The notes below the pieces were generated by a model. It was given only the letters and a program-made list of their open reading frames with translations, did not search any database and was not told the origin of the DNA. 33,395 nucleotides of DNA from positions 1 through 33,395 of the IMG/VR virus record IMGVR_UViG_3300026488_000040. The stretch is one strand, 5' to 3'. Source of the stretch: a virus. This document shows positions 1 to 33,395 of the stretch, one piece after another; the stretch's first letter is position 1, and every line of letters begins with the position of its first letter. Position numbers and translations under genes: made by a program.

Positions 1-1341
1 CACCCTGTTGGTTCTAATACAGGTAGCAACACAAACGGTTACAAAACAATTAATTTAAATGTTACAAACGTTCCATCAGTATTTAATCAACAAATACCAG
101 ATATAGAAACATATAATAACTCTGCATATGTAACAAAAAATGGAGAACCAATTACTCTTGTAGACAACAGTGGAAAAGTAATAGAAGGCAATCTTAAAAA
201 AGTATTAAAAGACATGCCAGAATCAACACAGCAAACATTCTTAATTCACCTATACAAAAATTTATCAGATAATCTAAATTTTGATACAGGTGGAATAGCA
301 AACGTTCTTCCAAAAACACAAAATACAATCAACAGTCTTGCAAAACATATTAAAGATGATAAAGCAAGAAAAACTTTTATTGCTACTGCATACATTGACC
401 TTGCAGATAAAATAGGAAACTATCCGGGAATAAGCGACATTGATAAATATAAATTCGGATTAAAGATAGCTAATCAATTTAACAATCCGAAAGTATTAGA
501 TGAAGTTTCAAGCAGATTAGGACTTCCTGTAAAATCAACATATATTCTTTCAAACTATACAAATGAAAACATTGAACATATATATAGAATGCTTAATGAT
601 CAAGGATGGGTTTCAAAAGCATTTGAAGATGGATTCCACTGGATTGGATGGAATTCTTATGATGTAGATGGAACTCCAGTAACTTATTCATCAATGAGAA
701 CAGCTTTATATCAAACAATTAAAGAATTATCCAAAGAAAAATATAAAAAAATCTCCAAAGATGGTCATGAAGAAGTATATGGAAATGGATATAGAGATTA
801 TAATATAGCTTTAGCATTAGAAAGAGCAAAGGCATTTAGTGATAACAATTTTTATGATTCATTAAAAAGAAAATGGCAAATTGCATGGTATGATATTCCT
901 GATTCGTTAGCCAAAATAATTGTAAATAAAATAGATTTACCAGAATATAAACCTAAAGTACATTTAACAGAGTACCAACGAGGAGCATATTTAACAAAGT
1001 ACCAACGAGCACCTAATCCAATTGAAGAAAGGATGACTCTTGGTGATCTTGGAAAAATAAAATCATACAAAGAAAATATAAACACAGATCCAACGATGAA
1101 GAAAATAAAACAAATACTTTCAACCGAAGATATTGAATTAAATAAAGATTATGAACTACCTGTATTAGTTTACGGAAAACCTGTAACAATAAAAGTAAAA
1201 GGAGAAGATATTATCGATGTTTTTGTTACAGACGTTTTTCTTCCAAAACTTAAAGATGTAATTAAAGATTCTAAGTTGGAATCAGCAGAAATATTTAATA
1301 AAAAATATCTAAATGGAATAAACAAATGGACTAACGAATAA
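1..1341 (+). CDS. Partial virion-region protein, 5' end outside window
   Basis: The reading frame is open from the first base to the TAA at 1339-1341, so the true start lies upstream of the window; the first ATG at 214 is internal. At least 446 residues are visible. The protein is hydrophilic and rich in Lys, Asn and Ile, and I recognise no domain. A 9-codon tandem repeat (LTxYQR units) lies near codons 321-338. The gene ends 11 bp before the giant protein gene and probably shares its transcript, which suggests a virion or internal-core protein, but that is inferred from position only. It has just two copies of the dispersed GGTTCT word, both in the first 150 bases. Confidence 0.75.
   Translation, partial: HPVGSNTGSNTNGYKTINLNVTNVPSVFNQQIPDIETYNNSAYVTKNGEPITLVDNSGKVIEGNLKKVLKDMPESTQQTFLIHLYKNLSDNLNFDTGGIANVLPKTQNTINSLAKHIKDDKARKTFIATAYIDLADKIGNYPGISDIDKYKFGLKIANQFNNPKVLDEVSSRLGLPVKSTYILSNYTNENIEHIYRMLNDQGWVSKAFEDGFHWIGWNSYDVDGTPVTYSSMRTALYQTIKELSKEKYKKISKDGHEEVYGNGYRDYNIALALERAKAFSDNNFYDSLKRKWQIAWYDIPDSLAKIIVNKIDLPEYKPKVHLTEYQRGAYLTKYQRAPNPIEERMTLGDLGKIKSYKENINTDPTMKKIKQILSTEDIELNKDYELPVLVYGKPVTIKVKGEDIIDVFVTDVFLPKLKDVIKDSKLESAEIFNKKYLNGINKWTNE
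961..1014 (+). repeat. 27-bp tandem duplication inside coding sequence
   Basis: Two in-frame 27-bp units (961-987 and 988-1014) encode HLTEYQRGA and YLTKYQRAP. Each contains GTACCAACGA, which differs by one base from the genome-wide AGAACCAAC word followed by GA. The reading frame is preserved. Confidence 0.7.
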
Positions 1342-1352
1342 AAGGATAGCTA

Positions 1353-4300
1353 ATGGATATAAATGAAATGATAGGTTTATTTAATTCCCTTAAACAGGAA
1401 GGAACAAATTTAGAACACACTTATGGAGAACAAGTAGCAGAACAGGTTGAAAAACACAATGCAAACATCGAAGGTTATGGTTCCATTACCCATGAAATAA
1501 AACAAGGTGTTGACGAAGCTATTACGCTTCCTGCATTATCTTTACATTATGCTATTACTGGAGATGATACTGCCCTCAAAAGAGCGTTAGAACAATCATC
1601 GTTTAATCCTGTAACAAGAAAATTAGAAGATAATGGAATTACTGGAGCTATAAATGTAGCTAGTACATTATATTTCCCATTAAAAGGTGCTTCTCTTGCA
1701 AAACTTGTAGCAAGTAAGGCTTTTGAAAAATTCGGAGATAGAGCTTTAAAAAATTTTGCAACAAAAAAAGTTGTAACAAATCTGTTTGAAAGAAAATCCC
1801 TTAAAGAAACATTGGTTACTTCTGCATCTTCTCAAGCAGGTGCGGCTCTTCCAATTACTTTAAACCAAACTGGATTAGAATCAACAATGGATAAAAAAGG
1901 AAATATTCATATTCCTACAAGAAAAGAAATGGCTGAGATATTTGGCTGGAATTTAGCTTTTGGTGCACTAATAGATGGATTAATCACAACCGGAATAAAT
2001 ATTAAAAATAATGTTAAAATAAAAAATGTTTTAAAAGATATTTCCAAAGAGGGTGATTATGCAAAAATATCTATTCCTCAAGAGTATAACATTAAAGCTC
2101 CTGTTTTATTATTCAGATATATAAAAGAAAAAAATGGATACATAGCTGAAAAGTCAGATAATGGTTTTATATTAAAAGATGCCAATGGAAAAGTAGTTTC
2201 CAATGAACCATTGACAAGAGAATCATTAAAAGATATATCTGCTAAATATCCTCTGTTGATTCTTGAAAAACAAGGTGATAAATTAAAATTCAGACTTACT
2301 GGAAACTCACAGAACCAATTACTATTTGGCAAATCAACAAACAAATTAGGAGATATTAAAGGATACTTTGACGATGATAATATATACATAAATATAAAAG
2401 ATTCTAACATTAAAAACAAAAGAATATTTATCAAGAAACTTGGTTCTGAAAGACTAGTTAAACCGACAACACTTAAAGATGAAGATTTTGAAAAAACAGA
2501 GCCAACACCAGAAAATGCCAAAAAAAGTGAAGACCTTGACTGGATTATCGATGATGCACAAAAAGAATATATAGATGCTATTCAAAACAACGAAAACTTT
2601 AAAAACATTGTTGATACTAAAATATCTGAAACAGAACCAACAGTTGTGTATGGCAATCTCCCTAATAACGTAAAAAAACTATTCAGAGAGAAATATAATA
2701 TTAACTCAAAAGGTGAATTTGAAAACACTATCGAAGCAATAAAAGACCATAATGAGTTTAAAGATTATACTTATGATGATTTATTAGACGATATGATAAA
2801 CAGTGACTTTTCACCTAAAAAGCAGTCAGAACCAACAGAAAACTATGAAGCTGAATCTACATACGGTACTGGTTCTTCTCACATAAAAGAAGATATTGAC
2901 GTAATTAAGGATGAAGCTAAAAATAATATTTTCTCAAGACTTGACAGAACCAACACCTCAAGATCAGGAAGACCACCAACATCTGAAGAATTTATTAATA
3001 GGGCTATCGACAACAAATTAAACGAAGAACTGTCTTCATTTAGAACACTATATGAAACTGACCCTGATAAATTTAAAGAAGATACAGGTTTTGATTCTTA
3101 CGATGAATTGGTTTCTCATATACAAGAGAAATTAAGAACCAACCCAGAAGAATTTATGAACATTCATCTTGAGGAATCAAAAAAAGGTTCTAAAACAAAA
3201 GAGTTTGAGTATAACTACAAAGGTAACAGGTTTAATTTAGACATATCATTAAAACCTGAACTATTCTCTGACATTAAAAAACAATATGCTTCAAAACAAA
3301 ACACAAAAGAGTTTAAAGCTAAACAAACATCTAAAAGATTTGATTTAAGAAAAGAATTAATTGGTTCTGAAAAAGACGAATTAATCATAGAAAACGGAAG
3401 AGATACGGAAACATATTCTCATAGAGAATCTGATGAAGTGTTCACAACAATTAATGATATGTTATATGGAAGTTTGTATAAAGAAAAAATAAAAACAGGA
3501 ATCAAAGAACTTGATGAACTGTTTAATACTAATGTGATCAATAAAATATTCAACTCAAAACCAAATTACAAAAAATATAAAAGAAAAAACATAAATGAAA
3601 AAATTGAAGAAATAGATTTCCTTAAAGAAAGAGTAGATAAACTGCTGGAAAAATATAATATGGATAATATCAGAAAAATTTTTGATAAGCACGAAAAAAA
3701 ATGGTTAAGTATCCCAAGAGCAACAAGAATGGAGATGGGGCATATTCTCATAAAAAGAAGAGAGAATCTTTTACTTATTAGACATCTTTTAGACAGAATA
3801 ACACAAAAAGAATTAAATAATATAAGAAAAAGTCTAAAAACTAAAACATTACAAGAAGCAAAAGATGGATATGAGAAACATCTTGTAGAAAATTACTTAA
3901 AAAAATATAAAAACAACTTAACAGAAAAACATAAAAACTTTGATATTGAGAAAATCTATAAAGAAAAAAATACAAAGAATGGAAAAGAACGATATCAGTT
4001 ATTTAAAAACCTTCTAAAAGAGAGATTGGATTCTATTGATTATAGAATTAAAGAACTTGAAAAATATACAGATAAAAACAAATCAAAAGAAGAGCTCGTT
4101 GGTTCTGATTTTGAAGAGGATATAAAAACAGCAAAATCAAACAAAGAAAAATTAGAAGAACTCAATGCTGAAAAAGAATTATTAGATGATATTCTATACG
4201 GCTCAGAACCAACCGTTGAGAAACAAACATTAAAAGAACTGATAAAAGAATATCCTGAACTTTTCTTTATTAGAAGATTAAAAAAAGACTTTAACAAAGT

Positions 4301-7300
4301 AAAAGAATTGCTTAATACTGATAAACAAAGATATAATGAAGAAGTAAAAAGACGAATTAAGGTTCTTAAAGACGAGTATAATAAACTAACTAAAGAAAGA
4401 GAACAGTTAATAAATCATTTAGAAGGCACTGAAGAAATAAAAAATAAACAAGATTTTAGATTTACTCTTGATGAAAAAGGATTAAATAAAATTAATGAAG
4501 AAATAGAAAGGATATCTTCTGAATTATATAAGTTGGAAAAAACTATCAAGTTTGAAGAACCAACAGAAGAACTCAAGCAAATAAAAAAAGACTTTGACAT
4601 AAAAAACATCAATGATTTAGAAGAAAGAATCACTACTAAAATCTCCGTTGGTTCTGACACGAAATTAACAAAAGAAACAAATTTTGGAACCAACCCACAC
4701 AGATTTGTAGATTTTAAAGTAAGAGAGATAAGCGAGAATGGTAAAGCAACAGAAAGTGAAATAATTATCTCAACAAAATTCTTTGATGAGAACGGAAATA
4801 TAAAAGAACCAACAAAATACGTAGAGACAATAACTCACGAACTATTGCACATAGTTACAAAAGATATGAAACATTATCCTGATATCTACAAACTTGAAAG
4901 AATAGATTTAATCTCAAAAGAATTAAAACCTATCGTTGGTTCTTTAATGAAAAATGCAAAGACAAAAAAATACGTTGAGGAACTATATAGTATGCTTAAC
5001 TCCGAAAGATTTAAAACGCTTGATAATGAGGAAAAAATATCTTACATATTTGAAAAACTATTCGGTAATGAAATAATCAAAAACAACAAAGCTATAAGAG
5101 AAAACCTAAATATAAAATCAAATCCTATTGATTTGCTATCAAAACTAAAAACAAAACTAAAAGAAACAATAAAAGAAAAACAAGACCTATATGACTTGCT
5201 TGATGAATCATCAAAGAAAATAGCAGATAATGAAGCAGAACCATACAAAGAAGCTCTATTCTTAATAGACAACCTTCAAAGAAATCTTGAGAAAGTTATA
5301 AACATAAACGGACATATTAAACTTGCTTATCAAGGCATTAAAAACAAAAAATTTGAAGCATACTTAAAGACTGACTTGCTTTTAGATAGAGCTATGTCAA
5401 ATGAATTATTTCAAAATATCTCAAATATGCTTGATGAATTAACGTTGCTCGAATCATTTAAGATAGACAGGCAAAAAGAAGTTGTTGAACAGATAGCTTC
5501 AATAACAAAGGGATATGAGTCAGAACTAACTAAAAAAACTCAATCAATTCAAGATAAAATCAAATCTGAGATTTTAAAAGAGTCAGACAATTCAATAGAA
5601 AAAGCAAAAGAGCTTGATTATCATCTTGGAAGAGCATTTGTAAACGGATTGCACAAACTTACAAAATATCTTAATGAGGCAGACTCTCTAAAAGATTTTC
5701 TTAAAAAGATAGAACCAACAGAGGGCATAGCAAGGAAAGTAGCTTCAGACATATACAATGAATTCAAAAAATCAGATATATATCTATCTGATGAAGCTCT
5801 ATTAAAAATAAGAGATATTATTAATAAAGGGATAAGAGATATTGTAGATTTTAAAAATATAAAAGCTAAAAAGAATATTGCTAACTCTGAAGTAATAATG
5901 AATAAAATCAAATCAATCGTCTACAAGGACGTTGGTTCTGAAGAAAACATTATAAAAGCCAGAGAACTTTTTGCTTCAGGATACAAAGATGTCTTAAATG
6001 AAATAATAGATGTTGAGATAGCTAAAAGAAAATTTACTAATTACATTAAAAACAACACAAGTTCATTTAATAAAACAATAGAGAATTTACTCATTAAAAA
6101 GCCAGAGACGGTTAAAAAGTTTGCTGAATACTGGAACACTCAAGAAAAGATTTCTAAAGACTACGGGCTTTATAATCAACAATTTAATGCTAATCCTGAG
6201 ATGTCTTTTATGAGATATGACAGAAAAATATGGATAATGACTAAAAAACCAAAAGGAAAACAATATACTATCCTTAGAACTATTGCAAACAAAGACTTAA
6301 AAGGGAAAACATCATATATGTATATTGTTGCAGTTGACGACCCAAGAGCAGTAATTGGTTCTCAAGAAAGCATAGTTGCAGAATTCAGTCCTAAAGGAAA
6401 CGTAACTGGAATATATGAAGCACCTGTACTTGGTTCTTTTAAAAGAGAAACAGTATATATTAACGGCAAAAAGACATATAGATACTACATTGGGAAAGGA
6501 AAATATAAGACATACATCAATTTAACAAAGAATATGAGGGTAAAACCTGTTCAAGGCAAAAAGGGCATATATAAAATCCAATATATGCTTGACCCTGAAG
6601 AATTAGCAAGGTTTAAATTATTCGGTAACCACAATAATATGATTGATTTATCTTTCAGCAGACAATTCACAAGAAATGCTTATTTAAGAGAATATTCAAG
6701 AATTGCTAAAAAAGCAAGGTCACAAGAACTACAAATTCTTTTAAAAGAAAAAGTCTTTTTAACCAAAGAGGATTATGAAAAATTAGAACCAACAGAGCAG
6801 GAAAAATATGTAGAGATAAAACTTAAAGACTATGGAAGATATTATGTTCAAAGAAGATTTGAACATCAGTTTAAAGGAACAAGAGGGATTAATTTAGCTT
6901 CTCTTAAATTAAGAGATAAACAATTATCATACTTTATTAATGCAAATGTTATAAGACCTCTTGTAGGTGCTTTAAAAGCCTTAAGAGGAGTAGTTCTGAC
7001 ATATAACCTTGCTTCATACATAAACAGTGCTGTAAGCTCTTATTTGCTGTATGTTACAAATGCCAATGAACCAAGAAAAATATATGAACACATTGACAAT
7101 ATTAGAAAAGATATTGAAGAATACAAAAACCTTCTTGACAAATATTCAGACTATTACTTAAAAGGAGAGTTTGAAAAAGCCAAACAAATAAAGAAACAGC
7201 TTGAAAATAATAAAATCCATTATGCTATAGAAAACGGTATTTATTCCACAATAAGAGAAGACACTTATCTTGTTAAGTCTTATCAGGAAAATGAGTTTAC

Positions 7301-7886
7301 AAAAACAATAAGACCTCTTATGAAAGATGAAAAAGCATATCAGTTTATTAAAAACTGGTGGGCATTACCTGATTCAAAAGTAGGAAACAAACTTGGTTCA
7401 ATATTTGACAAAACAGAACTTTATCCAAAATTAGCATTATTCTATGATGGACTTGAGAATGGTTTAAGTAAAGAATTGGCTCTACAAAAAACTATTATGT
7501 GTTTCCCTAACTACGGAACCAACCTGCCTCAAATCATTGGATACTTCGATTTTATCAGTCCTTATACCAAATGGGTAATGAACTATCCTAAAATTATTTA
7601 TTCGGCCATGAACCAACACAGGAAGAGATTTATGATGGTTAATGCTCTATTCTATGCCTCTATTTATGGTTCTTATGCTTTAAACGGACAGAATAAAACA
7701 GACGAATGGTATAAGGATAAAAATTTTGCGAAGTTAGGTAAAGATACGTATTACTATATGAACTCATTAAATCCTTATTCATTACCTTATCAGTATGGAA
7801 TGAGCGATGAATTCAGTTTATACGGACACTCTTTATGGAGATTATTGTTTCCTGTGGACGTTAATCCTTTAACGTTTAAACACTAA
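1353..7886 (+). CDS. Giant probable internal virion / DNA-ejection protein with HELLH motif
   Basis: This 2177-residue protein is the largest product in the window and starts at ATG 1353 after the ribosome site AAAGGAT. The N-terminal 220 residues hold small-residue and hydrophobic stretches of the kind seen in phage internal virion proteins. Residues about 400-1100 are highly charged, with long likely coiled coils. A zinc-peptidase-like HELLH (H1162, E1163, H1166) lies in the middle. The last about 300 residues (aromatic-rich, with IIGYFDFISPYTKWVMNYPK) recall the C-terminal region of large polyvalent phage proteins. Giant proteins of this kind in podoviruses are ejected with the DNA. It is the last gene before a terminator. 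Virion location and peptidase activity are inferred; no downstream third zinc ligand was identified with confidence. Confidence 0.8.
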   Translation: MDINEMIGLFNSLKQEGTNLEHTYGEQVAEQVEKHNANIEGYGSITHEIKQGVDEAITLPALSLHYAITGDDTALKRALEQSSFNPVTRKLEDNGITGAINVASTLYFPLKGASLAKLVASKAFEKFGDRALKNFATKKVVTNLFERKSLKETLVTSASSQAGAALPITLNQTGLESTMDKKGNIHIPTRKEMAEIFGWNLAFGALIDGLITTGINIKNNVKIKNVLKDISKEGDYAKISIPQEYNIKAPVLLFRYIKEKNGYIAEKSDNGFILKDANGKVVSNEPLTRESLKDISAKYPLLILEKQGDKLKFRLTGNSQNQLLFGKSTNKLGDIKGYFDDDNIYINIKDSNIKNKRIFIKKLGSERLVKPTTLKDEDFEKTEPTPENAKKSEDLDWIIDDAQKEYIDAIQNNENFKNIVDTKISETEPTVVYGNLPNNVKKLFREKYNINSKGEFENTIEAIKDHNEFKDYTYDDLLDDMINSDFSPKKQSEPTENYEAESTYGTGSSHIKEDIDVIKDEAKNNIFSRLDRTNTSRSGRPPTSEEFINRAIDNKLNEELSSFRTLYETDPDKFKEDTGFDSYDELVSHIQEKLRTNPEEFMNIHLEESKKGSKTKEFEYNYKGNRFNLDISLKPELFSDIKKQYASKQNTKEFKAKQTSKRFDLRKELIGSEKDELIIENGRDTETYSHRESDEVFTTINDMLYGSLYKEKIKTGIKELDELFNTNVINKIFNSKPNYKKYKRKNINEKIEEIDFLKERVDKLLEKYNMDNIRKIFDKHEKKWLSIPRATRMEMGHILIKRRENLLLIRHLLDRITQKELNNIRKSLKTKTLQEAKDGYEKHLVENYLKKYKNNLTEKHKNFDIEKIYKEKNTKNGKERYQLFKNLLKERLDSIDYRIKELEKYTDKNKSKEELVGSDFEEDIKTAKSNKEKLEELNAEKELLDDILYGSEPTVEKQTLKELIKEYPELFFIRRLKKDFNKVKELLNTDKQRYNEEVKRRIKVLKDEYNKLTKEREQLINHLEGTEEIKNKQDFRFTLDEKGLNKINEEIERISSELYKLEKTIKFEEPTEELKQIKKDFDIKNINDLEERITTKISVGSDTKLTKETNFGTNPHRFVDFKVREISENGKATESEIIISTKFFDENGNIKEPTKYVETITHELLHIVTKDMKHYPDIYKLERIDLISKELKPIVGSLMKNAKTKKYVEELYSMLNSERFKTLDNEEKISYIFEKLFGNEIIKNNKAIRENLNIKSNPIDLLSKLKTKLKETIKEKQDLYDLLDESSKKIADNEAEPYKEALFLIDNLQRNLEKVININGHIKLAYQGIKNKKFEAYLKTDLLLDRAMSNELFQNISNMLDELTLLESFKIDRQKEVVEQIASITKGYESELTKKTQSIQDKIKSEILKESDNSIEKAKELDYHLGRAFVNGLHKLTKYLNEADSLKDFLKKIEPTEGIARKVASDIYNEFKKSDIYLSDEALLKIRDIINKGIRDIVDFKNIKAKKNIANSEVIMNKIKSIVYKDVGSEENIIKARELFASGYKDVLNEIIDVEIAKRKFTNYIKNNTSSFNKTIENLLIKKPETVKKFAEYWNTQEKISKDYGLYNQQFNANPEMSFMRYDRKIWIMTKKPKGKQYTILRTIANKDLKGKTSYMYIVAVDDPRAVIGSQESIVAEFSPKGNVTGIYEAPVLGSFKRETVYINGKKTYRYYIGKGKYKTYINLTKNMRVKPVQGKKGIYKIQYMLDPEELARFKLFGNHNNMIDLSFSRQFTRNAYLREYSRIAKKARSQELQILLKEKVFLTKEDYEKLEPTEQEKYVEIKLKDYGRYYVQRRFEHQFKGTRGINLASLKLRDKQLSYFINANVIRPLVGALKALRGVVLTYNLASYINSAVSSYLLYVTNANEPRKIYEHIDNIRKDIEEYKNLLDKYSDYYLKGEFEKAKQIKKQLENNKIHYAIENGIYSTIREDTYLVKSYQENEFTKTIRPLMKDEKAYQFIKNWWALPDSKVGNKLGSIFDKTELYPKLALFYDGLENGLSKELALQKTIMCFPNYGTNLPQIIGYFDFISPYTKWVMNYPKIIYSAMNQHRKRFMMVNALFYASIYGSYALNGQNKTDEWYKDKNFAKLGKDTYYYMNSLNPYSLPYQYGMSDEFSLYGHSLWRLLFPVDVNPLTFKH

Positions 7887-8005
7887 AAGAACCACCTGTC
7901 TTCTGGTTCTTTTTTATCATCTGCACATTTGGTTCTTATCCAATATTTAATAAGCTCTACAAAGAGCCAAGACAGTAATATAAAGGTTAATATTGCTTCA
8001 AACAT
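7883..8005 (-). CDS. 40-residue single-pass membrane protein
   Basis: The ATG at 8005 follows the ribosome site AAAGGATTTAAAA, which lies in the end of the upstream gene (TAAAAATG arrangement). The product begins MFEAILTFILLSWLFVELI, one convincing membrane span, followed by a short charged tail. Its TAG (7883-7885) overlaps the TAA of the converging giant protein gene, and the terminator hairpin encodes the final residues (KKEPEDRWFF). It is the last gene of the long leftward operon. Function is unknown; a small membrane effector is possible. Confidence 0.6.
   Translation of the reverse strand: MFEAILTFILLSWLFVELIKYWIRTKCADDKKEPEDRWFF
7885..7913 (+). terminator. Rho-independent terminator built from an inverted pair of the GGTTCT word
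   Basis: AAAAGAACCA (7885-7894) and TGGTTCTTTT (7904-7913) form a 10-bp stem with a 9-base loop, followed by a T run to 7915. It begins at the stop codon of the giant protein gene and ends the rightward late transcript. The stem is an inverted pair of the genome-wide word, as uptake-sequence pairs do in Neisseria. The reverse strand also forms the hairpin but has a poorer U tract; there it lies within the last codons of the converging small gene. Confidence 0.82.
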
Positions 8006-8007
8006 TT

Positions 8008-8634
8008 TTAAATCCTTTGTGAATCTTTTTCAAATCTTTTTTTAGCTTTCCAAGCTACTTTATAATCACATCCTACAAGTTCGCATATCTTATAAGGACT
8101 TGCATAAGGATATTGTTTATAATATTCAATACATTTTCTTGTTTTAGAACCATCCCTTGATTGAGCCTTACTTTTCCACATATCATATAAATCGTGGTAT
8201 TTCAATATCTTCACAAGCTCAGAAAATTTTATTCCAAGTCTTCTTCCAGTCTTGTTAAGGTTATAGTTGTTCTTCTCAATTTCTTCAATTAGTTTTCTTC
8301 TGAATTTTGATTCTTTCCAGAAACCAGGTTTTCTTCTTTTGATTTTTTTAGAACCAAACATGCATCCTATCCTTGATACAGCTTCTTTATTAAGCCCTAC
8401 TATATCTGCTATCTGTTGGTTCGTTAATCCTATTTTTCTCAATTCAAGAACCTTATTGATTCTGTATTTTCTCATAGAGAACCCAAAATGGTTCATCATT
8501 CCTCTTAATGTTTCTTCAGATTCTTTTGAACCAGTCAGTTCGTTATATTTTAGAGCCAATGCTTTGTAAGAATAAAGATTGAATTCATCAATTAAAGACA
8601 AAAGATATTCATAATTCTCTTTTGTATATTTCAT
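8008..8634 (-). CDS. Multi-helix-turn-helix DNA-binding protein
   Basis: The 208-residue basic protein starts at ATG 8634 after AAGGACTAGAA. At least one clear helix-turn-helix is seen at about residues 66-90 (RKIGLTNQQIADIVGLNKEA). Two similar helical pairs follow near residues 122-145 (NLNKTGRRLGIKFSELVKIL) and near the C-terminus (SPYKICELVGCDYKVAWKAKKR). Repeated resolvase/sigma-like HTH units with basic linkers suggest sequence-specific DNA binding, perhaps to a repeated site. It sits at the end of the leftward operon that starts with the ribbon-helix-helix gene near 9561. Whether it regulates transcription or acts in replication cannot be told from sequence. Confidence 0.75.
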   Translation of the reverse strand: MKYTKENYEYLLSLIDEFNLYSYKALALKYNELTGSKESEETLRGMMNHFGFSMRKYRINKVLELRKIGLTNQQIADIVGLNKEAVSRIGCMFGSKKIKRRKPGFWKESKFRRKLIEEIEKNNYNLNKTGRRLGIKFSELVKILKYHDLYDMWKSKAQSRDGSKTRKCIEYYKQYPYASPYKICELVGCDYKVAWKAKKRFEKDSQRI

Positions 8635-8643
8635 TTCTAGTCC

Positions 8644-8883
8644 TTATAACCCAAATTTTTGTCTTTCTTTTTTATCAAGTTCATCCTGATATCTTGTTGC
8701 ACATTGAGATTCAATCTCTAAATCACTTCTACAATTTAATGTTATAAAATCAAGACTAACATCATCTTTTTCAAATTCAACAATAGCAAATCTTGTTGGT
8801 TCTCCATTGTCTTTTTTAAGATCAAAGACTTTAATGTTAGCACCTTCAACCAATGATTTAGGTAATGGTTTTACTGTTCTCAT
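8644..8883 (-). CDS. Small conserved-looking protein of unknown function
   Basis: The 79-residue product starts at ATG 8883 after AAAGGATAAAAA. The composition (alternating hydrophobic and charged residues, FAIVEFEKDDVSLDF) suggests a small beta-rich fold followed by a charged helix. No known domain is recognised. It lies between the winged-helix and multi-HTH genes, 9 bp from the latter, and is probably cotranscribed with them. Confidence 0.65.
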   Translation of the reverse strand: MRTVKPLPKSLVEGANIKVFDLKKDNGEPTRFAIVEFEKDDVSLDFITLNCRSDLEIESQCATRYQDELDKKERQKFGL

Positions 8884-8947
8884 TTTTTATCCTTTTTTTT
8901 TGTAAAGATGGTATTGATTTTTAACGAAAAAGAGAGTAAAATTCTAT

Positions 8948-9388
8948 TTAGAACCATACTTCAGAAGCATCTACATCTTTAATATGCTTCTCTAATTTTA
9001 ATGGTTCTCTCTCTACTTCGCTAAACTCAATACGCCGTTCAATTTCTTCTGGTATCCAAATTTTATACAGTGTCGCAAATTTATTTTTTTTAAATGGATA
9101 TTTTTTATAGGTTAAGAAACCTTTTTCTTTTAAAGATTTTATTTTTCTTTTTCTTGTTATATTTGGAATTTTTAATTTTTCTTCAAAATCTTCTGGTCTT
9201 ATAAACACTTCTCTGTATCTTGGCTCTCTGTTTAAAGTTTTTCTTAATATATATCTATATATTCTTTCTTCTATTGGATCCATAATAAGTAAGTCATAAT
9301 TCATATCAAAAATTTGATCAATTAGTCCAATAGCATATCTACCATCAATTATTCTTGTGTCTTTTAATTTTGGATACTTTAATCTCAT
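8948..9388 (-). CDS. Probable winged-helix DNA-binding protein
   Basis: The 146-residue protein begins at ATG 9388, three bases after the stop of the upstream ribbon-helix-helix gene, with no strong ribosome site, so translational coupling is likely. Residues about 40-105 fit a winged helix: helix (ERIYRYILRKTL), helix-turn-helix (RPEDFEEKLKIPNITRKRKI), then KSLKEKGFLTYKKYP as recognition helix end and wing. The tail is acidic. Being second in an operon behind a palindromic repeat array, it could be a replication initiator or a transcription regulator acting there. The family is not identified beyond the fold guess. Confidence 0.65.
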   Translation of the reverse strand: MRLKYPKLKDTRIIDGRYAIGLIDQIFDMNYDLLIMDPIEERIYRYILRKTLNREPRYREVFIRPEDFEEKLKIPNITRKRKIKSLKEKGFLTYKKYPFKKNKFATLYKIWIPEEIERRIEFSEVEREPLKLEKHIKDVDASEVWF

Positions 9389-9390
9389 GG

Positions 9391-9561
9391 CTAAATCTTT
9401 TTATTGGCATACATTCTTACTATAAACTCTATAGTCTTCGTTTTTGTTATATCATTCAATGAACCAAATAGATGTTTGTTTTCTTCATATAACCTTTTTT
9501 TAGCTTTATTTAATAACTCTTCAAAATCATTTCCAAATCTAAAGGAATACCTTTTTCTCAT
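9391..9561 (-). CDS. Probable ribbon-helix-helix regulator next to palindrome array
   Basis: The 56-residue product begins with a basic strand (MRKRYSFRFG) followed by two helices, the size and layout of Arc/MetJ-type repressors. The ATG at 9561 is chosen over the in-frame ATG at 9594. It has AAAAGGGATTG in front of it, and the upstream ATG overlaps the -10 box of the promoter at 9593-9622, so it would not be in the transcript. It is the first gene of the operon running to 7883. The seven-palindrome array begins about 80 bp upstream of its start and is the obvious candidate binding site. Confidence 0.68.
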   Translation of the reverse strand: MRKRYSFRFGNDFEELLNKAKKRLYEENKHLFGSLNDITKTKTIEFIVRMYANKKI

Positions 9562-9592
9562 ATCAATCCCTTTTATTTTTTTTTGTTTCAAC

Positions 9593-9622
9593 ATTATACA
9601 TAAAAAATTATCACGCTGTCAA
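9593..9622 (-). promoter_or_regulatory. Consensus sigma70 promoter for the leftward RHH operon
   Basis: On the minus strand TTGACA (9622-9617) and TATAAT (9598-9593) match consensus exactly with an 18-bp spacer. Transcription should begin near 9586, just ahead of the ribosome site of the gene starting at 9561. The nearest palindrome of the upstream array lies 18 bp beyond the -35 box. Confidence 0.8.
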
Positions 9623-9639
9623 GACAAAAACGTCTCGAT

Positions 9640-9829
9640 GGTATCAGAAAGATACCAAATAGTAGAGTATCAGAAAGATACTAAATAGTACGGTATCAAA
9701 TTGATACCAAATAGTAGAGTATCAAATTGATACCAAGATTAAATCTTGGTATCAGAAAGATACCAACTTTTTAACTCTTAGTATCACAAAGATACTATAA
9801 AAGAACCCTATTTAGTATCTCTGTGATAC
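9640..9829. repeat. Array of seven GTATC-N5-GATAC palindromes
   Basis: Seven 15-bp sites start at 9641, 9667, 9693, 9719, 9749, 9781 and 9815. The first four are spaced exactly 26 bp apart, separated by near-identical 11-base linkers around AAATAGTA. Spacing then widens to 30, 32 and 34. Centres are AGAAA (three times), AAATT (twice), ACAAA and TCTGT. Sites 4 and 5 are joined by a further perfect palindrome (9729-9753). There are no genes from 9595 to 9959. Candidates are an operator array, a partition centromere or iterons of a replication origin. Confidence 0.9.
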
Positions 9830-9922
9830 TAAATATATAAGGATGGAAAGAAAATTACCTAATATATATGTATCTCTAAAACATCTTATTTGAATGTTTT
9901 ATATAAACTTATTTTTCGATTC

Positions 9923-9958
9923 AGAACCAACGCATACAAATACTGTGTTGTTGGTTCT
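9923..9958. repeat. Inverted pair of the 9-mer word at helicase gene end
   Basis: AGAACCAAC (9923-9931) and GTTGGTTCT (9950-9958) form a 9-bp stem with an 18-base loop, immediately downstream of the helicase stop codon at 9960-9962. There is no U tract on the minus strand, so it is not a standard terminator. It could stall transcription or protect the 3' end. Confidence 0.55.
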
Positions 9959-9959
9959 A

Positions 9960-11006
9960 TTACCAACTCTCTACAAATCCATATTTGTTTACAGTCTCTT
10001 TGTACCAGAAATCAGGAAAATATCCCATACTTGCCAGTTTCTTTCCATTGTTCAGTATATTCCTTATTCTTGTCTTGTAAGCCTTGATAGTAGATGCTTC
10101 TTTGTTATACACAGATAATTTTTCTAACACATCTTCCATATTCTTGATAATCCACTCTATCGTCTTGGTTCTTAACATCCAACCATATTTTCTTCTATGA
10201 TATTCATTTGCTATCAGAACCAACAGCCTCACATTGTATGTAGCATTGAATAAATCTCTCAACTCATCTACACTTAACAAGTGTAATGAATTCTTTTCAA
10301 GTTCTTCAAGATAAAGCTCAAATTCTTCAATCTTTTCTCTTGTTATCTCTACAACCTCTTCGTTGGTTCTGTTGATTAACTGTTCAACCATAGTCTGCTG
10401 AAGTTTGTGTTTTTTAAATTCTCTTTTATCCTTAAACGGAACAAAATCTTCAGGTATTCCCATCCTAATCAGACAGTCTGTGATATCATAAAACTCTGTA
10501 AATTCTTTACCAGGATATATTCTTTGTGACCTCATTACTATCTGATGAAACAAAGGATACGATTTAGTTGGTCTAAGGTTAATGATAGTATCTACATTCG
10601 GTGAATCGAATCCGATTGTTAAAGAAGTCACTGAAACTAATGTTTTAATCTTTCCTTTCTTGAAATCATCAATCACCTGTTGGTTCTTGTCTTTATCTTG
10701 TTTAGAGTGAACCACCTCTGCTGTTGGTTCTATCTTCTTAATCAAAGAACAGTATTCCTCTGCCATAGCAATATTGGAAGTGAAAACCAATGTTTGTCTT
10801 TTATTCAGAACCAACGATTCAGCAAACTTAACAAACCATTCTTTAAACTGCTTATCAGAGTACAGTTCTCTAATATCCTCTGCACTATAATCTGCTACAC
10901 CTTTATCAATCTTTTCAAAATCCATTGTTGTAACTATTCTTGGAATGTAATACTTAACATGTGATAAGTATCCTTTCTCTTCAGCTTCCCTTTGAGATAT
11001 AGGCAA
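9960..11006 (-). CDS. SF2 helicase, C-terminal fragment after frameshift
   Basis: This 348-codon frame continues the helicase begun at 11494. It has the second RecA-like domain: motif V-like SVTSLTIGFDSPNVDT and motif VI-like QIVMRSQRIYPGK, followed by a helical C-terminal extension of about 150 residues. The frame opens only a few codons upstream of a TTG at 11006 with no ribosome site, so it is unlikely to start by itself. Restoring one T in the TTTT run (minus strand, plus 11005-11008) would join the halves as NNTFLPISQREAEEKGYL, which reads as a normal helicase. The interruption is either a recent mutation, a sequencing error or, less likely, programmed shifting. Confidence 0.75.
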   Translation of the reverse strand: MPISQREAEEKGYLSHVKYYIPRIVTTMDFEKIDKGVADYSAEDIRELYSDKQFKEWFVKFAESLVLNKRQTLVFTSNIAMAEEYCSLIKKIEPTAEVVHSKQDKDKNQQVIDDFKKGKIKTLVSVTSLTIGFDSPNVDTIINLRPTKSYPLFHQIVMRSQRIYPGKEFTEFYDITDCLIRMGIPEDFVPFKDKREFKKHKLQQTMVEQLINRTNEEVVEITREKIEEFELYLEELEKNSLHLLSVDELRDLFNATYNVRLLVLIANEYHRRKYGWMLRTKTIEWIIKNMEDVLEKLSVYNKEASTIKAYKTRIRNILNNGKKLASMGYFPDFWYKETVNKYGFVESW

Positions 11007-11494
11007 AATGTATTGTTAAACATTTCAATTCCATTGAAATCAAAAGGAGTAGCAGTTAAACCTATCTTCTTCGTTGGTTCTAATTTATTAAGAATCAGTT
11101 TAAACCTGTCACCCTCAATTCTCTTATGATACTCATCTGCTATCAGTGCTATTTTACCAGTTGGTTCTAATTTATTGTTTTTAAGCCTGTTATAAAGCGT
11201 TTGGTCTGTTGATAGTATGATAGGACTATTTTTATCAGTTCGTTCATTATCGTTTAAGATAGACACGTTTAACGATGAATTTTTAAAATGTTCTCTCAGC
11301 TGATTAATAAGCTGAGAGATATCGCTAATAATAAACACTTGATATCCAGAACCAACAAGCTCTTTAGCAATGTGAGGAATAAGGAATGTTTTTCCTAATC
11401 CTCCCCAAAGCTCAATAACTAATTCATTCTCATCAGAACCAACAAACTCCTTGGTTCTTTCAATTACCTTTTTTTGATAACCCCTTAGTTTCAT
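10934..11494 (-). CDS. SF2 DEAD/DEAH-like helicase, N-terminal fragment
   Basis: The 186-residue frame carries the first RecA-like domain of a superfamily 2 helicase. Walker A is GGLGKT (residues 31-36), the DExH box is DEYH (120-123), and motif III-like TATP is at 147-150. It starts at ATG 11494 after AAAGGCATATA, inside the end of the preceding membrane-protein gene. About 30 residues after motif III it leaves the frame and stops at 10934 after a lysine-rich tail, while the remaining helicase domain continues in another frame. Phage helicases of this type unwind replication or recombination intermediates. The gene is dense with the GGTTCT word, with an inverted pair at 11435-11458. Confidence 0.8.
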   Translation of the reverse strand: MKLRGYQKKVIERTKEFVGSDENELVIELWGGLGKTFLIPHIAKELVGSGYQVFIISDISQLINQLREHFKNSSLNVSILNDNERTDKNSPIILSTDQTLYNRLKNNKLEPTGKIALIADEYHKRIEGDRFKLILNKLEPTKKIGLTATPFDFNGIEMFNNTFCLYLKGKLKRKDTYHMLSITFQE

Positions 11495-11681
11495 TATATG
11501 CCTTTGTTACGTTGAAATCCTTTATGCATTGCTTGTATCCAATAAGATATCCCTTTTCATATTCTCCGGAATATCCGAATGTCATTCCTATAAAAAAGAA
11601 TATTATTGATGATAGCAATATTAAAAAAATAATTAAAATCATAAAATCGCTAAATTCAATTTCAATTATATTTTTTTTCAT
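11460..11681 (-). CDS. 73-residue membrane protein
   Basis: ATG 11681 follows AAAGGATAAAT within the end of the resolvase gene. After an acidic N-terminus there is one strong membrane span at about residues 13-36 (FMILIIFLILLSSIIFFFIG), then a glycine/tyrosine-rich region and a charged tail. It overlaps the helicase gene by 35 bp. Function is unknown; placement among replication genes does not tell its role. Confidence 0.68.
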   Translation of the reverse strand: MKKNIIEIEFSDFMILIIFLILLSSIIFFFIGMTFGYSGEYEKGYLIGYKQCIKDFNVTKAYNETKGLSKKGN

Positions 11682-12108
11682 ATTTATCCTTTAAATATTT
11701 TGCTATTAAATAAGCATCACATATTCCATCTTGTAATCCACCTCTTTTTCCTCTGCACCGAAGTGTTGGTTCTAACTCAAGAGCTTTAATACATGATTGT
11801 TTTTTATCAGAACCAATCAACCCAAAATGTTTTTTCCATTCTTGAGGATGTATTAATTTATATTTCAATTCTAACGTATCTAGAACGCCCTGTACCCATC
11901 CAAAATTCTCTCCGAATGTAAACATACTGCGAACACCGTTTCCTTTCATAGAATGCACGTATTCAACTCCTATGACAATGTCTGCAATAGAATATGCTTT
12001 TAAACAGTTTATGTAACTTTCTTTATCAAACTTAACAATTGTTGGTTCTGGGATTGTTAACAGAACCAACGCTCCTGATTTTCCTGGGTCAATTCCGCCA
12101 AAAATCAT
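11662..12108 (-). CDS. RuvC-like Holliday junction resolvase
   Basis: The 148-residue protein has the RNase H-fold signature of RuvC-type nucleases: GIDPGKSGAL with D7, VIGVEYVH with E49, and QDGICDAYLIAKY with D127 and D131. HPQEWKKHFGL near residues 87-96 matches the usual region before the last helices. It would cut four-way junctions and branched DNA during recombination or before packaging. The start ATG 12108 follows AGAGGGTAAAG. An inverted pair of the dispersed word (12041-12070) is embedded in the gene. Family assignment is firm; the substrate is inferred. Confidence 0.87.
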   Translation of the reverse strand: MIFGGIDPGKSGALVLLTIPEPTIVKFDKESYINCLKAYSIADIVIGVEYVHSMKGNGVRSMFTFGENFGWVQGVLDTLELKYKLIHPQEWKKHFGLIGSDKKQSCIKALELEPTLRCRGKRGGLQDGICDAYLIAKYLKDKYEKKYN

Positions 12109-12110
12109 CT

Positions 12111-12365
12111 TTACCCTCTAATATCCAGTTTGCTTTCAAACCAGTTCTTTTCTGATTCTAACAGTTTGCCTAGAAGGTCTTCTCTTTCTTTCTTTTCAGA
12201 ATTAAACATTTTTTTATATGTTGATACCAATATCTTAAGCTGTCCTATTTCATTTACAAGCATTTCAAGATATTTGAGCTTGATAGAAAGTCTATCTTCA
12301 GAACCAAGTTCAAGTTTCCATTCTTTAACTGCTTCTATCACTTCCTGCACTGTTGGTTCTCTCAT
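12111..12365 (-). CDS. Coiled-coil protein of unknown function
   Basis: This 84-residue charged protein starts at ATG 12365 after AAGGATTTATT and is almost entirely predicted helix, with heptad-like leucines (LSIKLKYLEMLVNEIGQLKIL). No domain is recognised. It overlaps the next upstream gene by 4 bp and ends 2 bp before the resolvase gene, so it is cotranscribed and coupled. Confidence 0.68.
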   Translation of the reverse strand: MREPTVQEVIEAVKEWKLELGSEDRLSIKLKYLEMLVNEIGQLKILVSTYKKMFNSEKKEREDLLGKLLESEKNWFESKLDIRG

Positions 12366-12583
12366 AATAAATCCTTGCTTTGTGGAGATATAAAAAACTT
12401 AACTTTTCTGATTTCTTCTTTTTTGCAATTAAAGACAATCTTATAATTAAAATCTGGAAATTGCCCTATAAGAATAAATATATCTTCATCCGTTAAAATT
12501 AAATCAACAACTAAACCTTTTTTCATTTTAAACGTATACGTTTTATTATCATTTTTTGTAATATAAACTTTATTTACTTTCAT
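12362..12583 (-). CDS. Small beta-rich protein of unknown function
   Basis: The 73-residue product starts at ATG 12583 with a strong AAAAGGAG ribosome site. Alternating lysine/tyrosine and hydrophobic residues (KVYITKNDNKTYTFKMKKG) suggest a small beta barrel. It overlaps both neighbours by 4 bp in an operon. No family is recognised. Confidence 0.65.
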   Translation of the reverse strand: MKVNKVYITKNDNKTYTFKMKKGLVVDLILTDEDIFILIGQFPDFNYKIVFNCKKEEIRKVKFFISPQSKDLL

Positions 12584-12897
12584 TTGTTCTCCTTTTGAAT
12601 AGTGAAAATTTGTTTTATTTTTTTTACTATATCAGAATGATGATTTACGAGTTCTTCTGAAAAATGAAAAACTACATCATCTGAAATGTGATACTTATCA
12701 ACATAATTTATCATTATACCCTCATCTAATTCTTGCACATTTTCAAAAAAAGTATGAAAATATATAGAAGAGTTAGCAATAATGATATGATAGCAAACAT
12801 CACCTGTAAGATCATTATCTCTTAATTTGTTGTAAACATAATTATCAAGAACATTAAATCCTTGATATAGACCATATAGTTCTTTTGCAATATTCAT
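12580..12897 (-). CDS. Hypothetical protein, 105 residues
   Basis: Starts at ATG 12897 after AAAGGAATAGA. The sequence is rich in aromatic and acidic residues with several histidines (YHIIIANSSIYFHTFFEN), and ends in a basic helix. No domain is recognised. It shares a 4-bp overlap with the following gene and lacks the GGTTCT word, like its downstream neighbour. Confidence 0.65.
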   Translation of the reverse strand: MNIAKELYGLYQGFNVLDNYVYNKLRDNDLTGDVCYHIIIANSSIYFHTFFENVQELDEGIMINYVDKYHISDDVVFHFSEELVNHHSDIVKKIKQIFTIQKENK

Positions 12898-12899
12898 TT

Positions 12900-13427
12900 C
12901 TATTCCTTTGTTTTAATATTGAATGGAAATCTATTTGTCAGTCTGTAGAATTCAATCAATCCTTTTTCATCAGGATAAATGGCTTCTATTATTTTTATGC
13001 TCCTATTTATTGTGCAAGGAGTTATTTTAAAATTATGAACATCAATTAAATCTTTAAAGATATTTTCTATTTTTTTAGGATTAATTCCTAAATCAATCTC
13101 ATTGGTTCTTTTGAATTTTTGATAAAAATAAACACCTATTAATCCCATCAGAATAGGCTGACATTCTTGAGATAATTCGTCAGGTATGCTTTCAATTCTT
13201 TTAAACATAAACTTTGAAACTTTTTCGTTTGCATATGACAGTCTTAATCTTTTTAATTTTTTGTATAAATTCAGAACCAACATATCATTGCCATCTTCAA
13301 CCTTAAGCATATCAACCTCAAGGTCTTTTGTTTTTTCATTGATAAGCCCAGCTTGGTTCAATCCTTCCATAAGAAAAGATAACGCAAACAATAACAATGC
13401 TCTTTCTTTAAGCTGTTTTTTTGTCAT
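12900..13427 (-). CDS. Hypothetical helical protein, 175 residues
   Basis: ATG 13427 is preferred to the ATG at 13442. It overlaps the previous gene's stop as ATGA and has GGAGAG upstream, whereas 13442 has no ribosome site. The protein is mostly helical, with a hydrophobic N-terminal helix (RALLLFALSFLMEGL), a lysine/arginine-rich middle and an IINPKKIENIF-like segment suggestive of DNA or protein contact. No family is recognised. Confidence 0.65.
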   Translation of the reverse strand: MTKKQLKERALLLFALSFLMEGLNQAGLINEKTKDLEVDMLKVEDGNDMLVLNLYKKLKRLRLSYANEKVSKFMFKRIESIPDELSQECQPILMGLIGVYFYQKFKRTNEIDLGINPKKIENIFKDLIDVHNFKITPCTINRSIKIIEAIYPDEKGLIEFYRLTNRFPFNIKTKE

Positions 13428-13741
13428 CTTTTTTCTCTCCATTCATTATTTGGATCTTTTTCAAGATAAATGACTTTAGAATTGATTGCTTCAGGATGGC
13501 TCTCAAGATAATCTGCTATTAGTTTGGCATATCCTGCCAAATCTATCCAATTCTCTATGTATTTAGAGCCACCGTTGATTATTCTTGCCAGTTTATGAGC
13601 TATCATATCAAAGCCTTCATCAATTACTGGATCAGATTCATGAGCATTTTCAATATAGTAAAAATTTTTTATTTTTTGGCTTATTTCAGCTATATCTTTA
13701 AAATCTCCATAAATTTTTTTTCTCTCCTCTAAAACTTTCAT
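13424..13741 (-). CDS. Phage protein with RYGDF-like / MIAHKLARI motif
   Basis: The 105-residue helical protein has KKIYGDFKDIAEISQ near the N-terminus, then DMIAHKLARIINGG and WIDLAGYAKLI. This pattern is shared by a widespread family of small phage proteins (I believe DUF6378), often near MazG-like genes. The conserved acidic and histidine residues hint at an all-alpha nucleotide-processing fold, but no activity is established to my knowledge. The start ATG 13741 follows AAAAAGGATTTATA. It overlaps the next gene by 4 bp. Confidence 0.72.
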   Translation of the reverse strand: MKVLEERKKIYGDFKDIAEISQKIKNFYYIENAHESDPVIDEGFDMIAHKLARIINGGSKYIENWIDLAGYAKLIADYLESHPEAINSKVIYLEKDPNNEWREKR

Positions 13742-13753
13742 TATAAATCCTTT

Positions 13754-13891
13754 TTACTTGTTTAAATTGTTTAATAAAATATTTCTTATTTCAAAAACAA
13801 ACTGTGGTATATCTTCAGCTTCTGCACTGTCGTAAATTACTCCGTCTTCATAGATTTTGTATCTGTCTAAAATTACAGCAATAACTTTCAT
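13754..13891 (-). CDS. 45-residue hypothetical protein
   Basis: ATG 13891 overlaps the stop of the upstream gene (ATGATGA context, with a second in-frame ATG at 13894) behind AAAGGATTT. It encodes MKVIAVILDRYKIYEDGVIY followed by an acidic stretch and a hydrophobic C-terminal helix. The position, filling a 149-bp space between two coupled genes with proper initiation signals, supports it. Function is unknown. Confidence 0.6.
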   Translation of the reverse strand: MKVIAVILDRYKIYEDGVIYDSAEAEDIPQFVFEIRNILLNNLNK

Positions 13892-14193
13892 CATAAATCC
13901 TTTATGGCTTTCATTTTGTTTAATTCTGCTTTATAGTCAAGTTTCTGTTCAACACAGTTTTTAATAAACAAATACAATTGACTAAATACAGAACCACCAC
14001 TTATGTAAAAGTGAGTAGCTTTTCCTATTAGCCATTTAACAAGGGTTCTTTTTCCTTCATAGATATATCTGAATTCTTGGTTCTCGTAAATCAAAATAAC
14101 ATCATTTCCGTCATTAACAGCAATTTGAAAATCATTTTGAGAAGCCTTTTTTAATTGTTTTAAGGCTTCTTTTTTTATTTCATCTTTAAACAT
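13891..14193 (-). CDS. Hypothetical protein, 100 residues
   Basis: Starts at ATG 14193 after AAAGGATAGAT. An N-terminal amphipathic helix (DEIKKEALKQLKKA) is followed by a beta-rich segment and a helical C-terminus. I recognise no domain. It ends in an overlap with the small gene at 13891, 21 bp downstream of the homing endonuclease gene. Confidence 0.65.
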   Translation of the reverse strand: MFKDEIKKEALKQLKKASQNDFQIAVNDGNDVILIYENQEFRYIYEGKRTLVKWLIGKATHFYISGGSVFSQLYLFIKNCVEQKLDYKAELNKMKAIKDL

Positions 14194-14214
14194 ATCTATC
14201 CTTTGTTTTTTTAT

Positions 14215-14748
14215 TTATATAAACTCCCAAACATATCCTTTATGTGTTTTTCTTTTTTTGTTTGCTACAGCATTTATGTGTGAAGCATAAAAACCTCCAA
14301 TTCTTTGAGCATCCATTGCACAATCCCATATTTTTATTATTTTCCCATCTTTTGTTTTTTGTGCTACTTTTTTACTTCTACTATGTTCTTTTCCATATAG
14401 TTTTTTTGATAATCCATTATCATATGCGTGTTGGTTGTTCTCACTATATGTAACCCATTCTAAGTTATCTAATGAATTGTTTAACTTATTACCATCTTTA
14501 TGGTTTACACAACATTTATTTTCAGGATTAGGTATGAATGCTTCTGCTAATAATCTATGTAACAAAAGTTGTTTATATTTTCTATTTCCCGTTTTAAGAG
14601 TAACTATCTTATATCCATGTTTTCCTATACTTGGTTTAAGCCATTTTCCATTATGTCCACCTCCTCTATTTCCATTACGATGTGGTCTAGCGTAAATTCT
14701 CCCATCTTCATATAGTTCATATCTACCGAATAATAAAACTTTTTTCAT
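14215..14748 (-). CDS. HNH homing endonuclease (NUMOD4-type)
   Basis: This 177-residue free-standing endonuclease has an N-terminal NUMOD4-like part (YELYEDGRIYARP), an HNH nuclease core with LLLHRLLAEAF (H64) and VNHKDGNKLNNSLDNLEWVT (H83, N91), and a C-terminal NUMOD1-like DNA-binding helix pair ending KTHKGYVWEF. Such enzymes cut cognate DNA lacking the gene and spread by repair. The start at 14748 has AAAGGACATAAA before it; the upstream in-frame ATG at 14790 lies upstream of the promoter and lacks a ribosome site. The gene has no copy of the GGTTCT word although flanking genes do, as expected for a recent arrival. Expression appears controlled by the hairpin/promoter just upstream. Confidence 0.88.
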   Translation of the reverse strand: MKKVLLFGRYELYEDGRIYARPHRNGNRGGGHNGKWLKPSIGKHGYKIVTLKTGNRKYKQLLLHRLLAEAFIPNPENKCCVNHKDGNKLNNSLDNLEWVTYSENNQHAYDNGLSKKLYGKEHSRSKKVAQKTKDGKIIKIWDCAMDAQRIGGFYASHINAVANKKRKTHKGYVWEFI

Positions 14749-14751
14749 TTT

Positions 14752-14784
14752 ATGTCCTTTACATTTTTGTGTAGGGACATTATA
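14752..14784 (-). promoter_or_regulatory. Extended -10 promoter overlapping an RBS-sequestering hairpin
   Basis: On the minus strand TGGTATAAT gives an extended -10 (TATAAT at 14784-14779); no good -35 is seen. ATGTCC (14780-14775) can pair with GGACAT (14757-14752), with an inner TACA/TGTA pairing. This buries the ribosome site AAAGGA of the endonuclease gene. A transcript starting from this promoter (about 14772) would lack the 5' arm and leave the site free, whereas read-through RNA from upstream would be folded shut. This is the same logic as T4 I-TevI. Confidence 0.65.
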
Positions 14785-14796
14785 CCACAATTTTGT

Positions 14797-15249
14797 TTAA
14801 TCTTTATTAAAACAGCATAAATAATCCGCCCTGTACCATTTAGCTTTTGCTTCTGGGGATTTGTCTTTTACGAATTTTCCGTCAATAATAGAACCAACTC
14901 TGCTGTTTATTTCCTTAGACACTTCATTAAGCACACATCTTGGATCATATCCAAGTTTCATAATAGAACCAACAGAGAAAACTATAATATCTGCAAAAGC
15001 ATCAACAAGTTTTTCTTCTTCAACTGGTTCATAATTTCTAAAGTGCTGATATATTGTTTTAGCTTTATCTCTTGCATACAGGCTTTCATATCCAAGCATC
15101 TCAACAAGTTCTTCAAGTATATGTAATACTTCTGTTTCAAAATTAAATGGTTGTTTATCTAACAACCTATCTTTTTGAAATTTAATAATTCCATCAATAC
15201 TATCTTGAACATTAGAGTTTTTTATTGATTTGTTTTGACAATCTTTCAT
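14797..15249 (-). CDS. MazG-like nucleotide pyrophosphohydrolase
   Basis: The 150-residue all-alpha protein has ETEVLHILEELVEMLGY (metal-binding glutamates about residues 39-48), then EEEKLVDAFADIIVFSVGSIMKLG and a final GKFVKDKSPEAK. This is the usual order for MazG/phosphoribosyl-ATP-pyrophosphohydrolase-like enzymes that hydrolyse NTPs to NMPs. In phages they adjust nucleotide pools or alarmones. Start ATG 15249 has an AAAAGGAG ribosome site located within the overlapping small gene upstream. Two GTTGGTTCT-type words lie in its second half. Confidence 0.82.
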   Translation of the reverse strand: MKDCQNKSIKNSNVQDSIDGIIKFQKDRLLDKQPFNFETEVLHILEELVEMLGYESLYARDKAKTIYQHFRNYEPVEEEKLVDAFADIIVFSVGSIMKLGYDPRCVLNEVSKEINSRVGSIIDGKFVKDKSPEAKAKWYRADYLCCFNKD

Positions 15250-15346
15250 TTTTTCTCCTTTTTCTTATTGCATCTATTTTAATCCAAATTGATAAAAGAA
15301 CATTAGCTGTAGTCAATATTGTTTTGACTTTTAAATTATTCATCAT
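15212..15346 (-). CDS. 44-residue small basic protein with a hydrophobic segment
   Basis: ATGATG at 15346 overlaps the TGA of the preceding 58-codon gene, suggesting coupling. The product has a moderately hydrophobic stretch (TILTTANVLLSIWI) followed by a strongly basic tail. The frame overlaps the first 38 bases of the MazG-like gene and contains its ribosome site. There is no independent ribosome site beyond CAAAGA, so support rests on overlap geometry. Confidence 0.38.
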   Translation of the reverse strand: MMNNLKVKTILTTANVLLSIWIKIDAIRKRRKNERLSKQINKKL

Positions 15347-15519
15347 ATTTTCTTTGATATAAGGATTTCACCTTTTTCTTTTTTAAACAGAACCAACTTG
15401 CCAGATACAAGACGGTTATTATAAACAAATGAACAATCGTTGGTTCTTTCATCATAAGTAAGTCCTTTTATCTCATTAAGTTTGAAAGTTTGTGTTATTG
15501 TTCTTTTTCTTTTATCCAT
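15343..15519 (-). CDS. 58-residue hypothetical protein
   Basis: ATG 15519 lies inside the end of the upstream gene (25-bp overlap) and is preceded by AGAGG and AAAG. The product is basic at the N-terminus (MDKRKRTITQTFKLNEIKGL), then appears beta-rich and ends ILISKKI. It carries the dispersed word in both orientations, read as RTN and LVL. Filling of an otherwise 245-bp gap and overlap with the next start support expression. Function is unknown. Confidence 0.55.
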   Translation of the reverse strand: MDKRKRTITQTFKLNEIKGLTYDERTNDCSFVYNNRLVSGKLVLFKKEKGEILISKKI

Positions 15520-15740
15520 TTCTTTAGCCTCTTTAGATGCTCTTCTTTTTTTATTAAGAGTTTATGTATCTGTCCTACCAGTTCCCAATTAGTTGTTTCT
15601 GTTTCATAAGTATGTTTATGGAGATTCTTTTTCAAAAGCTCAATATCTCTTTGTGTTTTAAGAACCAATCCATTTGGCTCTGTATCGTGATATTTACAGT
15701 ATTCCTCTAAATCAACTCCATATAGTTCTTCATAAGTCAT
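15495..15740 (-). CDS. Hypothetical charged helical protein, 81 residues
   Basis: Starts at ATG 15740, overlapping the previous stop, with AAAAAGGTTAAATA upstream. An acidic N-terminus (TYEELYGVDLEEYC) is followed by long charged helices ending in KEEHLKRLKKWIKEKE. No domain is recognised. It is cotranscribed with its neighbours. Confidence 0.65.
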   Translation of the reverse strand: MTYEELYGVDLEEYCKYHDTEPNGLVLKTQRDIELLKKNLHKHTYETETTNWELVGQIHKLLIKKEEHLKRLKKWIKEKEQ

Positions 15741-15949
15741 TATTTAACCTTTTTATACCAATTTTTCCATTCGTAGAATGCTTCTTTCAATTTTACCTCT
15801 TCTTGATGAGATAAGTTAAAATCAACACATATATCACTCCATTCTGAAGCTGTTGGTTCTTCTTTTATAATCTTAAACATATTTGCTTTTTGCACTACAA
15901 ATATATCATTACCATTTGTATCAATTCCAAATATTGTTTTAATTTTCAT
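15740..15949 (-). CDS. Hypothetical protein, 69 residues
   Basis: ATG 15949 follows AAGGAGATTTAAG and overlaps the previous gene by 4 bp. The product starts MKIKTIFGIDTNGNDIFVVQK, a short beta hairpin, and ends in a helical tryptophan-rich segment. I recognise no family. A copy of the dispersed word is read as EPT. Confidence 0.63.
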   Translation of the reverse strand: MKIKTIFGIDTNGNDIFVVQKANMFKIIKEEPTASEWSDICVDFNLSHQEEVKLKEAFYEWKNWYKKVK

Positions 15950-16149
15950 CTTAAATCTCCTTCAACAATTTCATCGATTTCAAAAGGCTTACTTGTTTCG
16001 TAAACATATAACACAGAACCACCAGAAGCTCCAAAGGTTAAAAGATAAACTTGCTCTTGTTGGTTCTCTAATGTTTCATACCAGACATCTTTAGTAGAGT
16101 TAAAGATTAATTTAGCTCTTTCTTTTGTTTTAATTACTCTCACAATCAT
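15946..16149 (-). CDS. Hypothetical protein after thyX
   Basis: The frame is open from 16185, but its first ATG has no ribosome site and lies 56 bp inside thyX. The ATG at 16149, with GAAAG upstream and a 20-bp overlap, is a likelier start and gives 67 residues. The alternative is 16185 (79 residues). Sequence such as ERAKLIFNSTKDVWYETL and a glycine-rich LLTFGASGGSVLYVY suggests a small beta-rich fold. Function is unknown. Confidence 0.58.
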   Translation of the reverse strand: MIVRVIKTKERAKLIFNSTKDVWYETLENQQEQVYLLTFGASGGSVLYVYETSKPFEIDEIVEGDLR

Positions 16150-16876
16150 TTTTAATTCTTTCATAGTTAGTTTTAATTTTTTCATTAGTTAGAACCAATT
16201 CTTTATAATCATCTGGTAAAGCATCAATTATATCTACACATAGTTGTTGAAACTCTGGTAATACATCCTTGTTGGTTCTTAGTTCCAAAAGATGAACTAA
16301 TGCCCTTAAATTCAATGAATACTGCCCTTTAAACTTAAATGCTTCAGGAAGTGCATATTTAGCAATATCATTGGATTTATGTAAATTAATAAGAAACCTT
16401 ACCTTTTCTAAAGATTCTATTATTTGTAAGTCTGTATAAACATCATTAGTAAAAATAACATACTTTGAAGCCCTAATAACTTCATCATATTTATAAAAGT
16501 CTTTATCAACATAATCATATATTGTAAAAGATTTTTCTTTTTTTAATTCTTTAAGAGTGTATCTTGTTGATTTTATTGTTGGGCTTATACCTATTCTATG
16601 TCTTGACAATTCTTGCAATAAAGCTCTACTGGCTTCTATTTCAAAAACAATCAACGAATGTTCCAAAACGCTTTCGTGCTTCATTTTAAAGCCAACTCTT
16701 TTAATTAAATCAAAATCTTTTATCCCTATATCATCAAAATCTACATCTTCTGTTAAAGGCAACCCATGAAAGTCTCTAATAGGGTCAGTATCACTTAAAT
16801 GATGATTGTTATGACTGTAACGAATTCCGTTTGCTATTAACCATAGTGGTGTTATGTAAATTAGTTTTGCTGACAT
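16130..16876 (-). CDS. thyX: Flavin-dependent thymidylate synthase ThyX
   Basis: This 248-residue enzyme methylates dUMP to dTMP using FAD and methylenetetrahydrofolate. The ThyX signature is at residues 92-106, RHR then IGISPTIK then STRY; the HESVLEH segment (67-73) and DIAKYALPEAF are also typical. The segment LQELSRHRI...KSTRYTLKELKKEKSF and the following region resemble the Helicobacter/Campylobacter form. The spacing in the signature is RHR-X8-S where X7 is usual, a one-residue insertion confirmed in the DNA. Start ATG 16876 follows AAAGGAAAAAA. It is one of the longer segments (16280-16913) free of the dispersed word. Confidence 0.9.
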   Translation of the reverse strand: MSAKLIYITPLWLIANGIRYSHNNHHLSDTDPIRDFHGLPLTEDVDFDDIGIKDFDLIKRVGFKMKHESVLEHSLIVFEIEASRALLQELSRHRIGISPTIKSTRYTLKELKKEKSFTIYDYVDKDFYKYDEVIRASKYVIFTNDVYTDLQIIESLEKVRFLINLHKSNDIAKYALPEAFKFKGQYSLNLRALVHLLELRTNKDVLPEFQQLCVDIIDALPDDYKELVLTNEKIKTNYERIKNDCESN

Positions 16877-16887
16877 TTTTTTCCTTT

Positions 16888-17637
16888 CTAAAATTTAATC
16901 TTATCTCTTCGTTGGTTCTGTTTGTAATAAGGGCAAACATCCTTATATGAACAATAAACTTCACAGTTCATTTTGATTGTATTTCCATTTTTGAGTTTTC
17001 TTATCCATAAATCTTTACATTGTTCAGGGTAAGAACCAACTTGCTCATAATTTTCTAATTGTTCAACTAATTCATTAAACCTTTTTTCAATTTCTTTGTA
17101 GCTGATCGGTTCTAAATCAATAATTTCATAATGTGGCGTAGCATGTCCGTCTTTAATGTTAAAATCAGAACCGTCTTTTAGCACTGCAAATAGCTTAATA
17201 TCATAATCAGAACCAGTGAGTTCTTTCATTAAATATCTATAAACGCTTAATTGCCAGATATAATGATGTTTTGGTTCTTTTCTTAATTGAGATATTGTAT
17301 ATTGTTTTGTAACCTTAATATCATAAAGCACTTTTTCTTTGTTATCTACAATGTCAATAGAACCACTTAGTGTCCATCCATTAGGAAATTTAACCAAAAC
17401 ATCTTTTTCAACCTCAATTTCTGGTTCGTTTTTAATCAGTTCCTGGATTCCTATATGAACCAATGAACCGATAGTTGATTGAGTAAATTTTTCATTGGGC
17501 ATAACTCCATATTTATACCTTAACCATATTTGTAATAATTCATCTCCAAACTGGGAAGCACTAATTTGCTTTGTATTTGGCTCATTGTTTCCCTGATATT
17601 GAGTTTTTTCAATTATTTTCTTGATTATTTTGTTCAC
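16888..17637 (-). CDS. PD-(D/E)XK nuclease, Cas4/RecB-like
   Basis: Using the GTG at 17637 (strong GAAAGGAAAG before it) the protein has 249 residues; an ATG at 17694 is possible but lies 86 bp inside the previous gene. The nuclease core is H61 in GSLVHIGIQ, D95 in SGSIDIVD, D106-x-K108 in YDIKVT and Q129-xxx-Y133. Near the end CEVYCSYKDVC and a cysteine upstream (EQC) resemble the Fe-S cysteines of Cas4 and AddB. Phage proteins of this type process DNA ends for recombination or replication. SSB, a Sak4-like ATPase and a RuvC-like resolvase in the same operon fit a recombination role. The exact polarity is unknown. Confidence 0.82.
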   Translation of the reverse strand: MNKIIKKIIEKTQYQGNNEPNTKQISASQFGDELLQIWLRYKYGVMPNEKFTQSTIGSLVHIGIQELIKNEPEIEVEKDVLVKFPNGWTLSGSIDIVDNKEKVLYDIKVTKQYTISQLRKEPKHHYIWQLSVYRYLMKELTGSDYDIKLFAVLKDGSDFNIKDGHATPHYEIIDLEPISYKEIEKRFNELVEQLENYEQVGSYPEQCKDLWIRKLKNGNTIKMNCEVYCSYKDVCPYYKQNQRRDKIKF

Positions 17638-17884
17638 TTTCTTTCCTTTCAAATCTATTGCAGCCGAAGTTTTCGTCTGTGATAATGTAGTCATAGTTTG
17701 TTGGATTACTACACAATAATCCTCTTTTGGTTTTTATAAGATATTTGCAATTTTTACAAGTTCTATTTTCATAAAAATTTTTTATTTCGGTAATTCCCCA
17801 AATAGCTAAAAATACATTTAGTTTGCCTTCATCATTTGCTTTATTGATTGTTTCAATAATTTCTTCAAATTTAGTTTTTCTCAT
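17609..17884 (-). CDS. Small zinc-binding-like protein
   Basis: The start ATG 17884 has GAAAGGAAAACAA upstream and gives 91 residues; an in-frame ATG at 17899 has weaker support. After a helical N-terminal half, four cysteines in TCKNCKYLI, LLCSNP and FGCNRFE form a compact CxxC...C...C arrangement typical of small phage zinc ribbons. A glutamine/asparagine/glutamate tail follows, encoded in the overlap with the nuclease gene. Function is unknown. Confidence 0.65.
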   Translation of the reverse strand: MRKTKFEEIIETINKANDEGKLNVFLAIWGITEIKNFYENRTCKNCKYLIKTKRGLLCSNPTNYDYIITDENFGCNRFERKESEQNNQENN

Positions 17885-17932
17885 TTGTTTTCCTTTCAAA
17901 TTTAATGCATAGATGCTTCTTTTCTTGTCATT

Positions 17933-18316
17933 TCATTCTCCTTCTAAATTAAATCTACCTGAATTTAAAATATTGCAAATTTTTTGAGCATCTTCTTCTG
18001 TTTTAAAATATATACAACAAGGCAAACAATCAAATTCTGAACAATGAACTTCATATCTTTCATTATCAGAACCACAGTTTTGTTTATATACATACCAGTT
18101 TTGTTTTTTATATTGAAAAACATATCCTCTACTATCAGGACATTCCTGATCCCTTAGAGCTAGGAGTCTTGTATATATCTTGATTTGTTTTAGTGCTTTA
18201 TTTTTAATTTCCTCGTCATTTCTATATAAGCCAAATTCACTAGTATAATCCCCACAATCTGGACTTAATATAAACCAACCTCCTTCTTTTAATTCAATTT
18301 CATCAAAATAAGCCAT
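17933..18316 (-). CDS. Cysteine-rich hypothetical protein, 127 residues
   Basis: Starts at ATG 18316 after AAAGGAGATAAG. The sequence is beta-rich and contains six cysteines, clustered at HCSEFDCLPCC, and ends with a KTEEDAQKICNIL helix. I recognise no family; the cysteines could bind metal. It is 10 bp downstream of the helicase-primase gene and surely cotranscribed. Confidence 0.65.
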   Translation of the reverse strand: MAYFDEIELKEGGWFILSPDCGDYTSEFGLYRNDEEIKNKALKQIKIYTRLLALRDQECPDSRGYVFQYKKQNWYVYKQNCGSDNERYEVHCSEFDCLPCCIYFKTEEDAQKICNILNSGRFNLEGE

Positions 18317-18326
18317 CTTATCTCCT

Positions 18327-20423
18327 TTAATTATATTTTCTTTTTAAACTTGCTAATACAGTTTTTCTTAATTCCTTTTCACTGATTGGTTCTGAAAGCA
18401 TAGAGTTAGCTTTATAAAGCTCTTCTTCTATTCTTTCAAATGAACCAGTTAAATCTCCTATAAAAGAACCGAGTCTGAACAGATTGTTTGATCTGTTTCC
18501 TTCATATGTGTTATTAATGAACCATTTAATCATTCCGCCTATTCTACGATTAACTTCATCTGTGTCATAATCTTTTTCATCAAATTTCTCTATTTGTCTT
18601 TCAATTATTTCTCTCACTTCCGTATCAGGTAAATAAGGAATAACGTCAAATAATTCACCTTGTTGGTTCTTAAATATTTGGCATTCAGGATTTGTAAACC
18701 ACAACCTGTCCTGATTTCTTGTAGATACATCATAAGAACCAACGCTTAATGCTTCACAAACATTAGTTATTAGTTCTTTATGTCTTTCGTTATCTACAAA
18801 GAATTTAGTTTTTGTTGGTAAAAGTATCCTAAATCTATCACAAACTAAACCACCTTTATCTTTTTGATGTGATTTAGTTGTATAGATTAGATACACATAA
18901 TCTTTTAGTTTTTCAATGGTTTCTTGTAACGTAATACCGTTATCAACATCTATTCCTATACAGTTTTGCCCTTCAATAGTTTTATCTGATTTTCTCTTTC
19001 CATTCTCAAAATGGACTAGACAGAAGTTCGACACCTTATCTGACTTAACTAATCTTTCTACAGATTGGTTCTCTCCAAAAAATGGCACTTCCATACTGAT
19101 ATAATCAGTAGTTTTTTCTTTTTTATCAACTTTAGGAATAGATACAATGATTTTATTCAAATCAATTATAGGCATTGGTTCTATTGAAAATGTTTTTATT
19201 TTAGAACCACGCACCTGTAATACCTCATTTTTTCTGTAAGCATATTCTTCTACTAATTTTATGTCTTCATTAAATGTCATCCTATTGAATATATCGCTTT
19301 CAAGTATTTCTGATTTTGTGGCTTTTCCTAATTTTTTAATTACTCTGTATATTCTTCTATGCTGTGGTTCTACATTAAAAAGTTCTAAATTAGTACTTCT
19401 TACGCGTTTATAGAAATTATAAGCATATTCTACGTCATCGTAAGAGATTTGCTTTCTACGATTAAGTAAAGCATGTAAAGCACTTAATTTTAACAATTTA
19501 TCAAAAGAACCAACTTCTGCACTAAATCTTTCATCTTCTTTGTACTTATTGGCAAATTCTACAAGTTCATGATTGATAAGTTCAAGATATTCTTCTGCAT
19601 CTACTGTAAAATATAACTCAGGATAATTTCCTGAATCAACTATTTCTTTGATATATTTGTTTATATATTTTCTTATAAAAGATAAATCAGGCTGTTCATA
19701 ATACTCTGTATCAGTTCTTAATTGAATATCCGTTGGTTCTTGATAATAAATAAAACTTCTTCTGTATATCCCAGAACCAAGTGCTTTAGCAAAATATTCA
19801 TATACCTTTTGATCTCTTTTAAGAGAAGTAGATGAACCGAATATGAGCATATTTGAAACTATTCCATAGATGTTATCATTTATAGAAGATTTAATCACTT
19901 TACCTATAAATCTTCCATCGTAAAGCTCTTTCATTACGTTGAGATTACTATCCCTAATAACATCCATTATTTCTTCGTGAATCAAATTTAAAGAACCAAA
20001 GAAACTTTTAGATAAAGCTAAAGCTCTTAAATATAATCCCTCTTTAGTTCCTTCTATTGTGTTTTCAAAGTTAGGAATATAGTTTTTAATGTTTGTTTGG
20101 AAGCCGTCTATTGTAATTTCATCATCTGTAGGATTATTGGTATTTAGCTCATATCCTTTTGTTATTAGAGCTTTATATTTAAAATTCAAGTCTCCACCAA
20201 ATAGTTTTTTGCATTGTTCATAAACAAAACTCTTTCCTGCTGATGACGGGGCTATTGTTATTCCAAAATAGTTGATGTTGTAGAGTTTGTATTTGTATTC
20301 AACTTTTGGTTGCACAGAACCAAGCACAGATGAAAAAGTAAACCAGAAAGCATTCTCAATAAGTTCTCTTTGAGATACAAATCTTCCTTGTGAATTTATA
20401 TAATTGATGATTTGATTAATCAT
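18327..20423 (-). CDS. Helicase-primase: N-terminal ATPase, C-terminal AEP primase plus PriCT
   Basis: The 698-residue protein has Walker A APSSAGKS (residues 58-65) in a DUF3987-like ATPase region to about 350, then a winged-helix-like segment (RRIYRVIKKLGKATKSEIL). The C-terminal half looks like an archaeo-eukaryotic-type primase: GIDVDNG (D492, D494), YTTKSHQ (S518, H519), DRFRILLP, and SYDVSTRNQDRLWF (D565, R573). It ends with a PriCT-like helical segment (SEKELRKTVLASL). It should prime and perhaps unwind DNA for phage replication. Domain order is reversed relative to the usual primase-then-helicase proteins. Start ATG 20423 follows AAAGGGTAACAT. Confidence 0.82.
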   Translation of the reverse strand: MINQIINYINSQGRFVSQRELIENAFWFTFSSVLGSVQPKVEYKYKLYNINYFGITIAPSSAGKSFVYEQCKKLFGGDLNFKYKALITKGYELNTNNPTDDEITIDGFQTNIKNYIPNFENTIEGTKEGLYLRALALSKSFFGSLNLIHEEIMDVIRDSNLNVMKELYDGRFIGKVIKSSINDNIYGIVSNMLIFGSSTSLKRDQKVYEYFAKALGSGIYRRSFIYYQEPTDIQLRTDTEYYEQPDLSFIRKYINKYIKEIVDSGNYPELYFTVDAEEYLELINHELVEFANKYKEDERFSAEVGSFDKLLKLSALHALLNRRKQISYDDVEYAYNFYKRVRSTNLELFNVEPQHRRIYRVIKKLGKATKSEILESDIFNRMTFNEDIKLVEEYAYRKNEVLQVRGSKIKTFSIEPMPIIDLNKIIVSIPKVDKKEKTTDYISMEVPFFGENQSVERLVKSDKVSNFCLVHFENGKRKSDKTIEGQNCIGIDVDNGITLQETIEKLKDYVYLIYTTKSHQKDKGGLVCDRFRILLPTKTKFFVDNERHKELITNVCEALSVGSYDVSTRNQDRLWFTNPECQIFKNQQGELFDVIPYLPDTEVREIIERQIEKFDEKDYDTDEVNRRIGGMIKWFINNTYEGNRSNNLFRLGSFIGDLTGSFERIEEELYKANSMLSEPISEKELRKTVLASLKRKYN

Positions 20424-20450
20424 ATGTTACCCTTTCTTTCTAACTTAATC

Positions 20451-20475
20451 ATCAGAACCAAGTGGTGGTTCTGAT
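20451..20475. repeat. Perfect inverted repeat of the dispersed word between ssb and primase genes
   Basis: ATCAGAACCA (20451-20460) and TGGTTCTGAT (20466-20475) form a 10-bp stem with a 5-base loop in the 120-bp gap between the SSB-like and primase genes. No U tract follows on the transcribed strand, so attenuation, RNA processing or protein binding are possible roles. Upstream in the same leader is an 8-codon frame (20497-20523) with a strong AAAGGAGG site. Confidence 0.7.
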
Positions 20476-20543
20476 TGTTAAATTAGAATTATTTTTTTAA
20501 GGTCCTTCATCACCAGTAAACATTACATCCTCCTTTTGTGGAA

Positions 20544-21167
20544 TTAGAATTGAATATCATCAGTATTTGTTTGATTGTTGTTTGACTGGTTGTTTGATTT
20601 TTCCTCAATAATTGGGCGTTTTTCAATTCTTTTAGCAAGTTTTTCTTTGCACTCTTGGTTCTCTACACAACATACATCAACAAGTTGTAAAGATATTCCT
20701 TCAGAACCATCTTGTTTTTCATATTTTCTGTGTCTTATGCCTATAGCAACTTTTTTGCCAATTAATTCTTTAAATATTCCGACTTCTTTTTGCTGACCAA
20801 AAATTTCTACATATCCTTTTTGAGGAATTAATTCATTTACTCTTTTATCTGCACATTTGGCAATTTTATCCAGAAGCATTAATCCTGTATAATATCCACC
20901 TTTTGAATTTTTAGTCTGTCCATCTTTGTTTTTAATCATTCTTTGAACATCCCAGCCTGTAAGGTTAATTTCAATATCATTAGGAAATTCACCATGAGAA
21001 CCAACAAGTCCAAAAAATGTAGTTCCACCTTGTGTTTTATCAACAAAAATTTGTTCTATTGTAACTTTATACACACCTGGTTCTGGTAATTTGAATTCTC
21101 CAAAGTTTTCTTGTTCTTTTTCCTGTTCTTCCAATTCTGTTATATTTACTTGATCTAGCCAGCTCAT
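20544..21167 (-). CDS. Single-stranded DNA-binding protein
   Basis: The 207-residue protein shows an OB-fold-like beta-rich core (PGVYKVTIEQIFVDKTQGGTT), a basic middle, then an asparagine/glutamine linker and an acidic tip TDDIQF. The tip closely mimics the DDDIPF tail by which bacterial SSBs recruit partners. Length, tail and its place between replication and recombination genes support an SSB role. The core could equally be a DUF669-like phage SSB; I cannot separate these. Start ATG 21167 has AAAAGGAGTAAAT. Confidence 0.75.
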   Translation of the reverse strand: MSWLDQVNITELEEQEKEQENFGEFKLPEPGVYKVTIEQIFVDKTQGGTTFFGLVGSHGEFPNDIEINLTGWDVQRMIKNKDGQTKNSKGGYYTGLMLLDKIAKCADKRVNELIPQKGYVEIFGQQKEVGIFKELIGKKVAIGIRHRKYEKQDGSEGISLQLVDVCCVENQECKEKLAKRIEKRPIIEEKSNNQSNNNQTNTDDIQF

Positions 21168-21178
21168 ATTTACTCCTT

Positions 21179-21430
21179 TTATTTATTTAGTTTTTCTTGA
21201 TATTCTTCAAGTTCCATCCAAGCCTTTATGGCTTCTTCATCATTGTCAAAAACTCTAACTACCCATTTGTTCTTTAACCAACCGAACACATAATAGAACC
21301 AAGTATTGTTTTCTTTTAGAGGATAAAAACAACTTGTTCTTGTTTTGGTTGGTTCTCTGTTTAAGCGATTGAATTGCTTTTTTAAATATTGTTTGTGTTC
21401 ATAAGGAATTTTATTTATGTCTAGCTCAAT
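21179..21430 (-). CDS. 83-residue protein apparently initiated at AUU
   Basis: An 84-codon open frame fills the space between two operon genes but has no ATG, GTG or TTG near its 5' end. The strongest ribosome site in the window, AAGGAGGTGA, lies six bases before an ATT codon (21430-21428), as in infC, and the frame is closed by TGA just upstream of it. The product begins with (M)ELDINKIPYEHKQYLKKQF, has a tryptophan-rich centre (NTWFYYVFGWLKNKWVVRVF) and an acidic helical end. The dispersed word is read as EPT and WF. Function is unknown. A sequencing error in the start codon is the alternative. Confidence 0.62.
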   Translation of the reverse strand: MELDINKIPYEHKQYLKKQFNRLNREPTKTRTSCFYPLKENNTWFYYVFGWLKNKWVVRVFDNDEEAIKAWMELEEYQEKLNK

Positions 21431-21444
21431 TTTTCACCTCCTTA

Positions 21445-21951
21445 TTAGATATTGCAATTTTGATTTAGTTCTTTTATGAGATTATCTTTTTCTTCTTGCC
21501 ATTTTATACGTTTTTCGGCTTTTTGTATTAAAGAATCTATTTGTTTTAATTTTTCTTCAACTGCTTTTATGCTATCTGCTTCAATTTTAATATTAAAGAC
21601 TTTTCTTGTTCTTATATTAAAGAAAAATTTTATATCGCCATCATTTATTTCATAAGTATCATTGTTTCTCCAATTTTTAAAAATAGTTATTTTTTCTGGC
21701 TCATTCTGTTCAAGTTCTTTTAATCTTTTAATTTTTTTATTGATTTTATCAATTTGTTCTTTGAGAATCTCTTTAACAAAATCAATTTCATTTTTTGTTG
21801 GTTCTTTCTTATCAAAAACTAAATCATTAAAAACAACCAATTCCTGCCCACATTTTGTTTTTATTGCTAATTTTTTTTCATTTGTCATTCCAAAATGTAA
21901 ATCTTTATCTTCTAATAAGTAATCCAAATTAGCTCTTAGTTTAATGCTCAT
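21445..21951 (-). CDS. Coiled-coil hypothetical protein, 168 residues
   Basis: Starts at ATG 21951 after AAAAGGAGAATAA. Residues about 50-85 and 125-165 form charged coiled coils (KEILKEQIDKINKKIKRLKEL) around a small beta-rich middle. I recognise no family. It is one base from the Sak4-like gene and probably coupled to it, so a recombination accessory role is possible. Confidence 0.68.
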   Translation of the reverse strand: MSIKLRANLDYLLEDKDLHFGMTNEKKLAIKTKCGQELVVFNDLVFDKKEPTKNEIDFVKEILKEQIDKINKKIKRLKELEQNEPEKITIFKNWRNNDTYEINDGDIKFFFNIRTRKVFNIKIEADSIKAVEEKLKQIDSLIQKAEKRIKWQEEKDNLIKELNQNCNI

Positions 21952-22629
21952 TTATTCTCCTTTTATTTTATTTATAATTTTTTGCATATCATACAATTCA
22001 TCTGTGTCCTTAATTATATTAGGAATACCGAAATCTTTTAATCTGTTTTTTCCTATACTGTCTTCTGTTGGTTCTGAAATAAGAATCCTATGCCCTTCAT
22101 TATCTACAATCAAATGACCTACAAAATCAAAATAGCTGGGAAGCATCATTTTGAATTTGTTGGCTTTATACATAGGAAATTTTTTAAGAGAACCACCGTC
22201 AGCTATGTCTTCCTCAAGACAAGTGATGATAATATTTTTGTTTAATTGTAAAATATCTTCGAGTCTTTGTCTTGAAACTGTATCAAAATCTCCCCAGAGT
22301 TTCATAGAGTCTTTTTTATCTGGATACATTTTAGACAATGCAACAAATAGCATTTCTCCATATCTTGTTAATGAATCAATAACAATAGTTTTATATTTTG
22401 TATCTTCTTTGAGATATTCTAATACTTTTCTGAATTCTCCAGCATCATTGATAGGCACAATATCAATATCTTTGTTTTTTACTGAAGCACTGCCTTTTTC
22501 AAGATCAAGAAATAAAGCATTTTTTACAGAACCGGCAAGATATGTTTTACCGATTCCAGATTTTCCAAACAAAAGTGCCTTAAGGTTTTTAGATATCAGG
22601 TCCTTAGGTTTCATTATATTTAGTTTCAA
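21952..22629 (-). CDS. Sak4-like RecA-fold ATPase (AAA_24)
   Basis: The TTG at 22629 has AAAGGAG six bases upstream and directly follows the preceding stop, so it is preferred over the ATG at 22647; this gives 225 residues. Walker A is GKSGIGKT (22-29) and Walker B is KTIVIDSLT. The short RecA-like core and context match phage Sak4/AAA_24 proteins, which anneal or pair single strands with SSB. Nearby SSB, Cas4-like nuclease and RuvC-like resolvase complete a recombination set. ATPase assignment is firm; strand annealing is by family analogy. Confidence 0.8.
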   Translation of the reverse strand: MKLNIMKPKDLISKNLKALLFGKSGIGKTYLAGSVKNALFLDLEKGSASVKNKDIDIVPINDAGEFRKVLEYLKEDTKYKTIVIDSLTRYGEMLFVALSKMYPDKKDSMKLWGDFDTVSRQRLEDILQLNKNIIITCLEEDIADGGSLKKFPMYKANKFKMMLPSYFDFVGHLIVDNEGHRILISEPTEDSIGKNRLKDFGIPNIIKDTDELYDMQKIINKIKGE

Positions 22630-22630
22630 C

Positions 22631-22825
22631 TTAGCTCCTTTCTTCATTTTTTATTTCTTCTCTAATAAAAGAACCAACAAACCATCTATCATCATTAAAT
22701 GATATAACATCTTTTAAACCTGTTTTAGTTTCTACTTCTACTGAAATTCTGTCAACCCTTGGTTCCGATTTTAAATAATCATTAATTAGAACCAACAGTT
22801 CTTTTTGTGTTAGTGTTATTGTCAT
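22631..22825 (-). CDS. Small hypothetical protein, 64 residues
   Basis: ATG 22825 follows AAAAGGAGTAAACA and overlaps the previous gene by 4 bp. The sequence (TITLTQKELLVLINDYLKS, then VSVEVETKTG-like beta strands) suggests a helix plus beta sheet. No domain is recognised. Its last codons include the ribosome site of the Sak4-like gene. Confidence 0.65.
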   Translation of the reverse strand: MTITLTQKELLVLINDYLKSEPRVDRISVEVETKTGLKDVISFNDDRWFVGSFIREEIKNEERS

Positions 22826-23130
22826 TGTTTACTCCTTTTACAATTTTCTATTTCTTCCTGCAATTCTTCAACCCAAGAAGAGAACCACTCAATGCAGTCA
22901 GTCATATCATCAAACAACTCATCAATTCCTATTTTATATTCACCAATTGTTTTGTCTTCATATTCATCTATTCTTTCGTGATACCTTACAGGCACTGTTA
23001 ATTCAAGAATAAATGAGTTTTGATTTCTTTTGATTAATTCAGGGATAATTACATCCCTTTCTTCTTTTGCTTTTTCTATGGCTTCATCAAAATCTTCTGT
23101 GTGAACAGAAAAATAGTATCTGCTTTTCAT
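22822..23130 (-). CDS. Acidic hypothetical protein, 102 residues
   Basis: Starts at ATG 23130 after AAAAAGGATGAAAA, overlapping the prior gene by 4 bp. A beta strand (SRYYFSVHTEDF) leads into helices; the C-terminal half is very acidic with many Glu and Asp and three Trp/Phe. No family is recognised; acidic small phage proteins sometimes mimic DNA, but that is speculation. Confidence 0.63.
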   Translation of the reverse strand: MKSRYYFSVHTEDFDEAIEKAKEERDVIIPELIKRNQNSFILELTVPVRYHERIDEYEDKTIGEYKIGIDELFDDMTDCIEWFSSWVEELQEEIENCKRSKQ

Positions 23131-23309
23131 TTTTCATCCTTTTTCCATCTCCATAATGAAGTAATTACATCATAGTCTTTGTAATCTATATCTGTTTTTA
23201 TCACATTTTGAATAACTATTTCCACTTCATATCCTTGACTAACCCATTGTCTGATTTTCTTTTGAGTATCTATAACAGATTCACACATACAGATAAATTC
23301 TTTTTTCAT
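23127..23309 (-). CDS. Small hypothetical protein, 60 residues
   Basis: The ATG at 23309 has AAAAGGAGAGAAA and is preferred over an upstream in-frame ATG at 23408 that lies inside the membrane-protein gene. The product, MKKEFICMCESVIDTQKKI then VEIVIQNVIKTDI, fits a small alpha/beta fold. It overlaps the next gene by 4 bp. Function is unknown. Confidence 0.62.
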   Translation of the reverse strand: MKKEFICMCESVIDTQKKIRQWVSQGYEVEIVIQNVIKTDIDYKDYDVITSLWRWKKDEK

Positions 23310-23320
23310 TTTCTCTCCTT

Positions 23321-23512
23321 TTAGTGAAATATTATATATATGATTATCAATACAGCCCATGTTATTAACGTAAAAAACAATGTTGTAATAGGCAGTGGAG
23401 GTCCCCATCCATTTTCTTTACAATCTTTAAAAATTAAACAAAAAATTGGTATAGCTAATAAACCTAAAAAAATCAAAATACTTCCTAATGTAAGATGAAT
23501 TGTAAATTCCAT
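23321..23512 (-). CDS. Two-pass membrane protein, 63 residues
   Basis: ATG 23512 follows AAAGGACAACAA. Two hydrophobic spans are clear (residues about 8-28, LGSILIFLGLLAIPIFCLIF, and 42-62, ITTLFFTLITWAVLIIIYII), separated by a short loop with Lys, Asn and Pro. It lies in the early leftward operon, away from lysis genes, so a host-takeover or exclusion function is as likely as any. There is no known family. Confidence 0.65.
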   Translation of the reverse strand: MEFTIHLTLGSILIFLGLLAIPIFCLIFKDCKENGWGPPLPITTLFFTLITWAVLIIIYIIFH

Positions 23513-23559
23513 TTGTTGTCCTTTTAGTGAATTTTCATAAATAGAACCAAGAGAGGGAA

Positions 23560-24441
23560 TTATTGTTTGAGTTTTAAAATCTCTGGTCTTCCATCTGAAA
23601 TAACATCAAACAGCTCATAGATATATTCTTTGTACTCTTGTTTATGTTTTAATAAATTTCTCGTTAAATCAGATTTTTTGATTTTTTGTAGATTAAAGTT
23701 ATATGTTTTTTTATTAATTTCTACAATGTAATCTCTTATTTGGTTCAATATAGCAATTTTTGATGAGACAGTTATTTTTTCACCTATATGCAAAGTAACA
23801 TCTCTTGATTTTTCAACAATAAAAGAGTCGCCATGCTGTGGTTTTTTATAGTCTGTTGGTTCATATCTTAATACAACATTAGCTATTCTCTTTTTTCCTT
23901 CTTCATTGCCCTCAAGTTTAAATTTTTTATCTGAAAGCATTTCATTGGTTCTTGTAGAATGGTCTATTATTATGCAGGATAGACTATGTTTTTCTACAAA
24001 TGATGAGAACTCATACATTTTTGAAACAAACTTTTCAGAGTTGTTTATTTCAGTAAATCTAAATATTGATGAAAAAGAGTCTATTATAAAAATAACATTT
24101 TTTTCTAAAAATCTTTCTCTGATTTTGATTAAACTTGTTAAAATATCACTTAAAGAAACATTTGTGCTTTTAGCATAAATGATTCCTTTATTTTCTACAA
24201 ATTCCTTAAATATTTTTCCGTTTCCTGCTTCTCCATCAAAATAGATTACTAAATTATTTTCATTTATATCAGAACCAACAAGCTCTGCTGTTTGATAGCT
24301 TTTTCCTGTACCTGATAAACCATGAATCCATGTAATAGAACCAACGTAGCATGGCAGATTATTTATTCTTACAGCTTCTGTTGGTTCTGTTAAAAACTCT
24401 TTATTTATTGTAGAAAAGATATTAGTTACTGCTGTTTTCAT
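23560..24441 (-). CDS. RepA/AAA_25-like RecA-fold ATPase
   Basis: The 293-residue protein has Walker A GLSGTGKS (41-48), Walker B VIFIIDSFSS (D121) and a later CIIIDHSTR, the core of RecA/DnaB-superfamily ATPases such as RepA-like helicases and Rad55-like proteins. The C-terminal 60 residues are basic and helical. It could be the replicative helicase or loader, working with the primase fusion, or a second recombinase. Start ATG 24441 follows AAGGAAAAGAA and overlaps the small RHH gene. A candidate origin lies about 250 bp upstream. Confidence 0.75.
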   Translation of the reverse strand: MKTAVTNIFSTINKEFLTEPTEAVRINNLPCYVGSITWIHGLSGTGKSYQTAELVGSDINENNLVIYFDGEAGNGKIFKEFVENKGIIYAKSTNVSLSDILTSLIKIRERFLEKNVIFIIDSFSSIFRFTEINNSEKFVSKMYEFSSFVEKHSLSCIIIDHSTRTNEMLSDKKFKLEGNEEGKKRIANVVLRYEPTDYKKPQHGDSFIVEKSRDVTLHIGEKITVSSKIAILNQIRDYIVEINKKTYNFNLQKIKKSDLTRNLLKHKQEYKEYIYELFDVISDGRPEILKLKQ

Positions 24442-24592
24442 TTCTTTTCCTTAAGTAGTATTTAGCAAGAAAATCTATTGTAGAGCTTCTTGAAGGCAAA
24501 CCGTTTTCATAAGCTATTTTTTCAAGCATTACTTTTAATTCATCTGTCATCATTACAGCGACCATTTTTTTCTTGTTTTTCTTTTTATACAT
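24422..24592 (-). CDS. CopG/Arc-type ribbon-helix-helix regulator
   Basis: The 56-residue protein has a basic N-terminus then the RHH pattern: strand KMVAVMMTDELK, helix VMLEKIAYENGLPS, and helix RSSTIDFLAKYYLRK. Such dimers bind short palindromes and usually autoregulate. The start ATG 24592 has AAAAGGATTGAAA. It is the first gene behind a perfect sigma70 promoter and overlaps the ATPase gene by 20 bp. An inverted AAACTA/TAGTTT (24655-24677) and the palindromes at 24689-24873 are candidate operators. Confidence 0.78.
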   Translation of the reverse strand: MYKKKNKKKMVAVMMTDELKVMLEKIAYENGLPSRSSTIDFLAKYYLRKRNENSSN

Positions 24593-24627
24593 TTTCAATC
24601 CTTTTTGCTTTAAGATATCATATTGTT

Positions 24628-24656
24628 ATTATATATAAATTCTATGAATTTGTCAA
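24628..24656 (-). promoter_or_regulatory. Perfect consensus sigma70 promoter
   Basis: On the minus strand TTGACA (24656-24651), 17 bp, TATAAT (24633-24628). Transcription should start near 24621 and reads the RHH gene and the ATPase operon. AAACTA (24655-24660) and TAGTTT (24672-24677) form an inverted repeat touching the -35 box, a plausible repressor site. Confidence 0.83.
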
Positions 24657-24688
24657 ACTATGACATAAAGGTAGTTTAGCAGTTAAAT

Positions 24689-24873
24689 GGGACATGTACC
24701 GAATGTACCGAAAATAGTTGGTACATTCGAAATGCCGATTTTATGGGGGTTTTGAATGTCCCGAAAGAATGAATGTCCCAAGAAAGTTGGGACATTCGGA
24801 AGCCCGAATTTTCGGGGGTTTGAGAAATGTACCGAATGTCCCTTATATTATATATTATATTTCTGGTACATTC
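24689..24873. repeat. 70-bp tandem duplication with co-varying palindromes; candidate origin or operator
   Basis: Two units, starting at 24701 and 24771, align over about 50 bp. Each begins with a palindrome: CGAATGTACC...GGTACATTCG (24700-24709/24720-24729) and GAATGTCCCA...TGGGACATTC (24771-24780/24788-24797). An A-to-C change in one arm is matched by T-to-G in the other. Each unit continues to a GGGGGTTT. Further copies of ATGTACC/ATGTCCC lie at 24689-24700, 24826-24843 and 24865-24873. An AT-only stretch follows 24843. No gene covers 24593-24891. The region is GC-richer than its surroundings and has no GGTTCT word. Confidence 0.85.
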
Positions 24874-24891
24874 ATATTTAGCACATTTCTT

Positions 24892-25257
24892 TCACTCTAC
24901 TTCAACCTCATCAAGTACTTCTTTAATCTCTGCATATTTTATTCTTTTAGAGCCAAACATCAGGTCTATAATCTTTTTAGCAGTTTCCAAATCTACAACT
25001 GAGTACTCTTCTATTCCGTATTTTTTGAATCTCTCTACCATTCTTTTGTATTCTGGATACCACTTTAAATTTGGAAACACAAACAATCTATATCCTCCGA
25101 AATGCCATTTATGAGGATTATATGTCCAATAGTTTTGATGATGATCTACGCTAAATATGGCTATCTTTGTTGGCATTTTAGTGCATTCAACTTCTAAATC
25201 AAAATCACATTCCCAGTTGTCTTCTATAAATTTTTTTAAATTTTCTGTATTGCACAT
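24892..25257 (-). CDS. Hypothetical protein, 121 residues
   Basis: ATG 25257 is chosen because AAAAGGAGTGATA precedes it; an in-frame ATG at 25290 lacks one. The sequence is rich in aromatic residues and histidine (SVDHHQNYWTYNPHKWHFGGYRLF) with a helical acidic C-terminus. I recognise no family; a small metal- or nucleic-acid-binding protein is possible. It is the last gene before the palindrome region on the upstream operon. Confidence 0.65.
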   Translation of the reverse strand: MCNTENLKKFIEDNWECDFDLEVECTKMPTKIAIFSVDHHQNYWTYNPHKWHFGGYRLFVFPNLKWYPEYKRMVERFKKYGIEEYSVVDLETAKKIIDLMFGSKRIKYAEIKEVLDEVEVE

Positions 25258-25289
25258 TATCACTCCTTTTATTTTTCTACAAAACACCA

Positions 25290-25460
25290 CTAATATTGTT
25301 TACCGTTAATCACCTGAAAACCACATTGCCTACCTCTTGGTTCTGTTTTAACAAATTCAGAACCACCCTTCCTTTCACAACGATATATCTTAATTTTCTC
25401 AACTTTATTCAAATCAATGTTATATGCTTGTATTGTGAAAGCTAAAACACAACCAATCAT
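25290..25460 (-). CDS. 56-residue hypothetical protein
   Basis: ATG 25460 overlaps the TGA of the preceding gene and has AAAAGG upstream. The product starts MIGCVLAFTIQAYN, a short hydrophobic stretch, then is basic with two further cysteines (IYRCERKGGS, GRQCGF). The dispersed word occurs in both orientations. It could be a small secreted or membrane-linked protein; the hydrophobic part is short for a signal peptide. Confidence 0.52.
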   Translation of the reverse strand: MIGCVLAFTIQAYNIDLNKVEKIKIYRCERKGGSEFVKTEPRGRQCGFQVINGKQY

Positions 25461-25624
25461 TTAAAAACCTTTTGCCTTATTGTTAGTTTAATTCTTCTGC
25501 AGTCTTTACAGTGGTTCTTAATAAAAACTTTTAGTATTTCTTGTTTCTCTCTTTTTGCTTCGTTTAATGTATCAAAGATACCTACAATATAATCATCCAT
25601 TAGTAAAATAAACTTACTTTTCAT
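25457..25624 (-). CDS. 55-residue basic hypothetical protein
   Basis: ATG 25624 has a strong AAAGGAGTATAG site and lies next to the previous stop. The product starts MKSKFILLMDDYIVGIFDTL and ends in a basic helix with two cysteines (HCKDCRRIKLTIRQK). It ends by overlapping the next small gene. Initiation signals are good; function is unknown. Confidence 0.6.
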   Translation of the reverse strand: MKSKFILLMDDYIVGIFDTLNEAKREKQEILKVFIKNHCKDCRRIKLTIRQKVFK

Positions 25625-25780
25625 CTATACTCCTTTTACTACATAGTTTTCATATTCATTGAAGATATTTACACACCATCGATTCAAGAACCAATCAAGC
25701 TCTGTATAATTTCTTACAGGTTTTTTAAACAAATATAAATCAAATATTGTTTTTGCTAACAGGAATTTAAGAGTTTTCAT
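25625..25780 (-). CDS. 51-residue hypothetical protein
   Basis: ATG 25780 follows AAAGGAGTATAAA, nearly the same ribosome site as the next gene. The product starts MKTLKFLLAKTIFDLYLFKK and has aromatic residues throughout. It sits exactly between two similarly spaced tiny genes, supporting translation. No family is recognised. Confidence 0.58.
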   Translation of the reverse strand: MKTLKFLLAKTIFDLYLFKKPVRNYTELDWFLNRWCVNIFNEYENYVVKGV

Positions 25781-25781
25781 T

Positions 25782-25868
25782 TTATACTCCTTTAACTAAA
25801 TTTACAACCAATATTAACAAAATTAAAACCACAACTGATTTTAATAGTATTCTTTCAAATTTATCCAT
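25782..25868 (-). CDS. 28-residue single-span membrane peptide
   Basis: ATG 25868 is preceded by GAGGAAGGTTAAT. The product is MDKFERILLKSVVVLILLIL followed by VVNLVKGV, a classic short membrane peptide. Its end supplies the ribosome site of the next gene. A weak promoter (TTGAAT, 16 bp, TATGTT on the minus strand) lies 60-90 bp upstream. Confidence 0.5.
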   Translation of the reverse strand: MDKFERILLKSVVVLILLILVVNLVKGV

Positions 25869-25993
25869 ATTAACCTTCCTCGTTGGTTCTGTTTAAAAAA
25901 CTCTTTTGTTTGACATAAACATACTACAAACTGCATAAAATTCAACAGCGTTTTTCTATTGGGTTTGTGTAGTGATATTTTTGGTATCTTTAC

Positions 25994-26019
25994 TGTTGAG
26001 ATTTAGATAAATCTCAACA
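25994..26019 (-). terminator. 12-bp hairpin at the end of a small gene
   Basis: TGTTGAGATTTA (25994-26005) and TAAATCTCAACA (26008-26019) are perfectly complementary with almost no loop. On the minus strand the stop codon of the small gene at 26003 lies within the stem. No good U tract follows, so termination is likely but not certain; it could be a dyad binding site. The next gene starts 126 bp further on. Confidence 0.5.
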
Positions 26020-26125
26020 TAAAGATTTTATACCCAAGTTGCTTAAATAGTTTTCTTTGATTTTTTTCAATAAATACTCTTTGATTTTTGTGATTAATTA
26101 TATAGTACTTCTCTACAGCTTTCAT
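26003..26125 (-). CDS. 40-residue basic hypothetical protein
   Basis: ATG 26125 has a strong AAAAGGAGTAAAA site, 45 bp after the upstream regulator gene. The product, MKAVEKYYIINHKNQRVFIE then KLFKQLGYKIFMLRFI, is basic and mixed alpha/beta. It ends in a stem-loop. Function is unknown. Confidence 0.52.
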   Translation of the reverse strand: MKAVEKYYIINHKNQRVFIEKNQRKLFKQLGYKIFMLRFI

Positions 26126-26169
26126 TTTTACTCCTTTTATTTTTTTTTCAAAAAAAGAACCAAGAGAGA

Positions 26170-26985
26170 TTATCCTATAAGGATTTCTATTTCGCTTTGG
26201 ATCTCTCTTAATAGTTCAAATTCTTCTGCTGATATAGTCCTACCGCTGGTTCTTAACCTTAGAATTTCATTTAATAGCTCTTTTAATTCTGCTGTTCTTT
26301 CAACGAAAGTTTCAGGTTCTTTATATATTTCTTCCTCTTCTACACAAGTTGGTTCTTTTTCAATATTATGTACATATTCAAGTTCTTCTTTAAGAGCTTT
26401 ATATTCAATACTTTTTAATTCTTCCTGTAGTTTATTTAATCCCCCTTTTTTTGTATAGATTTTATTCACTTGTTTAGTTCTTTTGTCTATCCATACAAGA
26501 TATTCTTTGTTTGAAATAGATTTGTATAGCCAAATTTCAAAACTTGGTTCTTCTGCTATCAATTTAATTTTAGTTAATTGAACTTCTGTAAACTTATTTC
26601 TGATAGCTATGTTCAAGTTGTAACCTCTGATTGTATGTCTTCCGATTCTGAAGTATATAAAACCGTTTTCACTTGCCTTTGGCTCTATCTTATCAGAATC
26701 AAGATAAACATCAGTGCCTAAAACATATAATGCTTTTTCTTTGATTGAAGGATGTAAGATATCCCATTCTTTCTCAATTGAAACTACATCATATAATCTT
26801 TTGATTGTTTCTTCTGTTGTTGTGTTAACATGTTCCCCATACATTTCTATTGGTTCTACTCCTGTAAATTCCTCTGCTTCATCTATTTGTCTGATGATTT
26901 CTTCACTTACACCTGTCTGTTCTGCGATAGCTCTATAGCTTAAACCTTCTTCAAGTAGTTTGTTGATTAGTTCTAATCTTTTCAT
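26170..26985 (-). CDS. HTH-containing protein, 271 residues
   Basis: Starts at ATG 26985 with AAAAAGGAGAAACA. The N-terminus (INKLLEEGLSYRAIAEQTGVSEEIIRQIDEA) is a helix-turn-helix of the type found in resolvases and regulators. The middle (about 80-180) is beta-rich, with FRIGRHTIRGYNLNIAIRN and a tryptophan-containing stretch, and the C-terminal 90 residues are acidic coiled coil. It could be an early transcription regulator or DNA-binding replication factor. It is densely marked with GGTTCT words (five copies). Confidence 0.7.
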   Translation of the reverse strand: MKRLELINKLLEEGLSYRAIAEQTGVSEEIIRQIDEAEEFTGVEPIEMYGEHVNTTTEETIKRLYDVVSIEKEWDILHPSIKEKALYVLGTDVYLDSDKIEPKASENGFIYFRIGRHTIRGYNLNIAIRNKFTEVQLTKIKLIAEEPSFEIWLYKSISNKEYLVWIDKRTKQVNKIYTKKGGLNKLQEELKSIEYKALKEELEYVHNIEKEPTCVEEEEIYKEPETFVERTAELKELLNEILRLRTSGRTISAEEFELLREIQSEIEILIG

Positions 26986-27085
26986 TGTTTCTCCTTTTTG
27001 TTTTTGATTTTGTTTGAACCATGCTCTGTTGGTTCTTATCTATAAAGACTATAAAAGTATTCATAAAAAAGAACCAAGAAGTAGA

Positions 27086-27322
27086 TTAAATGTATTGTTT
27101 AATCCATTCTTTAAAGTTTTCATCATTGTCTTTGAATGTTTCTATGTCTTCTTTGGTTGGTTCTAACCATTCATGCGTATGATTGTTAAGGTCTATTCTT
27201 AACCAGTGAAATACTCCATCCTTTACGAAGACAACGTCTCTGTGGTAGCTCCAACTGAATACTTCAAACCAGTCATCTGCTCTCTGTTTAGCCCTGTTGA
27301 TGATACTCTCTATTCTGTCCAT
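27086..27322 (-). CDS. Hypothetical protein, 78 residues
   Basis: ATG 27322 follows AGAGGAGAGTACG. The product is rich in Trp, His and Asp (ADDWFEVFSWSYHRDVVFV, DGVFHWLRIDLNNHTHEW) with a helical end. No family is recognised. It lies just downstream of a terminator, so it probably has a promoter in 27323-27390, which I cannot define. Confidence 0.63.
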   Translation of the reverse strand: MDRIESIINRAKQRADDWFEVFSWSYHRDVVFVKDGVFHWLRIDLNNHTHEWLEPTKEDIETFKDNDENFKEWIKQYI

Positions 27323-27389
27323 CGTACTCTCCTCTTGTTGATATAGTCGGTTCTGTATGTTGGTTCTGTATTAAGGATATGAAAAGGAT

Positions 27390-27432
27390 AAAAGATAAAA
27401 AAAAAAGAAAAAGCTCAAAGAGTTGAGCTTTT
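27390..27432 (-). terminator. Strong rho-independent terminator
   Basis: On the minus strand AAAAGCTCAA, CTCT loop, TTGAGCTTTT (27432-27409) is followed by a long U-rich run (27408-27391). The stem covers the last codons of the gene ending at 27415. It ends or attenuates the first leftward transcript after two genes. Confidence 0.85.
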
Positions 27433-27615
27433 GTTGTTATCGTCGAATTCTCTGAGTAATTCGAAAAATTCTTTAGTTACGTCGATATATACACGTTTAT
27501 CCGTTTTATGCCATCTAGCATTTAGTGCTAATAAGCAGGCTGAAAAAGGATCTTTACCTTCTTTAATCCATAGTTGTGCTTCTCTTTTTGCTTTTCTGAA
27601 TTCTTGAATGTTCAT
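27415..27615 (-). CDS. Hypothetical protein, 66 residues
   Basis: Starts at ATG 27615 with AAAAGGAGTACAAA and a 4-bp overlap with the upstream gene. The sequence is a mixed helix (NIQEFRKAKREAQLWIKEGK) and strand (KRVYIDVTKEFFELL). It is the second gene of the leftmost-transcribed early unit and ends in the terminator. Function is unknown; position at the start of early transcription suggests host takeover. Confidence 0.65.
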   Translation of the reverse strand: MNIQEFRKAKREAQLWIKEGKDPFSACLLALNARWHKTDKRVYIDVTKEFFELLREFDDNNKSSTL

Positions 27616-27794
27616 TTTGTACTCCTTTTAACATCTTGGATTAGTTTTGTGATATCTGCAACTTTAGCATCTGATTTACCTACTGCTACAACCTTAAACA
27701 ACTCAATGATTCCATAAACACCTAAAACAATAACGAAAAGTACCATAAATACGATGTTTGACATAACTGCACTGATGATTGGTTCTAACCACAT
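27612..27794 (-). CDS. First early gene: small membrane protein, 60 residues
   Basis: ATG 27794 follows AAAAGGATGTCCA. Residues about 4-35 (IISAVMSNIVFMVLFVIVLG and onward) form one long membrane span; the tail is charged (DITKLIQDVKRSTK). It is the first gene leftward from the divergent control region. Its length and topology would also fit a phage holin, but its place apart from the endolysin argues for another role. Confidence 0.65.
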   Translation of the reverse strand: MWLEPIISAVMSNIVFMVLFVIVLGVYGIIELFKVVAVGKSDAKVADITKLIQDVKRSTK

Positions 27795-28155
27795 TGGACA
27801 TCCTTTTAGAGTGATTTAGAGATAAAAATCTCATAAAATAAGAAGATAAAAAAAAGAATTCTTATTATGAAGAAAGGGGGTGGGGTTGGACTTTTTGTGG
27901 TGAGGAGTGTGGTTAAACCTCTTTTAATTTTTGTAATAAAATTTGATTCAATAAAAATCACTACTCCCTAAATTTTTATAATATTTTTTAGAACCAAACC
28001 AGAACCAAGAAGGAGTGCTTATTGTGTGTCGTTGGTTCTGATTGAAAATCAAGGAGAGAGAATGAAAAAGTCTTTGAGAGGAAAAAGGTGGAAAAACCTC
28101 TCAATAGAATTATAGTATAATTTTTCAAACGGAATACAAAAAAAAGGATGATGGA
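27795..28155. promoter_or_regulatory. Divergent control region between early and late genes
   Basis: This 361-bp stretch separates leftward from rightward genes. It holds a small hairpin (GAGAT/ATCTC, 27819-27832), a G-rich tract on the + strand (27876-27912), and TATAAT boxes at 27977-27982 and 28116-28121 for rightward transcription, without good -35 boxes. It also holds three copies of the dispersed word (27990, 28001, 28034) and a short leader frame with hairpin (28062-28104). I could not define the leftward promoter. Confidence 0.55.
28062..28115 (+). CDS. 17-residue basic leader peptide with overlapping hairpin
   Basis: ATG 28062 has AAGGAG upstream at good spacing and encodes MKKSLRGKRWKNLSIEL. 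A stem TTGAGAGG (28074-28081)/CCTCTCAA (28097-28104) lies inside it and is not followed by a T run. A TATAAT overlaps its stop. It may be a leader controlling the late operon or simply fortuitous. Confidence 0.35.
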   Translation: MKKSLRGKRWKNLSIEL

Positions 28156-28809
28156 ATGGATATTAAGGAAAGACTTGAGAATGCTTCGTTGGTTCTGAAG
28201 CAGTTTAATGAAGATGATTATTTAGAGCCAAGTGAGATAGTCAGCATTAGTGAAGATACTGGGGTTAATGATTTAAGCAGGATAGCAAAAACTATTGTTT
28301 ATATCAGGAAGAGATTTAATGAAGGAGCTTCAAGGTATGAAGCATTTAAGTGTGCTTTTCCAGAGAGGTGTGTTGTAACAGATACTGATGCTCCTCTTGG
28401 TTCTGAAGAGAAAAAAATTGGAGATGAATTAGGCAGAACCACAATTGAATTGAAAGCTAAAAGGCTTGAGAACTCAAAACTCTACAAGTATATTGTTTCT
28501 ACTTTGCATACTTCTTTATATGTTACATATGCTCTTGACAGGATGAAGGTGTTGGATCTGTCTCTTAAAAAGATATTTGATGAGAGAACCAAGGACAGGG
28601 ATAGGATAGAGTATATGAAGACGTTTTTACAGGAAACAAGAAAGCCTGATAATGCTAAAGAAATGGAGATAAACGTAAATATTCAGAATAATGATATTAG
28701 TGTTGTTCAAATTGAAGACAAACTTGATAAAATAGCAAACAGGCTTCAAGGATTGGATGCTTCTAAAGTTATAGAAATGACTGCATCCAAAGGGCAAAAA
28801 GATGATTAA
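28156..28809 (+). CDS. Probable small terminase / early late-operon DNA-binding protein
   Basis: The 217-residue protein starts at ATG 28156 after AAAAAGGATG. An N-terminal helical part (IVYIRKRFNEGASRYEAFKCAFPER) recalls the HTH of small terminase subunits. A long charged helical centre suits oligomerisation, and the acidic C-terminus could bind the large subunit. Being first in the operon that carries the large terminase supports this, though lysis and fibre genes intervene. Sequence similarity is not strong; it could be another virion-assembly protein. Confidence 0.6.
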   Translation: MDIKERLENASLVLKQFNEDDYLEPSEIVSISEDTGVNDLSRIAKTIVYIRKRFNEGASRYEAFKCAFPERCVVTDTDAPLGSEEKKIGDELGRTTIELKAKRLENSKLYKYIVSTLHTSLYVTYALDRMKVLDLSLKKIFDERTKDRDRIEYMKTFLQETRKPDNAKEMEINVNIQNNDISVVQIEDKLDKIANRLQGLDASKVIEMTASKGQKDD

Positions 28810-28819
28810 AGGTGAGCAA

Positions 28820-29173
28820 ATGAAGAACATTAATCAATTAGGGCTTCTTGATTATATAATTGTCGGCTTCTCTATATTGCTTTCAGGTATTGGTTCTTAC
28901 GTTAGACGCGACTTATCTTCTTTTTCTATTAAAAGAAAACTTACTGTCTTGCTGATTGATGTCGTTGGTTCTGTTTCAATAGGTGTTACTGTGTTTCTTC
29001 TTGTTTATGGATGGACAGAAAATATGATATTAGGTGCTGGAATAGCATCTGCTTTTGGACACATAGGAACCAGAGGTGTATATTTAATGGAATTGATGAT
29101 TGCTGAAAAATTAAAATCTGAAGCAATGATGGAAGCTATAGAAGAATACTACAATAGAGATAAGAAAAAGTGA
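28820..29173 (+). CDS. Holin (three membrane spans)
   Basis: ATG 28820 is preferred because AAAGGTGAG precedes it, giving 117 residues; the ATG at 28802 overlaps the previous gene without a ribosome site. Three hydrophobic segments (about residues 11-27, 43-62 and 70-88) are followed by a charged tail ending DKKK, and FGHIGTRG fits LydA-like phage holins. It would form membrane holes timing endolysin release. It is followed by a small overlapping membrane gene and the endolysin. Confidence 0.78.
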   Translation: MKNINQLGLLDYIIVGFSILLSGIGSYVRRDLSSFSIKRKLTVLLIDVVGSVSIGVTVFLLVYGWTENMILGAGIASAFGHIGTRGVYLMELMIAEKLKSEAMMEAIEEYYNRDKKK

Positions 29174-29265
29174 ATGAGATATTTTTTTTTGTGTATTACA
29201 GTTCATTAAGTATAGTTATCGGTGTTTGTATTTCTGTATACATAATAAAAGATGATTGTAAATAA
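29170..29265 (+). CDS. 31-residue membrane peptide between holin and endolysin
   Basis: GTG 29170 overlaps the holin stop by four bases (GTGA), typical of translational coupling. The product has a phenylalanine-rich start and one membrane span (SSLSIVIGVCISVYIIK), ending in charged residues. Position in a lysis cassette suggests a holin regulator or a spanin-like component, though it is too short for a known spanin. A run of nine T makes the frame sensitive to sequencing error. Confidence 0.48.
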   Translation: MNEIFFFVYYSSLSIVIGVCISVYIIKDDCK

Positions 29266-29277
29266 TAAGGAGAAACA

Positions 29278-29703
29278 ATGGAATTTAAGTTTAGTGAAAC
29301 TTCCCTTAAAAGACTTAACGGTGTTCATCCCTCTCTCACGTTGGTTCTAAATAAAGCATTAGAGATGAGCAAAGTTGATTTTGGTATTGCTTCTGGTGTT
29401 AGAACTGCTGAAGAGCAGAATAAGAAATACAGGAAAGGATTAAGTGAACTTGATGGATACAAGAGAAAATCGAAACATCAGATCCAAGAAGATGGATATG
29501 GTCATGCGGTTGATATCTATATTTGGGATAAGGAAAATAAAAAAGGTGTGTTTGATTACACAAAAGAAAACGGATGGATGTGGTTAGAAGTAGGAAGAGC
29601 CATCTTGAGAGCTTCAAGGTTGTTAGATGTTCCTATTACTTGGGGATTGACTTTTAACATTGGTTCTGGATATGATGTTGGACACTTTGAATTAAAGGAA
29701 TAA
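29278..29703 (+). CDS. Endolysin, M15 peptidase (L-alanyl-D-glutamate type)
   Basis: The 141-residue enzyme has GVRTAEEQ (40-47), the zinc-site motif SKH (H67) to GHAVD (D79), and the closing GHFEL (H136), as in M15 phage endolysins such as that of T5. It would cut the peptide cross-bridge of peptidoglycan. There is no signal peptide, so it depends on the holin. Start ATG 29278 follows AAGGAGAAACA. Two copies of the dispersed word lie within; one is read as LVL. Confidence 0.9.
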   Translation: MEFKFSETSLKRLNGVHPSLTLVLNKALEMSKVDFGIASGVRTAEEQNKKYRKGLSELDGYKRKSKHQIQEDGYGHAVDIYIWDKENKKGVFDYTKENGWMWLEVGRAILRASRLLDVPITWGLTFNIGSGYDVGHFELKE

Positions 29704-29704
29704 T

Positions 29705-30139
29705 ATGGCAACAAAAAGATATTCAGTTGGAAAGGATTGGGTTCAGATAACTTTTAATGGTGAGATATGCATTGTTCAAAATAATGAGAAGAGCGTTGTC
29801 GAGGTGACTCATGTTCTAAAAGGAATTACTCCTAATGAAAACACTCATGGTATGTATGTTTATCCATATCAAACTTATGAGTATACTTGGGGAAAGAATA
29901 ATTTATGGGCAAGATGTATTTCAAAAGGAATTGCTACAATTACTGTGGTAACTAATGCAATTGATGAAGATGAACCAGATGATATTAGCAATGTAGAATA
30001 TAATATAGGATTTGCTAATCCTACGAAGGTCGGTTCTGTTACAGTACCAGATAATACTAATATGGCTTTAATAAATCCTGTAGAAATTGATACAATAACA
30101 CTTGGCAAGAATGCTAATCTATATCTAATAGGAGAATAA
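29705..30139 (+). CDS. Beta-rich probable virion appendage protein
   Basis: Starts at ATG 29705 after AAAGGAATAA, directly after the endolysin stop. The 144 residues are almost all beta-prone (KDWVQITFNGEICIVQNNEK) with an acidic patch in the middle and regular valine/threonine strands at the end. No family is recognised. Adjacency to the fibre gene suggests a capsid decoration or head/tail fibre protein. Confidence 0.62.
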   Translation: MATKRYSVGKDWVQITFNGEICIVQNNEKSVVEVTHVLKGITPNENTHGMYVYPYQTYEYTWGKNNLWARCISKGIATITVVTNAIDEDEPDDISNVEYNIGFANPTKVGSVTVPDNTNMALINPVEIDTITLGKNANLYLIGE

Positions 30140-30140
30140 A

Positions 30141-30776
30141 ATGGGAATACAAATAAACAGTAAGGGAATCTATCTTGAAGACGGAACTCCAAAAATTGAG
30201 TTTGACGATATTTGTAGTGAAAGCTATATTAACAAGAAATTAATCACTAAAGCAGATATTGACGATGTTTATACAAGAGATAAAGTAGATGAAAAATTAA
30301 GTGTTAAAGCAGATATTAGCAATGTTTACACTAAAGACGAGGTGGATGAAAAAATAGACAATATTGCATCTATTGAGCCTTTAAATATCTATAAAACCTT
30401 ACAAGCAGGAAGTAATGTTACAGTTAAAGTAGATTTAGGATTAGAAGCTGGAGAATACAGAGCAGTCTTTGGTAGTATTTATATGAGTGCAAATGGAGAC
30501 TTGGATGACCACTTCAATGTTACCATAGGAAAAGGTGCTAGTGCAGTTAATACTTGGGGTAATAAAGGATATCCTATAAAAGCTCCAACTGGTTATAGCT
30601 CACCTGTAACGCATATGGGTGACAATCAGGGCGGTGGAAAATTAAAAATAGGTCATTATGGTTATTGGACAGAGTTTATAGCTTGGCTGAATGATGATGG
30701 AACATTGACTTTAGACGTCAGAGGAAATGATACCCATCCATATATTGCATTAAAAATCATAGGAGGTATAAAATGA
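30141..30776 (+). CDS. Tail-fibre-like trimeric protein
   Basis: The 211-residue protein starts after GGAGAATAAA. Two repeats of a fibre-type heptad unit (KADIDDVYTRDKVDEKL at about 37-53, KADISNVYTKDEVDEKI next) are known from phage tail fibres as coiled-coil/beta-prism necks. The C-terminal about 130 residues form a glycine- and tryptophan-containing beta domain probably contacting the receptor or virion. It overlaps the next gene by 4 bp. It lies in a 1.2-kb segment with no GGTTCT word, suggesting recent replacement. Confidence 0.72.
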   Translation: MGIQINSKGIYLEDGTPKIEFDDICSESYINKKLITKADIDDVYTRDKVDEKLSVKADISNVYTKDEVDEKIDNIASIEPLNIYKTLQAGSNVTVKVDLGLEAGEYRAVFGSIYMSANGDLDDHFNVTIGKGASAVNTWGNKGYPIKAPTGYSSPVTHMGDNQGGGKLKIGHYGYWTEFIAWLNDDGTLTLDVRGNDTHPYIALKIIGGIK

Positions 30777-31207
30777 TTAAAAGCAAATATTTAGCAGATG
30801 CTTTAGCTGAACTAATAGATAAACCTAAATTTGTGATAATTGATGGAGAGTTTAAATGGTTAGATGAGAGAGATATGCCTGATGAGAAATTAATTTTAGA
30901 AAAGATTAAAGAATACGAAGTAAAAGAAAAAAGAAGACAGATTGAAGACATTGCTTCACAAAAAGTAAGAAAAATATTAAAAGAATATGACTATGATGAT
31001 AGAGGTGATGTAGCTATATGGGCAACAAAAGGCATTCTTGAAAAGAATCCTTTTTATGATGAAGCTGTTGCTATTCAGAAATGGATAAAACAGATGGATA
31101 TTAAAATGTATGAATTACAGGATAGAATAAATGTTAAGAATGTTGATAGTATCAATATAGATGAACTTACAAAAGAATTCCCTGAGTTTGAAGGTGTTGC
31201 ATCATAA
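30773..31207 (+). CDS. Probable tail-fibre-associated protein
   Basis: ATG 30773 overlaps the fibre stop (ATGA) behind a strong AGGAGGTATAAA. The 144-residue charged helical protein contains DDRGDVAIWATKGILEKNPFYDEAVAIQKW, a pattern seen at the ends of fibre-assembly-like proteins. Co-translation with the fibre suggests a chaperone or partner. Family assignment is weak. Confidence 0.58.
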   Translation: MIKSKYLADALAELIDKPKFVIIDGEFKWLDERDMPDEKLILEKIKEYEVKEKRRQIEDIASQKVRKILKEYDYDDRGDVAIWATKGILEKNPFYDEAVAIQKWIKQMDIKMYELQDRINVKNVDSINIDELTKEFPEFEGVAS

Positions 31208-31263
31208 AAATACATAATTGCAAAAGAACCAACGAGGGAGAGTAAGACAGATTAGGAGAAATA

Positions 31264-32763
31264 ATGATAATAGAAAGAAAAAGATATGATGAACCATACA
31301 TACCAAAGCATAAAGAAACATTAAAGTTTTTTGTATGGTTCAATTCTTTTTTTAAAGAAGAAAATAGAAGTGCTGAAGCACATTTTCAATTGGTAGACCA
31401 TCTTCTGTCAAAGGATAAACATAAAGTAATCATGTGTCACAGGGGTTTAGGAAAATCTGCTCTTACTAAATACAATATACTTCGTTGGCTCTATCTTGGG
31501 AAAAAACCAAATTTTGGAGAGTTTGATTATATTCTTGTTATTCAGGACAGTGTAGCAATGGTAGAATCTACTTTTGAGACCTTATTGGCTCTTATTGAAC
31601 AAAGTGAATTAAATAAGGTTCTTGAGATTAGAAAGAAGAGATTAGGAGATGACCCTACTATTTATATCTGGCATAAAGAACTTCAAAAAATGTTCTATCT
31701 CAAAGGACGTGGCTCTGGACAGAGTTTAAGAGGAACTAATATAGCTAATAAGCGTCCTAATATTGTAATTCTTGACGATATTGAAAATGATGAGAAGCAT
31801 TCTACTAAAGAATCAAGAACCAAGCTGAAAAACTGGTTTAATAACGTAGTAAGACCTGCTATAAATCCCAACAAGTATGAGTTTATTTTTATTGGAACTC
31901 CAATACATGAAGATTCTTTGTTGCTTGATTTAGTAAGAAGTAAAAGCTGGAAGACTATAGTTTTACCTGTTGCAGAGGATTTTCCACCAGAAGATTGGAA
32001 TAAACTTATAACTTCTTGGTCTGACAGATTTACGCCTAAGTATGTCAGGGAGATTTATGAAGATTTAAAAGATCAAGGTAAAGAAACCTCTTTCTATCAA
32101 GAATATATGCTTCAGGTTACCCCTAAAGACGATTTATTGTTTAATATGGAGAATATTAACTACTACAAAATCGATGATTTAAAAGATAAACTTGGTTCTC
32201 TAACTTACTATATATCTGTTGATTTAGCAGTATCTGAAAAATCTTATGCAGACTATACTGCTATCAGTGTTGTAGGAATAGATGAGAACAACAACTGGTT
32301 CTTGGTAGATGGATTCTTTGGAAGAATTAAACCTGACGAAACAATAGACAGGATATTTACTTTAGTTGCAAGATGGAATCCATACGCAGTGGTTCTTGAA
32401 AAAGTTGCTTTTCAATTATCTATGAAAACATTTATTCAAAACGAGATGGTCAAAAGAGGTAAATTCTTCAATCTTCAAATGGTAAACAGAACCAAAGCAA
32501 AGTTAGCAGTATTCAAAGCTCTTCAACCTGTTGTAGAGATGGGCAGATTATGGTTACCAAAGACACATATGAAAGAGTTTGTTGATGAACTGAAACATGA
32601 AATGAGCTTGATTACAAATGATTCTATACTAGCTAAACATGATGATTTAATAGATTCGTTAGCTCAATTAACACTCATAGATATGATTTATGCAGAACCA
32701 ATAAACTATTCGGATAATGAAGGAATTGTTGATGAGAGCTTTACAAACCCCTATTTGTTTTAA
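31264..32763 (+). CDS. terL: Terminase large subunit
   Basis: The 499-residue motor protein has Walker A HRGLGKS (59-65), Walker B VILDDIE (D171, D172, E174), and an RNase-H-like nuclease with SVDLA (D320), VVLEKVAF (E379) and KHDDLIDSLA (D460/D461). It cuts and pumps DNA into the procapsid. Full length and all catalytic residues are present. Start ATG 31264 follows TTAGGAGAAATA. It is preceded by a 56-bp gap holding one copy of the dispersed word and followed by an extended -10 promoter. Confidence 0.93.
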   Translation: MIIERKRYDEPYIPKHKETLKFFVWFNSFFKEENRSAEAHFQLVDHLLSKDKHKVIMCHRGLGKSALTKYNILRWLYLGKKPNFGEFDYILVIQDSVAMVESTFETLLALIEQSELNKVLEIRKKRLGDDPTIYIWHKELQKMFYLKGRGSGQSLRGTNIANKRPNIVILDDIENDEKHSTKESRTKLKNWFNNVVRPAINPNKYEFIFIGTPIHEDSLLLDLVRSKSWKTIVLPVAEDFPPEDWNKLITSWSDRFTPKYVREIYEDLKDQGKETSFYQEYMLQVTPKDDLLFNMENINYYKIDDLKDKLGSLTYYISVDLAVSEKSYADYTAISVVGIDENNNWFLVDGFFGRIKPDETIDRIFTLVARWNPYAVVLEKVAFQLSMKTFIQNEMVKRGKFFNLQMVNRTKAKLAVFKALQPVVEMGRLWLPKTHMKEFVDELKHEMSLITNDSILAKHDDLIDSLAQLTLIDMIYAEPINYSDNEGIVDESFTNPYLF

Positions 32764-32775
32764 ATATTTTTTTTA

Positions 32776-32784
32776 TGATATAAT
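32776..32784 (+). promoter_or_regulatory. Extended -10 promoter
   Basis: TGATATAAT (32776-32784) is an extended -10 box; a weak TTGTTT lies 18 bp upstream. It would drive the gene starting at 32809. Confidence 0.5.
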
Positions 32785-32808
32785 TCACAAAACCGACAAA
32801 GGCTAAAA

Positions 32809-33395
32809 GTGGCAATAGACGTAAATAAATACAAAGTCTATGTGAGAGACTATGGAATAGAGGAAGCAGACTTAACTACAATATTAAACGATGTTATAAA
32901 AGAGATAGCGTTCAAAACAAGAATCTTTAAAACTGTTATTGGTTTTGAAATTCTTGATGGTTTAACAATGTATGATTTTAAATCTATCTATGAATTTAAT
33001 TTAAAAGAAAGAACAGAATTAGTATCTTTAGATATGGTAGAACCAACACTTGATGATTTGCTTGAGGCTTTAAATAAAAAAGACAGCATAGAAATTAAGG
33101 TTGAAAAAACTACAGAAAATGCTCCAGAAAATAATCGACTAATTGATATAACCGATGTTGTTAATAATGATGGAGTTAGTATCTTTGATTTATTTGATTA
33201 TATAAATGAATTAATATATGAATACAGGGGAACATTTAGTAAAGAACCAATCAAAGCCTATGCAATAGGTTCAATTATTCCTGATGTATCACTTGTTGGT
33301 TCTAATATAGAAGAAATTATAAAACCTGCCTTGATAGCAGGTGTAAAATACTATCTTTCATCAAATTATACTAATGCTCAAAATTTACAGCCTGT
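32809..33395 (+). CDS. Partial virion protein, adaptor-like, 3' end outside window
   Basis: The frame is open from GTG 32809 (AAAGG six bases upstream) to the window edge, at least 195 residues. The first part (DLTTILNDVIKEIAFKTRIF, then GFEILDGLTMYDF) resembles phage head-tail adaptor proteins. The next part is acidic, then helical. Position after the large terminase agrees with a portal-adjacent structural protein, but the assignment is tentative. The dispersed word occurs three times, as EPT, EP and VGS. Confidence 0.6.
   Translation, partial: MAIDVNKYKVYVRDYGIEEADLTTILNDVIKEIAFKTRIFKTVIGFEILDGLTMYDFKSIYEFNLKERTELVSLDMVEPTLDDLLEALNKKDSIEIKVEKTTENAPENNRLIDITDVVNNDGVSIFDLFDYINELIYEYRGTFSKEPIKAYAIGSIIPDVSLVGSNIEEIIKPALIAGVKYYLSSNYTNAQNLQP

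Follow-up and report, generated by a model that had tools for sequence, protein, structure and literature searches.

Among the initiator proteins of phages and plasmids, O of phage lambda has a winged-helix-like domain, and RepB of pMV158 is not known to be a winged-helix protein. The lambda O site is described, in the part of PMC7466680 that deals with it, as a 19-bp imperfect inverted repeat situated beside AT-rich DNA. For the RepA_N replicons, the sections of PMC7145576 concerned with iterons describe semi-palindromic repeats, with inverted parts that are mostly at least 5 bp long, which converge on a poly-A tract; the initiator attaches to them through its N-terminal domain. In the PLE satellites, initiator and origin are exchanged modularly, and the pertinent passages of PMC8263062 raise the possibility that an origin-directed nuclease drives this exchange. 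Moreover, the passages of PMC5703833 on plasmid initiators report a hybrid Rep of pPR9 whose HTH_36 domain was exchanged together with the origin, class the RepL plasmids as rolling-circle, and present the copG-repB operon, where a small ribbon-helix-helix (RHH) gene comes first and the initiator gene second, behind one promoter.

The locus considered here lies in a phage related to N4. In the open-access literature, we found no account of this cassette type in N4-related phages, nor of how replication starts in phages with this N4-related core.

The dyad array and the operon beside it

The stretch of DNA analyzed, hereafter the window, is an IMG/VR viral record of 33,395 bases (G000). Its terminase and primase show low-identity matches to N4-type podophages (684 records for the former, 465 for the latter). 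Holin, endolysin, ThyX, Sak4, and ssDNA-binding proteins were also recognized, to which the nearest relative, G001, adds a portal and a major head protein. An exact 127-base direct repeat is present at the ends of G001, G009, G010, and G011, and not of the window or L012; these repeats can be understood because an assembler closing a circle would leave them. A 2177-aa virion-type protein (window 1353–7886) has no family match, with like-placed proteins of 1859 aa in G001 and 1957 aa in G011, and positions 14215–14790 contain what we take, by eye, to resemble an HNH endonuclease gene with a TTG start.

The feature under study is a run of seven perfect GTATC-N5-GATAC dyads (Table 1), with start-to-start spacings of 26, 26, 26, 30, 32, and 34 bp. 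Chance would provide 0.03 such dyads per window, and seven or more sites were obtained in none of 100 dinucleotide shuffles; no further exact copy exists elsewhere in the record, and the reversed pattern, taken as a control, has 0 matches in it. The linkers of sites 1–4 are near-identical (D1/D2 families) and resemble tandem copies of a 26-bp unit. The spacers are A-rich or A-tracts in six of the seven sites (AGAAA, AAATT, ACAAA) and TCTGT in the remaining one. With arms of 5 bp and a mostly A/T spacer of 5 bp, the centres of the half-sites are 10 bp apart, i.e., one helical turn, as expected for a symmetric dimer. On the side away from the promoter, the 70-bp segment starting at 9847 has the lowest GC content within 150 bp of the array, and segments as AT-rich make up 0.64% of all 70-mers of the window. 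DnaA boxes are not in excess in the window (2 found, 1.97 expected).

On its other side, the array faces a sigma70-type promoter, which ranks first among the 15 promoter-like sites found between 7800 and 12000. The distance from site 1 to the −35 hexamer is 18 bp, and no dyad overlaps the promoter. An earlier note, made from the letters alone, had described seven sites, the first four 26 bp apart with matching linkers and the last three spread out, and a perfect −35 lying 18 bp from site 1; each of these statements was borne out.

The same note had named an RHH protein as the product of the first gene of the leftward operon and a winged-helix protein (wHTH) as that of the second, and both assignments stand in part. 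Regarding the first, the 56-aa start preferred by the earlier reader is kept in G001, where the protein is 96% identical. Searches of the window protein against Pfam, PHROG, and NCBIfam gave no family match, and its structure model, composed of two helices (mean pLDDT 69), found no match in the PDB with Foldseek. The protein is tentatively called RHH-type because of this two-helix model and because better-recognized RHH genes occupy the like position in L012 and G010. Regarding the second, the profile matches of the 146-aa protein do point to a winged helix, yet they are weak and all sub-threshold: Rep3_N (0.042) and DnaD_N (0.095) in Pfam; the DnaD-like PHROG 186 (0.006) and the replication initiation PHROGs 8102 and 428 (0.027 and 0.076). 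The RepA_N domain (PF06970) gave no match in this protein at E up to 1, and no match was found among annotated phages or plasmids. A search with its alignment recovers only G001, the profile search of that alignment against the PDB returned chance-level matches only, and the structure model is poor (pLDDT 36) and unsuited to a fold search.

Beyond the array lies the conserved helicase gene, which in the window is split by a frameshift (1535 bases, as against 1536 in the relatives) that reflects either a pseudogene or an assembly error. The window helicase is also unlike those of its relatives near Walker A and the arginine-rich C-terminal motif.

Table 1. Features of the array, the operon, and the flanking genes (window coordinates)
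Feature	Position	Strand	Sequence	Remarks
Conserved flank, 208-aa HTH gene	8008..8634	-		Profile match; comparison with relatives
79-aa gene adjoining the cassette	8644..8883	-		C-terminal remnant inside the G011 cassette (75% over 36 aa)
Winged-helix (wHTH) protein gene, proposed replication initiator	8948..9388	-		146 aa; weak profile matches
Small RHH-type protein gene, putative copy-control protein/autorepressor	9391..9594	-		67 aa, or 56 aa from internal ATG 9561
Sigma70-type promoter	9593..9622	-	TTGACA-18-TATAAT	Hexamers 12/12; kept in G001
Dyad site 1	9641..9655		GTATC-AGAAA-GATAC	Exact match; arms same in G001
Dyad site 2	9667..9681		GTATC-AGAAA-GATAC	Exact match; arms same in G001
Dyad site 3	9693..9707		GTATC-AAATT-GATAC	Exact match; arms same in G001
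Dyad site 4	9719..9733		GTATC-AAATT-GATAC	Exact match; arms same in G001
Dyad site 5	9749..9763		GTATC-AGAAA-GATAC	Exact match; also scores as terminator-like hairpin, both strands
Dyad site 6	9781..9795		GTATC-ACAAA-GATAC	Exact match
Dyad site 7	9815..9829		GTATC-TCTGT-GATAC	Exact match; spacer orientation reversed in G001
AT-rich flank, candidate unwinding element	9830..9930			70-bp window from 9847 has 15.7% GC; record 29.5%
Conserved flank, phage DEAD/ResIII helicase gene	9960..11494	-		Frameshifted in the window

Conservation, replacement, and recurrence of the unit

The earlier note had held that lack of the array in relatives retaining both genes would speak against its proposal. G001 retains both genes, its wHTH being 90% identical to that of the window, and it keeps all seven sites with all their spacings; L012 and G011, which have no GTATC array, have a wHTH different from that of the window. 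Between the window and G001, the arms show 0 changes in 70 bases, whereas 12 of the 119 other array positions changed. The chance that twelve changes would all miss the arms is about 0.003, or about 0.008 if the three changes in the spacer of site 7 are counted as one. Overall, the cassette is 88–94% identical between the two phages, which is the same range as for the helicase gene, and the spacer bases are the same in six of the seven sites. In site 7, the spacer is turned around in one phage relative to the other (ACAGA vs TCTGT on the same strand), which looks like a short local flip between the inverted arms.

G001 also carries a second RepL-like wHTH gene of 151 aa (29725–30180; L009 9725–10180; RepL 32.5 bits), preceded at 73 bp by a single perfect 19-bp dyad, with no array. 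This gene is 89% identical in G011 and was not found in the window record.

In L012, a different cassette occupies the same place. The helicase gene DNA is 88.1–88.7% identical among the window, G001, and L012 (88.7% for the window and L012), and the L012 helicase is 94% identical to that of G001. The order in L012 is helicase, a 94-aa gene, four GTTCA-N5-TGAAC dyads (at 3571, 3598, 3624, and 3646), TTGACA-18-TATAAT, a 66-aa RHH-type ORF, a 142-aa wHTH, and the 208-aa gene, with promoter hexamers and 18-bp spacing identical to those of the window. The 66-aa ORF matches the repressor PHROG 876 (1.7e-4) and the 142-aa protein the replication initiation PHROG 270 (3e-7). A tblastn comparison (E up to 0.01) found no window wHTH in L012, and neither the RHH nor the wHTH of L012 in the window or G001. 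The AT-rich flank of L012 is weaker than that of the window (6.7% of 70-bp segments, as against 0.64%). In the right flank, the identity of the window's 208-aa gene is 80.5% to that of L012 and 69.4% to that of G001, although the cassette is common to the window and G001, which indicates that the cassette junctions have recombined.

Two further relatives carry still other units. G011, whose helicase gene DNA is 81.1% identical, has two GTGACA-AAAA-TGTCA dyads (GTGAC/GTCAC) placed 34 bp apart, then about 370 bp containing the remnant of the 79-aa gene, and then the gene of a 176-aa wHTH that exceeds the cut-off set by Pfam for RepL (21.4 vs 20.3) and also matches HTH_36; no RHH gene was found in this cassette. 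G010 is more distant (helicase 32% identical), and its cassette was read beyond the helicase, across the closed contig ends. It contains three TAGTA-N5-TACTA dyads (spacings 27 and 33 bp) and an RHH gene that matches RHH_1 below the cut-off (0.038) and the repressor PHROG 876 (7e-6), and that is related to the RHH gene of L012 (E 2e-7). Its 128-aa wHTH is homologous to that of the window (32% over 88 aa, E 4e-6), and its sole Pfam match up to E 0.1 is Phage_rep_O (2e-4; 22.2 vs a cut-off of 28.7). Since an RHH gene of the L012 type is here joined to a wHTH of the window type, RHH and wHTH types have been combined differently across the phages. The G010 unit sits between helicase and primase, with the wHTH directly before the primase gene.

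In all, four different site sequences were seen, each with a wHTH protein of its own that is either different from the others or strongly diverged. At the level of DNA sequence, these comparisons show the whole unit, i.e., array, AT-rich DNA, promoter, RHH gene, and putative initiator gene, to be replaced at a fixed place in the relatives. The search with the helicase alignment covered the best 80 of 334 relatives, and, beyond those already known, L141 (G009) and L142 (G010) were checked for the cassette; L013 stops before the cassette and was left out of the count. Applied to five long phage contigs, the array detector (one 5-base arm, spacers of 2–7, three or more sites within 250 bp) picked out no array besides those of the cassettes, apart from one weak three-site match at 22.4 kb of G001, and it gave nothing in 20 of 20 block-shuffled windows. 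It found no array in G009, a distant relative (helicase 36% identical). A scan of all viruses for GTTCA-N5-TGAAC produced at least 120 stretches, and the pattern was discarded as too unspecific.

When the viral collection, from which near-identical records may be omitted, was scanned in full for two phased GTATC sites, only G001 and one contig outside this group, that of the unrelated phage L006, came up. In L006, three exact dyads and one near-dyad surround a 102-base stretch of 7.8% GC, and a 193-aa wHTH gene follows the array with no RHH gene between them. The best PHROG matches of this protein are replication initiation proteins (1.5e-5), and it also matches DnaD-like loaders. BLAST detects no significant similarity between this protein and the window wHTH, so the common site sequence would reflect either convergence or divergence beyond the reach of BLAST.

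The layout also occurs on plasmids. The G011 wHTH retrieved 22 plasmid records: five Bacillus plasmids with E 2e-5, and others that are weak (E 0.3 to 0.8 where listed). The relation is clear for an 8.6-kb Bacillus plasmid and weak for plasmids of 2.7 kb. Two members of the weak group (L337 and L339; 2.7–2.8 kb) have four copies of TTATG-AAAAT-CATAA, 21–22 bp apart, before the wHTH gene and with no RHH gene in between, and the L339 protein matches PHROG 678, replication-initiation O-like (2e-6). Besides the wHTH, neither has an initiator candidate, and a mobilisation-type gene is also present. The plasmid of 2675 bases is given in the PLSDB table as single-gene; it has, in addition, a long ORF split at the record ends (285 aa open at one end, 141 aa at the other), which is taken to be one mobilisation gene because a “plasmid recombination protein” is annotated in the sister plasmid. 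The wHTH is, therefore, its only initiator candidate and not its only gene. L338, a Bacillus plasmid with a related wHTH, has just two distant dyads.

A separate observation concerns short words dispersed through these genomes. The word AGAACCAA/TTGGTTCT has 111 copies in the 33.4-kb window, 65 of them as AGAACCAAC, on both strands, mostly within genes and with near-random spacing, and it also occurs in G001, G011, and L012. Between the window and G001, whose aligned DNA is 16% divergent, 54 of the 71 copies in aligned stretches have not changed (another 40 are unaligned), as against 8 of 26 for seven control words, so that the word seems to be maintained by selection; its distribution resembles that of an uptake sequence. 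A scan of bacterial genomes for inverted AGAACCAAC pairs gave at least 120 stretches. None of the six genomes in which the word was counted is enriched to the degree of the phage, the highest count being 43 in 3.9 Mb vs 65 in 33 kb of phage, and a literature search on dispersed over-represented words in phages found nothing relevant. Two AGAACCAAC words face each other just past the helicase stop (window 9923–9958) and could fold into a hairpin. G001 has the pair as well, and L012 and G011 have altered forms of it. G009 (L340–L343) has a dispersed word of its own, GATCCAAY, with 75 copies in 61.6 kb (reversed control 0) and none in the four other records searched (G010–G013). The words of the window and G009 differ by one base (GAACCAAC vs GATCCAAC), as if recognition had shifted.

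A candidate iteron origin and its alternatives

The dyads probably mark a replication origin, as palindromic iterons to which the wHTH binds as initiator; the RHH protein would act in copy control or autoregulation, and the cassette would be the unit of exchange. The unit is read in this way because of the geometry of the dyads, the likeness to RepA_N and lambda O, and the flank of 15.7% GC. The wHTH from the adjacent leftward operon would bind every 5-5-5 dyad as a dimer, coat the array, open the flanking AT-rich DNA, and recruit the replisome. It is preferred to the RHH protein as the binding partner mainly because L006 and the plasmids have arrays but no RHH gene with them. The RHH-type protein, first in the operon, would repress the promoter or limit copy number, as CopG does on plasmids, a role proposed because copG-repB has its RHH gene in first place as well. 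All five elements (array, AT-rich DNA, promoter, and the genes of the RHH protein and the initiator) would be inherited and exchanged between related phages as one cassette, and each initiator would thereby keep its own site sequence. Several copies of one site stand beside a gene for a putative initiator in the window, L012, G010, L006, and two plasmids. As for what maintains the exchange, a tentative and rather doubtful idea is that origin alleles are traded within a habitat as the common allele is targeted or titrated, for instance by superinfecting relatives with identical iterons or, as in the ICP1/PLE conflict, by origin-directed nucleases and satellites; this would make the cassette an immunity-type locus with the RHH protein as incompatibility factor.

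Several observations count against this assignment. The profile matches of the window wHTH stay below every cut-off, DnaA boxes are at chance level, G009 has no array by the detector, and G011 and L338 have just two dyads each, those of G011 lying about 370 bp away from the wHTH gene. The tie between the G011 protein and the 2.7-kb plasmids is through weak matches (E 0.3 to 0.8). Replication-initiator profiles also catch other wHTH proteins, such as the 151-aa RepL-like protein of G001. In addition, the GC skew, proposed in the earlier note as a check, does not support an origin here. Its extremes, a minimum at 27.8 kb and a maximum at 7.5 kb, fall at changes of gene direction, no switch occurs at the array, and the polarity is opposite to that of an origin near 8–10 kb; moreover, forks leaving the array would meet both arms of genes head-on. 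Such a pattern does weigh against a theta origin at the array, unless the skew reflects transcription only.

Of the three options that the earlier note left side by side, namely an autoregulated operator, a parS-like site, and an iteron origin, the comparison favours the last, with the wHTH as the binder, and autoregulation may come on top of it. A purely transcriptional operator or enhancer, through which the RHH protein, the wHTH, or both would regulate the leftward operon and which would take no part in replication, is unlikely. It would explain why a perfect promoter, that of an operon for two DNA-binding proteins, starts just 18 bp downstream of the array, and the single dyad upstream of the RepL-like gene of G001 suggests that such proteins may be plain regulators. 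However, seven sites across 189 bp with none overlapping the promoter are beyond the needs of repression, and the layout recurs on small plasmids with no other initiator candidate, beside a stretch of 7.8% GC in L006, and between helicase and primase in G010.

A role as a partition centromere of the parC/parS type, with the RHH protein binding the array while the phage persists like a plasmid, is improbable. RHH proteins such as ParR and ParG do bind centromere arrays, phage B83 offers one case, with iterons and an RHH adaptor, in the relevant part of PMC6669507, and four relatives of the window close as circles. On the other hand, among the window proteins scanned, which cover part of the genes, there is no ParA, ParM, or TubZ-type motor and no integrase or lysogeny gene, and the arrays of L006 and the 2.7-kb plasmids have no RHH gene. 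The least credible reading takes the dyads as hairpins, either transcription terminators or single-strand promoters of the kind that serve the virion RNA polymerase of phage N4: terminase and primase are related to those of N4-type phages, every site can make a stem of 5–8 bp, and site 5 has a terminator score on both strands, but neither giant virion-type protein, whether that of the window (2177 aa) or that of G001 (1859 aa), matches any family of virion RNA polymerases, remote divergence being possible, spacers are kept in six of seven sites whereas a terminator loop could vary freely, and a sigma70-type promoter comes after the array.

The cassette in relation to known replicons

With the candidate iteron origin as the preferred reading, one likeness is to the RepA_N replicons (pSK41, pTZ2162) and the RepA/iteron module of the PLE, in which, as far as the sections cited above describe them, a wHTH initiator lies beside semi-palindromic iterons with an A-rich centre, and replicon modules are swapped among otherwise similar elements (PMC7145576, PMC8263062). 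Unlike the RepA_N systems, the window has no RepA_N profile match, its putative initiator is small and short-tailed, an RHH-type gene comes first, and the carriers are lytic-looking podoviruses. Lambda O and its ori share with the locus a phage initiator, here a putative one, and several inverted-repeat sites next to AT-rich DNA, according to the corresponding part of PMC7466680. The Phage_rep_O match of the G010 homologue goes in the same direction, but it is below the Pfam cut-off; in addition, the lambda iterons are 19 bp long and lie inside the O gene, whereas the window dyads are 15 bp long and lie upstream of the promoter. The RepL/HTH_36 initiators of plasmids (pSN2 type; pPR9) are similar to the protein of the G011 cassette, but the window protein matches neither. 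Finally, the copG-repB operon of the pMV158 type, as outlined in PMC5703833, has, like the window operon as read here, an RHH gene and then an initiator gene behind one promoter, with the difference that CopG binds over the promoter and the window dyads are upstream of it.

Against this background, what is new here is the exchange of a putative initiator together with its origin in an N4-related phage group, the very small size of these initiators, their RHH partners, and the strict 5-5-5 dyads. One locus offers several site sequences, each with a small putative initiator to match, and it suggests that the origin, usually deemed core machinery, may be a swappable module in lytic-looking phages, while the 5-5-5 dyad layout found on 2.7-kb plasmids links the phage units to plasmid replicons.

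Follow-up and report, generated by a model that had tools for sequence, protein, structure and literature searches.

A candidate promoter-inside-hairpin leader on a free-standing HNH homing endonuclease gene in a phage replication operon

The window, by which we mean the whole stretch of DNA that was analysed, is a phage contig of 33,395 bases (G000) with a GC content of 29%. On the minus strand lies a replication operon, whose genes encode primase, single-strand binding protein, a Sak4-like annealing protein, exonuclease, thymidylate synthase, resolvase and helicase. Inside this operon, a free-standing gene of 177 aa (14215-14748, minus strand) sits between the upstream gene of a MazG-like pyrophosphatase (14797-15249, minus strand; phrog_715, E 7.6e-10), the source of the read-through RNA considered below, and a small downstream gene of unassigned function (13891-14193, minus strand). 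The gene matched Pfam HNH_3 (E 1.3e-11; 44.3 bits with a cut-off of 24.8) and phrog_59 (E 1e-37), and its product matched the HNH homing endonuclease of PDB entry 1u3e (E 2.6e-10) over 144 aligned residues that included the C-terminal part. The ends of the protein resembled NUMOD elements weakly (I-HmuI NUMOD-like, 12.9 bits; NUMOD4, 9.9 bits; both under the Pfam cut-offs). By its HNH_3 motif and its similarity to I-HmuI, we class the gene as a putative HNH homing endonuclease gene of the I-HmuI type.

The phage itself looks like a distant relative of N4. The nearest podoviruses by terminase (31264-32763) and primase (18327-20423) include Alteromonas AD45, Vibrio BUCT194 and Pseudomonas KPP21 (23-32% identity), which we take to be N4-like. 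The phrog_16 helicase (9960-11494, minus strand) is split over two overlapping frames covering profile positions 271-427 and 437-641, possibly by a frameshift that is either real or an assembly error. A 9-mer, GTTGGTTCT/AGAACCAAC, occurs 65 times in the window, about 2 per kb (e.g. at 2634, 4098, 11073, 11160 and 24380), often in frame within genes, where it encodes EPT or VGS tripeptides (KLEPTGK and KLEPTKK in the helicase). Related phage contigs carry GTTGGTTCT at 1.1-2.7 per kb. No excess of this 9-mer was found across 81 Campylobacterota genomes, leaving the guess of a Campylobacterota host unsupported.

The leader of the HNH gene is 48 nt long, counted from the stop codon of the MazG-like gene to the HNH ATG at 14748, and reads on the minus strand TTAAACAAAATTG-TGG-TATAAT-GTCCCTACACAAAAATGTAAAGGACATAAA-ATG. 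The initial annotation had placed a hairpin over the ribosome site, with its 5' arm overlapping an extended -10 promoter, and both features are present. The arms ATGTCC (14780-14775) and GGACAT (14757-14752) enclose an inner stem of TACA (14773-14770) and TGTA (14763-14760) with a 6-nt loop, and the Shine-Dalgarno (SD) sequence AAAGGA (14760-14755) lies partly within the 3' arm. The extended -10 element TGGTATAAT (14787-14779) shares its last bases with the 5' arm. Spacing from the hexamer predicts a transcription start 7 nt downstream, at A14772, in agreement with the position proposed earlier, and by its coordinates an RNA starting there is devoid of the whole 5' arm. The local promoter would thus be placed so that its RNA omits the 5' arm, a placement not conserved in the related contig L004 described below. 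Since the MazG-like stop codon lies 16 nt ahead of the 5' arm, a ribosome terminating there should not melt the stem.

Other readings of the leader were discarded. Translation from a TTG at 14790 would be in frame, but this codon has no SD ahead of it and a nonsynonymous change is found in L004. An intrinsic terminator of the MazG-like gene would require a U run, and here the stem is followed by AAAATGAAA; the site was also absent from the terminator scan. Hairpin promoters of the N4 type have short stems and 3-nt loops, unlike the dyad of the HNH leader.

Ahead of the HNH gene we found no match to a -35 element, the best hexamer being ATAAAG, and the leader contains no T4-type late-promoter motif (TATAAATA); the element present is an extended -10 of the sigma-70 type. 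The leader therefore lacks the late promoter on which a time switch of the I-TevI type in T4-like phages would depend. The sequence TGNTATAAT occurs three times in the window, no more often than composition predicts. Eight of its 13 sites in 14 contigs from the phage family are intergenic, non-coding DNA making up about 15%, and several lie 30-40 nt ahead of a gene. A further extended -10, TGATATAAT at 32776-32784, lies downstream of the terminase gene, after a run of T, and has a counterpart with similar flanks in contig L022 (position 43, minus strand; TGTTATAAT versus TGATATAAT in the window), making it a probable promoter. Judged by the intergenic bias, the spacing before genes and the conserved site at 32776, extended -10 boxes look like real promoters in this phage lineage.

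In read-through RNA the stem over the SD is of moderate stability, with a minimum free energy of -8.9 kcal/mol for the leader hairpin. Mean SD openness, calculated in a context of -70..+20, was 0.39 in the read-through RNA compared with 0.87 in the RNA from 14772; with other context lengths at 37 C the short-RNA value ranged from 0.53 to 0.77, and the read-through value stayed at about 0.35. Against shuffled sequence the fold was unexceptional (z -1.1, 27 of 200 shuffles folding as well; z -1.8 and 10 of 200 in a tighter frame). When leaders were shuffled with the -10 box fixed, 14% concealed the SD at least as well, and 1.8% also freed it in the short RNA by the threshold used, i.e. formed a comparable lock. 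In 11 of the window's 38 genes the SD is less open than that of the HNH gene. Because of these shuffling results and the more concealed SDs elsewhere in the window, the hairpin by itself is weak evidence and could be due to chance. The 6-bp stem may simply be incidental, in a leader that is AT-rich and has a good -10 box, and may have no regulatory effect, the endonuclease being expressed from its own promoter, from read-through or from both. We consider this reading a serious one, though somewhat improbable; what counts against it comes from the sister genes below.

In five contigs of this phage family (L016, L017, L019, L020 and L021) the site is empty: the MazG-like gene is followed directly by the small downstream gene, and the HNH gene is missing. 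The window and L004 (IMGVR_UViG_3300026484_000168) are occupied. This presence/absence polymorphism at one site identifies the HNH gene with its leader as a mobile insertion. From the empty sites and the alignment with L004, the mobile cassette would span approximately 14205-14838 (minus strand; left edge uncertain) and comprise the leader, the HNH gene and an altered 3' end of the upstream gene.

In L004, which has the only close homologue, the HNH gene is again accompanied by the leader, near position 2332. The two HNH proteins are 92% identical, and their genes differ at 28 of 534 nt (dN 0.037, dS 0.118, dN/dS ~0.3); dS of the MazG-like gene between the same contigs is 0.36. An exact pattern scan of viral contigs found this leader in the window and L004 alone, and two sequences are too few for covariation. 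The L004 leader has one change in 48 nt, which is not significantly below expectation from the 5% divergence of the gene. The change leaves the stem intact and converts TATAAT to TGTAAT, removing -11A, the base that is best conserved in -10 boxes, and should cripple the local promoter. It can be read either as an argument against a required promoter or as the sign of a silent copy. The loss of -11A beside an intact HNH reading frame is what would be expected if the endonuclease were on its way out and promoter or hairpin had become non-functional in some copies. With dN/dS at about 0.3 between the two HNH genes and a consensus -10 box in the window copy, we regard such a decayed lock or silent cassette as very improbable.

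The dyad ATGTCC...GGACAT over the -10 box and the start could also act as DNA, namely as an operator for a phage regulator or for the endonuclease itself. At 24702-24872, upstream of an ATPase-like gene of 293 aa (23560-24441), eight repeats of the type GAATGT(A/C)CC occur in both orientations and form an iteron- or operator-like cluster. This cluster and the HNH leader share the repeat unit AATGTCCC, of which the 5' arm is part, and ATGTCCC was found in 6 copies compared with 1.4 expected. Dyads also border extended -10 promoters elsewhere in the phage family: at L022:6194 and L024:4994, about 30-40 nt before a gene, they are of the type TGACAC/GTGTCA and are probable repressor operators. There is also a precedent in I-TevI, which binds an operator over its own late promoter and represses itself (PMC2988022). 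On the other hand, the arms of the HNH dyad are unequal beyond 6 bp and the 3' arm falls on the SD, and the cluster at 24.7 kb was not seen in the related contigs that were compared. In the sister leaders of L007, L120 and L149 the arms likewise cover the SD, a position needed by an RNA lock and not by an operator. We therefore think it unlikely that the dyad serves as an operator.

The layout of the leader recurs on sister HNH genes. A first homologue search yielded two HNH genes, 37% and 41% identical to that of the window, whose leaders have the same layout in unrelated letters. The SD of the L007 gene is covered by a stem of 12 pairs, whose 5' arm has TGTTATAAT at its inner end (z -5.4); that of the L005 gene is covered by one of 14 pairs, with TGATATAAT in the loop (z -1.95). 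The leaders of L120 (z -5.4) and L149 (z -4.6) follow the same design, and those of L007, L120 and L149 fold more strongly than that of the window. Such very strong cases are difficult to reconcile with an incidental stem and, if the lock is real, L007, L120 and L149 are much better test objects than the weak hairpin of the window. A second HNH gene of the window's phage family, located at a different place (L018:1591), has TGGTATAAT within a structure of z -3.4; in this structure the SD stays largely open, and the gene next to it upstream has the opposite orientation.

We compared HNH genes with every other gene on their contigs, with start codons and SDs chosen automatically; 76 of 181 HNH genes were dropped for want of a usable SD or of sufficient upstream sequence, and the discovery cases (window, L005, L007 and L018) were left out of the HNH counts. 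Extended -10 boxes were scored at -62..-20. A predicted lock was defined as an SD openness below 0.4 that is higher by 0.3 or more in the short RNA. Concealment of the SD alone was not enriched on HNH genes (23% versus 19% on other genes). Extended -10 boxes were found on 9/96 HNH and 44/1117 other genes in the first sample (p 0.02) and on 10/74 and 26/748 in a second sample, for which the test had been set up beforehand (p 0.0007); with the samples pooled (170 HNH and 1865 other genes), they were about three times commoner on HNH genes (p = 8e-5).

Predicted locks numbered 4/96 on HNH genes versus 10/1117 on others in the first sample (p 0.02), on which looser thresholds had been tried, and 2/74 versus 3/748 in the second sample alone (p 0.067), before whose result the thresholds were fixed. 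The pooled counts were 6/170 and 13/1865 (odds ratio 5.2, p 0.003) and, when the controls were restricted to genes with a similar upstream gap, 6/104 and 10/807 (odds ratio 4.9, p 0.006). An upstream gene on the same strand, which a read-through lock needs, was present for four of the six predicted locks on HNH genes. Under a strict rule of at least eight unbroken pairs, the discovery cases L005 and L007 are the only HNH genes to pass. The predicted lock is thus recurrent but rare on HNH genes, at about 4%. That some 96% of the sister genes show none by the same measure fits a chance origin of the window's stem; against it stands the joint occurrence of a -10 box, a stem over the SD and a 5' arm missing from the short RNA, five times commoner on HNH genes than on others. 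This combination is better supported than the hairpin alone. Among the control genes, L336:923-2437 has a predicted promoter-in-hairpin leader; by eye we presume this gene to resemble an IS1595-type transposase gene, another mobile gene, which suggests that the device may guard transposases as well.

For the window we propose that an HNH cassette, with a leader of its own, entered the replication operon at a boundary between two genes. Read-through RNA of the operon, holding both arms, would fold, and the endonuclease would be poorly translated from it. Host RNA polymerase acting at the extended -10 box would produce an RNA from about 14772 that is devoid of the 5' arm and can be translated. 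Such a lock would block nuclease synthesis from operon transcription and tie it to the gene's own promoter. The sequences show the anatomy, the insertion and the return of the layout on sister genes, and from these we infer promoter activity, folding in vivo and the effect on translation. The earlier proposal that only read-through RNA folds and local RNA escapes therefore stands as a prediction: it fits the anatomy and recurs on sister genes, and it is opposed by the moderate hairpin, the missing -35 element and the loss of -11A in L004. Whether the lock of the window gene works as described is, in our judgement, evenly balanced. With a promoter of the sigma-70 type in place of a T4 late promoter, this leader makes better sense as insulation against read-through from the operon than as a time switch.

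More tentatively, a promoter-inside-hairpin leader based on an extended -10 of the host's sigma-70 type may evolve again and again on free-standing HNH homing endonuclease genes, in many phages that are unrelated. It would insulate these genes against read-through, arise anew in each lineage with a sequence of its own and coexist with unlocked relatives. If this is true, the lock of T4-like phages is a wider, repeatedly arisen trait of phage HNH genes and draws on ordinary host promoters, and it would explain how HNH genes reside inside early or middle operons without over-expression.

I-HmuI of phage SPO1 (1u3e), an HNH homing endonuclease with sequence similarity to the window gene, is intron-encoded, whereas the window gene stands alone between genes. 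Perhaps the nearest functional parallel to the window lock is the protection of IS10 and IS50 from read-through. There, read-through RNA folds over the ribosome-binding site (RBS) of the transposase gene, and RNA from the gene's own sigma-70 promoter is without the 5' arm. These are transposases of insertion sequences and not homing endonucleases, and IS10 also uses antisense RNA.

Among homing endonucleases, T4 I-TevI of the td intron uses the logic ascribed to it in the initial annotation: RNA from upstream promoters forms a hairpin that takes up the RBS, and a promoter within the structure yields RNA too short to fold (PMC2988022). The same arrangement of promoter and hairpin has been given for I-TevII, I-TevIII, segB and Aeh1 mobE (PMC2988022, PMC3014915). 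Experiments support the logic for I-TevI and for mobE of Aeromonas phage Aeh1 (PMC2988022, PMC3014915), where the RNA hairpin was shown to reduce translation initiation (PMC3014915); T4 segB is implicated. As mobE is already a free-standing HNH homing endonuclease, the claim that the logic is new on such an enzyme falls (PMC2988022, PMC3014915). The suggestion of transferred control is likewise unsupported, since the sister leaders are alike in layout and not in sequence.

The window gene is likely a member of this lock class, with differences from each known case. I-TevI shares the RBS hairpin with an internal promoter, as do I-TevII and I-TevIII, but is an intron-borne GIY-YIG enzyme whose T4 late promoter acts as a time switch; the window gene is HNH, free-standing and on a sigma-70-type extended -10. 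T4 segB, a free-standing endonuclease gene with an RBS hairpin and a predicted late promoter (PMC2988022), belongs to the GIY-YIG family and differs by its T4 late promoter. Aeh1 mobE, likened here by arrangement and not by sequence, is a free-standing HNH homing endonuclease gene with the same placing of promoter and hairpin, but it has a late promoter, lies embedded within nrdA and belongs to a T4-like phage, unlike the window gene. What sets the present leader apart from the known locks is its sigma-70-type promoter and its occurrence in non-T4 phages.

Follow-up and report, generated by a model that had tools for sequence, protein, structure and literature searches.

A clustered array of TGTMCC half-sites as the probable iteron array of a swappable replication module in a phage genome

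Introduction

Iteron origins are a known kind of replication origin, and several described systems combine short repeated sites with a dedicated replication protein. In the SaPI Rep-ori and SCCmec Cch2-ori systems, short iterons lie by a helicase gene and are bound by the C-terminal domain of the helicase (PMC7581432). In the PLE RepA/ori system of Vibrio phage satellites, the initiator and its iteron origin swap as a module, and the iterons are semi-palindromic (PMC8263062). The minimal replicon of pRN1 consists of an operon encoding the RHH copy-control repressor ORF56 and a replication protein, together with a palindromic noncoding origin (PMC4234260).

Here we analyze a locus in a virus sequence of 33,395 bp and 29% G+C, the whole of which we refer to as the window. 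The best matches to its terminase large subunit and to its AEP primase are proteins of large podophages (Alteromonas, Klebsiella, Vibrio and Pseudomonas), and aligning the primase against bacterial genomes identified no host. GC skew tracks gene strand and marks no origin in the window. On the minus strand, the order of elements is the 132-aa gene, the array with its AT-only tract, the dyad and promoter, the RHH gene, and the ATPase gene:

18327-20423: AEP primase gene
23560-24441, minus strand: P-loop (RecA-fold) ATPase gene, 293 aa, tentatively RepA-like
~23578-24890: extent of the swapped module; relatives L002 and L009 have a ~570-nt RepL cassette instead
24422-24592, minus strand: RHH-like protein gene, 56 aa (ATG at 24592; the ORF opens at TTG 24598)
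24628-24656, minus strand: sigma-70 type promoter TTGACA-17-TATAAT for the RHH-ATPase genes, perfect (12/12 matches)
24651-24665: dyad TGTCAAACTATGACA, also given as TGTCATAGTTTGACA, over the -35 box
24689-24873: array of ten TGTMCC half-sites (M = A/C), with the consensus GAATGTMCC in the window
24701-24728: inverted pair A, GAATGTACC-N10-GGTACATTC, arms 24701-24709 and 24720-24728
24771-24797: inverted pair B, GAATGTCCC-N9-GGGACATTC, arms 24771-24779 and 24789-24797
24826-24873: third unit, a direct pair TGTACC + TGTCCC, the AT-only tract and GGTACATTC
24843-24859: AT-only tract TTATATTATATATTATA, a possible unwinding element
24892-25290, minus strand: 132-aa gene, whose 3' end (24892) the array adjoins

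This arrangement shares some features with each of the described systems and differs from each in others. As in SaPI and SCCmec, short iteron-like sites lie beside a putative helicase gene; binding there is by the helicase C-terminal domain, but the helicase belongs to a different family, the origin is downstream of rep rather than upstream of the operon as in the window, and the SCCmec iterons are AAGTG. PLE resembles the window in the modular swap of an initiator with its iteron origin, although its initiator is of the RepA_N type and its iterons are three of ~30 bp. The pRN1 replicon likewise joins a small repressor and a replication protein in one operon with a palindromic noncoding region, but its origin is a 100-bp stem-loop located downstream and its replication protein is of the AEP-SF3 type. 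It is by analogy with these four systems that we read the array as a candidate iteron origin and the AT-only tract as its likely melting site.

Results

Structure and clustering of the array

The ten half-sites lie on both strands (plus at 24695, 24704, 24757, 24774, 24828 and 24837; minus at 24689, 24720, 24789 and 24865) in the orientation order -++-++-++-, with the variants in the order C A A A C C C A C A. All ten fall within 182 bp (24689-24870), compared with five occurrences of TGTMCC across the other 33 kb. When all hexamers were scanned in 200-bp intervals, the array words GGGACA, GGTACA and ACATTC ranked among the most strongly clustered in the window (Poisson log10 P of -8 to -10), and a higher rank was reached only by a separate array at 9.64-9.83 kb. 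As in iteron-type origins, the repeated sites are short, clustered and unique in the genome, and an AT-rich region lies beside them; this tract is present in relatives too. No DnaA box with fewer than two mismatches was found near the array.

An earlier note on this DNA had described the locus as a tandem 70-bp repeat with palindromes, surrounded by more half-sites and followed by an AT-only tract. The surrounding half-sites, the tract and inverted pairs A and B (the latter with an 11-bp stem, counting flanking AA/TT) are all borne out, but the periodicity is weak: a 69/70-bp period gives 53 and 48 matches per 120 against ~30, and is not reported by Tandem Repeats Finder. A search with a stricter repeat pattern gave no matches.

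Several other features of the window were observed. The array at 9639-9830 comprises about seven GTATC-N5-GATAC palindromes upstream of a 146-aa wHTH-like gene and is conserved (89% identical) in L002, which is without a TGTMCC array; the 9.7-kb array could be an alternative origin, a centromere or an operator. The helicase gene at 9960-11494 is represented by two overlapping ORFs, and since its counterpart in L002 is a single intact 511-aa ORF, the window has either a frameshift or an assembly error here.

We counted 111 copies of the octamer AGAACCAA/TTGGTTCT in 33 kb, where about 1.2 would be expected. Copies are randomly spaced and near-equal on both strands without strand bias, lie within and between genes (e.g. 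144, 2311, 24337 and 24381), and encode EPT or VGS in many proteins; the density in relatives L002-L009 is 2.4-3.9 per kb. A search of genomes with an AGAACCAA terminator pattern found no locus of comparable word density. A recognition sequence of the primase-polymerase of deep-sea phage NrS-1 is TTTGGTTA (PMC8718748), which has TTGGTT in common with the octamer. The octamer could be a primase start site, an uptake word or a host word.

The module gives way to RepL-type initiators in close relatives

Close relatives are 75-89% identical to the window on both flanks, with no match between 23578 and 24890. In L002 and L009 this slot encodes a 151-aa RepL-family protein (PF05732, E 7.5e-8 and 3.1e-6), whereas no RepL is present at 23560-24598 of the window. 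A close homologue of this protein is found in L004, while L003 has a different wHTH protein that matches phage O-like initiators (E 1.9e-6), and L007 has a protein that looks RepL-like by eye and is preceded by two palindromic tandem repeats of 22 bp. Because RepL, wHTH and RepL-like proteins occupy it in L002, L009, L003 and L007, we consider this to be a slot for replication initiators. In the window the same slot holds the RecA-fold ATPase operon beside the array, with a weak RepA match (hhalign 33%). Since relatives carry a RepL cassette instead, we assign the array to a swappable replication-initiation module, with which it comes and goes. The exact window cassette was in no relative found.

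The RepL modules of L002, L009 and L004 resemble that of the window in having an AT tract (TATAATATATATATTATA, similar to TTATATTATATATTATA and in the same place) and a promoter whose -35 box is covered by a dyad, in the same slot in L002 and L009. They differ in encoding a wHTH RepL in place of the RHH-ATPase pair and in lacking a TGTMCC array. Upstream of RepL, both L002 and L009 have the AT tract, the promoter with its own dyad, and a motif resembling CCCGTATTTTCGGG. The operator dyads at these two promoters differ although they are in the same place (TGTCATAGTATGACA at L002 6160-6215, TCCAGTCTCACTGGA at L009 4030-4090), which may be a sign of changing repressor specificity.

The RHH-ATPase operon and the operator alternative

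The RHH gene does exist, although support for its assignment is weak: its product matches the Arc-like profile phrog_582 (E 3e-4) and is predicted to form two helices (18-30 and 37-56; pLDDT about 90), with fold matches that include CopG, Arc and pRN1 ORF56, all at E>1. The ATPase gene overlaps it by 20 bp. Walker A (GLSGTGKS), GEAG, IIDS and IDHST of the ATPase align to profile A4, built from helicases linked to TGTMCC arrays in other phages, with an hhalign probability of 33% (P 5e-4). The motif order is that of RSF1010 RepA, but homology is weak; Pfam AAA_25, the family of RSF1010 RepA, gave E 0.28, there was no match to 1g8y, and a match to RadB (E 8.5e-6) was below cut-off. The structure model of the ATPase was poor (pLDDT 38) and unusable, and no relatives of the protein were found in viral contigs, phages or plasmids. 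The earlier placement of the array upstream of a RepA-like ATPase operon holds for its position, and the RepA-likeness is only tentative.

The proximity of the RHH gene, which starts 97 bp from the array with the promoter in between, raises an alternative in which the array is only an operator: cooperative binding of RHH dimers to the half-sites would regulate the promoter and operon, with no role in an origin. RHH proteins do use short half-sites in arrays. Yet the array stops 33 bp short of the -35 box on its upstream side and leaves it uncovered, while a separate dyad covers it. Where other phages carry this word, moreover, different small regulators (Cro/YdaS-like) precede rep and the array is at the opposite end of the operon. 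We consider a purely regulatory array to be rather unlikely.

Half-site variants do not covary

Both strands of the array fold unusually strongly (z of -5.1 and -6.7), and inverted pair B, read on the minus strand (24797-24771), is the sole terminator-like match near the array; both fit a structured RNA, or a transcription terminator for the 132-aa gene ending at 24892. The strong fold on both strands can be attributed to the inverted sites, as any DNA palindrome would fold in this way, and neither Rfam nor tRNA searches gave a match. The earlier note had further proposed that both palindrome arms change together and that pairing or palindromic symmetry is therefore selected. This does not survive comparison of adjacent inverted half-site pairs, which carry the same variant in only 2/6 cases in the window, 0/7 in the unrelated phage L136 and 1/3 in L137. 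We rejected compensatory covariation of the arms on the basis of discordance in 4/6 window pairs (e.g. GGGACA|TGTACC at 24689-24700) and 7/7 in L136. The two concordant hairpins are a chance outcome when two variants of one site mix, and the variants appear to behave as interchangeable versions of one putative protein-binding site. Compensatory stem changes, as a structured RNA would show, are not seen, and the failure of covariation counts against an RNA, as does the recurrence of the word as half-sites with variable spacing in both orientations. An RNA or terminator is accordingly improbable.

The same word recurs beside replication genes of unrelated phages

Scanning viral contigs for site combinations revealed dense TGTMCC arrays in unrelated phages of 29-72% G+C. 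Their neighbors include genes for Toprim-RepA (L140, L158), PrimPol-RepA (L154), DUF3987 (L145) and PriCT_2-DUF5906 helicase (L136) proteins, and in L146 and L159 the array lies inside an O-like wHTH gene. L158 and phage 1N2-2 (L171) appear to be one genome, given their identical array sequence, and were counted once. A second viral scan recovered at least 80 array loci, and the fractions given here refer to the 80 loci listed. Among these, 21/80 have an RSF1010-RepA-like helicase gene, and in 21/21 the array is 0-121 bp from this gene on its 3' side, where random placement expects 5.5; 36 of the 80 are terminase-linked, mostly similar prophages, and 23 are other. Profile A4 of the array-linked helicases finds RSF1010 RepA (1g8y) at E 3.7e-18, and these helicases are clear relatives of that hexameric enzyme. 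RSF1010 itself has a separate initiator, RepC, and longer iterons.

We also performed a test that is independent of the array, in which we took named phages and plasmids that encode a homologue of the L140 helicase and ranked all hexamers by clustering. In six elements the top clustered hexamer begins within ~40 bp of the rep stop codon: TGTCCC in Salicola phage CGphi29, ct3Oc712 and a Xanthobacter plasmid element, TGTACC in Idiomarinaceae phage 1N2-2, and TGAACC in Alteromonas phages XX1924 and PB15. Two capsid-gene plasmids have other words at the same place (TGCGGC and AGTGGG), and no array was found in ct76p945 or by the distant prim-pol helicases of mycobacteriophages and Gordonia, Nocardia and Caulobacter phages. 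In ct3Oc712, two TGTGGATAA DnaA-type boxes follow the array. We conclude that part of this family commonly carries iterons immediately 3' of its RepA-like helicases, with TGTMCC as a recurrent word. We found no description of this word in the literature searched, whose coverage left out most subscription papers.

The terminase-linked group keeps alive the alternative that the terminase small subunit binds the array as a site for packaging. A Nu1-like TerS or TerL gene is near the array in 36/80 loci listed, and in several RepA-type phages terminase genes are 1-2 kb away; however, in the window TerL is 6.4 kb from the array, arrays linked to RepA sit close against the rep stop codon (21/21 among the loci listed), and such an array is also present in a plasmid element that has no terminase gene within 3 kb. 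We regard packaging as a very improbable function here. The prophage TGTCCC arrays near Nu1-like TerS or TerL genes (L206, L263, L194 and about 33 similar loci) could be either packaging sites or origins.

A dispersed chromosomal (REPIN-like) palindrome caught in a phage is hardly credible, since the one Bacillus genome with 29 matches to GGGACA-rich palindromes is set against a single locus in the phage, absence of the GAATGTNCC site from near relatives L002-L009, and no RAYT-type gene seen. The matches in that genome (G002, L184-L193) are to palindrome GGGACAnnGGGACAGGTNNNNTGTCCC, a dispersed REP-like repeat.

Discussion

Where the earlier note had left a choice between replication origin, operator and structured RNA, we favor an origin, on account of the replacement by RepL-type modules in close relatives and the like arrays beside RepA-like helicases elsewhere, while the failure of the covariation argument speaks against the RNA. 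Most probably, the array serves a phage replication origin as its iteron cluster and forms the cis part of a swappable module made up of array, promoter, RHH protein and RecA-fold ATPase. Several observations count against this: the array precedes its operon in the window instead of lying 3' of the ATPase gene, and 36/80 array loci listed are terminase-linked prophages. To these we add the tentative RepA assignment and poor structure model of the ATPase, the want of this cassette in the relatives found and of a DnaA box near the array, a GC skew that marks no origin, and the array at 9639-9830, which L002 conserves without this module and which could be the origin instead. Given the upstream position and the weak RepA-likeness, what is transferred from the other phages to the window is inferred and is not a claim of membership.

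The binding protein, melting and origin activity are what we infer for this locus. A protein encoded in the module, be it the ATPase, the RHH protein or the two together, would bind several TGTMCC half-sites and help to melt the adjacent AT-only tract, the ATPase would act as a helicase or load one, and the AEP primase would then prime. The RHH protein would probably also repress the operon in CopG-type fashion; it may act at the dyad as an autorepressor, or it may be the protein that binds the array.

It is possible, and we propose it only tentatively, that TGTMCC arrays form one widespread, unnamed class of phage origin, shared by RepA-like, PrimPol, DUF3987 and O-like initiators and recognized by a common type of domain or even by a host factor that is conserved; the window would then be a divergent form with RHH and RecA-fold ATPase proteins and mixed A/C half-sites. 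The general TGTMCC pattern merits a systematic survey. The origins of most metagenomic phages are unknown, hence the use of an origin-marking word: a short word marking the 3' end of RepA-like helicase genes would allow direct origin prediction and tests of reader proteins. The swap of RepL and RHH-ATPase modules in otherwise similar phages would offer a natural experiment on modular origins.
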